DNA of 38,241 nt, taken from Planctomycetaceae bacterium (GTDB lineage: Bacteria; Planctomycetota; Planctomycetia; Pirellulales; Pirellulaceae). The notes below the pieces were generated by a model. That model did no database searches. It saw only the letters and a list, made by a program, of their open reading frames with translations, and had not been told where the DNA came from. The stretch lies in NCBI GenBank assembly GCA_002862205.1, contig PKCN01000373.1:1-38241 (forward strand), written 5' to 3'. Both the position numbers and the translations under genes were made by a program. This document shows positions 1 through 38,241 of this stretch, piece by piece. Numbering within the stretch: position 1 is the stretch's first letter; every line of letters begins with the position of its first letter.

Positions 1-36
1 GGCTTTGTCAGTCACTGCGGCTTTGTCAGTCACTGA
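1..36. repeat. 18-bp direct repeat, two copies, inside the DTW gene
   Basis: Two adjacent copies of GGCTTTGTCAGTCACTGM (last base C or A) fill the first 36 bases. They lie in frame in the minus-strand gene and encode a repeated VTDKAA-type unit. More copies may lie to the left of the window. Confidence 0.8.
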
Positions 37-1047
37 ATCCGATGGAATGTTGATGGCCTTGAGGATCAAGGGGAACTGACCATCGGGTTGGATTTTGTGG
101 AGGAGCGTTGCAGTGCTGGGGTGTAGGACCACGAGTCGGTCATCTGGTCGCAGGAATGCGTTCCAGCTTTTTGCAAAGTCTTCTGTCGATTGTCGCTCAC
201 TCACCTCCTGCGGCGATAGTCGCAAACGCTGCATGAAAGCTTCGTTTTGAAAGGCGGCTGAGTCGATGGCGCATTGAAAGCGTTCGCCAGTCACCGGTCG
301 GATGGCCGTCCAGTACATCAGACGCGGTTGGGTTGAGTGATCAGGCTCAGAACCCGGGGGATTTCCCGGTTCCTGTTCGCCATAACCAACGACAACATTT
401 TTCAGGTCACCGGTTAACGCACGGGGTACGTTGGGAACGCCTCTGCGTCGTCGTTGGTTCGCCCGCCAGTTGGTCGTTCCCTGTTTGATTTGGCTGTCGA
501 TCATGCCTTCGAATGTGTTGAGAAGTTGGTCGAGCGTTTTGGTTTCAGGTTCAATGGGCTGGAGGGCCGCGACCACGGCCTCGAGAGTGGAGAGGCCATG
601 CGCGTGGGGTTCGCGACGAATGCGGTATCGGCTGGGATTGGTTGGGGCAAGACAGAATCGGGGCAATGTTTGCAGACGCGGGATGTCGCGCATCAACGTC
701 TTGACATGGTGCCATGTTCCGTCAGGAACAATCAATTCATTTGGCAATTCGGAAGCTGGCAACTCCGTCAGTATTTTCGCGTCTTCACCGGGGAACAGCA
801 GTCCTGCTTGTGGACTCAGTGGCAACTGCTCAAAACGTTCGTTGAGATCCCTGTTATGTCCTACCATCAACCGGCTTTGCTGCAACGCTTGGTTGACAAT
901 GCGAGCGGTGTTGAATGGATGAAACCGCTCACGACGATGCTGCAGTATCAGAACAGGGGTGCGATTTGGGATCGTCGGAATCGTCGAGCAGTAGCATAAT
1001 TGCGTTGGACGAAAGCATTGAAAGCAGCGTCTGGCCTTGTCTGTCAC
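1..1047 (-). CDS. DTW-domain protein (tRNA-uridine aminocarboxypropyltransferase family), C-terminus beyond window
   Basis: I read this gene directly from the complementary strand: an open frame of 349 codons runs from a GTG at 1045-1047 off the left edge, and there is no ATG upstream before an in-frame TAA. The N-terminus carries Cys 8, 11, 18 and 20 (C-x2-C...C-x-C), a likely zinc site. LILQHRRE (33-40) and FNTARIVNQAL (45-55) follow, then the family signature PDGTW (108-112), and RREPHAHGLSTLEAV (144-158). These are the landmarks of the DTW family, whose known members add a 3-amino-3-carboxypropyl group to tRNA uridines using SAM. Family members are usually about 200 residues; here at least 140 more follow (about 205-349), including GYGEQEPG and MYWTAIRPVTGERF. 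The extension is not a domain I recognise. The Shine-Dalgarno site is weak. The family call is strong; the exact tRNA target is inferred. Confidence 0.88.
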   Translation of the reverse strand, partial: MTDKARRCFQCFRPTQLCYCSTIPTIPNRTPVLILQHRRERFHPFNTARIVNQALQQSRLMVGHNRDLNERFEQLPLSPQAGLLFPGEDAKILTELPASELPNELIVPDGTWHHVKTLMRDIPRLQTLPRFCLAPTNPSRYRIRREPHAHGLSTLEAVVAALQPIEPETKTLDQLLNTFEGMIDSQIKQGTTNWRANQRRRRGVPNVPRALTGDLKNVVVGYGEQEPGNPPGSEPDHSTQPRLMYWTAIRPVTGERFQCAIDSAAFQNEAFMQRLRLSPQEVSERQSTEDFAKSWNAFLRPDDRLVVLHPSTATLLHKIQPDGQFPLILKAINIPSDSVTDKAAVTDKA

Positions 1048-1306
1048 CTTGAGAGTCCGTTGATCGCAGTCGTGTGATCGTTGTTGTGACGGGTTTTACT
1101 TGCATTTTTCCGGGCAGGGATGAAATCTGCCCCACCCAACGGAAAAAATATCAACCATCTGCCTTGCAGGCTGGTCTGTGATCTTACTGCTTTGCGTGCA
1201 TCAGGGTAACTTGGGGGGCTGTTGAATTTATCGCTTCCCGGTTGGCGATAGGTTGCTTGACATCGAATGAGCCTGTCCGGGCATCACTTGTTCATGAGAA
1301 GGACAC

Positions 1307-1762
1307 ATGCGTACCTATTTGTTGCTTGCTTTATTGATTCTCGGTGTTGGTTGTGGTCGAGATGGGGCCTTCGAGGACATCGATACGAGCACGCCGATCG
1401 TAAGTGATATTCCCGATGGGAGGCCAATGGTGTACCCCCAAGTCTATCTGGATAACGATCTTCCAGAGTACACGGGGGCAATCTTGACCAATGTTGGCGG
1501 GCAAACTGCTTCGTTGAAAGACGGATTGAAAATTACAGCTGTCTCCAATGATTCGATGCGACTGATCATGCCTTTTTATATTGAGGCGATGGAAAAACTT
1601 GGATACACGTATGACAAATCCAAGTACGAAGAAGACAACCTGTTGGAGGAACCACCGATGATGACGGTGGTGTTCCAAAAAGAAAAACGCAAGTTCTCTG
1701 TCACGTTGATGAAGATGCAGGAACAGCAGACTGAGATCAAAATCGATTTCATGGAAGACTGA
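1307..1762 (+). CDS. Small lipoprotein of unknown function
   Basis: A 151-residue protein with a short signal peptide ending in a lipobox (LGVGC, Cys at residue 16), so it is probably lipid-anchored on the periplasmic side. The ATG has a good Shine-Dalgarno site (AGAAGGA at 1297-1303), which makes it one of the best-marked starts here. The mature part has an acidic, Pro-rich N-terminal stretch, followed by a segment (about 50-150) alternating hydrophobic and charged residues that could be a small alpha/beta domain. I do not recognise a family. It stands alone on the plus strand and converges on the kinase gene, with a palindrome between them. No function can be assigned. Confidence 0.8.
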   Translation: MRTYLLLALLILGVGCGRDGAFEDIDTSTPIVSDIPDGRPMVYPQVYLDNDLPEYTGAILTNVGGQTASLKDGLKITAVSNDSMRLIMPFYIEAMEKLGYTYDKSKYEEDNLLEEPPMMTVVFQKEKRKFSVTLMKMQEQQTEIKIDFMED

Positions 1763-1787
1763 TTCTGCGTGCGGCGTGTGCAGATGA

Positions 1788-1817
1788 ATTGATCCATTTC
1801 AATTGAAATGGATCAAT
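1788..1817. terminator. 30-bp perfect palindrome between convergent genes (putative bidirectional terminator)
   Basis: Positions 1788-1802 are the exact reverse complement of 1803-1817, centred on CAATTG, so either strand can fold a stem of 13 or more base pairs. It lies 25 bp after the lipoprotein stop and contains the TGA stop of the convergent kinase gene (1813-1815). There is no U-run on either side, so a classical intrinsic terminator is not proven. Confidence 0.55.
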
Positions 1818-4227
1818 CCGTGGGAGCCGACCATTGATTGCCCCATTCTGAAAATAGGTCGTGCAGCATGGCTCGCCAATGTGCAGTGGTGCGAGATTGG
1901 GGATACGGTTGTGGCGGAACTGCTTTGTCAGCCACCCAGACAACCTCAAATTGTCCATCGGGCTGCACTTTTCCGATTCTTGGTGTTTGATAAGTGTGTT
2001 GTGTGGTGGGATCGATACGAAGACGGCCTGCGGCTGCGTCGATGCGCTGGTTCAGTATCGCACGACGAATTGCGATGGGATCATCGCTTTGTGCCTGTTC
2101 AACGGCTTGGGCCCACAGTTTGAAACCAAAGTAGGCTGCCGCCATGGGATCGGTGAACACGCGGTGAGGCCCAAATTCCTCATGGAAATCAGCCAGCAAC
2201 CTTTTATTCATGGGTGAGTCGATACTTTGAAAGTACGACCATGCTGCAAAATCATTGGTCATTCCCCTGCTGTTCATGAACCGCAGTTCTTCTTCACCAA
2301 TGCTGAAAGAGATTGTTTCAATTCCATCAAGGGCTTTGTTGCTTCGCAATTGGTTGAAGAATGTGGTGTTGCTGGCTCCGTTGATGCAGTTGAGGATCAC
2401 GTCCGGTTTGGTTTTTTCGATTTGAGAAATCGCCGATTTGAAATCAGCTGTTCCAAGCGGAGCAAACACCTCCCCCACGATTTCACCTCCCAGTTCCTTG
2501 ACCTGGTCAGTGATGATTTCATTTGCGATTCTGGGAAAGACGTAGTCTGAGCCTACCAGAAAGAACTTTCTGGCTTTCTGGGTTTCAAAGGCCCATTTAA
2601 CAGCTGGCAGAATCTGTTGATTGGGTGCTGCGCCCAAGTAAACGATGTTGGGTGATTCTTCGATCCCCTCGTATTGCACTGGGTAGATCAACAGATTGTT
2701 TTGTTCTTCGAAAAGAGGGGCAACTGTTTTGCGACTGGCTGATGTCCAGCATCCAAAGACAGTGCAGACTTTGTAGTCCAGCAGCAGCGTTTCCGCTTGG
2801 GCCGCAAACGTTGGCCAGTCGGATTTGCCGTCCAGGATGATGTATTCCACTCGCCTGCCCAGCAGGCCACCGGCTTGATTGGTTTGATTGATCGCCAGTC
2901 GCAATGCATCAACCACAGGTGATTCGCTTTGGGCCATTGTCCCTGTCATCGAGTGCAGGATTCCGACTCGAATGGGGTCACCGGTGAAGACCGGGGGATC
3001 GATGGTGGGTATGACTGGTGGCCCGGTTGATGACGTTTTTCCAATTTCAGGATTGTTTTGGCTGCTGTTGCGATCGTTACCGCTGTTCCACCAAAGTAGG
3101 GCAGCCAGAAAGGCAAGGATGACGAGGCCGCCACCGGCGATGAGTGTAGTTGGGATCGTTTGCTTGGAACGCGCAGCGTCCATCCTTGCGACCGACACCT
3201 CGTTGCCTGGGTCGTGTTGGTGTTGAATCGCGGTGGCGGTTCGTGGGTCAGGAGCATCTTTCGTCTGCTCCCGGTACAGTACCAAGAGATCCGCCTTCAT
3301 TTCCTCCATGGTCGAGTAGCGGTCCACGGGGGCTTTGGCCATCGCCTTGGAGATGATTTGTACGCAGGCTTCAGGTAAATCGTCACGCAACTCCGTCGGG
3401 TCAGGTGATTGGTCATTGCAGTGAGCAAACATCACCTGCATGATGCTTTCCCGTTGGTGATACGGAGCTTTACCCGTCAGCAGGGTGTAGTAGGTTGCTC
3501 CCAGCGAGTAGATGTCACTGGTCCCCTCGACTGTTTCAGATTGGCACTGCTCAGGACTCATGTACGCTGGGGTCCCGATGATCTGACCAGTTCTGGTCAT
3601 CGAGAGAGCATCGTCGCCAGTTGGCTTGGCAAGCCCGAAGTCCGAGACTTTGACCGCTCCCTCGTCCGTCAGCAAGAGATTACCTGGTTTGATGTCTCGG
3701 TGGACAAGGCCACGGCGATGAGCCGATGAAAGCCCAAGGCAAGCCTCCATGATGATTCGCGTTGCTTCTGTGACGTCGTAACGCCCTTGCTTCTTAAGGG
3801 CATCAGAGACGCTGCCGCCGAGCAAGAGTTCCATTGCCAGATAATGCGTCGATTTGTACTCGCCAATCTCATAGATTGTGACAATGTTCGGGTGATTGCT
3901 TTTCGCCGCGCTTCGGGCCTCGACCTGAAATCGCTTCAAAGAGCTGACACTATCACCAAGGTCAGGAGGCAAAAGCTTGATTGCGACTGGTCGGTCGATC
4001 GATCCGTCGACGCCTTTGAGCACAATCCCCATCCCGCCCTCACCGAGAAAACCGGTGATGCGATACTTGCCGAGCGTTTTTCCTAGCCACTCCGACGGGT
4101 CTTGCTTTCCAGCAGGCGCAGCAGTCAACTCGGCATCAATTCTCTGCGTCGAAAACGACTCGGAACTGTTGACGCCGTGGGTGACGTGTTGCGACTCTCG
4201 CAGCTCATCTTCACCGTTACGGTTCAT
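1813..4227 (-). CDS. Transmembrane Ser/Thr protein kinase with UrtA-like periplasmic binding domain
   Basis: An 804-residue receptor-like kinase. After about 54 polar residues comes a complete Hanks-type kinase domain (about 55-320): glycine loop GEGGMG (62-67), VAIK with Lys 84, HRDIKPGN (176-183), DFG (196-198) and GTPAYMSPE (218-226). One membrane span follows (about 359-380), then a linker, and from about 419 to 775 a type-1 periplasmic binding fold. That part closely follows the urea ABC-transporter binding protein UrtA: VGILHSMTGTMA, DGKSDWPTFA, VFGCWTSASRK, YPVQYEG, GAAPNQQ, GSDYVFPR. The kinase should be cytoplasmic and the sensor external. No urea transporter or urease gene lies in the window, so the domain probably acts as a ligand sensor. 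The ATG start has a weak Shine-Dalgarno site. Domain order is seen directly; urea or a short amide as ligand is inferred. Confidence 0.95.
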   Translation of the reverse strand: MNRNGEDELRESQHVTHGVNSSESFSTQRIDAELTAAPAGKQDPSEWLGKTLGKYRITGFLGEGGMGIVLKGVDGSIDRPVAIKLLPPDLGDSVSSLKRFQVEARSAAKSNHPNIVTIYEIGEYKSTHYLAMELLLGGSVSDALKKQGRYDVTEATRIIMEACLGLSSAHRRGLVHRDIKPGNLLLTDEGAVKVSDFGLAKPTGDDALSMTRTGQIIGTPAYMSPEQCQSETVEGTSDIYSLGATYYTLLTGKAPYHQRESIMQVMFAHCNDQSPDPTELRDDLPEACVQIISKAMAKAPVDRYSTMEEMKADLLVLYREQTKDAPDPRTATAIQHQHDPGNEVSVARMDAARSKQTIPTTLIAGGGLVILAFLAALLWWNSGNDRNSSQNNPEIGKTSSTGPPVIPTIDPPVFTGDPIRVGILHSMTGTMAQSESPVVDALRLAINQTNQAGGLLGRRVEYIILDGKSDWPTFAAQAETLLLDYKVCTVFGCWTSASRKTVAPLFEEQNNLLIYPVQYEGIEESPNIVYLGAAPNQQILPAVKWAFETQKARKFFLVGSDYVFPRIANEIITDQVKELGGEIVGEVFAPLGTADFKSAISQIEKTKPDVILNCINGASNTTFFNQLRSNKALDGIETISFSIGEEELRFMNSRGMTNDFAAWSYFQSIDSPMNKRLLADFHEEFGPHRVFTDPMAAAYFGFKLWAQAVEQAQSDDPIAIRRAILNQRIDAAAGRLRIDPTTQHTYQTPRIGKVQPDGQFEVVWVADKAVPPQPYPQSRTTAHWRAMLHDLFSEWGNQWSAPTD

Positions 4228-4448
4228 GAGTCATGTGTTGAAAGAGACATGCCCTAGTGAAGAAACGCTCACCGACAACGAGTACCAAGGTAGCGGCGAT
4301 AACCACCCATTTCTGGGCGATTCTGTAGGCTATTGTGAAACTCGATCGACGCACGAAAGTTGACTCCATATCAACATTCAGAGGCGCGTGATCAACGTTC
4401 AGAGTCGCTTGCTCCTTCAAGCGATATCTGGACGGTGCACAACGAAAG

Positions 4449-4470
4449 TGATCGCGGTTAGACGCGATCA
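4449..4470 (-). terminator. Hairpin overlapping the cold-shock gene stop codon (putative terminator)
   Basis: TGATCGCG (4449-4456) and CGCGATCA (4463-4470) form a perfect 8-bp stem with a 6-base loop. The gene's TGA stop (4468-4470) is the first part of the hairpin. In the direction of transcription it is followed by CTTTCGTTG, a moderately U-rich tail. Confidence 0.55.
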
Positions 4471-4674
4471 GTCGTCGGCAAGTTGTACATTTTCTGCTCG
4501 TGGACCTTTGGGGCCCTGACCGACGGTGTAAGTCACTGTTTGGCCTTCGTGAAGATCATTGTAAGCGACTCCCTCACATGCAGAGCTGTGAAAGAACATG
4601 TCTTTCCCATTGTCCTCAGTGGCAATGAATCCAAAACCCTTGTCGGTGAGGCGCTTGATCGTTCCCTTTTCCAT
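4468..4674 (-). CDS. Cold-shock domain protein (CspA family)
   Basis: A 68-residue single cold-shock domain, the normal family length. It begins MEKGTIKRL and shows both RNA-binding motifs, KGFGFI (RNP1) and DMFFHSS (RNP2), and the EGQTV...GPKGPRAENV ending typical of the family. Such proteins bind single-stranded RNA and DNA and melt RNA structure during cold or growth transitions. The ATG is preceded by AAGAAAG directly and by GAAAAGAAG further upstream. The gene is followed by a hairpin that includes its stop codon. The leader is about 300 bp of non-coding DNA, but I could not see a conserved cold-box. The family call is secure; which Csp paralogue it is cannot be told. Confidence 0.95.
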   Translation of the reverse strand: MEKGTIKRLTDKGFGFIATEDNGKDMFFHSSACEGVAYNDLHEGQTVTYTVGQGPKGPRAENVQLADD

Positions 4675-4993
4675 CTTTCTTTATCCAATACTTCTTTTCT
4701 AGTAGTTAGCAAATATCTCAACAGGTAGAGATACATTGCCACAACTATACCGATCCGACCGCGTGGTGTGTGAGCCGAGGCCGTTGAAACGCTCGGGGAA
4801 TGAAAAAACCCTGTGATTGTGGGCATTTATCGGCGGGTCCATTGTCCCCAGAATGCGTAATTGGCAAGACTTGCCAGCCAAGACAGAGAAGTGGGGTTTC
4901 TACCGCTGAATATCGTTTTTACTTGGTTTTCCTGCACCAAAGCGAGATTCGCAGCTCAACTTCAAGTCATTTTGGATCCCGTATCCATGATTT
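4675..4993. other. Intergenic region upstream of the cold-shock gene
   Basis: About 320 bp without a convincing gene. It should hold the cold-shock gene promoter and leader, and the 3' end of the upstream minus-strand gene. A TATAGT-like box (complementary strand, near 4743-4748) has no good partner at -35. A short interrupted palindrome, TGGCAAG-A-CTTGCCA, lies at 4862-4876 and could be an operator or a weak hairpin. Small ORFs here look like chance. Confidence 0.5.
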
Positions 4994-5809
4994 TTATCTG
5001 TCCGATGACCCTGCAGACTCCGCCAAGTTCTTCAGGCAAAAAAATGTGATCTCGTGGCGTAGACGGAGCATTTCAAGGGAGTCTTTTTGGAAAGACTGCT
5101 GCACTTTCGCAAAGCTCGCCACTTTCACCAACATTTGATTGACCTCCCGCGGGGCGTTCTCTTCCGCCAGTTTTTCACCTGCCTGAGTCAGGTTGGCTAG
5201 CAGTCTGATATACGACTCCTGCTTTGTCGTGCGGCCTTCCCTGGTATCCATTAAGTTGGGTCTGAGACCAGACGCCCTGGAGTAAAAATCAAAGATCAGG
5301 CTCTGATGTTGTGGTTGAATCGCAGGGGTTTCCACCTCACCAACTTGGGCGGGCCATTGGCTTTGCTGTGGATTCGCTTCCGTCCCTGGTTGACCAAGTT
5401 GTTCACCGAGGGTTGAACGTACAACGTCTCGGGTATTTTCAGGCTGGAAATACACGAAGCTGACAAGGGCAACCAACGAACCGGCCATCAAAACGCAGAG
5501 AAATTGGCAAATCAGGACGCCCTGCTGTACCCGCACCAGATGATTTTTGATCCCCCGAATTTGTCGCTGAAGTTTGACTTGCTCTTCGAGCAAATCACGC
5601 ATGCTTGGTTCCGCGGTTGTGTCTTCTTGGAAAGCATTGGCGGAATCAGTCCTGTGATCCACTTGCTTCTGAAGAAAGCTGGAAAGCGAGGCCGCGTTCG
5701 TTGCTGATCCTGATGCTGAGCTGGCAGCCAACTCAGTTGGGGGTTCTCCCTGTGATCCTTCTTCGTGTTTCGTTGTCTGGTGCGGTTCTTCCAAGGGTAC
5801 TTTTTCCAA
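4994..5809 (-). CDS. Single-span membrane protein of unknown function
   Basis: A 271-residue open frame. The N-terminal third is polar and rich in Glu, Gln, Ser and Ala. A charged, probably coiled-coil stretch follows (about 68-92, DLLEEQVKLQRQIRGIK), then one membrane span (about 97-120, ILICQFLCVLMAGSLVALV-like). A Gln/Pro-rich linker leads to a mostly helical C-terminal part (about 165-265). The frame has no ATG before residue 70; the upstream start is TTG (5807-5809), and the in-frame stop above it lies in the 17-bp repeats. The true start may therefore be the ATG at 5600-5602. The fold suggests an N-in, C-out anchor or scaffold. I recognise no family. Confidence 0.6.
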   Translation of the reverse strand: MEKVPLEEPHQTTKHEEGSQGEPPTELAASSASGSATNAASLSSFLQKQVDHRTDSANAFQEDTTAEPSMRDLLEEQVKLQRQIRGIKNHLVRVQQGVLICQFLCVLMAGSLVALVSFVYFQPENTRDVVRSTLGEQLGQPGTEANPQQSQWPAQVGEVETPAIQPQHQSLIFDFYSRASGLRPNLMDTREGRTTKQESYIRLLANLTQAGEKLAEENAPREVNQMLVKVASFAKVQQSFQKDSLEMLRLRHEITFFCLKNLAESAGSSDR

Positions 5810-5843
5810 GAAAAGGCTTCTGTGCTCACGTGGGGTGACAGTC

Positions 5844-5910
5844 GTGCAGCGCTGATGTTAGTGCAGCGCTGATGTTAGTGCGGTGCCGATGTTAGTGCGG
5901 TGCCGAGTGA
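5844..5910. repeat. Four tandem 17-bp repeats
   Basis: Units at 5844-5860, 5861-5877, 5878-5894 and 5895-5910. The first two are identical (GTGCAGCGCTGATGTTA). The last two share CGGTGCC in place of CAGCGCT, giving an A-A-B-B order. They lie between the esterase stop and the start of the membrane protein gene, and supply the stop codon that limits that gene's upstream frame. Confidence 0.85.
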
Positions 5911-5967
5911 GCGGTCAGGTTCGTCTTTGTATTTCCAGTCCCATGCTTGCAAAGTACTGAGGTGATC

Positions 5968-6894
5968 TCATTTCTTGCTTTCAATCAATTTTAACATGCT
6001 TTGCCCCATGCCTTCACCAATCAGGTAATACGTCTCCGCATTGCTGTTCCAGTGGTAGGCTTGGCCGGAAGGTGACGACTCTTTGGGGCGATAGAAGTCC
6101 TTGGTGCCAACGAATCCTACGTTTCCGTGGAATGCGTTTGTTTGCGCGGCTGCTTGCTGGGCTTTCATCAGCGAGACCGCTCGGGGGTGTTTTTCTTCCC
6201 AGCCGCTCATGCCGGTTTCTGCAATCACAAACGGCAGCAGGGGTGCGTTGAGGTCTTTTCTGACATCATTGATGAAGCAGACCATGTTCTTCTGGTATTC
6301 GTCATTGAATGCTTGGTTGACGCGATCATTCCAACCTTGGTGCCATCCGAATCCTGCCAATTCAAATTCGCAGTCGGAATATTGCGGGAACAGTGTTTTG
6401 GCATTTTTTAAGGTAGTCTTCGTCAGTTGTAAAAGCTCCTTGTAGTACGGTCCCACTTCACCGCCCGCTGAGGGTGGGCGGAAATCCTTGGCCAGGCTCT
6501 TACCTCCCCACGCTATTTTGATCAGCAGAACCGGTGCCTGGTATGCATCGCCAATGACTTGGCCAAAACCGAGTTCGGGACCGATGTAACCTTCCCGATG
6601 GCCAAAGCCGGGAGATAAATTTCCCTTTCGCTCCAGGTAGACAATTTGCACATCTGCACGGTCAGTCCAATTCCCCTGTTTGTCGAGCAGGTTGCTGTAT
6701 TTGGCTGCGGTATCTGGGTTTTTTGTAAGCCATTCCAGTGATCCTTTTCCGTTGTTGCTCTGCTCCTGAGCAGCAACTTTTCCATGTCCCTGCATGTTGG
6801 ATTGGCCTGCCAAGACAAAGACTTTGACTTTCTCGGCGGCGGATACCACTGAAATGGAGAAAACAAATACGCAACAAAGAAAGAATCGATTCAT
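5968..6894 (-). CDS. Secreted SGNH esterase, sialate O-acetylesterase/CE6-like
   Basis: A 308-residue protein with a cleavable signal peptide (MNRFFLCCVFVFSISVVSAA). The mature part begins VKVFVLAGQSNM, with the nucleophile Ser 32 in the GQSNM block I motif. GFGWHQGWND (181-190) corresponds to the WHQGE/QGxND block, and AYHWNSNAE (279-287) with His 281 is the likely catalytic His. These features match the DUF303/SASA carbohydrate-esterase group, which removes acetyl groups from sugars or xylan. It should act outside the cytoplasmic membrane. A second protein of the same type lies at 25513-26667, and a third catalytic domain ends the protein at 22412-25390. The ATG lacks a clear Shine-Dalgarno site. 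The substrate is not known. Confidence 0.9.
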   Translation of the reverse strand: MNRFFLCCVFVFSISVVSAAEKVKVFVLAGQSNMQGHGKVAAQEQSNNGKGSLEWLTKNPDTAAKYSNLLDKQGNWTDRADVQIVYLERKGNLSPGFGHREGYIGPELGFGQVIGDAYQAPVLLIKIAWGGKSLAKDFRPPSAGGEVGPYYKELLQLTKTTLKNAKTLFPQYSDCEFELAGFGWHQGWNDRVNQAFNDEYQKNMVCFINDVRKDLNAPLLPFVIAETGMSGWEEKHPRAVSLMKAQQAAAQTNAFHGNVGFVGTKDFYRPKESSPSGQAYHWNSNAETYYLIGEGMGQSMLKLIESKK

Positions 6895-7427
6895 GATCTG
6901 ATAATGTCATTGGGGGTGGGGAGAGTCAACCGGTTCATCGGGTCAGTGTTCCTGCATGATGAGCCGGTTAAGGTGATCCAGTAGCCTCCATCATAATGGG
7001 ATTCGATTCAAATTTGTGAGTGGTTGTCCGTTTAGGGTTTCCGTGCATCCCAGTTGATCATCAGTCACCCAGACAAGCTTGGCGGCGAAAAATCGACGTG
7101 CCGGCCGAAAAAGAAGCAAGTGATGATCACAGAACCTGGGGCGATCAGAGAGCCCGGGGGATGGACAGGCTGTGATGGCCTGGTGGTCCCCAACCGGCAT
7201 TGCCCTGTTGCGGGCAACGACGTTCAGATGGGTGTAGAAATCAGAATGTCTGGTCAGGATGCTTGACAACACACCGTTGCGTTTCCTCGGACTCTTTCTG
7301 GTTTTATGGCTCTGTAGGTAAAACCATTGCCCTTTCCTCTCCGACAGGATTTCAATCGCGACATTGGGTAACATGGTGTTGAAACATCGCGTGAAAAATG
7401 ATTCATCCACTTACAAGCATCCACTCC
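6895..7427. other. Divergent intergenic region
   Basis: About 530 bp between the starts of the esterase (minus) and the lactonase-type gene (plus), so it should carry both promoters. I see a small hairpin (TTGCCC, 6-base loop, GGGCAA; 7200-7217) and a TTGACA at 7263-7268 without a good -10 box at normal spacing. Open frames here on both strands are without motifs and appear to be chance. Confidence 0.5.
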
Positions 7428-8705
7428 ATGAAAGTTTGCCTCTCGTTCTTGTCAACCGTGATCTTTTTGGTTTTGGTATGTCCGGTACAGGCCCAAAACA
7501 TTCAGGGGAAGTCGACTGACGCGTCCCCGGCGAAACCACCGTTGATGGCCTATGTGGGAACTTTCAGTTCGCCGTTGGAAGACATGCTTCCAACACAGGT
7601 TGATTTGCCGCCGGGCAATGGTTTGGGGATACATCATTTTCGTGTCGATCGAGAGACCGGAGACATGACCCCTGCAGGGGTGACCCGAAGTGGCACGAGC
7701 CCAAGTTGTTTGGCAGTCAATGATGCCGGCACACGACTCTATTCCGCGAATGAAACGGATCGCCTCAATGGGACCAAGGAAGGAACTGTCAGTGCCTATG
7801 CAATCGATCCGGCTCATGGGCAGCTTGAGCTGCTCAACACGGTTGCTTCCGGAGGTGCCGGACCGACCTATGTCAGTATCCATCCCTCGGGTCGTTATCT
7901 GCTGGTGGCAAACTATTTCGGTGGCTCTGTGTCGGTGCTGCCGATCCTCAAGAACGGTTGGCTTGGTGAGGCAACTGACATCAAGATAGATAAGGGAAAA
8001 ATCGGTCCAACCACCTCCGCCAACGCGCCGCCTGGCAGCAAGGCATTCAGCGGTCATGACCGTACGCATGCGCACATGATTCAGGCAGATCCATCAGGAC
8101 GATTCGTCCTGCACATCGATCTTGGCCTTGATCGAATTTTTGTCTGGAATTTTGATGTTGAAAGTGGAAAACTGTTGCCAGCTGAAAATCCACAAGTTGC
8201 TCTGCCTGCTGGTGACGGACCAAGGCACTTCCATTTTCACCCCAATGGCCAGTGGTTTTATTCGATTCAGGAAGAGGGCTCGACGATCGTCTTGTTTGAC
8301 TATGACAGCGAGACCGGGAAATTGAGTTCGCGTCAAACCATTTCAACTTTGCCCGAAGGATTTGCTGGCAGTAACTTCTGTTCGGAAATTCTGGTTTCAA
8401 AGGATGGGCGTTTTGTTTACGCCGGTAATCGTTTGCACGACAGTATCGGAATTTTTTCGGTTTCTTCCACGGGTGAACTCAAACATGTGGCAGATGAGTG
8501 GACTCGTGGGAATTATCCCCGAAGTTTCAGCTTTGATCCCACAGGAAATTTCCTGTATTGCGGGAACCAACGGGCTGACCACCTCACTGTTTTTAAGGTG
8601 GATAAGAAAACTGGTGAATTGAATTTCACCGGAGAGTACGTTCCCGTCGGGAATCCCTCGCACATTGTTTTTCTGGATCTTGCCAAAAGTGGATCAAAGG
8701 AATGA
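7428..8705 (+). CDS. Secreted 6-phosphogluconolactonase-type beta-propeller (lactonase family)
   Basis: A seven-bladed propeller of the YbhE/lactonase family. The chosen ATG gives a good signal peptide (MKVCLSFLSTVIFLVLVCPVQAQ); an in-frame ATG at 7398 would add ten residues before it and is less likely. Blade landmarks recur through the protein: MAYVGTF, GTSPSCLAVND, GGAGPTYVSIHPSGRYL, THAHMIQADPSGRF, GDGPRHFHFHPNGQW, FCSEILVSKDGRFVY, NYPRSFSFDPTGNFL, NPSHIVF. E. coli Pgl of this family hydrolyses 6-phosphogluconolactone, but secreted planctomycete members are unlikely to do so and may act on other sugar lactones or have no catalytic role. The family call is firm; the function is open. It lies just upstream of the lipase gene on the same strand. 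Confidence 0.9.
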   Translation: MKVCLSFLSTVIFLVLVCPVQAQNIQGKSTDASPAKPPLMAYVGTFSSPLEDMLPTQVDLPPGNGLGIHHFRVDRETGDMTPAGVTRSGTSPSCLAVNDAGTRLYSANETDRLNGTKEGTVSAYAIDPAHGQLELLNTVASGGAGPTYVSIHPSGRYLLVANYFGGSVSVLPILKNGWLGEATDIKIDKGKIGPTTSANAPPGSKAFSGHDRTHAHMIQADPSGRFVLHIDLGLDRIFVWNFDVESGKLLPAENPQVALPAGDGPRHFHFHPNGQWFYSIQEEGSTIVLFDYDSETGKLSSRQTISTLPEGFAGSNFCSEILVSKDGRFVYAGNRLHDSIGIFSVSSTGELKHVADEWTRGNYPRSFSFDPTGNFLYCGNQRADHLTVFKVDKKTGELNFTGEYVPVGNPSHIVFLDLAKSGSKE

Positions 8706-8927
8706 GAAGAGCATCAACGCAAGTCCTCCGAAAATCGTTCGACGGGAGAGTCGTCATTTGCCGGGTTTGCACGGGCCGCGAAATGAATCGTTCTTTGCTC
8801 GCTGATTTGATCTGAATCAGTCTGCGTTGTGCCAAGCCGAAGTCGACAGGTAGAATGCGACGAGCGGAGATTTTGGGCCGGATATTTTGGGCTGTATCGT
8901 TGGACCTGTGAAAGTTTGGTGGCAAGG

Positions 8928-10004
8928 ATGATTGTCGATGCGACTGAGCGTCAAACGCTGTTCGCTGCCCGTCAAACGCTGTTCGCTGCCCGTCTGAACG
9001 CTTTCCTGGTCGGGATTGGGATGGCGTGGGTGGGGGCGTCGACGCTGGTGGCACAGGACAGCCGACCATTGGCACGTAAGCAAATGCCTCGGGTGCAGAC
9101 ATTCGATGCACTGTTTGAACCTGATTACAGTTACCCTTACCTGAAACATGCGTCCAGGGTTCCGTTCAAGCATCAAGTTCAGAAGTTTGATTGCACCAAT
9201 GCCTGGTGGTTGGCCGAAATTTCGATGTTGGCTTATGCCAATGGTGATGGTTTTGTCGAGAGACAGCTCCGAACAGCCGGCATGCAGGGGGCAAAGCGTT
9301 ACACCAGTCCCGAGAATAGCGCTCATCACACTCAGGCAATTCTGACATTCAATGCCGATGCCGTGATTGTCGCGTTTCGAGGGACAGAGCCGCAGGAGTG
9401 GAAGGATTTCAAGACGGATGCCAAGGTCCAGCAGGTGGAATTGATATCGGGTGGAAAAGTGCACGCCGGTTTTCAATCAGCTCTGCTTGAGGTTTGGGGG
9501 CAAGTTCAACCGGAGTTGGAGCGTTTGTCTGCAGAGGGCAGAAGCGTTTGGCTGACTGGTCATAGCCTGGGAGCAGCACTTGCAGTGCTGGCTGCCCACC
9601 AATACAAAAAACCAGCGACGGTGTACACGTTTGGTGCACCTCGAGTGGGAAACGCAGGATTTGTCAAGCGTTACCAGCAGCCCACTTTTCGAATCGTTAA
9701 CAATACAGATTTTGTTACCGAGATACCGCCGCCACTTGCGTACCAACATGTGGGGGAATTGGTTTATTTTGACAGTCGACACGCATTGTGCAGGAATGTC
9801 TCGACGGCTCATCTGGTTCAGGACAAAGCACGTGGGCAAGGTGAGGCGGTGGCGCGACGCCTCAGAGAATGGTCGAATTTGAACCTTGATAAAAGACCGC
9901 TCAAACCACTGCTGGATCATGCCCCCATCTGTTATGCCGTGCATTGCTGGAATTCTCTGGTAGCGTTGCGTGAGCAAAGTGAGGCTGGGCCTGATCGGCG
10001 CTGA
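8928..10004 (+). CDS. Secreted class 3 lipase
   Basis: A 358-residue protein from the ATG at 8928, chosen over a GTG at 8829 because it places the signal peptide correctly (hydrophobic LNAFLVGIGMAWVGASTLVA, 23-42). The class 3 lipase pattern is complete: VAFRGTE (148-154), the nucleophile elbow GHSLGA with Ser 213, YTFGAPRVGN (233-242), NNTDFVTEIPP with Asp 261, YQHVGE (272-277) and a final DHAPICY with His 331. The enzyme should hydrolyse acylglycerols or similar esters outside the cytoplasmic membrane. Just before the hydrophobic core, residues 8-21 are a duplicated RQTLFAA unit from an exact 21-bp tandem duplication. The stop codon lies in the first unit of a 10-bp repeat array. Confidence 0.92.
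   Translation: MIVDATERQTLFAARQTLFAARLNAFLVGIGMAWVGASTLVAQDSRPLARKQMPRVQTFDALFEPDYSYPYLKHASRVPFKHQVQKFDCTNAWWLAEISMLAYANGDGFVERQLRTAGMQGAKRYTSPENSAHHTQAILTFNADAVIVAFRGTEPQEWKDFKTDAKVQQVELISGGKVHAGFQSALLEVWGQVQPELERLSAEGRSVWLTGHSLGAALAVLAAHQYKKPATVYTFGAPRVGNAGFVKRYQQPTFRIVNNTDFVTEIPPPLAYQHVGELVYFDSRHALCRNVSTAHLVQDKARGQGEAVARRLREWSNLNLDKRPLKPLLDHAPICYAVHCWNSLVALREQSEAGPDRR
8949..8990. repeat. 21-bp exact tandem duplication in the lipase signal region
   Basis: Two identical in-frame copies (8949-8969, 8970-8990) encode RQTLFAA twice, ahead of the hydrophobic core of the signal peptide. Confidence 0.9.
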
Positions 10005-10087
10005 TCAGTGTGGATCAGTATGGATCAGTATGGATCAGTATGGATCAGTGTGGATCAGTGTGGAGCAGTGTGGAGCAGTGTGGATCA
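10001..10087. repeat. 10-bp tandem repeat array, nearly nine units
   Basis: The unit is TGGATCAGTR. Units run without gaps from 10001, with single-base variants (GAGCAG in two units, final A or G). The first unit contains the lipase TGA stop at 10002-10004. The period is about one helical turn of DNA. Confidence 0.92.
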
Positions 10088-10290
10088 AGCGTTTGTCAGC
10101 AAATGGGCTCAAAGCGTCCGTGTTAGAGACGGGGCGAGCACTCGAGGGTAGTGAGAATGGGCATCCCTTTGTGTTCACAGTTACAGCTCGCGGGGGGTTC
10201 AAAAGAATTTTTTTGGTGGTTGATGGGGCGAATCTCATTTTCCGCGCCTGAAAGATGGGTGCTTGACGCTTCGTTCAGATGGCTTTGTCA

Positions 10291-10320
10291 CAATGTGGTG
10301 AAAGTCAATGTGGTGAAAGT
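10291..10320. repeat. 15-bp exact direct repeat, two copies
   Basis: CAATGTGGTGAAAGT occurs at 10291-10305 and again at 10306-10320, in the gap before the large kinase gene. Confidence 0.85.
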
Positions 10321-10512
10321 ACTTGAGAACGCGCGTCGCCGCCTTGGTCTGAGCACAGTGTTGGTTTTGCAATCCTGTTGGACTCGGGTAAAACGAGGTT
10401 TTCGATATACTAGTGAAGCGTCTGGGGTGTTGTGCTCAGGTTGTTTGATGAATGCCGGTTCAGCAGTGATGCCGTTTTGGTTCATTTGAAACAGTGATGC
10501 CGGATAGAATAA

Positions 10513-10527
10513 AGCCACTAAGTGGCT
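10513..10527. promoter_or_regulatory. Short inverted repeat just upstream of the kinase start
   Basis: AGCCACT and AGTGGCT flank a single A, ending 22 bp before the kinase ATG. It could be an operator half-site pair or a leader hairpin near the ribosome site. This is based only on symmetry and position. Confidence 0.3.
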
Positions 10528-10549
10528 TGTGGGTTAACGGGAAAAATTG

Positions 10550-13500
10550 ATGTCCGAGAACGAAGAGCAATCGACCAAGGACCGCGCAAGAAAAATTGCG
10601 TTGGCGATGATAGCGGATTCGAGTTCTGGGGAAAGTGTTTCTGTTGATGATGTGCTGAAAGAACATCCCGATATTGCCGTTGAATTGAAACGGCAACTCA
10701 AATTGATCGGCTTGGTCAATGTAGTTACGCAGGAGCATGAAACACGGCGAGAGGCAGAGCGAGAAATCGTCGAAGCCCAAAGTGAATTGGACACGACTCG
10801 TGTTCTTGGTCTTGTCGACACAGGTGCCCCGCTGGATGACGATCCAACGCTGATACCGTGTCCAAATTGTCGACAGCGACTTCCGCAGGTGGAGTTTTCC
10901 GAAGAGGAGACCTCACGTAAAGTCGCCTGTTTGCATTGCGGAAATTCAGTTCTGCTGCTGAATAATCGCAAGGGTTTGAAGGTGGGATCGATGGTGTCCC
11001 ACTTCAAACTCGTGTCACGCTTGGGGGCTGGGTCGTTCGGATTGGTTTGGAAAGCACGCGATACGAGGTTGCAGCGTGACGTCGCGCTAAAAGTCCCTCG
11101 TCGTGGTTTATTGACAATCAATCAACAGGAGTTGTTTCTGCGCGAAGCGCGTGTTGCTGCTGCGATTCGTCACCCCTATGTGGTTGCCATTCATGATACA
11201 GGCGTCGACCATGGAACCGTGTATATATGCAGCGAATTAATCGATGGCAAGACGCTTTCGCAGTGGCGTTTTGAGTCATGCGATTCGCCACGTACCGCTG
11301 TTACGATGATGCGGAAAATTGCTCTCGCAATCGAGGCGATTCATGACAGTTCTGTCATTCATCGTGATTTGAAACCCAGCAATGTGATGGTCGACCAGAA
11401 TGGTGACCCTCAGGTAATGGATTTTGGATTAGCCAAGCAGGATGTGTTTGAAGCGACCATGACCTTGAGTGGCGAAATGTTGGGAACTCCAGCCTACATG
11501 TCCCCTGAAGCGGCCAGCGGTAAGTCGCGCTCCTCTGACCCTCGCACCGATATCTATTCAATCGGGGTGATCCTCTACGAGTTCTTGACAGATGAGTTGC
11601 CATTTCATGGGGAGGTTACACAGCTGGCGCAGCAGATCTTGCATGCGAAGCCTCGTTCTCCGCGTGAGATCAATCCGGCAGTGCATCGTGAACTTGAAAC
11701 GATTTGTTTGAAGTGTCTCGAAAAGGAGCCTGACGACCGTTACCAGAGTGCTCGAGAGCTTGCAGAGGATTTGGAACGGTTTGAGGAAGGAATTTCCATC
11801 GTAGCTCGTCCTATGTCCCTGCCCAGACGAATCCTGCGAGCCAGTCAGGCACGACCTGCGTTGTCGCTTTCTCTTGTCAGTCTGGCTGCGGTCCTGATGC
11901 TGTTGATCGGGGTAACGACGCAAATGTACATGGGGGAGAATTCTCAGTCTGACAATGATGCGCAAGCACAGAAGGAGCGTGACGATGCGGACCAGGCCTT
12001 GCGGAAAAAAAATGAGGAAGCAAGGATCCAGTCTGAATTGAAAAAGCTGTCTGACCAAACTGTTCCACTGGTGGAGTTGGCGAAAGTTGACCCAGTGAAA
12101 TGCCTGCAGCAGGCAACAGAAGCGGTGCAAGGACTCAATGCGTTGGATTTGCCATCCAACGAGGATGCGAAAGAGAGGGGTAAGTTGCTGGCCACGTTGC
12201 AACAGATTTTGGGTGACGCTTTGCAGCGAGTGGTTCCAAATGCGACTGAATCATGGGGTGAAATCATTGGTTCATCACAGGCGCAACGGGGGACGAATGT
12301 AGGTGTCCTTTCTGTTGGTGAAAGCTATGATCAGCAAAGACCCTATGAATTCAAGGTCATCGACATGGAGGTAGAAAAATCGGTTGGTGGACCGAAGCTG
12401 ACGTTAGGCAGGTGCAGGATTAGAACACCTGTTAATCAATTTGAAATGAATGAAGATGGGAGTCTTCTGCTTGGGTTTGTTCGTGATTCGGAAGATCCCA
12501 AAGCGGCGGCAGCAACAAGCCTTTGGGATCAAAGCCGTTCCTCAAAATCCTTGAAAATTCCTCGGGCAGTGAAGCAATGTTGTTTTCCTGTCTGGTCTGA
12601 AGATGTCTGGATTTTGGATAATCAGGGGCAAGTTTCCTGTTGGAGTTCTGACAGAAGTCCCAATGATTACGCAACTCACAATTTTGATGTGGAATTTGAC
12701 GCGCCGATAAAAGATTTTTTCCCTTTAGCAGGCAGTGGTGAATTCGCAATGTCATTGGATGATGGGATCTATGCCGTTCGCATAGACATCGATCATCAGA
12801 AACTACAGGAAATATGGCTGGCTGAATCCGCAGCCCGTCTTGTTCCGTTGGTTCCCGGGACTTCACAGCAGGGATTGGATGCGGGTGTGAATCGTGTCTG
12901 TTACTGGCATCGTGACAGCAAGCGTTTGATGTTCGAAATCTGGGAAGCAGACCAGCGGATTGATAAACGGAGAGCTCGGGATGTGTATCTTCCTGAGGTG
13001 GATGATGTTGAAACGTGTTTCGTTGGCGGGCGAGGTGATTGGGTTTGTGCGAGTGTGCGAATCAGGGGAGATACGGAGTGGAAATTCATCGATCTGGCTG
13101 AGCGAGGCAGGATCGTGGAAGCAATCAAAATTAATGGAAACCCGCGAAATGGAATTCGTATTCAGGCAGAGGGGAAGGACATTGCCGTAGCCAGTGACAA
13201 GACAGTCTTTCACTATCGCATTGAAAAGGGACGGCCGATTGCTTGCGGTAACTTTTCACAGGACAGTTCCAAGGTGGGAGCATTTAGCTGGCTCGGTAAT
13301 CAGCTGAACCTTGCGGTAGCGTTTGGAAGTGAAATCCATTTTTGGGATGCGGGCTCAGAAGTACCGCCAAATTTGAGTGACCATCAGCGTGTGGAAGATT
13401 CTTCTGGACAGGGCAACGTACTCTGTTCCTTTGGCAAATCAATTGAGTCGCTTTACAGCAACACCAAAGGCAATCTGCTCGTATCGCTGGATGAATCGGG

Positions 13501-14884
13501 TGCAATATCCTACTGGAGGCTTGGCGATGTTGCGATTGACGTTTATTGGAGACAGAATTTCCAACCACCCGCAATGGGCACGCAAAACGTGCAGATCGTT
13601 GACAACGGAAAGGGGGTGGCGGTGCTGGATAAATTATCGGGATTTTGTATGTACTCGAGTGTCCCCTCTGCGCCAGCGAGGGGGAATTGGGATGCGTGGG
13701 AATATGCAGGTCAGCAAAGTCGAGAGCGAGATGTCTCTGGTTTTATACTGCAGGGATCTGTTCTCGTGTTAAACAGCAAAAAAAACAACACGAGGGTTTA
13801 TCTAACCAGAGGACACAACAAGGAAATCTTAAGGGAGTTTTCGATCAAAGCAGACGAGGCTTTGGTCAGTGTGGATGAGCGTTGGCTCTGTTTGCGAAAG
13901 GCATCAACACTTCATCTAGTCGACTTGCGGAACGTTCGGGATGCTCCCTGGGTCATTCAGGGCGTTGACGCCACCTCGCAGTTCAGTTTCATTGGAAGCG
14001 GACACTGCGTTGCCGCTATTGGTGTCGATCGAATTTTGAGGGTGTGGGATCCTGTGAAGCTAAAGGAGGAAAAATTCGAGTTGCCATCGCTTGTGTCGAA
14101 ACGGGACATGATGATCAACAGCAACCGGGAAACCATTTTTCCAACCGATGACGGGCGTGTATTTCTGTTGCGTCAAACAGCGGACGGTGGCTACATGAAA
14201 GCCGGCTATGTCCAAGTGGGGAAAATGAATAATGAGATGACATTGGTACCGAGTCAGGATGGCGAAGCTTGGGCAAGCATAAGCGTCCCACCTTGGAATG
14301 CGAATGCGAGGTGGAATGGTGCCGCCGTTAAACTGGGGCGTTTTGCAAGAGTATCGGTTCAAGGCGGGCATAGTGGGAACGCTTGGGGATACTTGAATAC
14401 CAAAGACCTGGACGAACCATCTGAACAACTGGAAAATCCCAAGCGCGATCGCATCACTGATGCAGCCAGGAACGCCATGGTGATCAGTCCTGACAAGCAA
14501 TGGTTGGTGCGCAGCAGTCGTGCGGGATTTGACACATGGAAGCTTTCCACTGGAAAAATCCTGACAAATTCCGCTCAAAGCGGGGCCAGCGATCCAGCGA
14601 CTCAGTTGGTCTTTTCACCAGATGGAAAATATTTGGCTTCCGGGCACGAAAGCGGCAGGGTTCGCTTCTGGAGTATCGTGGGAGATACGTTGATTCTTTC
14701 AACACCGATCGAATGGAATGTTCATTCATCCCCTATCGAATCGATCGTGATGGATTCTGAGTCGTGTTGGTGTTTTTGTACAAGTGCCGATCAGATTTCA
14801 TGTGTTCCCATGGATCTCGACATTCTCGTGAAGATGGCAGGTTGGGAACTGAAGAAAACAAGGAGAGGTACCCGTCAACGTTAG
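10550..14884 (+). CDS. Large transmembrane Ser/Thr kinase with zinc ribbon and propeller-like C-terminal region
   Basis: A 1444-residue protein from the ATG at 10550; a TTG three bases earlier is less likely. A helical N-terminal segment (1-90) is followed by a zinc ribbon, CPNC (104-107) and CLHC (127-130). The Hanks kinase domain (about 152-415) has GAGSFG (159-164), ALK with Lys 181, HRDLKPSN (271-278), DFG (291-293) and GTPAYMSPE (312-320). A membrane span (about 437-457) and a Glu/Lys-rich coiled coil (about 466-500) precede about 900 residues of low-conservation repeats. Only a few match the WD-like pattern, for example LVFSPDGKYLASG...VRFW near 1375. The last part is probably one or two beta-propellers on the outer side. 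Such kinases are common in planctomycetes; the target and ligand are unknown. The start has a weak Shine-Dalgarno site. Confidence 0.93.
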   Translation: MSENEEQSTKDRARKIALAMIADSSSGESVSVDDVLKEHPDIAVELKRQLKLIGLVNVVTQEHETRREAEREIVEAQSELDTTRVLGLVDTGAPLDDDPTLIPCPNCRQRLPQVEFSEEETSRKVACLHCGNSVLLLNNRKGLKVGSMVSHFKLVSRLGAGSFGLVWKARDTRLQRDVALKVPRRGLLTINQQELFLREARVAAAIRHPYVVAIHDTGVDHGTVYICSELIDGKTLSQWRFESCDSPRTAVTMMRKIALAIEAIHDSSVIHRDLKPSNVMVDQNGDPQVMDFGLAKQDVFEATMTLSGEMLGTPAYMSPEAASGKSRSSDPRTDIYSIGVILYEFLTDELPFHGEVTQLAQQILHAKPRSPREINPAVHRELETICLKCLEKEPDDRYQSARELAEDLERFEEGISIVARPMSLPRRILRASQARPALSLSLVSLAAVLMLLIGVTTQMYMGENSQSDNDAQAQKERDDADQALRKKNEEARIQSELKKLSDQTVPLVELAKVDPVKCLQQATEAVQGLNALDLPSNEDAKERGKLLATLQQILGDALQRVVPNATESWGEIIGSSQAQRGTNVGVLSVGESYDQQRPYEFKVIDMEVEKSVGGPKLTLGRCRIRTPVNQFEMNEDGSLLLGFVRDSEDPKAAAATSLWDQSRSSKSLKIPRAVKQCCFPVWSEDVWILDNQGQVSCWSSDRSPNDYATHNFDVEFDAPIKDFFPLAGSGEFAMSLDDGIYAVRIDIDHQKLQEIWLAESAARLVPLVPGTSQQGLDAGVNRVCYWHRDSKRLMFEIWEADQRIDKRRARDVYLPEVDDVETCFVGGRGDWVCASVRIRGDTEWKFIDLAERGRIVEAIKINGNPRNGIRIQAEGKDIAVASDKTVFHYRIEKGRPIACGNFSQDSSKVGAFSWLGNQLNLAVAFGSEIHFWDAGSEVPPNLSDHQRVEDSSGQGNVLCSFGKSIESLYSNTKGNLLVSLDESGAISYWRLGDVAIDVYWRQNFQPPAMGTQNVQIVDNGKGVAVLDKLSGFCMYSSVPSAPARGNWDAWEYAGQQSRERDVSGFILQGSVLVLNSKKNNTRVYLTRGHNKEILREFSIKADEALVSVDERWLCLRKASTLHLVDLRNVRDAPWVIQGVDATSQFSFIGSGHCVAAIGVDRILRVWDPVKLKEEKFELPSLVSKRDMMINSNRETIFPTDDGRVFLLRQTADGGYMKAGYVQVGKMNNEMTLVPSQDGEAWASISVPPWNANARWNGAAVKLGRFARVSVQGGHSGNAWGYLNTKDLDEPSEQLENPKRDRITDAARNAMVISPDKQWLVRSSRAGFDTWKLSTGKILTNSAQSGASDPATQLVFSPDGKYLASGHESGRVRFWSIVGDTLILSTPIEWNVHSSPIESIVMDSESCWCFCTSADQISCVPMDLDILVKMAGWELKKTRRGTRQR

Positions 14885-14911
14885 GATCGGGCAGGGCCAA
14901 TCTCACCCACT

Positions 14912-14926
14912 ACCACCCTTGGTGGT
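14912..14926. terminator. Small hairpin between convergent genes
   Basis: ACCACC and GGTGGT pair around a 3-base loop, 28 bp after the kinase stop and before the convergent gene that ends at 15031. There is no U-run, so it is only a weak terminator candidate. Confidence 0.3.
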
Positions 14927-15030
14927 TACCCTTCAAAAGGTCGCCAATCATGTTTTTCGATGGGTACATTGGTTAATGGTCACTGACCCTTGTTGACTGT
15001 TAACGTGTGTCTTCGGTGCGTCGCTTTTGT

Positions 15031-15666
15031 TCAATCTTCGGTTTCAGCGATCCGCGAAAAAATCGCTTCACGGGAGAAGACAACTTCGCCGTCGATTTCG
15101 ACCTGCGATGTGAATAGCCTTTTGTCTTTGCTGACTACTTTGAACTTGGAGGTCTCTTTGGCACCGTCCGGATAAGTAGACGTTCCCCGGTAGGTCTTGG
15201 TTGCCCGGTCGTACTGTTCTCGCGAGACGGTCTCGGGAAATCCCTCGCCCTTGCTGCGCCATAGGAAGACGCCCTTCTTCGTGTCATATTCCTTGTGCCC
15301 AACAAACGGGACTCTTACGTTGTTGATGAGTGGATTAAACGAGGCCGCTGTTGACTTTCCTTTTACCTTCCAACGAATCTCAATCACATCCTCAAATGGT
15401 TCCGGGGCGCCGCCCGCCCGCAGGCTCTTGCCGGTGATTTTCCATTTGCCAATGTCTTTGGCAAACAGGCTCGCCACTTCCTGAGCGGTCAGTTGATTGG
15501 GCTGCGTGTTCACTGGCTGACCAGCGGGATCTGCCACTGTTTGTTGGTTTGAGTTGAGCCTGGATTCTGTGTCCTTGGTGTTACCCGATTTTAGTTTTGT
15601 GTCTTGACCGTAAGCCAGACAGAAGCAACCCGACCACACTAACAAAACGAAGAAGCACTTATCCAT
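15031..15666 (-). CDS. Secreted protein of unknown function, possibly lipocalin-like
   Basis: A 211-residue protein with a clear signal peptide (MDKCFFVLLVWSGCFCLAYG). I chose the ATG at 15664-15666 because GGAAAAGG lies at the right distance upstream; a TTG further up is unlikely. After a polar linker (about 22-60) comes a domain with KWKITGKSLRAGG, EIRWKVKGKSTAASF, KEYDTKKGVFLWRSKGEG, TKTYRGTSTYPDGAKETSKFKV and VEIDGEVVFSREAIFSRI. The repeating short strands with turns look like a small antiparallel beta-barrel, as in DUF1579-type proteins that begin with a weight or accumulation term. This resemblance is from pattern only, not proven homology. It stands alone on the minus strand. Confidence 0.85.
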   Translation of the reverse strand: MDKCFFVLLVWSGCFCLAYGQDTKLKSGNTKDTESRLNSNQQTVADPAGQPVNTQPNQLTAQEVASLFAKDIGKWKITGKSLRAGGAPEPFEDVIEIRWKVKGKSTAASFNPLINNVRVPFVGHKEYDTKKGVFLWRSKGEGFPETVSREQYDRATKTYRGTSTYPDGAKETSKFKVVSKDKRLFTSQVEIDGEVVFSREAIFSRIAETED

Positions 15667-16262
15667 TGTGATACCTTTTCCAAGCAAACCCTATAAGCAA
15701 GAACCGTAAGACTGTACCAGACTTGTCTGATGTCTCCAAAAAGTTCAAAGCCGCTGTGTTTGACTGTGTTTGATGAGGCTTAATCTTCTAGCGGGCTTCG
15801 CCCTCAGTGGTCGGTACGACAAGAGATGGTGCAGAGGGAACGGGCAGCTTTCAACAGGGAATTCATGCCGTTTATTACTTCATCACACAGAGCACACACG
15901 AGCCATGGTGCGCCCTCAGGGCGAGTTTGAATTGGAATCAGTATTCCCATTCCACTGTCAGCGAATGCGACATCACAACGAAGAGAAACTCTCATCGCTT
16001 CGTACTTGAAGAAGCTTCGAAGATGTCGATGACTACGTCCGTTTGAATTGCGGTGAATTTTGAAAAGGTGTTTGCAGCGTTCAAGCAGCCCGTTCTCGCT
16101 TCCAGGTTTGCCGTGTGTTCTCCTTGGTGAGTGAGTTCTATCAGGGAAGCGAAGCTAGAGCATTTTGCATTCGTATAGCCAGATTTTTCACCGAAGCCCT
16201 TGGCTAAATCCTATAAACGCTATACTGTTGCAAGTGTCTTCTCAGAACCTTTGGTGATTGGT
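15667..16262. other. Divergent intergenic region before the sigma factor gene
   Basis: About 600 bp with no supportable gene. It should hold promoters for the secreted protein (minus) and the sigma factor (plus). A short GC-rich inverted element, CGCCCTCAGGGCG, lies near 15911-15923. Short overlapping ORFs lack start signals and motifs. A lost or decayed gene is possible but not shown. Confidence 0.45.
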
Positions 16263-16883
16263 ATGGCCAGCGAAACGCCGGAACAAATTGAACTTTTGGA
16301 ACTTGCCCAATCTGGGGATGAACAGGCGTGTCGTGAATTGTTGCTGGATGTGGCAGATCGATTGGAACGATATATCACCGACAAAATGCCTCAGAAGCAT
16401 CAGAGCAGTTTTAGTGCCGAAGATGTTTTGCAGGATGTGTTGTTTGCGATACATCGGGATTTGTCATCGTTTTCTCCCCAGTCAGGAGCTTCGTTCTACT
16501 CCTGGTGCTACCGAATCGCCGATAATCGTCTGCTGGATGCGATTCGTCGCATTGAACGCAAAAAAAGAGGCGGCGACCGAAATAAGGTCGAACGAACCCC
16601 TGAGCAATCCGGTGCTGGTTTTATCGACGCAGTTCCCGACAAAGTGACGTCGCCCAGCGTACGTGTTGTCAGAAAAGAGAAGGCAGTTGCTCTTCACGAG
16701 GCGTTGGAAGGACTGCCCGAGAATCAGCGAGAGGCCTTGAAAATGCGATTCATCGAGGATCGATCACAAAACTCAATTGCTGGTCGACTGGCTGTGTCGC
16801 AAGCGGCAGTCGAAGGCTTGTTGAAGCGTGGGAAACGCAAACTTGCTGATATGCTGTCCTCTTTAGCAAGCCGTGGTCGCTGA
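16263..16883 (+). CDS. ECF-type RNA polymerase sigma factor
   Basis: A 206-residue sigma-70 family protein from the ATG at 16263; the longer TTG-started frame adds 21 residues that look unlike a sigma factor. Region 2 covers about 50-100: SAEDVLQDVLFAIHRDL, then SFYSWCYRIADNRLLDAIR with the aromatic melting region. A basic linker (KKRGGDRNK) follows. Region 4 (about 145-200) has the helix-turn-helix LPENQREALKMRFIEDRSQNSIAG (in two parts) ... VSQAAVEGLLKRGKRKLADML. This is the layout of the planctomycete-expanded ECF group. No anti-sigma gene adjoins it. In related groups the partner is often a membrane Ser/Thr kinase; the nearest here ends 1.4 kb upstream with an oppositely oriented gene between. 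Family is secure; regulon unknown. Confidence 0.93.
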   Translation: MASETPEQIELLELAQSGDEQACRELLLDVADRLERYITDKMPQKHQSSFSAEDVLQDVLFAIHRDLSSFSPQSGASFYSWCYRIADNRLLDAIRRIERKKRGGDRNKVERTPEQSGAGFIDAVPDKVTSPSVRVVRKEKAVALHEALEGLPENQREALKMRFIEDRSQNSIAGRLAVSQAAVEGLLKRGKRKLADMLSSLASRGR

Positions 16884-16968
16884 ACTCCTGAGCGTCACGA
16901 AGTCCAAGGCGATCTTGCGCTCCTTGTTGGGATGTGCCCTGCATGTAAATGACCGTTTTTTTTGTTCA

Positions 16969-16987
16969 GGACACTCATTTCGTGTCC
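16969..16987. other. Hairpin next to an 8-T run between convergent genes
   Basis: GGACAC and GTGTCC form a 6-bp stem with a 7-base loop, beside a T-run at 16956-16963. The T-run precedes the hairpin on the plus strand and reads as A on the minus strand, so neither order fits a classical intrinsic terminator. Confidence 0.35.
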
Positions 16988-16990
16988 ACG

Positions 16991-18844
16991 CTACAGCGGA
17001 ATGTAGCAAACGGTGTTGGAAAGCAGAATCATGATGAAAATAAGGCAGGTTGTCATTGGCCCCAAGTAAATCCTTCCAGTAAGCCTGAAAAAGTAACGAT
17101 TGAAATAGGGCAGCACGAACATCATCGGTACCACACCGAACAATAGATTGACGTACAGCCAACTCTCGGTCCAATGAACTGTTCCTGTCATGGCAAAGAC
17201 TGTGTACTGCAAAACTAAAATCAGAATAAGTCCCGCTGTATTCGCGATTCCTGCCAACAGCATGCTTTTCCATTCAGCCTGACCCTTGAAACGCATGGCA
17301 GCATTGACACGCAACGAATTCGAAAAGAAAAAAATGAAAAACAGAGGTGCGTACATGAGAAGCAAAGGAATTAACCTCGCCTGAAATACTCGCGCACCAA
17401 GAAAGACAAAACGGTAATCAACGTGAAAGCAGTAATAGACACCGAACAGTAAAAGAAAAAAGAAGAAAAATAGGATGATCGCCAGGACCAGAGTCCTCCA
17501 TAATTCAAGCAGATTTATGTTTGCACCCCACATCTCCCTACGGACACCTTGTTTCCGCCCGTGTAAGTAGTGGGTGGCCGAGAAAATAAGCATCCCTAGG
17601 CTTCCATTGAATACCGCCCACAGCAGTACCGCGTTGTTCATTCGTTGAGGAAAAAACCATGTCTGTTTTCGACTGGATGCATCGACAAAAATCACCTGTG
17701 ACAGTTCCGCCAATGGAATGTAGGAAAAGCAGGCGATGCACGCCGACAACGTAAACAATCCCCAGAAAATTGCTCTTCCTTTTGCATCCGGTGTGGGTAG
17801 CGGTTCAGGTAGTTGGTGCACGAGTGGCTGAAAGTACTGGAAACGTAGCAACAGATTTGCAGCGGGAACCAAGGCCAGCATTGCGGCTGTCAATGACAGA
17901 AGTGTCATCAGTTCCTTCCAATACCAGACTTGATCATTTACATCGATGTCAGAATTCAACTCAAATACAGTTTCAAAGAACTGTAGTTGGTTTGCGGTGG
18001 CTAGTCGGTCATAAGGCTGAAAGGGATGTAGTACTGGTTCGTTGTAGATCACTCGCAAATTATGATCTGCTGGGTTTCCATAATAGTGGTCGAGTTGTAC
18101 TTCCTTCAACTCATTGCCAACACGCGGCCGGGTTGAATTAATCAGCCGCAGTGCTTCAGGTGCACGCTTCATGTCGCCGTTCTTCAGTTCATTGCGGTAG
18201 GCCCCCTCGTCGTACAATGCATAGCTGACACCCACGTTGGATTTCACATCCCGTAAAACCTTGTTGGTCAACGTCAACACATAGCCGGAAACGAAGACAG
18301 AGTGCAGTTTGCTTGGCTCGCCAGATTTCTTGGCCTGTTTACCAAAGAAATTTGCTCCCCGAATGGCGGCATTTCCGCCGGCAGAGTGTCCGGTTGCAGC
18401 AATGCGTTGCCGGTCGATGTAATTTAAATTTGGTGTGTCATGGGCATAGTTTACGACGGCAAACATGCCATAACCTTCGGTCGTTGCCGCGCGGCGGCTC
18501 ATCGATGAACTCGAGGTTCCCTGAGCGTAGGGGTCGATCGCAATGACGACCACTCCGCGGCGGGAGAGTTCCAACGACAAGTTGGATAAGGTTTCCTTGG
18601 ATCGTTGAAATCCAGGAATGACAATCACCAGGGGAGCCGGGTTTTCTGCGGTTGCTGTTTTTGGTTTGAATAGGTCAGCGCCCAGCCACTGACCATTCTG
18701 AGTCGGGATCTTGATCCCCATGACCGCAACACGTCCGCCGGATCGCTGGATGTACGATGCAGTAACACTGGCGCAGATTACGATCATCATCAACATCAAT
18801 AGGAAGCGGTGACTTCCTTGCGTGTTGTCAGTGGCATGCTTCAT
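16991..18844 (-). CDS. Alpha/beta-hydrolase fused to a polytopic membrane domain
   Basis: A 617-residue protein from the ATG at 18842-18844, chosen over a GTG six codons earlier. One N-terminal membrane segment (about 13-31) leads to an external alpha/beta-hydrolase domain (about 40-300): VIVIPGF (73-79), AIDPYAQGTSS (102-112) and the nucleophile elbow GHSAGG with Ser 154. From about 310 to the end I count eight strongly hydrophobic stretches, including a Phe-rich one (IILFFFFFLLLFGVYY). The hydrolase part recalls dienelactone-hydrolase or acyl-peptidase-like enzymes. A hydrolase joined to such a membrane region is known in some Firmicutes and other bacteria but has no assigned role that I know of. 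The substrate cannot be told. It follows the permease gene on the same strand after 130 bp. Confidence 0.88.
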   Translation of the reverse strand: MKHATDNTQGSHRFLLMLMMIVICASVTASYIQRSGGRVAVMGIKIPTQNGQWLGADLFKPKTATAENPAPLVIVIPGFQRSKETLSNLSLELSRRGVVVIAIDPYAQGTSSSSMSRRAATTEGYGMFAVVNYAHDTPNLNYIDRQRIAATGHSAGGNAAIRGANFFGKQAKKSGEPSKLHSVFVSGYVLTLTNKVLRDVKSNVGVSYALYDEGAYRNELKNGDMKRAPEALRLINSTRPRVGNELKEVQLDHYYGNPADHNLRVIYNEPVLHPFQPYDRLATANQLQFFETVFELNSDIDVNDQVWYWKELMTLLSLTAAMLALVPAANLLLRFQYFQPLVHQLPEPLPTPDAKGRAIFWGLFTLSACIACFSYIPLAELSQVIFVDASSRKQTWFFPQRMNNAVLLWAVFNGSLGMLIFSATHYLHGRKQGVRREMWGANINLLELWRTLVLAIILFFFFFLLLFGVYYCFHVDYRFVFLGARVFQARLIPLLLMYAPLFFIFFFSNSLRVNAAMRFKGQAEWKSMLLAGIANTAGLILILVLQYTVFAMTGTVHWTESWLYVNLLFGVVPMMFVLPYFNRYFFRLTGRIYLGPMTTCLIFIMILLSNTVCYIPL

Positions 18845-18918
18845 TTTACATCTCGAATACACATGAACGACTCATGCTAAATCCATTCAACAGGAGTTTA
18901 CGAACATTCGACGTGTTC

Positions 18919-18954
18919 GTTGTTCAAACAATAAAACACGGATTACTGAACAAC
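18919..18954. other. Inverted repeat downstream of the permease gene
   Basis: GTTGTTCA (18919-18926) and TGAACAAC (18947-18954) flank a 20-base AT-rich loop. It lies between the permease stop and the hydrolase gene and could be a weak terminator or a regulatory site of the hydrolase gene. No U-run follows. Confidence 0.3.
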
Positions 18955-18974
18955 AGTGGAGCGTCGCTCAGAAG

Positions 18975-20390
18975 TTACTGTTCGTCGAGCATCAACCGCT
19001 GGCGTTCCGCTTCGGTGATGCTGCTACGTTGTCGATGCGAAAGCATCCATACAACACCTCCGAGGGCCGACAGGACTGCCAGGATTTTCCACTCCCAAGC
19101 ATCCAGTGGAAAGGCTGCAGGGCTACCGGGAATCAACATGGCTAGCAGGATCAGCACCGAGCCTAGCATGGCAATACTGATCAGGGTCCAGGTGAACAGT
19201 GAAATGGATTTTCCACTGCGACGCAGGATGGCGGAAAGCGAAAGCGTCACACCAAGGAATGCCAACGCAATGCACACCGATCCTACGTTAACCAACACCA
19301 GCACTGCGCTTTTCCCAAGAAAAGCACCTGCGATGGTGACCAAGGCTGCGAATAGGATGGCTAACGCAGGCGTCCCGAACTTTGGATCTGGGCGTCCAAA
19401 TGCAGGGTGAATCACATGGCCGCGACCCATCGCAAACAAGACGCGTGTTCCCGACAGGAAGAAGCCGTTCCAACTTGTCAGCAGACCAATCAACGCGACG
19501 AGCAGAACAATCCGAGCTAGAACTGGTGAATCGAATGCCTGTTCAAAAGCTGCAGCTGTTGGAAGATCCTGATCTTGAATGCTGGCGAAAGGGATTACCA
19601 TTGCAACCGAAAGAATGACAGCAGCGTAGAAGAATGTGGCTCCGACAATGGACCATAGCAGGACCCGGCCCAGCTTGTCTGCTGATACTTTGTCGGTTCT
19701 TTCTTCTGCGGCTTGCGGAATCGTATCAAAGCCGACAAACCAAAACGGCACGGTGACAAATACCGCCAGCACACCTGTGAAGCCGGCTTTACCTTCCGCA
19801 GTGCCAAACATCGATTCCACATTGGTGAGGCTTCCGTTCGTAATTCCTGCGATAACAAACGCACCTGTGCAGATGACCAGCAACAAAGTGAGTATTGACT
19901 GGACAATGGTTGCCATGCCAACACCGCGAAAATTTACGAACGCGATCAAAGTGGTCAATCCAGTAGCCAGCAGCAGGTGTGACAGATATACCTTTGAGTC
20001 GCCAATCTCATACAGGGGCCAATGATCGAAAGGCGTTAGATAGGACACCACAATTCCGATCGAAACCGCCTCGAAGGCTGAAACAGAAAGATAGCCGAAT
20101 GTCAGGAACCAGCCGATCAGAAACGATTCTCCCGTTCCAAAAGCTTTGTAGGCATACGCCACTTCTCCTCCAGACACCGGAAGTATCGCCATGACTTTGG
20201 CATAGCAGAAACCGATTGCCAGCATCAGGGTTCCTCCCAACGCAAACGCCAGAATCGCTCCTGCGGGACCGGCGTCTCCCAGCCAGCCCTTCATTCCGGT
20301 CAACCAACCCACTCCAATCATGGAGCCAAAGGCAAGTGAAAAGAAGCCAAACTTGCCAATGGCTTTTTGTAATTGTGGTCGTTGATTCAT
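18975..20390 (-). CDS. APC-family amino-acid or polyamine permease
   Basis: A 471-residue integral membrane protein with about twelve hydrophobic segments. The first helix holds the APC signature FGSMIGVGWLTG, the ligand-binding unwound region of this fold. Other family landmarks are ILPVSGGEVAYAYKAFG (about 70-86) and FVGFDTIPQAAEER (about 215-228), the latter typical of the GABA/polyamine/amino-acid branch. The ATG follows GAGACAAC. It starts 104 bp after the aminotransferase stop on the same strand, so the two are likely co-transcribed: uptake and transamination of one amine or amino acid. Substrate is inferred from context only. Confidence 0.92.
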   Translation of the reverse strand: MNQRPQLQKAIGKFGFFSLAFGSMIGVGWLTGMKGWLGDAGPAGAILAFALGGTLMLAIGFCYAKVMAILPVSGGEVAYAYKAFGTGESFLIGWFLTFGYLSVSAFEAVSIGIVVSYLTPFDHWPLYEIGDSKVYLSHLLLATGLTTLIAFVNFRGVGMATIVQSILTLLLVICTGAFVIAGITNGSLTNVESMFGTAEGKAGFTGVLAVFVTVPFWFVGFDTIPQAAEERTDKVSADKLGRVLLWSIVGATFFYAAVILSVAMVIPFASIQDQDLPTAAAFEQAFDSPVLARIVLLVALIGLLTSWNGFFLSGTRVLFAMGRGHVIHPAFGRPDPKFGTPALAILFAALVTIAGAFLGKSAVLVLVNVGSVCIALAFLGVTLSLSAILRRSGKSISLFTWTLISIAMLGSVLILLAMLIPGSPAAFPLDAWEWKILAVLSALGGVVWMLSHRQRSSITEAERQRLMLDEQ

Positions 20391-20494
20391 GTTGTCTCGA
20401 CTGCAAAAAGAGGTTCATCGCCTTGGCGGGCCCAGTCGCCAAGGCGAGTTCCTCTTCAGGTTTAAAACCTCACGCTTGTGCGAGGCACTGGAAA

Positions 20495-21808
20495 TCATGA
20501 GGTCAGTGCGACGGTCGCTCGATTTTCCATCACAGAGTTCATACTGTAATCGAAGATCTCGATCGCTTCATCAATCTCACTGCGACTGACATTCACAGGT
20601 GGGATCCAGCGAATCACATTGCCGCCAATACCGCAGGTTAGCAGCATCAAGCCCCGGTCGAGGCATTCGTGCTGCAATTTGGTAACGAAATCTTTATCGG
20701 GACCATGTTCACCGATCAGTTCCACACCGATCATGAGTCCGGGGCCCCGCACATCGGTTCGGTGCGGCAGACGTGACAGGCAATCGCGAAGTCGGTTCGA
20801 CAGGTATTCTCCCTCATGGGCCGCATTCTCGATCAGATTTTCGTCATGAATCACACGCAGTGTTGCCAGTCCTGCTGCCATCGCCAGCGGTGATCCGCCA
20901 CCATACGTTCCACCATGGGAACCAGGTTGCCACTTGGACATCAATTCGCTCGGTGCACCAATGGCTGACATGGGTAAGCCACTGGCGATCCCTTTGGCCA
21001 TGACAAGGATGTCAGGTTTCACTCCACTGGGTTCGTGAGCCCACATGTGGCCGCTGCGTGCAAACCCGGATTGAATTTCGTCCACGATCAGCAGGATGCC
21101 CGTGCGATCACAGACTTCACGCAAACCCTGAAGAAAAGCTTTGGGCGCCGGCAGGTAGCCACCTTCACCCAACACAGGCTCAATCAGCATGGCTGCGGTT
21201 TCGGAAGGCATCGTTTGTGTTTTTAGCAAACGTTCAAGGTCTGCCAAGGCAGTCTTGATTGCCGTATCGGGATCACATTGATCGCGAAAAGCATTCGGAA
21301 AGGATGAGAAAAACACACCAGAGGGAAGGGGTTGGTATCCCTCCCGATAAATCCCCTTGCTGCTGGTCAAGGCCATGGTCATCGCGGTGCGACCGTGGAA
21401 ACCGCCTTGGAACGCAATCACGTTGGGGCGACCTGTAGCGACCTTTGCCAACTTGATGGCTCCTTCGACGGCCTCGGAACCACTGTTGGAAAAGAAGAAG
21501 GTGTCGATGGATTCCGGGGTTGCTTCGCGGATCACATGTGAATACTCAACTGTCTTTTCAGGCAGCATGCAATTCATTTGTCCGAATAGCAACTTGGATG
21601 CCTGATCCTGCACAGCTTGAACCACGAGAGGATGGCAATGGCCCGTCGCTGTGACGCCAATGCCACTGGTGAAATCAAGGTAGGAGCGATCTTCGATGTC
21701 ATAAACCCGAGATCCCTCGCCACGCACAATGGGAGTTTTTGCCAGCCGACCCCAAACCGATGAAATGGCAGTGGTCATGTCAGCTGAAAAATCATGTTGA
21801 TGGTTCAT
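20495..21808 (-). CDS. Class III PLP aminotransferase (4-aminobutyrate/ornithine type)
   Basis: A 437-residue protein from the ATG at 21806-21808, which has a proper Shine-Dalgarno site (AAGAAGGG, complementary to 21818-21825); longer frames from an ATG or GTG upstream lack one. The fold-type I pattern is complete: YLDFTSGIGV, TGHCHP, SNSGSEAVEGAIKLA (107-121), FQGGFHGRT (133-141), LIEPVLGEGGY (208-218), IVDEIQSGFARSG (241-253) with the cofactor Asp 243, and the Schiff-base MAKGIASGLP with Lys 272. Members move an amino group from GABA, ornithine, acetylornithine or related omega-amines to 2-oxoglutarate. The next gene is an APC permease, which supports a catabolic role. I do not assign gabT because the substrate residues cannot be judged by eye. 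Confidence 0.93.
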   Translation of the reverse strand: MNHQHDFSADMTTAISSVWGRLAKTPIVRGEGSRVYDIEDRSYLDFTSGIGVTATGHCHPLVVQAVQDQASKLLFGQMNCMLPEKTVEYSHVIREATPESIDTFFFSNSGSEAVEGAIKLAKVATGRPNVIAFQGGFHGRTAMTMALTSSKGIYREGYQPLPSGVFFSSFPNAFRDQCDPDTAIKTALADLERLLKTQTMPSETAAMLIEPVLGEGGYLPAPKAFLQGLREVCDRTGILLIVDEIQSGFARSGHMWAHEPSGVKPDILVMAKGIASGLPMSAIGAPSELMSKWQPGSHGGTYGGGSPLAMAAGLATLRVIHDENLIENAAHEGEYLSNRLRDCLSRLPHRTDVRGPGLMIGVELIGEHGPDKDFVTKLQHECLDRGLMLLTCGIGGNVIRWIPPVNVSRSEIDEAIEIFDYSMNSVMENRATVALTS

Positions 21809-22411
21809 CGTTTCGTACCCTTCTTGAAAAGAGGTCATTGATTGCTGCGGCAACCGCTTCGCAAGTGTTTTGGTGAACACGTTGTATCAGACCGTCACCG
21901 TTGTAAAACAAGTCGGCCGTGGATTCATCTCGATCCTAAATCCCAAACTTGTCAGCGCAGGCCAATCCAAAGCACTCTCATGGAAAAACACTTTGGCTGA
22001 TGACAGGCATCACAGGATCATAGACAAGATTCGGCATCCTACCCAAGTCAGTCCCCCCACAAGAGGTGATTGGCGTTTGCCGGTTAAATCCACCGCAACT
22101 CTTGCCGCCCTCAAAGCGCGGCTCAATCATCTACGCGGAAAAGGTCGCGGAAACACGCAAGAATAAAACTTAATTGCCAACGAAGCTGTAATTCCATGTC
22201 CGGCAAGGCTTGTGAGATCATCACCGGCAAACATCGCGTCACCGACATGGTTTGATCTGGCATGGTTAGAATCGGGTGAAACGCTGCTTCGATGTGGCTG
22301 GAAAATCGATTCCGTTTCAGCTGACCATCCAACGATTCCACTTTTTCGGCCGTTCACCCAGAATCACATTCATCTGGCCCCACTTTTTTCCCGCGTCTAT
22401 TTTCCCACGTC
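21809..22411. other. Divergent intergenic region
   Basis: About 600 bp between the aminotransferase start (minus) and the LamG-esterase start (plus). Promoters for both must lie here, but I could not pick one out. ORFs on either strand are short, overlapping and without motifs. The stretch from about 22320 to 22411 is pyrimidine-rich on the plus strand. Confidence 0.45.
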
Positions 22412-25390
22412 ATGAAAATTTACCACTTGATCCTCGCTTTCCCAGTCATCATTGGCATCCTGATCACGCATGCGGAGGCAACTGACTGGCGATTCTCGGG
22501 CTCGTTGTTTATCAATACGACTTCTGATGGGGCCTCGATTCCCGCGGATACGTTGGTCAAAAATTTTCCGCTTCTGGTTCGTTTGCACGAAGATTGGTTC
22601 GATTTTTCTCAGGCTCAGGATGATGGAGCAGACGTTCGCTTCGCCACTCCCGATGGCAAGCCGCTTGGCTTCCAGATCGAGGATTGGGATCCCGCTCTGG
22701 GTGAGGCCAGTATTTGGATCCTTATTCCGGAGATCCAGGGACAAGCCGTTCAGGAAATTGAAATGCAATGGGGGAATCCTGAGTCTGCTTCGCTGTCAAA
22801 CGGAAAGACGGTTTTCAACGACTCCAACGGGTATCTGAGTGTCTGGCACATGGGAGCAGACATCAAAGATGAAGTTGGAACCCTTTCATCAAAGGATATG
22901 GGAACCACCGAGACGCCGGGGATGGTGGGGCGTGCCCGGCATTTTGAGAATCGTGGTGTTTTCTGCGGAGATCAAATCGCATCTTACCCCACCGGAAACA
23001 GTGTCCACACCAGTCAGGCATGGTTTCGATCACAAGCGTCGCGTGGCAGAGTCATGGCGTGGGGAAATGAGAAAGCGCAAGGCAAGGTGGTGATGCAATA
23101 TCGCAGCCCGCCTCGTGTTCATATGGAATGTTACTTCTCAGATGCCAATGTGGATGCAGAGCTCAGCAACAAAGGGCCGCAGTGGGTCCACGCTGTACAT
23201 ACTTACCGTCGAGGCGAGTCACTGATTTATCTCAACGGTGTGTTGGCGGGAACGGGAAACCCAAGAGCCACGCCTTTGAATGTTGAAAGTCCGTCACGCA
23301 TGTGGATCGGAGGTTGGTACAACAACTACGATTTCGTCGGTGATATCGACGAAGTGCGCGTTTCAAATGTGATTCGCAGTCCCGAATGGATTCAGCTGGA
23401 ATACGAGAATCAAAAACCGCTTCAGACATTGGTGGGACCGATCACTCAAGGCGAATCCAGCTTTGCTGTATCAACCGATACGATCCATCTGTTGGAAGGC
23501 CAGCATGCCGAGCTGAGTGTCGATGCAGGGAGGGCGCAGAAACTCTATTGGGTATCCATTGTTGGAGGTGAGGAACGCGTTTTGGCCGTAGACCGGTTCA
23601 ATCTGACCTATGCTGCCGGGCGGGTCGCCGGCGATGAAAAACGAATCTTGCAGGTCAAGGCTGTCTATCCCGATGGTTTGAAGACCATCGACATTCCCGT
23701 GAAGGTCAAAGAATTCATTCCGGAACCCGTGTTTACCTTGAAATCACCCTCAAAGTGGAATGGACGGGATGTGATTGAAGTCGTGCCAGTGATCCAGAAC
23801 CTGCAGCAGATGAAATCAGCTGGATGTGATCAACTGGAATATGACTGGAACGTGACAGGTTTGGCGACGATCAATCAGATTCAATCCGGGAAAATGACGC
23901 TGAGCCGTGCGCAGAACAGTGGCGAGTTGACCATTGCCGCCACCATCAGTAATGGGGGACAACCAACAACGGTGGAAACACGAATTCTCGTTCAGCAACC
24001 GCAGAATGACGCCAGAGTCGTTCGCATTCCTGCTGATGATGAGAGGCCCGTCGATAATCAGTTCTATGCTCGAGACGAGAGCAACATGGGAACACTCCAT
24101 TGCAACGGAATTTTGCAAGAGCCGGCTGATCATGTCTTTCTTAAAGTTTATGCCAATGACAAATTGATTGTGATCGAGAAACAGAAAGTCAAAGTGGGAG
24201 ATGCGTATCAACTCAAGACGCGAATCGAGGCTGGATTGATCACGTATCGCATCGAATTTGGGATCGAAACCAACGGATCATCAGCGGTTCGATACACAGC
24301 TGATAATCTTGTTTGTGGTGATGCCTACATCATTGAGGGGCAATCCAATGCTCTGGCAACCGACACACGTGAAACGTCACCCCCCGAAACCAGTACGTGG
24401 ATTCGCAGTTACGGAAAGCCAGAACCGCGACGAAATGATCAGCCTGAAGCTGCCAGGAATCTTTGGTGCCTGCCTGTTTGGAAGGCCCGAAATGGTGAGA
24501 AAGCGGAGCTTGGGTATTGGGGAATGGAACTCGCCAAACGACTCGTGAAAAGTCAGCAGATTCCGGTCTGTATGATCAACGGAGCTGTGGGGGGAACTCG
24601 TATCGATCAACACCAACGTCATGAGGTTGATCCCACTGACCTGAGTACCATCTATGGACGTCTGCTGTGGCGAGTTCGGCAAGCGAAACTCACTCATGGA
24701 ATTCGTGCGGTGCTGTGGCATCAGGGTGAAAATGATCAGGGGGCTGCCGGGCCCGATGGTGGATATGGCTGGGAAACGTATCAACGTTATTTCATCCATA
24801 TGTCGGCGGGATGGAAACGTGACTTTCCCAATGTGGAGCAGTACTACGTTTTTCAGATCTGGCCCAATGCCTGTAGCATGGGAAATGGGAATGGTGACAT
24901 GCTGCGTGAAGTCCAACGCACCTTGCCGAATCTCTACTCCGACATGAGTATTCTATCGACACTGGGAATTGAGCCTCCGGGAGGTTGCCACTATCCGCTG
25001 TCAGGCTGGGCGGAGTTTGCACGATTGATCCAGCCCGTCATGGAGCGAGATCTGTATGGTAAAGATTTTTCGCATGCCATTACCGCGCCCAATCTCATGA
25101 GTGCCCGTTTTGGAAGTGGTGGAAACGATACGATTCTTCTGGAGTTTGACCAACCCGTTGTGTGGTCGGAGGATTTGGTCGATGAGTTCTATCTCGATGA
25201 TGAACCGAATCTCGTCGCTTCAGGAACTGCTGTCGGTGAGCGTCTGACTCTTGAACTGAAAAAACCTGTAACAGCCCAAGCAATTACGTACCTGAAAGAA
25301 AAGTCGTGGAGTCAAAAGAAGTTGTTGAAGGGATCCAATGGGATTGCTGCTTTGACGTTTTGCGATGTCAGGATCACGCCCAGTGAATGA
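22412..25390 (+). CDS. Secreted LamG/Ig-like protein with C-terminal sialate O-acetylesterase domain
   Basis: A 992-residue multidomain protein with a signal peptide (MKIYHLILAFPVIIGILITHAEA). A DUF2341-type segment follows (about 25-150: NFPLLVRL, DGADVRF, IEDWDP, IWILIPEI). Next is a concanavalin/LamG-like domain (about 160-345: MWIGGWYN, FVGDIDEVRVSN). Ig-like or PKD-like beta regions run from about 350 to 540. The catalytic SGNH/SASA part is about 550-900: GDAYIIEGQSNA with the Ser near residue 644, VLWHQGENDQG near 767, and GCHYPLSGWAEFARL with the His near 858. A final beta segment closes the protein. It is probably exported to deacetylate a polysaccharide, with LamG aiding binding. An ATG start is clear but no Shine-Dalgarno site is seen. 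A 122-bp gap separates it from the next esterase gene on the same strand. Confidence 0.9.
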   Translation: MKIYHLILAFPVIIGILITHAEATDWRFSGSLFINTTSDGASIPADTLVKNFPLLVRLHEDWFDFSQAQDDGADVRFATPDGKPLGFQIEDWDPALGEASIWILIPEIQGQAVQEIEMQWGNPESASLSNGKTVFNDSNGYLSVWHMGADIKDEVGTLSSKDMGTTETPGMVGRARHFENRGVFCGDQIASYPTGNSVHTSQAWFRSQASRGRVMAWGNEKAQGKVVMQYRSPPRVHMECYFSDANVDAELSNKGPQWVHAVHTYRRGESLIYLNGVLAGTGNPRATPLNVESPSRMWIGGWYNNYDFVGDIDEVRVSNVIRSPEWIQLEYENQKPLQTLVGPITQGESSFAVSTDTIHLLEGQHAELSVDAGRAQKLYWVSIVGGEERVLAVDRFNLTYAAGRVAGDEKRILQVKAVYPDGLKTIDIPVKVKEFIPEPVFTLKSPSKWNGRDVIEVVPVIQNLQQMKSAGCDQLEYDWNVTGLATINQIQSGKMTLSRAQNSGELTIAATISNGGQPTTVETRILVQQPQNDARVVRIPADDERPVDNQFYARDESNMGTLHCNGILQEPADHVFLKVYANDKLIVIEKQKVKVGDAYQLKTRIEAGLITYRIEFGIETNGSSAVRYTADNLVCGDAYIIEGQSNALATDTRETSPPETSTWIRSYGKPEPRRNDQPEAARNLWCLPVWKARNGEKAELGYWGMELAKRLVKSQQIPVCMINGAVGGTRIDQHQRHEVDPTDLSTIYGRLLWRVRQAKLTHGIRAVLWHQGENDQGAAGPDGGYGWETYQRYFIHMSAGWKRDFPNVEQYYVFQIWPNACSMGNGNGDMLREVQRTLPNLYSDMSILSTLGIEPPGGCHYPLSGWAEFARLIQPVMERDLYGKDFSHAITAPNLMSARFGSGGNDTILLEFDQPVVWSEDLVDEFYLDDEPNLVASGTAVGERLTLELKKPVTAQAITYLKEKSWSQKKLLKGSNGIAALTFCDVRITPSE

Positions 25391-25458
25391 ATCGTTCTTT
25401 GCTGTTAATTCCAATCGTATATTATTAAAATGTGGTCCCTGAATCCCTTTTCGGAGTT

Positions 25459-25483
25459 TGTCATGCAAACGTTTTGCATGACA
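25459..25483. promoter_or_regulatory. Operator-like inverted repeat before the second esterase gene
   Basis: TGTCATGCAAA (25459-25469) and TTTGCATGACA (25473-25483) are exact 11-base inverted copies around CGT, ending 29 bp before the esterase ATG. The core GCAAACGTTTTGC looks like a LacI/PurR-family operator with a central CG and one extra base. No LacI-type gene lies in the window. Surrounding DNA is AT-rich, as expected for a promoter. Confidence 0.5.
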
Positions 25484-25512
25484 TCATTCGAATCTATTTT
25501 AAAACAAATTTC

Positions 25513-26667
25513 ATGCCATCCCAGAACCACAGCGTCCCAAACCAGCGACCGTTTTCCGTGTCCATCCTTTGGGTCCTCGGATTTGCATTGACTTTGGTCG
25601 ATGCAGCTACGGCTGCTGAAAAACCATTGAAGGTATTTGTCTTGGCGGGGCAGTCCAACATGGATGGTCAGGCTGATGTGCGGACGCTCGACTTTTTGGG
25701 AGAGGACAGTAACGCGGCTCGTGCGGATCTATTGAGCGTGTTCAAGTCAGATGCAGGGGAGTTGATGACGCGTGATGATGTCTGGGTCGCGAATGCTGGT
25801 GTCCATGACCGGCTGCAAGTCGGCTTTGGAGGGCGACGTGATTATGACAAACTTGGCCGGAAAATTGGCCCGGAGTATTCATTCGGTCATTACATCGGCG
25901 AAGCATTCGATGAGCAGGTGTTGTTGATCAAATACGCGCCGGGGGGCAAGAGTCTGTACGTTGACTTTCGGCCGCCCAGTGCGGGGCAAACAGGGAATGA
26001 AAAGCTGGATTCAAAGGTTTTGTCCAAGGATGTGGCAGCAAAGTGGAACGATGGTAATGTGGAACCTGTGGTGGGGCTCGAATATCGAAAACTGGTTCGT
26101 TATGTCGAGACAACGTTGTCCACGCTTGGTGAACGTTTTCCAGATTACAACAAGTCGCAGGGCTACGAGATTGCAGGACTTGTGTGGTTTCAGGGCTTCA
26201 ATGATCTGTTTGACGTGACTGGAAGACAGCAGTACGGTCGAAACCTCGTTCATTTGATCCATGATCTTCGTCGAGATCTGCATGCACCTGACATGAAGGT
26301 GGTGGTAGGTGTCATGGGCGTGAACGGACCCCACAATGAAGAGAATCCAAAGCAAAGGGATGTGCGCAATGGGCAGCGATCAATCAATCAGGTGCACGAG
26401 TTGAAAGGAAACGCTCAAGCCATTGAAACTGCTGGGTTTTGTCATCCAGAAATCGTTGCAATCAAGACCGCTGGCTGGCTCAATAAAAAGCGAGACCTGA
26501 AAACAATGCCACTCACAGAGCGGGAACAGAAAATGCTCGCCCGGGCAACGTCAGATAAGGGCTATCACTACTACGGTGAAGGACGATTTTTTATTCTCGT
26601 CGGAAAAGCGTTCGCTGAAACCATGCTGGAACTGTTGGACGAAAATGAGTCCGCTGACTCCAGGTGA
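25513..26667 (+). CDS. Secreted SGNH esterase, sialate O-acetylesterase/CE6-like (second copy type)
   Basis: A 384-residue protein from the ATG at 25513. A GTG-started frame 27 codons longer would run through the operator-like repeat and lacks a signal sequence at its start, so I reject it. The signal region is SVSILWVLGFALTLVDAATAA (about 15-35, given as a span). LKVFVLAGQSNM has the nucleophile Ser 48; GLVWFQGFNDLFD is the block III equivalent; and KGYHYYGEGRFF holds the likely catalytic His. YAPGGKSL and DFRPPSAG are shared with the esterase at 5968-6894, so the two are paralogues, not recent copies. It should deacetylate or de-esterify a carbohydrate outside the cytoplasm. It lies 122 bp after the LamG-esterase gene and may be regulated separately through the inverted repeat. 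Confidence 0.9.
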   Translation: MPSQNHSVPNQRPFSVSILWVLGFALTLVDAATAAEKPLKVFVLAGQSNMDGQADVRTLDFLGEDSNAARADLLSVFKSDAGELMTRDDVWVANAGVHDRLQVGFGGRRDYDKLGRKIGPEYSFGHYIGEAFDEQVLLIKYAPGGKSLYVDFRPPSAGQTGNEKLDSKVLSKDVAAKWNDGNVEPVVGLEYRKLVRYVETTLSTLGERFPDYNKSQGYEIAGLVWFQGFNDLFDVTGRQQYGRNLVHLIHDLRRDLHAPDMKVVVGVMGVNGPHNEENPKQRDVRNGQRSINQVHELKGNAQAIETAGFCHPEIVAIKTAGWLNKKRDLKTMPLTEREQKMLARATSDKGYHYYGEGRFFILVGKAFAETMLELLDENESADSR

Positions 26668-26726
26668 GTTGTTGATCGCAGAGGACAAGCAAACAGCTCA
26701 GGTGCGTGTGACCCTGGTGCCGGGAA

Positions 26727-27623
26727 TCACTTGGCGATCCGTGGACGTTGCATGTTGACCGGATGCTGAAAAAGCAGGTTGGTGTAGGCGTAGGAGTCGC
26801 GTGGGACGTGTGGATGCCGATTGCGGTTGCGGTATTCAAATACTTCGTAACCATAATCCAGAAGAAAATCCACGTTCCGCCGACTCAGACCATTGCCAGT
26901 CGTGGTGCAAACCTGGTCTCCCATTTCCAGAACAATCGTCGGGTGGCAACGATCAATTGTTTCGGTCATGCCTTCGAGTACAGGGATTTCTGCGCCTTCA
27001 GTGTCGATTTTGAGAAAGTCAGGATCGCCATGCTGATGAGCAAAATTATCCAGCTTGACCGCTGGTACAGTCGTTCGTTGATTCAGGGAATCCGCTGAAT
27101 CAGGTTCGTAGCCATCTCCGATTACAAAGTTCAAACTGCTTCGTCCAATGCCCTGCTCGATGAATGCCAGTGGGCCAGACTCGCGATATGCAGCAACTTT
27201 ACAGCATGTGATGTTTTCACGGCGTGCAGCATTCTCAGTCAAGACTTCGTAGGTCGCCGCTGTGGGTTCAAATGCGAATACGTGCCCGTTGGGGCCTACA
27301 AGTGAAGATGCCAATAAGCTGAAGTAACCGTAGTGTGAACCAACATCATAAAAGGTCATTCCGGGTTCAAGACAATCGATGAATATCGAGGTGACATCGT
27401 CCTCAAAGTAACCGAACTTACCGAGTCGGCCAGAAACAAATTCAGGAAAGACAACTGACATCTCCTGACCCCAGAATAACGGCACGGAAACTTTACAGGC
27501 CTTTCCGAGCCACTTTGCCGCCTTTTTCTCAATTCTCACCTTGGCCCAGCGGGGTAAGTTGCGGATGTGGCGTCGTTCATTTTGCCGAAGCCAGTGCTGT
27601 TTGACTTTGTCACGATCCGTCAT
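26727..27623 (-). CDS. FkbM-family SAM-dependent methyltransferase
   Basis: A 298-residue cytoplasmic protein without a signal peptide. A basic N-terminal part leads to the SAM-binding motif I FYDVGSHYGYFSLLAS (91-106), followed by GHVFAFEPTAATYEVL (113-128), the FkbM-typical FLKIDTEGAE (near 208-217) and an IVLEMG strand. FkbM members O-methylate sugars of glycans, glycolipids or natural products. The ATG has GAGG about 10 bases upstream. It converges with the esterase gene (60-bp gap) and lies downstream of the sulfatase on the same strand, but the 266-bp gap makes a shared transcript uncertain. A sugar substrate is plausible from family and neighbours, not shown. Confidence 0.93.
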   Translation of the reverse strand: MTDRDKVKQHWLRQNERRHIRNLPRWAKVRIEKKAAKWLGKACKVSVPLFWGQEMSVVFPEFVSGRLGKFGYFEDDVTSIFIDCLEPGMTFYDVGSHYGYFSLLASSLVGPNGHVFAFEPTAATYEVLTENAARRENITCCKVAAYRESGPLAFIEQGIGRSSLNFVIGDGYEPDSADSLNQRTTVPAVKLDNFAHQHGDPDFLKIDTEGAEIPVLEGMTETIDRCHPTIVLEMGDQVCTTTGNGLSRRNVDFLLDYGYEVFEYRNRNRHPHVPRDSYAYTNLLFQHPVNMQRPRIAK

Positions 27624-27889
27624 GTTGGCCGAACCTCAAGCTCGTAGAAAGCAATTACACCGGAGAACTAATGAAATTCGGGGAGTGGTGTCAATTCCGA
27701 TACGACTCAACTGTCTCTGTTTCGAGCCTTGTCGAGACTCAGATTGACAACCGAAATGGCGGGTAAATCACCATTGAAAATGGCGTTTCACGCCGAAAAG
27801 CAACACGAACCTTAGACAAGGGACAGGAGACGCGATTCCATGAGAAAGATCAGTCGGTGTGAACGAGACGGTGCTGCAAATGCAAGCAA

Positions 27890-30115
27890 TTATCTTTTTT
27901 GTTGACTGTAGATGGGCGGTGTCCAATTTTTGGGAACGCGACCTTGAGGCCGGACTCCTTTAGCATCATCTGAAATGGGGTGCTCCGCCGCGCTTTGCAG
28001 CGGTAGATCGTCGGGCAGATTTTTGAGCTCAAAATCTTTGTACTGGATGGTCATCGCTGGCCCGACATGTACCTGAACTGCCAACACACCTTCCAGTTTT
28101 CGACCGCTTTCATCCAAGTCAATGACGTCAATGGTTTTGGTTCCATCGATCCAGTGCTGGTGATGGTTGCCTTTCACAAGCACACGGTATTCGTGCCACT
28201 GATCGGCAGCGGCAACGGGAGGTTGCCAGGTATCGACGATCCAGCCTTGTCCTTGGGAGTCAATGATCACTTTGTTACCAGTGCGAGCAAGAATACGTCG
28301 GCCCTTCTCTTCGTAAAGCATGCCGTTGTACTGGGGGTTGTTTGCCACGACATCACATTGATACCCCGTGACCACATCGAGTCCAAGATCGGGTCGGGAA
28401 GTACCACGATACTGGATGCCACTGTTTCCGCCCGCGGTTACTTTTACTTTGACGCGAAGATCAAAGTTGCGAATGGTTGACCCCTTCCATGTCAAAAATC
28501 GATTCATCTTCAGCGAGCCATCTGTGGTTCCGGTGATGGCTCCATCCTTGACAGACCAATATTTCGGATCGCCTGCCCATTGGCGAAGGTTTTTGCCGTC
28601 GAAAACTTTCATGAAACCTTCGTCATTGACCCTTCCCACGTTGTTGGCCGAAGCGGTGGGTGTTGGGTCCGTTGAGCGATTGAAGCCTGCGATTGGGTCC
28701 AGCGGACCACCGTATTCATTCACTTGTTGGGTTGTTCGTTGTCGCATGGCATCGAGTACGCCGGCATAAACGGGGTCGTCAGCCAGATTGGTCAATTCGT
28801 CAGGGTCATTCTTCAGGTCGTGAAGGAATTCATGATTCTCATGATCAAAATATCGAACGTACTTGTAGTTCTCGTTCCGTAGTCCTTCAAAGGCTGGAAT
28901 GCGATTGCGAACGGCGAAGTGCTCGTGGAATGTTTCGTTTCGCCAGTTTTCAATCTGTTCGCCATTCACAATGGGTTTGAGGCTCAAGCCTTGATATCGC
29001 TCGGGGATCTCGATCCCTGCCCAATCAAGAAATGTTGCGGGCAGGTCAAGGTTCAGCGCGGTGGCGCGGGTCACCTGCCCACGCTTGGTCGGTTTGACAC
29101 GCGGGTCATGAATGATCAGTGGAACGCGAAGTGATTCTTCAAAGTGCGACCACTTGCCAGCCAATCCGCGGTTGCCCATGTGGTAACCATTGTCGGCTGA
29201 ATAGACAATGATTGTGTTTTCGGCCAAACCGGCGTCTTTGAGTGCTTGCATGAAACGCCCAATTGCACCATCAATCCCACTGACCATGCGGTAATAGGAT
29301 CGCACGTTGGTTTGATATTTCTGTTCGGTGTTCCAACGCCAGAAGAAGCGTTCACGGTTGATCGTGGTCTTCAGGAAATCAGGCAGAGCATAAAAGATTC
29401 CCGGGTCGTTCAGGCGTGGTGGGGAAATGACAACATCGTCGTACATTCCGTCCACCGCTCGTGGCCAAGGAAAATGTCCGATGCCGGGTCTGCGATCACT
29501 GTCCTCCGCATGGCACGCATTGAACCACATGTTCAACGCGAATGGCTTGTCTTTGGGCTGCGACTCAATGAACTTGATCCCGCGGTCCACAATCACTTCC
29601 GTTTCGTGTCGTAAGCTCCCATCGGGCTGTTTCTTGTAAAAAGGATTGCGACCAATCGCTTCGAATTCGTCAAAGTGGTCTTCACGTTTGTATTTGCGAG
29701 GCATCTTGGCATGCCATTTTCCAAAGTATCCGGTGCGATAACCATTCTGTCTCAGAATGTCGCTGTACAACGTTTGAACTGCTTCGGGTGTCGCTGTATC
29801 CGGGTTGCTTGATGTGCCAAAACTGCGGCCGGTCAAGCCACTGAGGATCGTGGTTCGGCTGACCCAGCAGATTGAATGGCTCACGCACGCGTTGTCGAAT
29901 CTCGTTCCTGCTCTCGCCAATGCGTCAATGTTCGGTGTTTGGACGACAGGGTTTCCGTAACAGCCAAGCGTACTGGTGGTTTGATCATCGGTGAAGAAAA
30001 ACACAATGTTGGGTGGACCCGCTGAGTCTGTTTCAGCAGCAGAGGCGTCGCCCGCACACAGCAGGCCACCGAGCAGTAAAAACATTACAGAACAGATTCG
30101 AAGATTCCAACGCAT
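27890..30115 (-). CDS. Secreted sulfatase fused to a DUF1080 domain, atypical active-site motif
   Basis: A 741-residue exported protein with a signal peptide (about 1-27). The S1 sulfatase part (about 34-490) has NIVFFFTDDQ with metal ligands Asp 43 and Asp 44, the formylglycine site ICWVSRTTILSGLTGR with Cys 83, GKWHAK (132-137), and YSADNG with Asp 308 and Asn 309, then Lys 321. The usual site is C-x-P-S-R; here the Pro is Val (C-W-V-S-R). Cys and Arg remain, so activation to formylglycine is possible but not certain. About residues 515-725 form a DUF1080 (3-keto-disaccharide hydrolase or LamG-like) domain: FDGKNLRQW, WSVKDGAITG, GNSGIQYRG, GYQCDV, WHEYRVLVKG, HWIDG. The pair probably desulfates and binds or cuts one glycan. 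No Shine-Dalgarno site is evident. Confidence 0.93.
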   Translation of the reverse strand: MRWNLRICSVMFLLLGGLLCAGDASAAETDSAGPPNIVFFFTDDQTTSTLGCYGNPVVQTPNIDALARAGTRFDNACVSHSICWVSRTTILSGLTGRSFGTSSNPDTATPEAVQTLYSDILRQNGYRTGYFGKWHAKMPRKYKREDHFDEFEAIGRNPFYKKQPDGSLRHETEVIVDRGIKFIESQPKDKPFALNMWFNACHAEDSDRRPGIGHFPWPRAVDGMYDDVVISPPRLNDPGIFYALPDFLKTTINRERFFWRWNTEQKYQTNVRSYYRMVSGIDGAIGRFMQALKDAGLAENTIIVYSADNGYHMGNRGLAGKWSHFEESLRVPLIIHDPRVKPTKRGQVTRATALNLDLPATFLDWAGIEIPERYQGLSLKPIVNGEQIENWRNETFHEHFAVRNRIPAFEGLRNENYKYVRYFDHENHEFLHDLKNDPDELTNLADDPVYAGVLDAMRQRTTQQVNEYGGPLDPIAGFNRSTDPTPTASANNVGRVNDEGFMKVFDGKNLRQWAGDPKYWSVKDGAITGTTDGSLKMNRFLTWKGSTIRNFDLRVKVKVTAGGNSGIQYRGTSRPDLGLDVVTGYQCDVVANNPQYNGMLYEEKGRRILARTGNKVIIDSQGQGWIVDTWQPPVAAADQWHEYRVLVKGNHHQHWIDGTKTIDVIDLDESGRKLEGVLAVQVHVGPAMTIQYKDFELKNLPDDLPLQSAAEHPISDDAKGVRPQGRVPKNWTPPIYSQQKR

Positions 30116-30165
30116 GGTATTTTGTGCTTGGGGTGGGATTCAGGAAGAAGCTGCGTAAACGCAAA

Positions 30166-30222
30166 GAAGACTTGGGAAGTCACAGAAGACTTGGGAAGTC
30201 ACCGAAGACTTGGGAAGTCACC
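30166..30222. repeat. Three tandem 19-bp repeats
   Basis: GAAGACTTGGGAAGTCACM at 30166-30184, 30185-30203 and 30204-30222, with one variable last base, and a partial fourth unit (GAAG). Each unit contains GACTTGGGAAGTC, a short inverted repeat (GACTT/AAGTC). Confidence 0.9.
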
Positions 30223-30304
30223 GAAGTTACCTGCTGTATTCTAATGCATCTGGCTGATTCATGAATCCACCTGCTGTTTTTTCAGGCGATTTCATGGGCG
30301 CGAG

Positions 30305-30358
30305 CGAGAAAACAGATGGCCACGAGAAAACAGATGGCTACGAGAAAACAACGAGCCA
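30305..30358. repeat. Three tandem 18-bp repeats
   Basis: CGAGAAAACAGATGGCYA at 30305-30322 and 30323-30340, with a more diverged third unit at 30341-30358. It lies next to the hairpin after the efflux operon. Confidence 0.82.
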
Positions 30359-30360
30359 CG

Positions 30361-30384
30361 CATCCCCCATGAAGGGTGGGGATG
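30361..30384 (-). terminator. Putative terminator of the efflux operon
   Basis: CATCCCC (30361-30367) and GGGGATG (30378-30384) pair around a 10-base loop, about 50 bp after the adaptor stop. In the minus direction a CGTTGTTTTCTCG stretch follows within about 12 bases, giving a partly U-rich tail. Confidence 0.4.
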
Positions 30385-30435
30385 AGTGAGTTTGCGTGAC
30401 TCCGCGAGTCTCCTTGCCGTTGGCCGATGCCGAGC

Positions 30436-31773
30436 TCAGCTGTTTGCGTCTGCAGCGGGTGCTTCAGTGGGAGCAACTGAAGATTGCTTCGGCTCTGCGG
30501 CGGGTTGCTTCGGCTCTGCGGCGGGTTGCTTCGGCTCTGCGGCGGGTTGACTGGGTTCTGACTTGGGAACATCCGTGCCGGTGACGTTTACCGTCATTCC
30601 TGCGCGAACTTTTTGTGTCCCTTCGACAATCACTTTTTCGCCGAGTTTCAGGCCGGAAGTGATGACGTATTGTTCTTGAAACAGGGTACCGAGGGTTACG
30701 TCACGGATGTCGACCTGATTCGAGGCATTGACGACGTAGATTTGCTCGCCCAATTGTGATTCAACGAGTGCCGCTTTGGGTACCAGCAGCGAGTTGGGCG
30801 TTTCTCCGAGAATGACTTCGACTGGAGCGTATTGCCCGGAAATCAACGATTCGGAGTTCGATTTGTCTTCGGGATTGGGAATGATCCCGCGCATCATCAG
30901 TGTGTCAGTCGCAGGATTGATCTCGGAACTCATGTAATCAAGGGTTCCCTCATGTGCATAGTCTTTGCCATTTGGAAGAAGCACCTTGAATTTGATGTTC
31001 GAAATGTCGACTTTCTTGCCTGTCAATTGTCCACTGGTGACGCTCTGCATGTCGAATAATTCATTGCGGGTCACCTTGAATTCAACATAGATGGGATCGA
31101 TTTGAACAAGCGAAGTCAGCACGGTGGACTCTGCATCTACCAGTTGGCCGATGTTTCGTTTGGTGTTCTGGATACGGCCTTCAAATGGGGCAGTGAGTGT
31201 CGTGTATTCCAGGTTCAGCTTTGCTGTTTCAATGTTGGCTTTGTTCTGTTCGATATTGGCCTTCGTTTCAGCTTCTTTTGCGACAGCTTCTTCCTTCTGC
31301 TGTTCAGAACCGGCACCCTGTTTGGCAAGGTCGGTGTAACGTTTGACTTCACCTGTCCAGAGGGTGAGTTGTGCCTCGCTGCGAGTCAAGTCAGCTTGAG
31401 CACTGTCCAGCGCGGCTTGGAAAGGACGCGGGTCGATGATGTAGAGCAGTTGATCTTTTTTGACAATGCTGCCCTCCACGAACTTTCGCTCCGTGATGTA
31501 GCCGGTGACGCGAGGGATAATGTCAATGTATTTCACCGCCTGAACCGTCCCACTGAATGGGTAAATGATGGGGACGGTTGCCTGGGTGACCTCTGCTACA
31601 GTGACTTGTGGAGGGGGCGGAGTGGGCTTGGCAACAGGTTTGCTGTTGCAGCCCGACAGCGTTGCCATGACAAGGAACGCAATGCAAACCGATGCACGCA
31701 TGGGGCCATTGCAAGCACATTGCAAACGGACCAAGGTCGCTTCAAGGACAGTTGTTTCAAGCACCTTCATCAT
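30436..31773 (-). CDS. RND efflux periplasmic adaptor (membrane fusion protein), lipoprotein
   Basis: A 445-residue AcrA/MexA-type adaptor. The lipobox LSGC puts the acylated Cys at residue 42 of this start; an internal ATG at 31699-31701 (MRASVCIAFLVMATLSGC) gives a more standard signal and may be the real start, although the first ATG is only 10 bp after the pump gene. The order is barrel strand, lipoyl half (GYITERKFVEGSIVKKDQLLYIID), a helical hairpin rich in Ala, Glu and Gln (about 125-190), the second lipoyl half (LTAPFEGRI...GQLV), then beta-barrel and membrane-proximal parts. The C-terminus is a low-complexity tail with three QPAAEPK units. It links the inner-membrane pump to an outer-membrane channel, which is not encoded here. 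Confidence 0.93.
   Translation of the reverse strand: MMKVLETTVLEATLVRLQCACNGPMRASVCIAFLVMATLSGCNSKPVAKPTPPPPQVTVAEVTQATVPIIYPFSGTVQAVKYIDIIPRVTGYITERKFVEGSIVKKDQLLYIIDPRPFQAALDSAQADLTRSEAQLTLWTGEVKRYTDLAKQGAGSEQQKEEAVAKEAETKANIEQNKANIETAKLNLEYTTLTAPFEGRIQNTKRNIGQLVDAESTVLTSLVQIDPIYVEFKVTRNELFDMQSVTSGQLTGKKVDISNIKFKVLLPNGKDYAHEGTLDYMSSEINPATDTLMMRGIIPNPEDKSNSESLISGQYAPVEVILGETPNSLLVPKAALVESQLGEQIYVVNASNQVDIRDVTLGTLFQEQYVITSGLKLGEKVIVEGTQKVRAGMTVNVTGTDVPKSEPSQPAAEPKQPAAEPKQPAAEPKQSSVAPTEAPAADANS
30484..30546. repeat. Three exact 21-bp repeats in the adaptor C-terminus
   Basis: Three copies (30484-30504, 30505-30525, 30526-30546) encode the QPAAEPK units of the C-terminal tail in frame. The rest of the adaptor is not repetitive. 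Confidence 0.9.
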
Positions 31774-31783
31774 CCAATTTCAA

Positions 31784-34700
31784 TCATGAAGTGGTTTCGG
31801 ATTTGGGGTCAGCATCGCGTGGCTTGCGAGATTTCATCGCCCACTCACGCATGTGCTGAATTGTGTAGTAGAAAATCGGAACAAATATGATCAGGACAGT
31901 TGCCACTGCGAGACCACCCACCACAGTTGTTCCAAGCGAACGGCGGGAATTGGCACCGGCCCCAGTGGCAATGACCAATGGGAGTAAACCAATGATGAAC
32001 GCGAGTGCTGTCATCAGGATTGGACGCAGACGCACGCGTGCTGCTTCCATGGCGGATTCGAGAATCGTCGAGCCGTTGCGTCTCTGATCTGCAGCGAATT
32101 CGACGATCAGAATTCCGTTTTTGGCGGTCAAGCCAATCAGCATGACCAAACCAATCTGACCATAAACGTCCAGGTCAAGACCGCGGACTGTAAGTGCACC
32201 CGCAGCTCCGAGCAGGCCCAGCGGTACTCCCATCAGAACCATGATTGGCATGGTCCAACTCTCGTATTGGGCCGCCAAGACCAGGAACACGAATACGAGT
32301 GACAAGGCGAAAATCAGAGGAGCAAGGTTACCAGCTTTCAATTGCTGATAGGTGATCCCGGTCCATTGGAATCCAAAGCCATCTGACAGTTCGTTATTCG
32401 CCAGATCTTCCATTGCCGAGATCGCCTGGCCCGAACTGAAACCCGGTGCATTGCCGCCATTGACTGCAACGGATTTGTATTGATCGTAATGAGGAATATT
32501 GTACGGACCTACCAGAGGCTCGATGTTCACAAAGGCGTTGAGGTCAATCATGTCCCCGTCTTTGTTTCGTACTTTCAGACGCCCGATATCGTCGACGTCC
32601 GAGCGTGCATCTTCTTCTGCTTGCAGATAGACGCGATAGACCTTGCCGTATTTGTTGAATTCGTTGACGTAAAGTGAGCCCAGATTGATTTGCAGGGTGG
32701 CGAATAATTCAGTGATCGAGACACTGTGGATTTTTGCTTTCGTGCGATCAACATCAAGGTATCGTTGCGGTACGGAATCATCGAAAGTCGTGTAGACACC
32801 TGCCAGTTCAGGACGTTTTCGGGCAGCTTTGATGAAACTGTTGCTGGCTTCACTGAGCGCTGTAACGCCACGATCATTCAAGTCCTGGATTTCGAAGGTG
32901 AAACCACCCGTGGATCCAAGTCCCGGAATCGCTGGTGCGTTGGCAATCTTGACCTGGGCTCCGGGGATTGCTGCCATTTTTTCATTGAGCGACTTGATGA
33001 TTGCTCGAAGTTGGGTTTGCGGTGTGGTCCGCTCGCCCCATGGTTTCAACACGACAAAGGCAAATCCAGCGTAGGGCTGTTTGACTGAATCGATGATGTT
33101 GTAGCCGGAAACCTCCACCACATCTGCTACGCCATCGGTCGATAAGGCCATGTCGCTGACTTTGTCCATGATCTCTCGTGTTCTCGCGATCGTTGCTCCG
33201 TTGGGCAGGTTGGCGATTGCCATCACGTAACCTTGATCCTCTTCAGGAACAAAACCCGTGGGTGTCACGGCGAACAGGTAAACCATCAACACGCACAAAC
33301 CGGCAAAGGCGGTCATCGTCAGGTACCACAGTTTCGACATCCAGCGAACGGCTTGGGCATAGCCCGAGGAAAGTCGATTGAAGCCTGAATTGAACGCACG
33401 GAAGAAAATGTTCTTCTTCTTCCCACCATCCGGCTTGAGAAGCACAGCACATAATGCCGGACTGAGAGTCAATGAGTTGATGCCGGAAAGCCCCACTGCC
33501 ATGGCGATGGTCAGTGAGAACTGGTTGTACAGTTGTCCGGTCATGCCCGGAATGAAGGATACCGGTACGAACACGGCCATCAGCACCAAGGTGGTCGCGA
33601 TGATCGGACCACGCACCTCTGCCAATGCCTCCTTGGTGACTTCGTTCATGTCCTTGCCACCTTCATCGAGGCGACGCATGACATTTTCTACCACCACGAT
33701 TGCATCATCAACGACAAGAGCAACCGCCAGCACCATGCCCAGCAGGCTCAGGGTGTTGATCGAGAAACCGAAAATCAGCATGAACGCGAAGGTGCCGATC
33801 AGGGCGACTGGTACGGCAATGGTCGGAATCAACGTAGCACGTACGTTCTGCAGAAAGATAAAGACAACCAGAATCACCAATGCGATCGCCTGGATCAGAG
33901 TCACCAGCACCTCATGAACCGAGTCTGTGATGAATTCGGTCGTGTCGTAGCGGACCGTCCATTCCATGTCCACGGGAAAATGTTCCGCGAGGCCATCCAT
34001 TGTTTTTTCAAGTTCTTTTTTGATCTGCAATCCGTTGGCGTCGGCCAACTGGAATACGATGATCGTGGCGGTTGGCTTGCGATTAAGCTGGGTTCCCCAG
34101 TCATACTCTTCGCTACCAAGTTCGACACGAGCAATGTCCTTGATTCGGACGACCGAACCGCCCGGTGTCGCACGCACGATGATGTTTTCGAATTGGGAAA
34201 CCTGTTCCAGACGGCCCAGTGTGCTGAGCTGGAATTCGATCGCCTGACCCTCCGGAGCCGGGGCCTGCCCGATCTTTCCAGCGGCGACCTGCTGGTTCTG
34301 TTCTTTGATCGCCTGCTGTACATCGAGCGCTGTCATGCCAAGATTGTTCAGCTTTGCAGGGTCCAGCCAGATCCGCATTGCATACTTGCTGAGACCAAAG
34401 TTGGTTACCGAGGCGATGCCGGGAATACGCGACAAAGCATCCGTCAAATGGATGTCGGCATAGTTTTGCAGGAACGTTGCATCGTGTGTCCCGTTGGGAG
34501 ATAACAGGCTCACCGCCAGCAACATGTTGGTGGAGTGTTTCTCGATGGTCAGTCCAACCTGCTGGACTTCCGAGGGTAACTGCGACAAAGCCTCGTTGCT
34601 GCTGGTCAACAACTCCATCTGGCCGATGTCCTGATCGAAGCCAACATCAAATGTAACGGTAATGATCGAATCACCGTTGTTGGTGCTGTTGGATGACATG

Positions 34701-34927
34701 TAAATCATGCCAGCAGAGCCGTTGAGTTGTTCCTCAAGCGGAGTGGTCACCGTTTTGGAAACCACGTCCGAGCCGGCACCCAGATACTGGGTTGAAACCT
34801 GCACCTGCGGCGGAACCAGCGGTGGAAACTGGGCGATCGGCAAGACCGTCATACTGATCGCCCCCGCCATGATCATGATCAACGCGATCGCAGACGCGAA
34901 AACGGGTCGGTCGATGAAGAAATTCAT
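31784..34927 (-). CDS. RND multidrug efflux pump (HAE-1/AcrB family)
   Basis: A 1047-residue inner-membrane proton antiporter, the normal family length. It begins MNFFIDRPVFA, as AcrB homologues do. The first helix is followed by a large periplasmic loop (PPQVQVSTQYLGAGSDVV, TTPLEEQLNG). Helix 4 carries LVVDDAIVVVENV with Asp 407 and Asp 408, the proton-relay pair. The second half has the matching GLTAKNGILIVEFA helix with the conserved Lys. It would expel hydrophobic drugs, dyes, detergents or metabolites using a trimer. The gene precedes its adaptor, the reverse of the common adaptor-pump order. The ATG lacks a Shine-Dalgarno site and lies 3 bp after the stop of a small upstream frame, so translational coupling is possible. 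No outer-membrane channel or TetR regulator is in the window. Confidence 0.96.
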   Translation of the reverse strand: MNFFIDRPVFASAIALIMIMAGAISMTVLPIAQFPPLVPPQVQVSTQYLGAGSDVVSKTVTTPLEEQLNGSAGMIYMSSNSTNNGDSIITVTFDVGFDQDIGQMELLTSSNEALSQLPSEVQQVGLTIEKHSTNMLLAVSLLSPNGTHDATFLQNYADIHLTDALSRIPGIASVTNFGLSKYAMRIWLDPAKLNNLGMTALDVQQAIKEQNQQVAAGKIGQAPAPEGQAIEFQLSTLGRLEQVSQFENIIVRATPGGSVVRIKDIARVELGSEEYDWGTQLNRKPTATIIVFQLADANGLQIKKELEKTMDGLAEHFPVDMEWTVRYDTTEFITDSVHEVLVTLIQAIALVILVVFIFLQNVRATLIPTIAVPVALIGTFAFMLIFGFSINTLSLLGMVLAVALVVDDAIVVVENVMRRLDEGGKDMNEVTKEALAEVRGPIIATTLVLMAVFVPVSFIPGMTGQLYNQFSLTIAMAVGLSGINSLTLSPALCAVLLKPDGGKKKNIFFRAFNSGFNRLSSGYAQAVRWMSKLWYLTMTAFAGLCVLMVYLFAVTPTGFVPEEDQGYVMAIANLPNGATIARTREIMDKVSDMALSTDGVADVVEVSGYNIIDSVKQPYAGFAFVVLKPWGERTTPQTQLRAIIKSLNEKMAAIPGAQVKIANAPAIPGLGSTGGFTFEIQDLNDRGVTALSEASNSFIKAARKRPELAGVYTTFDDSVPQRYLDVDRTKAKIHSVSITELFATLQINLGSLYVNEFNKYGKVYRVYLQAEEDARSDVDDIGRLKVRNKDGDMIDLNAFVNIEPLVGPYNIPHYDQYKSVAVNGGNAPGFSSGQAISAMEDLANNELSDGFGFQWTGITYQQLKAGNLAPLIFALSLVFVFLVLAAQYESWTMPIMVLMGVPLGLLGAAGALTVRGLDLDVYGQIGLVMLIGLTAKNGILIVEFAADQRRNGSTILESAMEAARVRLRPILMTALAFIIGLLPLVIATGAGANSRRSLGTTVVGGLAVATVLIIFVPIFYYTIQHMREWAMKSRKPRDADPKSETTS

Positions 34928-34930
34928 GAC

Positions 34931-35230
34931 TCAGATAGATTCCGGTGTCGGGGCAGGCGGCTTGAGAAACCGCGAGAGTAGCAGTAATGAGAGTCCAATC
35001 ATAGCAGCCAGAAACCAGAGCTGGTGTTGTGCTGGGATTTCAGCTCGGAAAAGTATCGTTTTCAGTTGGAATGAAACGGCTAGTAGAACGTGCTCGCCGT
35101 GGTGCTGCCACGCACGTCTGCTGTTATCGGAAACTTTCGTTGGGTAGCAGGGGGCATGACACGCTTGGCGGGTGCCGTAGGGCAGGTGTGATCGGCTGTA
35201 CCACCACCCGCCTGTTGGTGATTGATCCAT
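34931..35230 (-). CDS. Possible small membrane protein preceding the efflux pump
   Basis: An open frame of 99 codons ends 3 bp before the pump ATG. Only the last third looks protein-like: one hydrophobic span (LWFLAAMIGLSLLLL) followed by SRFLKPPAPTPESI. The N-terminal part is rich in Trp, His and Cys and looks unlike a real protein, so a shorter start, for example the GTG at EHV (residue 48), may apply. The tight position suggests a leader peptide that couples translation to the pump. I recognise no family; it may be chance. Confidence 0.35.
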   Translation of the reverse strand: MDQSPTGGWWYSRSHLPYGTRQACHAPCYPTKVSDNSRRAWQHHGEHVLLAVSFQLKTILFRAEIPAQHQLWFLAAMIGLSLLLLSRFLKPPAPTPESI

Positions 35231-35248
35231 CAGGTGATTGATCCAGCA
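35217..35248. repeat. 16-bp direct repeat, two copies
   Basis: GGTGATTGATCCATCA at 35217-35232 is followed by GGTGATTGATCCAGCA at 35233-35248 (one mismatch). It overlaps the start of the small frame before the pump. Confidence 0.75.
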
Positions 35249-35254
35249 CGAGCT

Positions 35255-35300
35255 TCAGGGCAGACATGGAGGCAGCGTCAGGGAAGACATGGAGGCAGGG
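35255..35300. repeat. 23-bp direct repeat, two copies
   Basis: Two adjacent copies with core AGACATGGAGGCAG (35255-35277, 35278-35300; two mismatches) in the gap between the DUF1501 stop and the efflux genes. Confidence 0.75.
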
Positions 35301-35386
35301 AAGACCACTTACCGATGGGGGCAGCAGGGGGAGAGGTTTTCAGGCTGTTGTGGCATCGTTCAGAGGGCTTGGCCGAGCGAAGGCTC

Positions 35387-36880
35387 TCAGGCGAGAATTT
35401 CCTTCAGCACTCGACCATGCACATCGGTGAGACGAAAGTCACGTCCCCCGTAACGATAAGTCAGCTTCTCATGATCAAGACCGAGGGTGTGCAGCATTGT
35501 CGCGTGCAGGTCATGCACACTGGTTCGATCCTGTTCTGCACGAAAACCGAATTCGTCTGTGGCACCATGAACAGTACCACCTTTGATTCCCCCGCCTGCC
35601 ATCCAGACGGTGAATCCATAGTGATTGTGGTCGCGCCCCAGTTTTGACTTGCCACCACCTTCGAGTTCAACGCTTGGGGTGCGTCCAAATTCGCCACCCC
35701 AGAGTATCAGGGTTTCATCGAGCATCCCCCGCTGCTTCAAGTCTGTCAGCAGAGCTGCAATTGGCTGGTCAATTTCGTTGGCAAGTCGGCGATGATTTTC
35801 TTCGATTTTGTCATGATTGTCCCATGGTTGTCCCGCTCCATGCCACAACTGGACGTATCGCACTCCACGTTCCACGAGTCGTCGGGCGATGAGGGTTTGT
35901 CGACCATGCACACCGTTTCCATACATTTCCCGGATGTAGTTTGGTTCATCGGCAAGGTCAAACGCGTCCCTCGCATCTTGCTGCATTCGGAAAGCAAGCT
36001 CGTAGGATGAAATTCGTGAGTCAAGGCGTTCATCGAGTCGAGTCCGCTGGTGATGCCTGTTCCATTTTTCCAACAGGTTCAACTGTCGTCTTTGATGGTC
36101 TGTTGCAATCTGCGGGTGCTCGATGTTTTCGATCAGGCGGTTGAATTCTGTGTGCTTCGAATCGATATAGGTGCCTTGAAATGTGCCCGGCAAAAATGCC
36201 GACTGCCAGTTTTCGTTGTCCTTGATCGGCAAGCCACCAGGACACATGGCCACGAAACCCGGCAGGTTTTGGTTTTCGGTGCCAAGGCCGTACAACAACC
36301 AGGATCCAAGGCTTGGACGCGACTGCACCGAGTCGCCGCAGTTCATTAACATCAATGATGGTTCATGGTTTGGCACTTGGGCATGCATCGACCGGATCAC
36401 CGCGATGTCGTCAATGTGAGCGGCTGTACGCGAAAATAATTCACTGACCTCGATTCCCGATTCGCCATAACGTTTGAATTCAAAGGGAGACGGGAAGGCG
36501 GCGCCTGTTTTGCGTTCGGTGCGCAGGGTTTGCGGCAAAGATTTGCCTGCGTATTTCAGCAGAGCCGGCTTGGGATCAAAGGTGTCCACATGAGATGGAC
36601 CACCGTTGAGGAAAAAATGGATCACGCGTTTAGCGCGGCCTGGGAAGTGCGGAGATTTCACCTTCATCGAAGTGGGAGACGCTTCTGGTGAATCAGCGTG
36701 AACCAGTCGTTGGTCATCCTGTAAAAGCCCGATCAGCCCCAGTGACCCCAGTCCCAGGGCGGATCGCTTCAGCAGGTCTCGTCGACTTTGCAGAGGCGTG
36801 TGGTGATCACTCGACATGATGGGGCTCCGCGGTTTTGGCAACGTGTGCCTGTCCCATGACGAATTTGATGCGTTTGCCAT
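35387..36880 (-). CDS. DUF1501 protein with Tat signal
   Basis: A 497-residue member of the DUF1501 family, an alkaline-phosphatase-superfamily-like group very common in planctomycetes. The N-terminus has a twin-arginine signal (SRRDLLKRSALGLGSLGLIGLL, Arg 33 and 34, shown as a span), so it is exported folded. Landmarks are FFLNGGPSHVDTFDPKP (about 89-105), GLPIKDNENWQS, REMYGNGVHGRQTLIARRL, RYVQLWHGAGQPWDNHD, LILWGGEFGRTP and RDHNHYGFTVWMAGGGIKGG, including the metal-ligand type His and Asp residues. An ATG at 36815-36817 is an alternative start nearer the Tat motif. It follows the DUF1553 gene after 13 bp and the two are surely one transcript. The pair is thought to act in sulfated-glycan or envelope processing, but the reaction is not established. 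Confidence 0.94.
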   Translation of the reverse strand: MANASNSSWDRHTLPKPRSPIMSSDHHTPLQSRRDLLKRSALGLGSLGLIGLLQDDQRLVHADSPEASPTSMKVKSPHFPGRAKRVIHFFLNGGPSHVDTFDPKPALLKYAGKSLPQTLRTERKTGAAFPSPFEFKRYGESGIEVSELFSRTAAHIDDIAVIRSMHAQVPNHEPSLMLMNCGDSVQSRPSLGSWLLYGLGTENQNLPGFVAMCPGGLPIKDNENWQSAFLPGTFQGTYIDSKHTEFNRLIENIEHPQIATDHQRRQLNLLEKWNRHHQRTRLDERLDSRISSYELAFRMQQDARDAFDLADEPNYIREMYGNGVHGRQTLIARRLVERGVRYVQLWHGAGQPWDNHDKIEENHRRLANEIDQPIAALLTDLKQRGMLDETLILWGGEFGRTPSVELEGGGKSKLGRDHNHYGFTVWMAGGGIKGGTVHGATDEFGFRAEQDRTSVHDLHATMLHTLGLDHEKLTYRYGGRDFRLTDVHGRVLKEILA

Positions 36881-36893
36881 TCATGGCGCTTTC

Positions 36894-38241
36894 CTAATCG
36901 ATAAACATGAATTCATTGGAACACAGCAGGACCTGTGCCAGTTGTTCCCAGCCATCCAACGTGTTGGTGACCGGGGGCGGGAAATCTGTTTCCGAATTCC
37001 ATGCGGTTTCGTTTCCGGTGGTACCAACTTCCTGAATTACCGTTGCCCACAGGTATTGATCATTGTTGAGTCCGTTTCCAATGTCGACAATGAAGTCCAC
37101 CACATCACCACTTTTTACATCAAACGCTTCCACATCAAGTTGTCGGTTGGCGTGATGCAATTCGATGCTGTGATGCAGTCCACCGCTTGAACTGGTAATG
37201 AATGCGCGGATGCCATCACCCATTTCGGGTTCGTGCCTGAGATTGCTCTGGATTCGGATTCGCATGTCCTGATCAGCAGTCCAGCGACGGATTGCTGCAT
37301 GTTGGCGATCATTGCCGGGGTGGCCACCCGTCGAAGTCAGTTGGGCCCAGCCCAATGTCGGGTCTGGGAACTGCGGGCCACCTTGCCAGGCAGTTCCACT
37401 GAAATGGGGCAACGGTGTGAATTGGCTGACTCTGCTTTTCGCCTCGTCAAACGGACCATAACCATAGGTCCAATTGCGGCGAGTTGGTCTTTCAGTGATA
37501 TCTGTGTTTGCTGTGGTTGCTGTGATCAAGCTGAGTGAGTCGTTGTGCTCTTGCTCAGTAGGAGCACGTTGCAGAATCAGTTGAAATAGTTTGGTGACGC
37601 GTTGACGGTCATCCAGCCCGGTCCCATCGTTTGACCTTTGGATCTGTTCAGCAAGACTTCGTGCTTGTTCGAGCATCCATGGGTGATTCATGAAGAACAA
37701 TGCCTGCTGCGGTACCGTCGTCTCGCTGCGTTTGGGCACATGCAGATCAGGATTGGCGAAGTCAAATACCCGCAGCGTGCCGGGAAGATATTGACGGTCC
37801 ACCAACCCATAGAGAGTACGTCTGGTAGGGTAGGGTGTCTTGAAAAGTGGTGATGGTTTCCCTCCCAATGTTCCGTCAAGTTGTCCGCTCGCCATCAGAA
37901 TGGAGTCTCTCAATTCTTCGAATCCGAGACGCTGTGAATTAAATTTCCAAAGCATTGTATTGTCAGGATCGGTTTGCAGAGAAATTCGTAATTGGTCGTT
38001 CTCCTCTGGCCCAGCCGAAGATTGTTGATACGTTTCTGAGAGTACGATGCGACGATGAAGTGATTTGAGACTCCATTGGTTGTTCATGAAGTCCGTGGTT
38101 AACCAGTCAAGTAATTCCGGGTGAGAGGGGGGGGCCGCTCGAGTGCCAAAGTCACTTGGGGTTGTCACCAGCCCTTTTCCAAAGTGGTGCATCCAGACCC
38201 GATTGACCATGACTCGTGCTGTCAGCGGATTCGCTGGGTCA
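36894..38241 (-). CDS. DUF1553 (PSD1-type) protein, N-terminus beyond window
   Basis: The C-terminal 448 residues of a larger protein; the frame is open to the right edge and begins DPANPLTARVMVNRVW, an internal DUF1553 motif, so the ATG at 38210 is not the start. Other landmarks are HHFGKGLVTTPSDFG, HPELLDWLTTDF, RRIVLSETYQQSS, RLGFEELRDSILMASGQLD, PKRSETTVPQQALFFMN and the closing LAQVLLCSNEFMFID. Between about 240 and 400 of the visible part lies an inserted beta-rich segment (FSGTAWQGG, LGWAQLTSTGGHPGN, HHSIELHHANR), a PSD1-associated module. Full members usually start with DUF1549 and often a c-type cytochrome (CxxCH) domain, expected to the right. It adjoins DUF1501, a hallmark planctomycete pair of uncertain function. 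Confidence 0.95.
   Translation of the reverse strand, partial: DPANPLTARVMVNRVWMHHFGKGLVTTPSDFGTRAAPPSHPELLDWLTTDFMNNQWSLKSLHRRIVLSETYQQSSAGPEENDQLRISLQTDPDNTMLWKFNSQRLGFEELRDSILMASGQLDGTLGGKPSPLFKTPYPTRRTLYGLVDRQYLPGTLRVFDFANPDLHVPKRSETTVPQQALFFMNHPWMLEQARSLAEQIQRSNDGTGLDDRQRVTKLFQLILQRAPTEQEHNDSLSLITATTANTDITERPTRRNWTYGYGPFDEAKSRVSQFTPLPHFSGTAWQGGPQFPDPTLGWAQLTSTGGHPGNDRQHAAIRRWTADQDMRIRIQSNLRHEPEMGDGIRAFITSSSGGLHHSIELHHANRQLDVEAFDVKSGDVVDFIVDIGNGLNNDQYLWATVIQEVGTTGNETAWNSETDFPPPVTNTLDGWEQLAQVLLCSNEFMFID

Follow-up and report, generated by a model that had tools for sequence, protein, structure and literature searches.

A receptor-like Ser/Thr kinase of Planctomycetota with a UrtA-type outer domain and a predicted urea pocket

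The window, by which we mean the whole 38,241-nucleotide stretch of planctomycete DNA analysed here, contains a gene that raises the question of whether a bacterial Ser/Thr kinase can carry a domain of the urea-binding UrtA type as its own outer sensor and, if so, what that sensor binds. An earlier note, made from the letters alone, had described a full Hanks kinase, one membrane span and a UrtA-type external domain, and had read them as a direct nitrogen-compound receptor and a candidate for an undescribed signalling device. Here we consider the anatomy of the protein, its pocket, its relatives and its host, and we weigh the explanations that compete for these data.

Architecture and kinship of the outer domain

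The gene is one open reading frame on the minus strand, running from 4227 down to 1813; the earlier note did not give the strand. The protein has the order kinase, linker, hydrophobic span, UrtA-type domain and short tail (Table 1), so that the three parts named in that note were all recovered: the kinase as a Pfam Pkinase match, the membrane segment as the single span found by hydropathy (mean Kyte-Doolittle value 2.28 over residues 360-378) and the external domain as a PF13433 match. The marks of a Hanks-type Ser/Thr kinase (the Lys/Glu pair, HRD and DFG) are all present. Because the catalytic residues Lys84, Glu103, His176-Arg177-Asp178, Asn183, Asp196 and Gly198 are invariant in 20 aligned fusions, the kinase looks active, as far as its residues allow this to be judged. 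In having a kinase, one span and an outer ligand domain it resembles the PASTA-type kinases PknB and PrkC, but PASTA repeats sense cell-wall fragments, whereas the window protein scored 298.1 bits against the PASTA kinase model NF033483 (cut-off 450) and gave no Pfam match to PASTA repeats.

Table 1. Features of the receptor-like kinase gene in the window.
Feature	Position	Strand	Remarks
Whole gene, receptor-like Ser/Thr kinase with UrtA-type outer domain	1813..4227	-	804 aa, ATG start
Hanks-type protein kinase domain, residues 56-311	3295..4062	-	Pfam PF00069, E 3.5e-48
HRD catalytic loop, residues 176-178	3694..3702	-	invariant in 20/20 aligned fusions
DFG motif, residues 196-198	3634..3642	-	Asp and Gly invariant, Phe almost so, in 20 fusions
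Single membrane span, residues 360-378	3094..3150	-	hydropathy scan; Arg/Lys on the kinase side
Outer UrtA-type ligand-binding domain, residues 419-779	1891..2973	-	PF13433 (Peripla_BP_5), E 1.1e-138
C-terminal Trp-rich tail, residues 779-799	1831..1893	-	pattern R-x4-W-x(9-11)-W-x(3-4)-W
Pocket residues W494, S496, Y515, Q518, E520, Y562, F564, N616, S642			window numbering; mapped from the UrtA residues given in the available part of PMC10392092

The NCBIfam model for UrtA (TIGR03407, urea_ABC_UrtA) matched residues 419-775 nearly end to end, with a score of 442.6 bits. Because this lies under the curated cut-off of 492.75, the outer domain is, by this profile, UrtA-like rather than UrtA proper. 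Its nearest solved relatives by sequence were 8tg1 (384 bits), the UrtA structures 7s6f, 7s6e and 8hic (∼324 bits) and AmiC (164 bits). An AlphaFold2 model of the domain built from 11 sequences (best of five, mean pLDDT 81.8, pTM 0.83; the other four had mean pLDDT values of 61.5 to 76.7) gave the same kinship. Its Foldseek matches were led by 8tg1, titled as a periplasmic urea-binding protein of Caldicellulosiruptor, followed by 8hic, 7s6f and 7s6e, titled as UrtA complexed with urea and calcium, and then by AmiC; identity to the four urea-binding proteins in the fold alignments was 44-48%. The tail end was weakly modelled (pLDDT <50 at model residues 379-390), and a separate two-sequence prediction of the domain was discarded (mean pLDDT 47.6). 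Neither by sequence nor by Foldseek did any other ligand class align better, and the nearest folds of the model are those of the class that the earlier note had proposed.

The predicted urea pocket

The available part of PMC10392092 describes nine UrtA residues near urea in structure 8hic, some of which abolished or cut urea binding when mutated, and gives 0.14 micromolar for the binding of urea by UrtA. When these residues were mapped by alignment, the outer domain was found to hold all nine, so that none of the pocket residues whose loss would have counted against the earlier note is missing, and this despite an overall identity to 8hic of only 164 of 360 positions (hypergeometric probability 7.5e-4). 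Across the 22 fusions of our first set, the pocket columns were 90% identical to UrtA, compared with 43.5% for all columns, a level not matched in any of 20,000 random draws of nine columns; in the same test on eight amide-linked or AmiC rows, 1832 of 20,000 random sets reached their pocket value. The full set of nine was present in 16 of the 22 fusions (6 altered) and in 16 of 23 fusions of a later set (7 altered), giving 32 of 45 with a full pocket and 13 altered. All nine residues were likewise found in five of five control UrtAs from planctomycetes, which adjoin urtB-type and ABC genes (three of the five also adjoin urease, and the urtB type of L102 and L103 was assigned by clustering).

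The pair Gln144/Asn246, the key positions, was absent from all eight amide-linked or AmiC rows, one of which keeps the Gln. With Q and N at these places the window protein does not have the amide-type pocket of AmiC and FmdD; AmiC has Pro and Val there. Pocket type and gene context sometimes disagree, because in the contrary case of L112 (Methylobacterium) an amide-type pocket adjoins urease in the absence of adjacent urtBCDE. From the composition of its pocket, urea is strongly predicted to be the ligand of the window domain.

A sensory clade and recurrent fusion to kinases

To place the outer domain among its relatives we used a tree of 67 rows, built without the tail columns. Here 34 sensory rows, the window domain among them, formed one clade (support 100/99) apart from the transporter UrtAs, AmiC and amide-linked proteins; three fusions to hybrid histidine kinases, in which no span was detected, also fell outside it. 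Clade members of the first set that are not fused to a kinase were followed on the same strand by a gene with a dCache match at 11 of 11 loci. This gene is a chemoreceptor with HAMP and MCP domains at L066, L067, L068, L069, L074 and L075 (with CheR, CheW, CheA and CheB after it at L067) and a histidine kinase at L070, L071, L073 and L076, while at L072 a short dCache open reading frame precedes response regulators and a PAS histidine kinase. The later set comprised 40 further loci fetched after the rules were fixed, for which kinase, pocket and downstream gene are independent evidence. All 17 of its non-fused loci had a chemoreceptor downstream with MCP, HAMP and dCache matches, which at L197 is by Pfam a dCache-HAMP-PAS-MCP protein. 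In all, the non-fused members at 28 of 28 loci precede genes for dCache-type chemoreceptors or histidine-kinase systems, with dCache matches that exceed the Pfam cut-off in 12 of 28 (7 of 11 in the first set and 5 of 17 in the later one). The UrtAs of L098-L100, L102 and L103 are followed instead by urtB-type genes. From its neighbouring genes the clade looks sensory, and a sensory rather than a transport role for the receptor, as the earlier note had supposed, is well supported by gene context in related genomes.

The Trp-rich tail marks the same clade. Its pattern occurred in 34 of 34 sensory-clade rows versus 0 of 20 other full-length rows, a count that leaves out three PDB rows as pieces cut at the alignment end, and in 0 of 15 transport-like loci. 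The strict pattern was also present in 36 of the 40 later loci, with slight alterations in the remaining 4, although this count is not independent, because the loci were selected through matches that extend into the tail region. The tail may serve in docking or pairing.

The pocket itself varies within the clade. Among the 17 chemoreceptor-linked proteins of the later set, 16 have Ala for Gln144 together with Val, Pro or Thr for Asn246, and one (L197) retains all nine residues. Because Ala replaces Gln144 in 21 of the 24 chemoreceptor-linked rows of both sets, most of these proteins probably bind something other than urea; the urea set is kept in three (L066, L074 and L197), and Gln and Asn are retained in all five rows that adjoin histidine-kinase systems. 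Given these 21 sisters and the 13 altered fusions, urea specificity is not a property of the whole clade.

Kinase and outer domain were joined in one open frame at 45 Planctomycetota loci (22, including the window, plus 23), and all 23 long frames of the later set contain the kinase. In the first 22, to which the hydropathy scan was confined, a span was found in 20 and missed in L080 and L091. Fusions occurred in 16 of 99 related genomes, the host included; in one of them a contig end truncates the gene. A count by eye over 297 genomes of the order gave, in 36 of them, 41 frames that are 770 aa or longer and whose match extends to query position 385 or further; one of these frames has a stop, and the kinase was checked in part of them only. 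Five fusions came from another order of the same class. The search covered Planctomycetota relatives, plasmids and a scan of genome contigs with six short patterns, so that a wider spread is possible. No record among the 1083 matching plasmid records (72,556 searched) covered 80% of the protein, and the contig scan confirmed only the named relative L027, an 801-aa protein on a named contig with the whole architecture and an outer domain 80% identical to that of the window. The architecture is therefore no product of chance or assembly error, and the window encodes a real receptor-like kinase. This much of the device proposed in the earlier note stands; it is not a single oddity, however, but a branch of a larger sensory family.

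The kinase halves do not share one history. A single origin of the 22 fused kinases was rejected (AU p 1e-33), and they fall in four lineages among 43 kinases sampled; the lineage of the window kinase also includes L114, with a Peripla_BP_6 outer domain, and L113, with WD40-type propeller repeats. Because the kinases are polyphyletic while the outer domains of all 22 fusions lie on one side of a branch (support 92/91, not starred), the data suggest either a single sensor module whose kinase was exchanged or repeated fusion of closely related sensors.

Probable ligand, proposed mechanism and significance

In the families searched, the host offers no metabolic reason for sensing urea. In its genome (98.7% complete) we found no match to urease alpha, the arginase family or formamidase, and no UrtB or allophanate hydrolase above cut-off, in a search whose families did not include urea channels, DUR3 or urea carboxylase; the one PF13433 match was the window kinase. 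If the nitrogen-compound receptor of the earlier note is taken to serve nitrogen nutrition, that reading was not supported, because none of these enzymes of urea breakdown or formamide use, and no UrtB, was found above cut-off in the host within the families searched. Where these families reveal no recognised urea metabolism, urea sensing has no evident benefit for the host. Elsewhere among the fusion genomes, G056 has one weak, partial match to a urease profile (23.4 bits), while matches to the formamidase family occur in G073, G078 and G094. UrtB exceeded the cut-off in 5 of the 99 relatives, none of which carries a fusion. Genomes with urease or UrtB showed no overlap with the 16 fusion genomes among the 99, a result that is not significant (Fisher p 0.59). 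The neighbours of the window gene, among them a DTW-domain gene and an acetylesterase-like gene, are common to two genomes of the same genus only; none of those scanned is nitrogen-related, and the neighbourhood comparison showed no conserved partner gene indicating an output.

We consider it probable, rather than assured, that the protein is a receptor Ser/Thr kinase with a single span, and that its outer clamshell derives, as a sensory branch, from the urea-binding protein family and most likely has urea as its ligand. The chief rival keeps the same receptor kinase and makes its true ligand a close chemical analogue with the same hydrogen-bond pattern, such as a small ureide, guanidine or a short amide. 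This is unlikely, without being negligible. The host has no urea-handling gene of the searched families, sister receptors have probably changed their ligand, as the altered fusions and the Ala for Gln144 indicate, and the specificity of UrtA against acetamide, thiourea and guanidine was not found in the available part of PMC10392092. On the other hand, the nine pocket residues are identical to those of UrtA, including ones whose mutation affected urea binding according to the same part of that paper, and most fusions keep the full set. Urea may thus be a cue, or the ligand may be a close analogue.

The other alternatives give up the sensing of a small molecule or the receptor itself. The outer domain could be a docking or anchoring module, for instance for a dCache partner receptor, with the kinase controlled in another way; the dCache-type receptors beside non-fused relatives make a protein partner possible and the conserved tail lies outside the pocket, but a pocket kept far above background would be needless for docking alone and the pockets of the sisters have changed in a non-random way, and we regard this as improbable. 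Less probable still is a UrtA tethered to the membrane and supplying an ABC importer, with a kinase that reports on or regulates uptake: the fold and pocket are those expected of UrtA, but neither the host nor any other fusion carrier is among the five relatives with UrtB above cut-off, the host has no second PF13433 match, and the domain groups separately from the transporter UrtAs. An annotation or assembly artefact that fused two genes has next to no likelihood, being refuted by the recurrence of the open frame at 45 loci, one of them on a named contig.

If the urea-binding receptor kinase that we favour is correct, urea would enter the cleft and be held by Ser496, Gln518, Tyr562 and Asn616, with Trp494 positioning Asn616, and the two lobes would close around it. 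We infer that closure would alter the pairing of two receptor chains outside the membrane, perhaps with the help of the Trp-rich tail, and that the single span would relay the change, leading to mutual phosphorylation of the activation loops of two kinase domains; the activated kinases would then phosphorylate cytoplasmic proteins.

The outside ligand is known for only a few bacterial Ser/Thr kinases. The examples described in the available part of PMC6213207 sense cell-wall fragments; it reports ligand-induced pairing for the PASTA-type kinases (PknB, PrkC) with their outer ligand domain, and describes PASTA and propeller sensors and no binding-protein sensor. The nearest functional precedent for a binding protein that controls a Ser/Thr kinase across the membrane is GlnH-GlnX-PknG of Corynebacterium, where, according to the available part of PMC9769921, a periplasmic binding protein governs the kinase via a separate membrane protein; that system has three proteins and an SBP_bac_3-type sensor, whereas here one chain carries a UrtA-type sensor. 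In the parts available, PMC1592074 (2006) includes PBP-I domains in a general list of outer sensor domains and PMC3098086 (2010) describes UrtA-like clusters adjoining amidase genes.

AmiC of Pseudomonas, the amide receptor of the amidase operon, is not membrane-bound, and its partner AmiR is an antiterminator. It resembles the window domain in using the same fold for signalling rather than transport (titles of 1pea and 1qo0). UrtA shares with the window domain the fold, the sequence identity and the nine pocket residues (8hic, 7s6e, 7s6f; 8tg1), but is free, secreted and encoded beside urtBCDE, whereas the window domain forms the outer half of a kinase and differs from it in the Trp-rich tail, the sub-cut-off TIGR03407 score and the clade.

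The joining of a kinase to a binding protein is not unseen, because public annotation names such fusions: entries called bifunctional serine/threonine-protein kinase / ABC transporter substrate-binding protein have the same gross architecture; they are labelled after their domains alone and are not known to have been assigned a ligand or function. In the open-licence PMC papers searched we found no description of a UrtA-type receptor kinase, nor of the urea pocket, the sensory clade, the tail or the retuned sisters. New here are the recurrence of the fusion, the separate sensory clade, the tail as its mark and the involvement of at least four kinase lineages.

More tentatively, these proteins could belong to a modular urea-sensing family of the Planctomycetota, in which a UrtA-derived sensory domain, with a tail of its own for docking or pairing, would have been coupled to at least four Ser/Thr kinase lineages, histidine kinases and chemoreceptors, bacteria without urea metabolism would read urea as a pure environmental signal (of animals or grazers, for example), and most chemoreceptor-linked sisters would have been retuned to another small ligand via the same two pocket residues. 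The fusions provide a kinase family with a predicted small-molecule ligand, for which the sisters with altered pockets are natural built-in controls. A single binding-protein module that occurs in or beside importers, chemoreceptors, histidine-kinase systems and Ser/Thr kinases makes the passage from transport to signalling accessible to study, and it would, if true, be unexpected for organisms that lack a recognised urea metabolism to sense urea.

UrtA-like proteins beside chemoreceptors and histidine kinases

At L067, L068, L069, L075 and L181-L196, a gene for a dCache-type MCP lies immediately downstream of the UrtA-like gene, and the UrtA-like proteins encoded there have an altered pocket in which the key Gln is replaced by Ala. 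The pair in L067 is followed by CheR, CheW, CheA and CheB. The two loci whose chemoreceptors also contain a PAS domain are L066 and L197; in contrast to most chemoreceptor-linked UrtA-like proteins, those of these two loci retain the full urea pocket.

In three further loci (L095, L096 and L104), the UrtA-like domain forms the extreme N-terminus of a hybrid histidine kinase. Alignment showed all nine urea-pocket residues in each of these domains, and a hydropathy scan found no membrane span in the fusions. These proteins are possible cytoplasmic urea sensors. Elsewhere, in L071, a cyclase-type response regulator is encoded near an UrtA-like/histidine kinase pair.

Coordinates of the features discussed
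Locus	Position (strand)	Feature
Window	10547-14884 (+)	second Hanks kinase, 1445 aa
Window	27890-30115 (-)	3-keto-disaccharide hydrolase domain and sulfatase in one gene
L114 (G091)	1378-3918 (-)	kinase with Peripla_BP_6 outer domain
L095	7686-10526	UrtA-like/hybrid histidine kinase fusion
L096	4639-7848	UrtA-like/hybrid histidine kinase fusion
L104	2616-5453	UrtA-like/hybrid histidine kinase fusion
L112	5875-7107	annotated urtA, Methylobacterium plasmid
L071	6008-7258	adenylate/guanylate cyclase domain joined to response regulator
L102	266-8383	transport-type UrtA operon
L101	4978-7260	bestrophin-like and UrtA-like genes
L024	580-2682	bestrophin-like and UrtA-like genes
L067	3468-12853	UrtA-like/MCP locus

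Transport-type and annotated UrtA loci

The annotated urtA of L112 adjoins urease genes, its product has an amide-type pocket, and urtBCDE are not adjacent to it at this locus; the annotation may be wrong. The L102 operon adjoins an ammonium transporter fused to a P-II domain, and a related gene adjoins the transport-type operon of L103. In two genomes (L101 and L024), a bestrophin-like gene directly precedes an UrtA-like gene whose product falls outside the sensory clade.

Kinases of the window and of the receptor-like kinase's lineage

The window also encodes a sulfatase fusion (see table) and a second Hanks kinase, which carries WD40-type repeats at its C-terminus and belongs to a different kinase lineage from the 1813-4227 receptor-like kinase. 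Because the L114 kinase is of the same lineage as the latter but has a different outer domain, its Peripla_BP_6 fusion suggests that binding-protein sensors have been swapped on this kinase.
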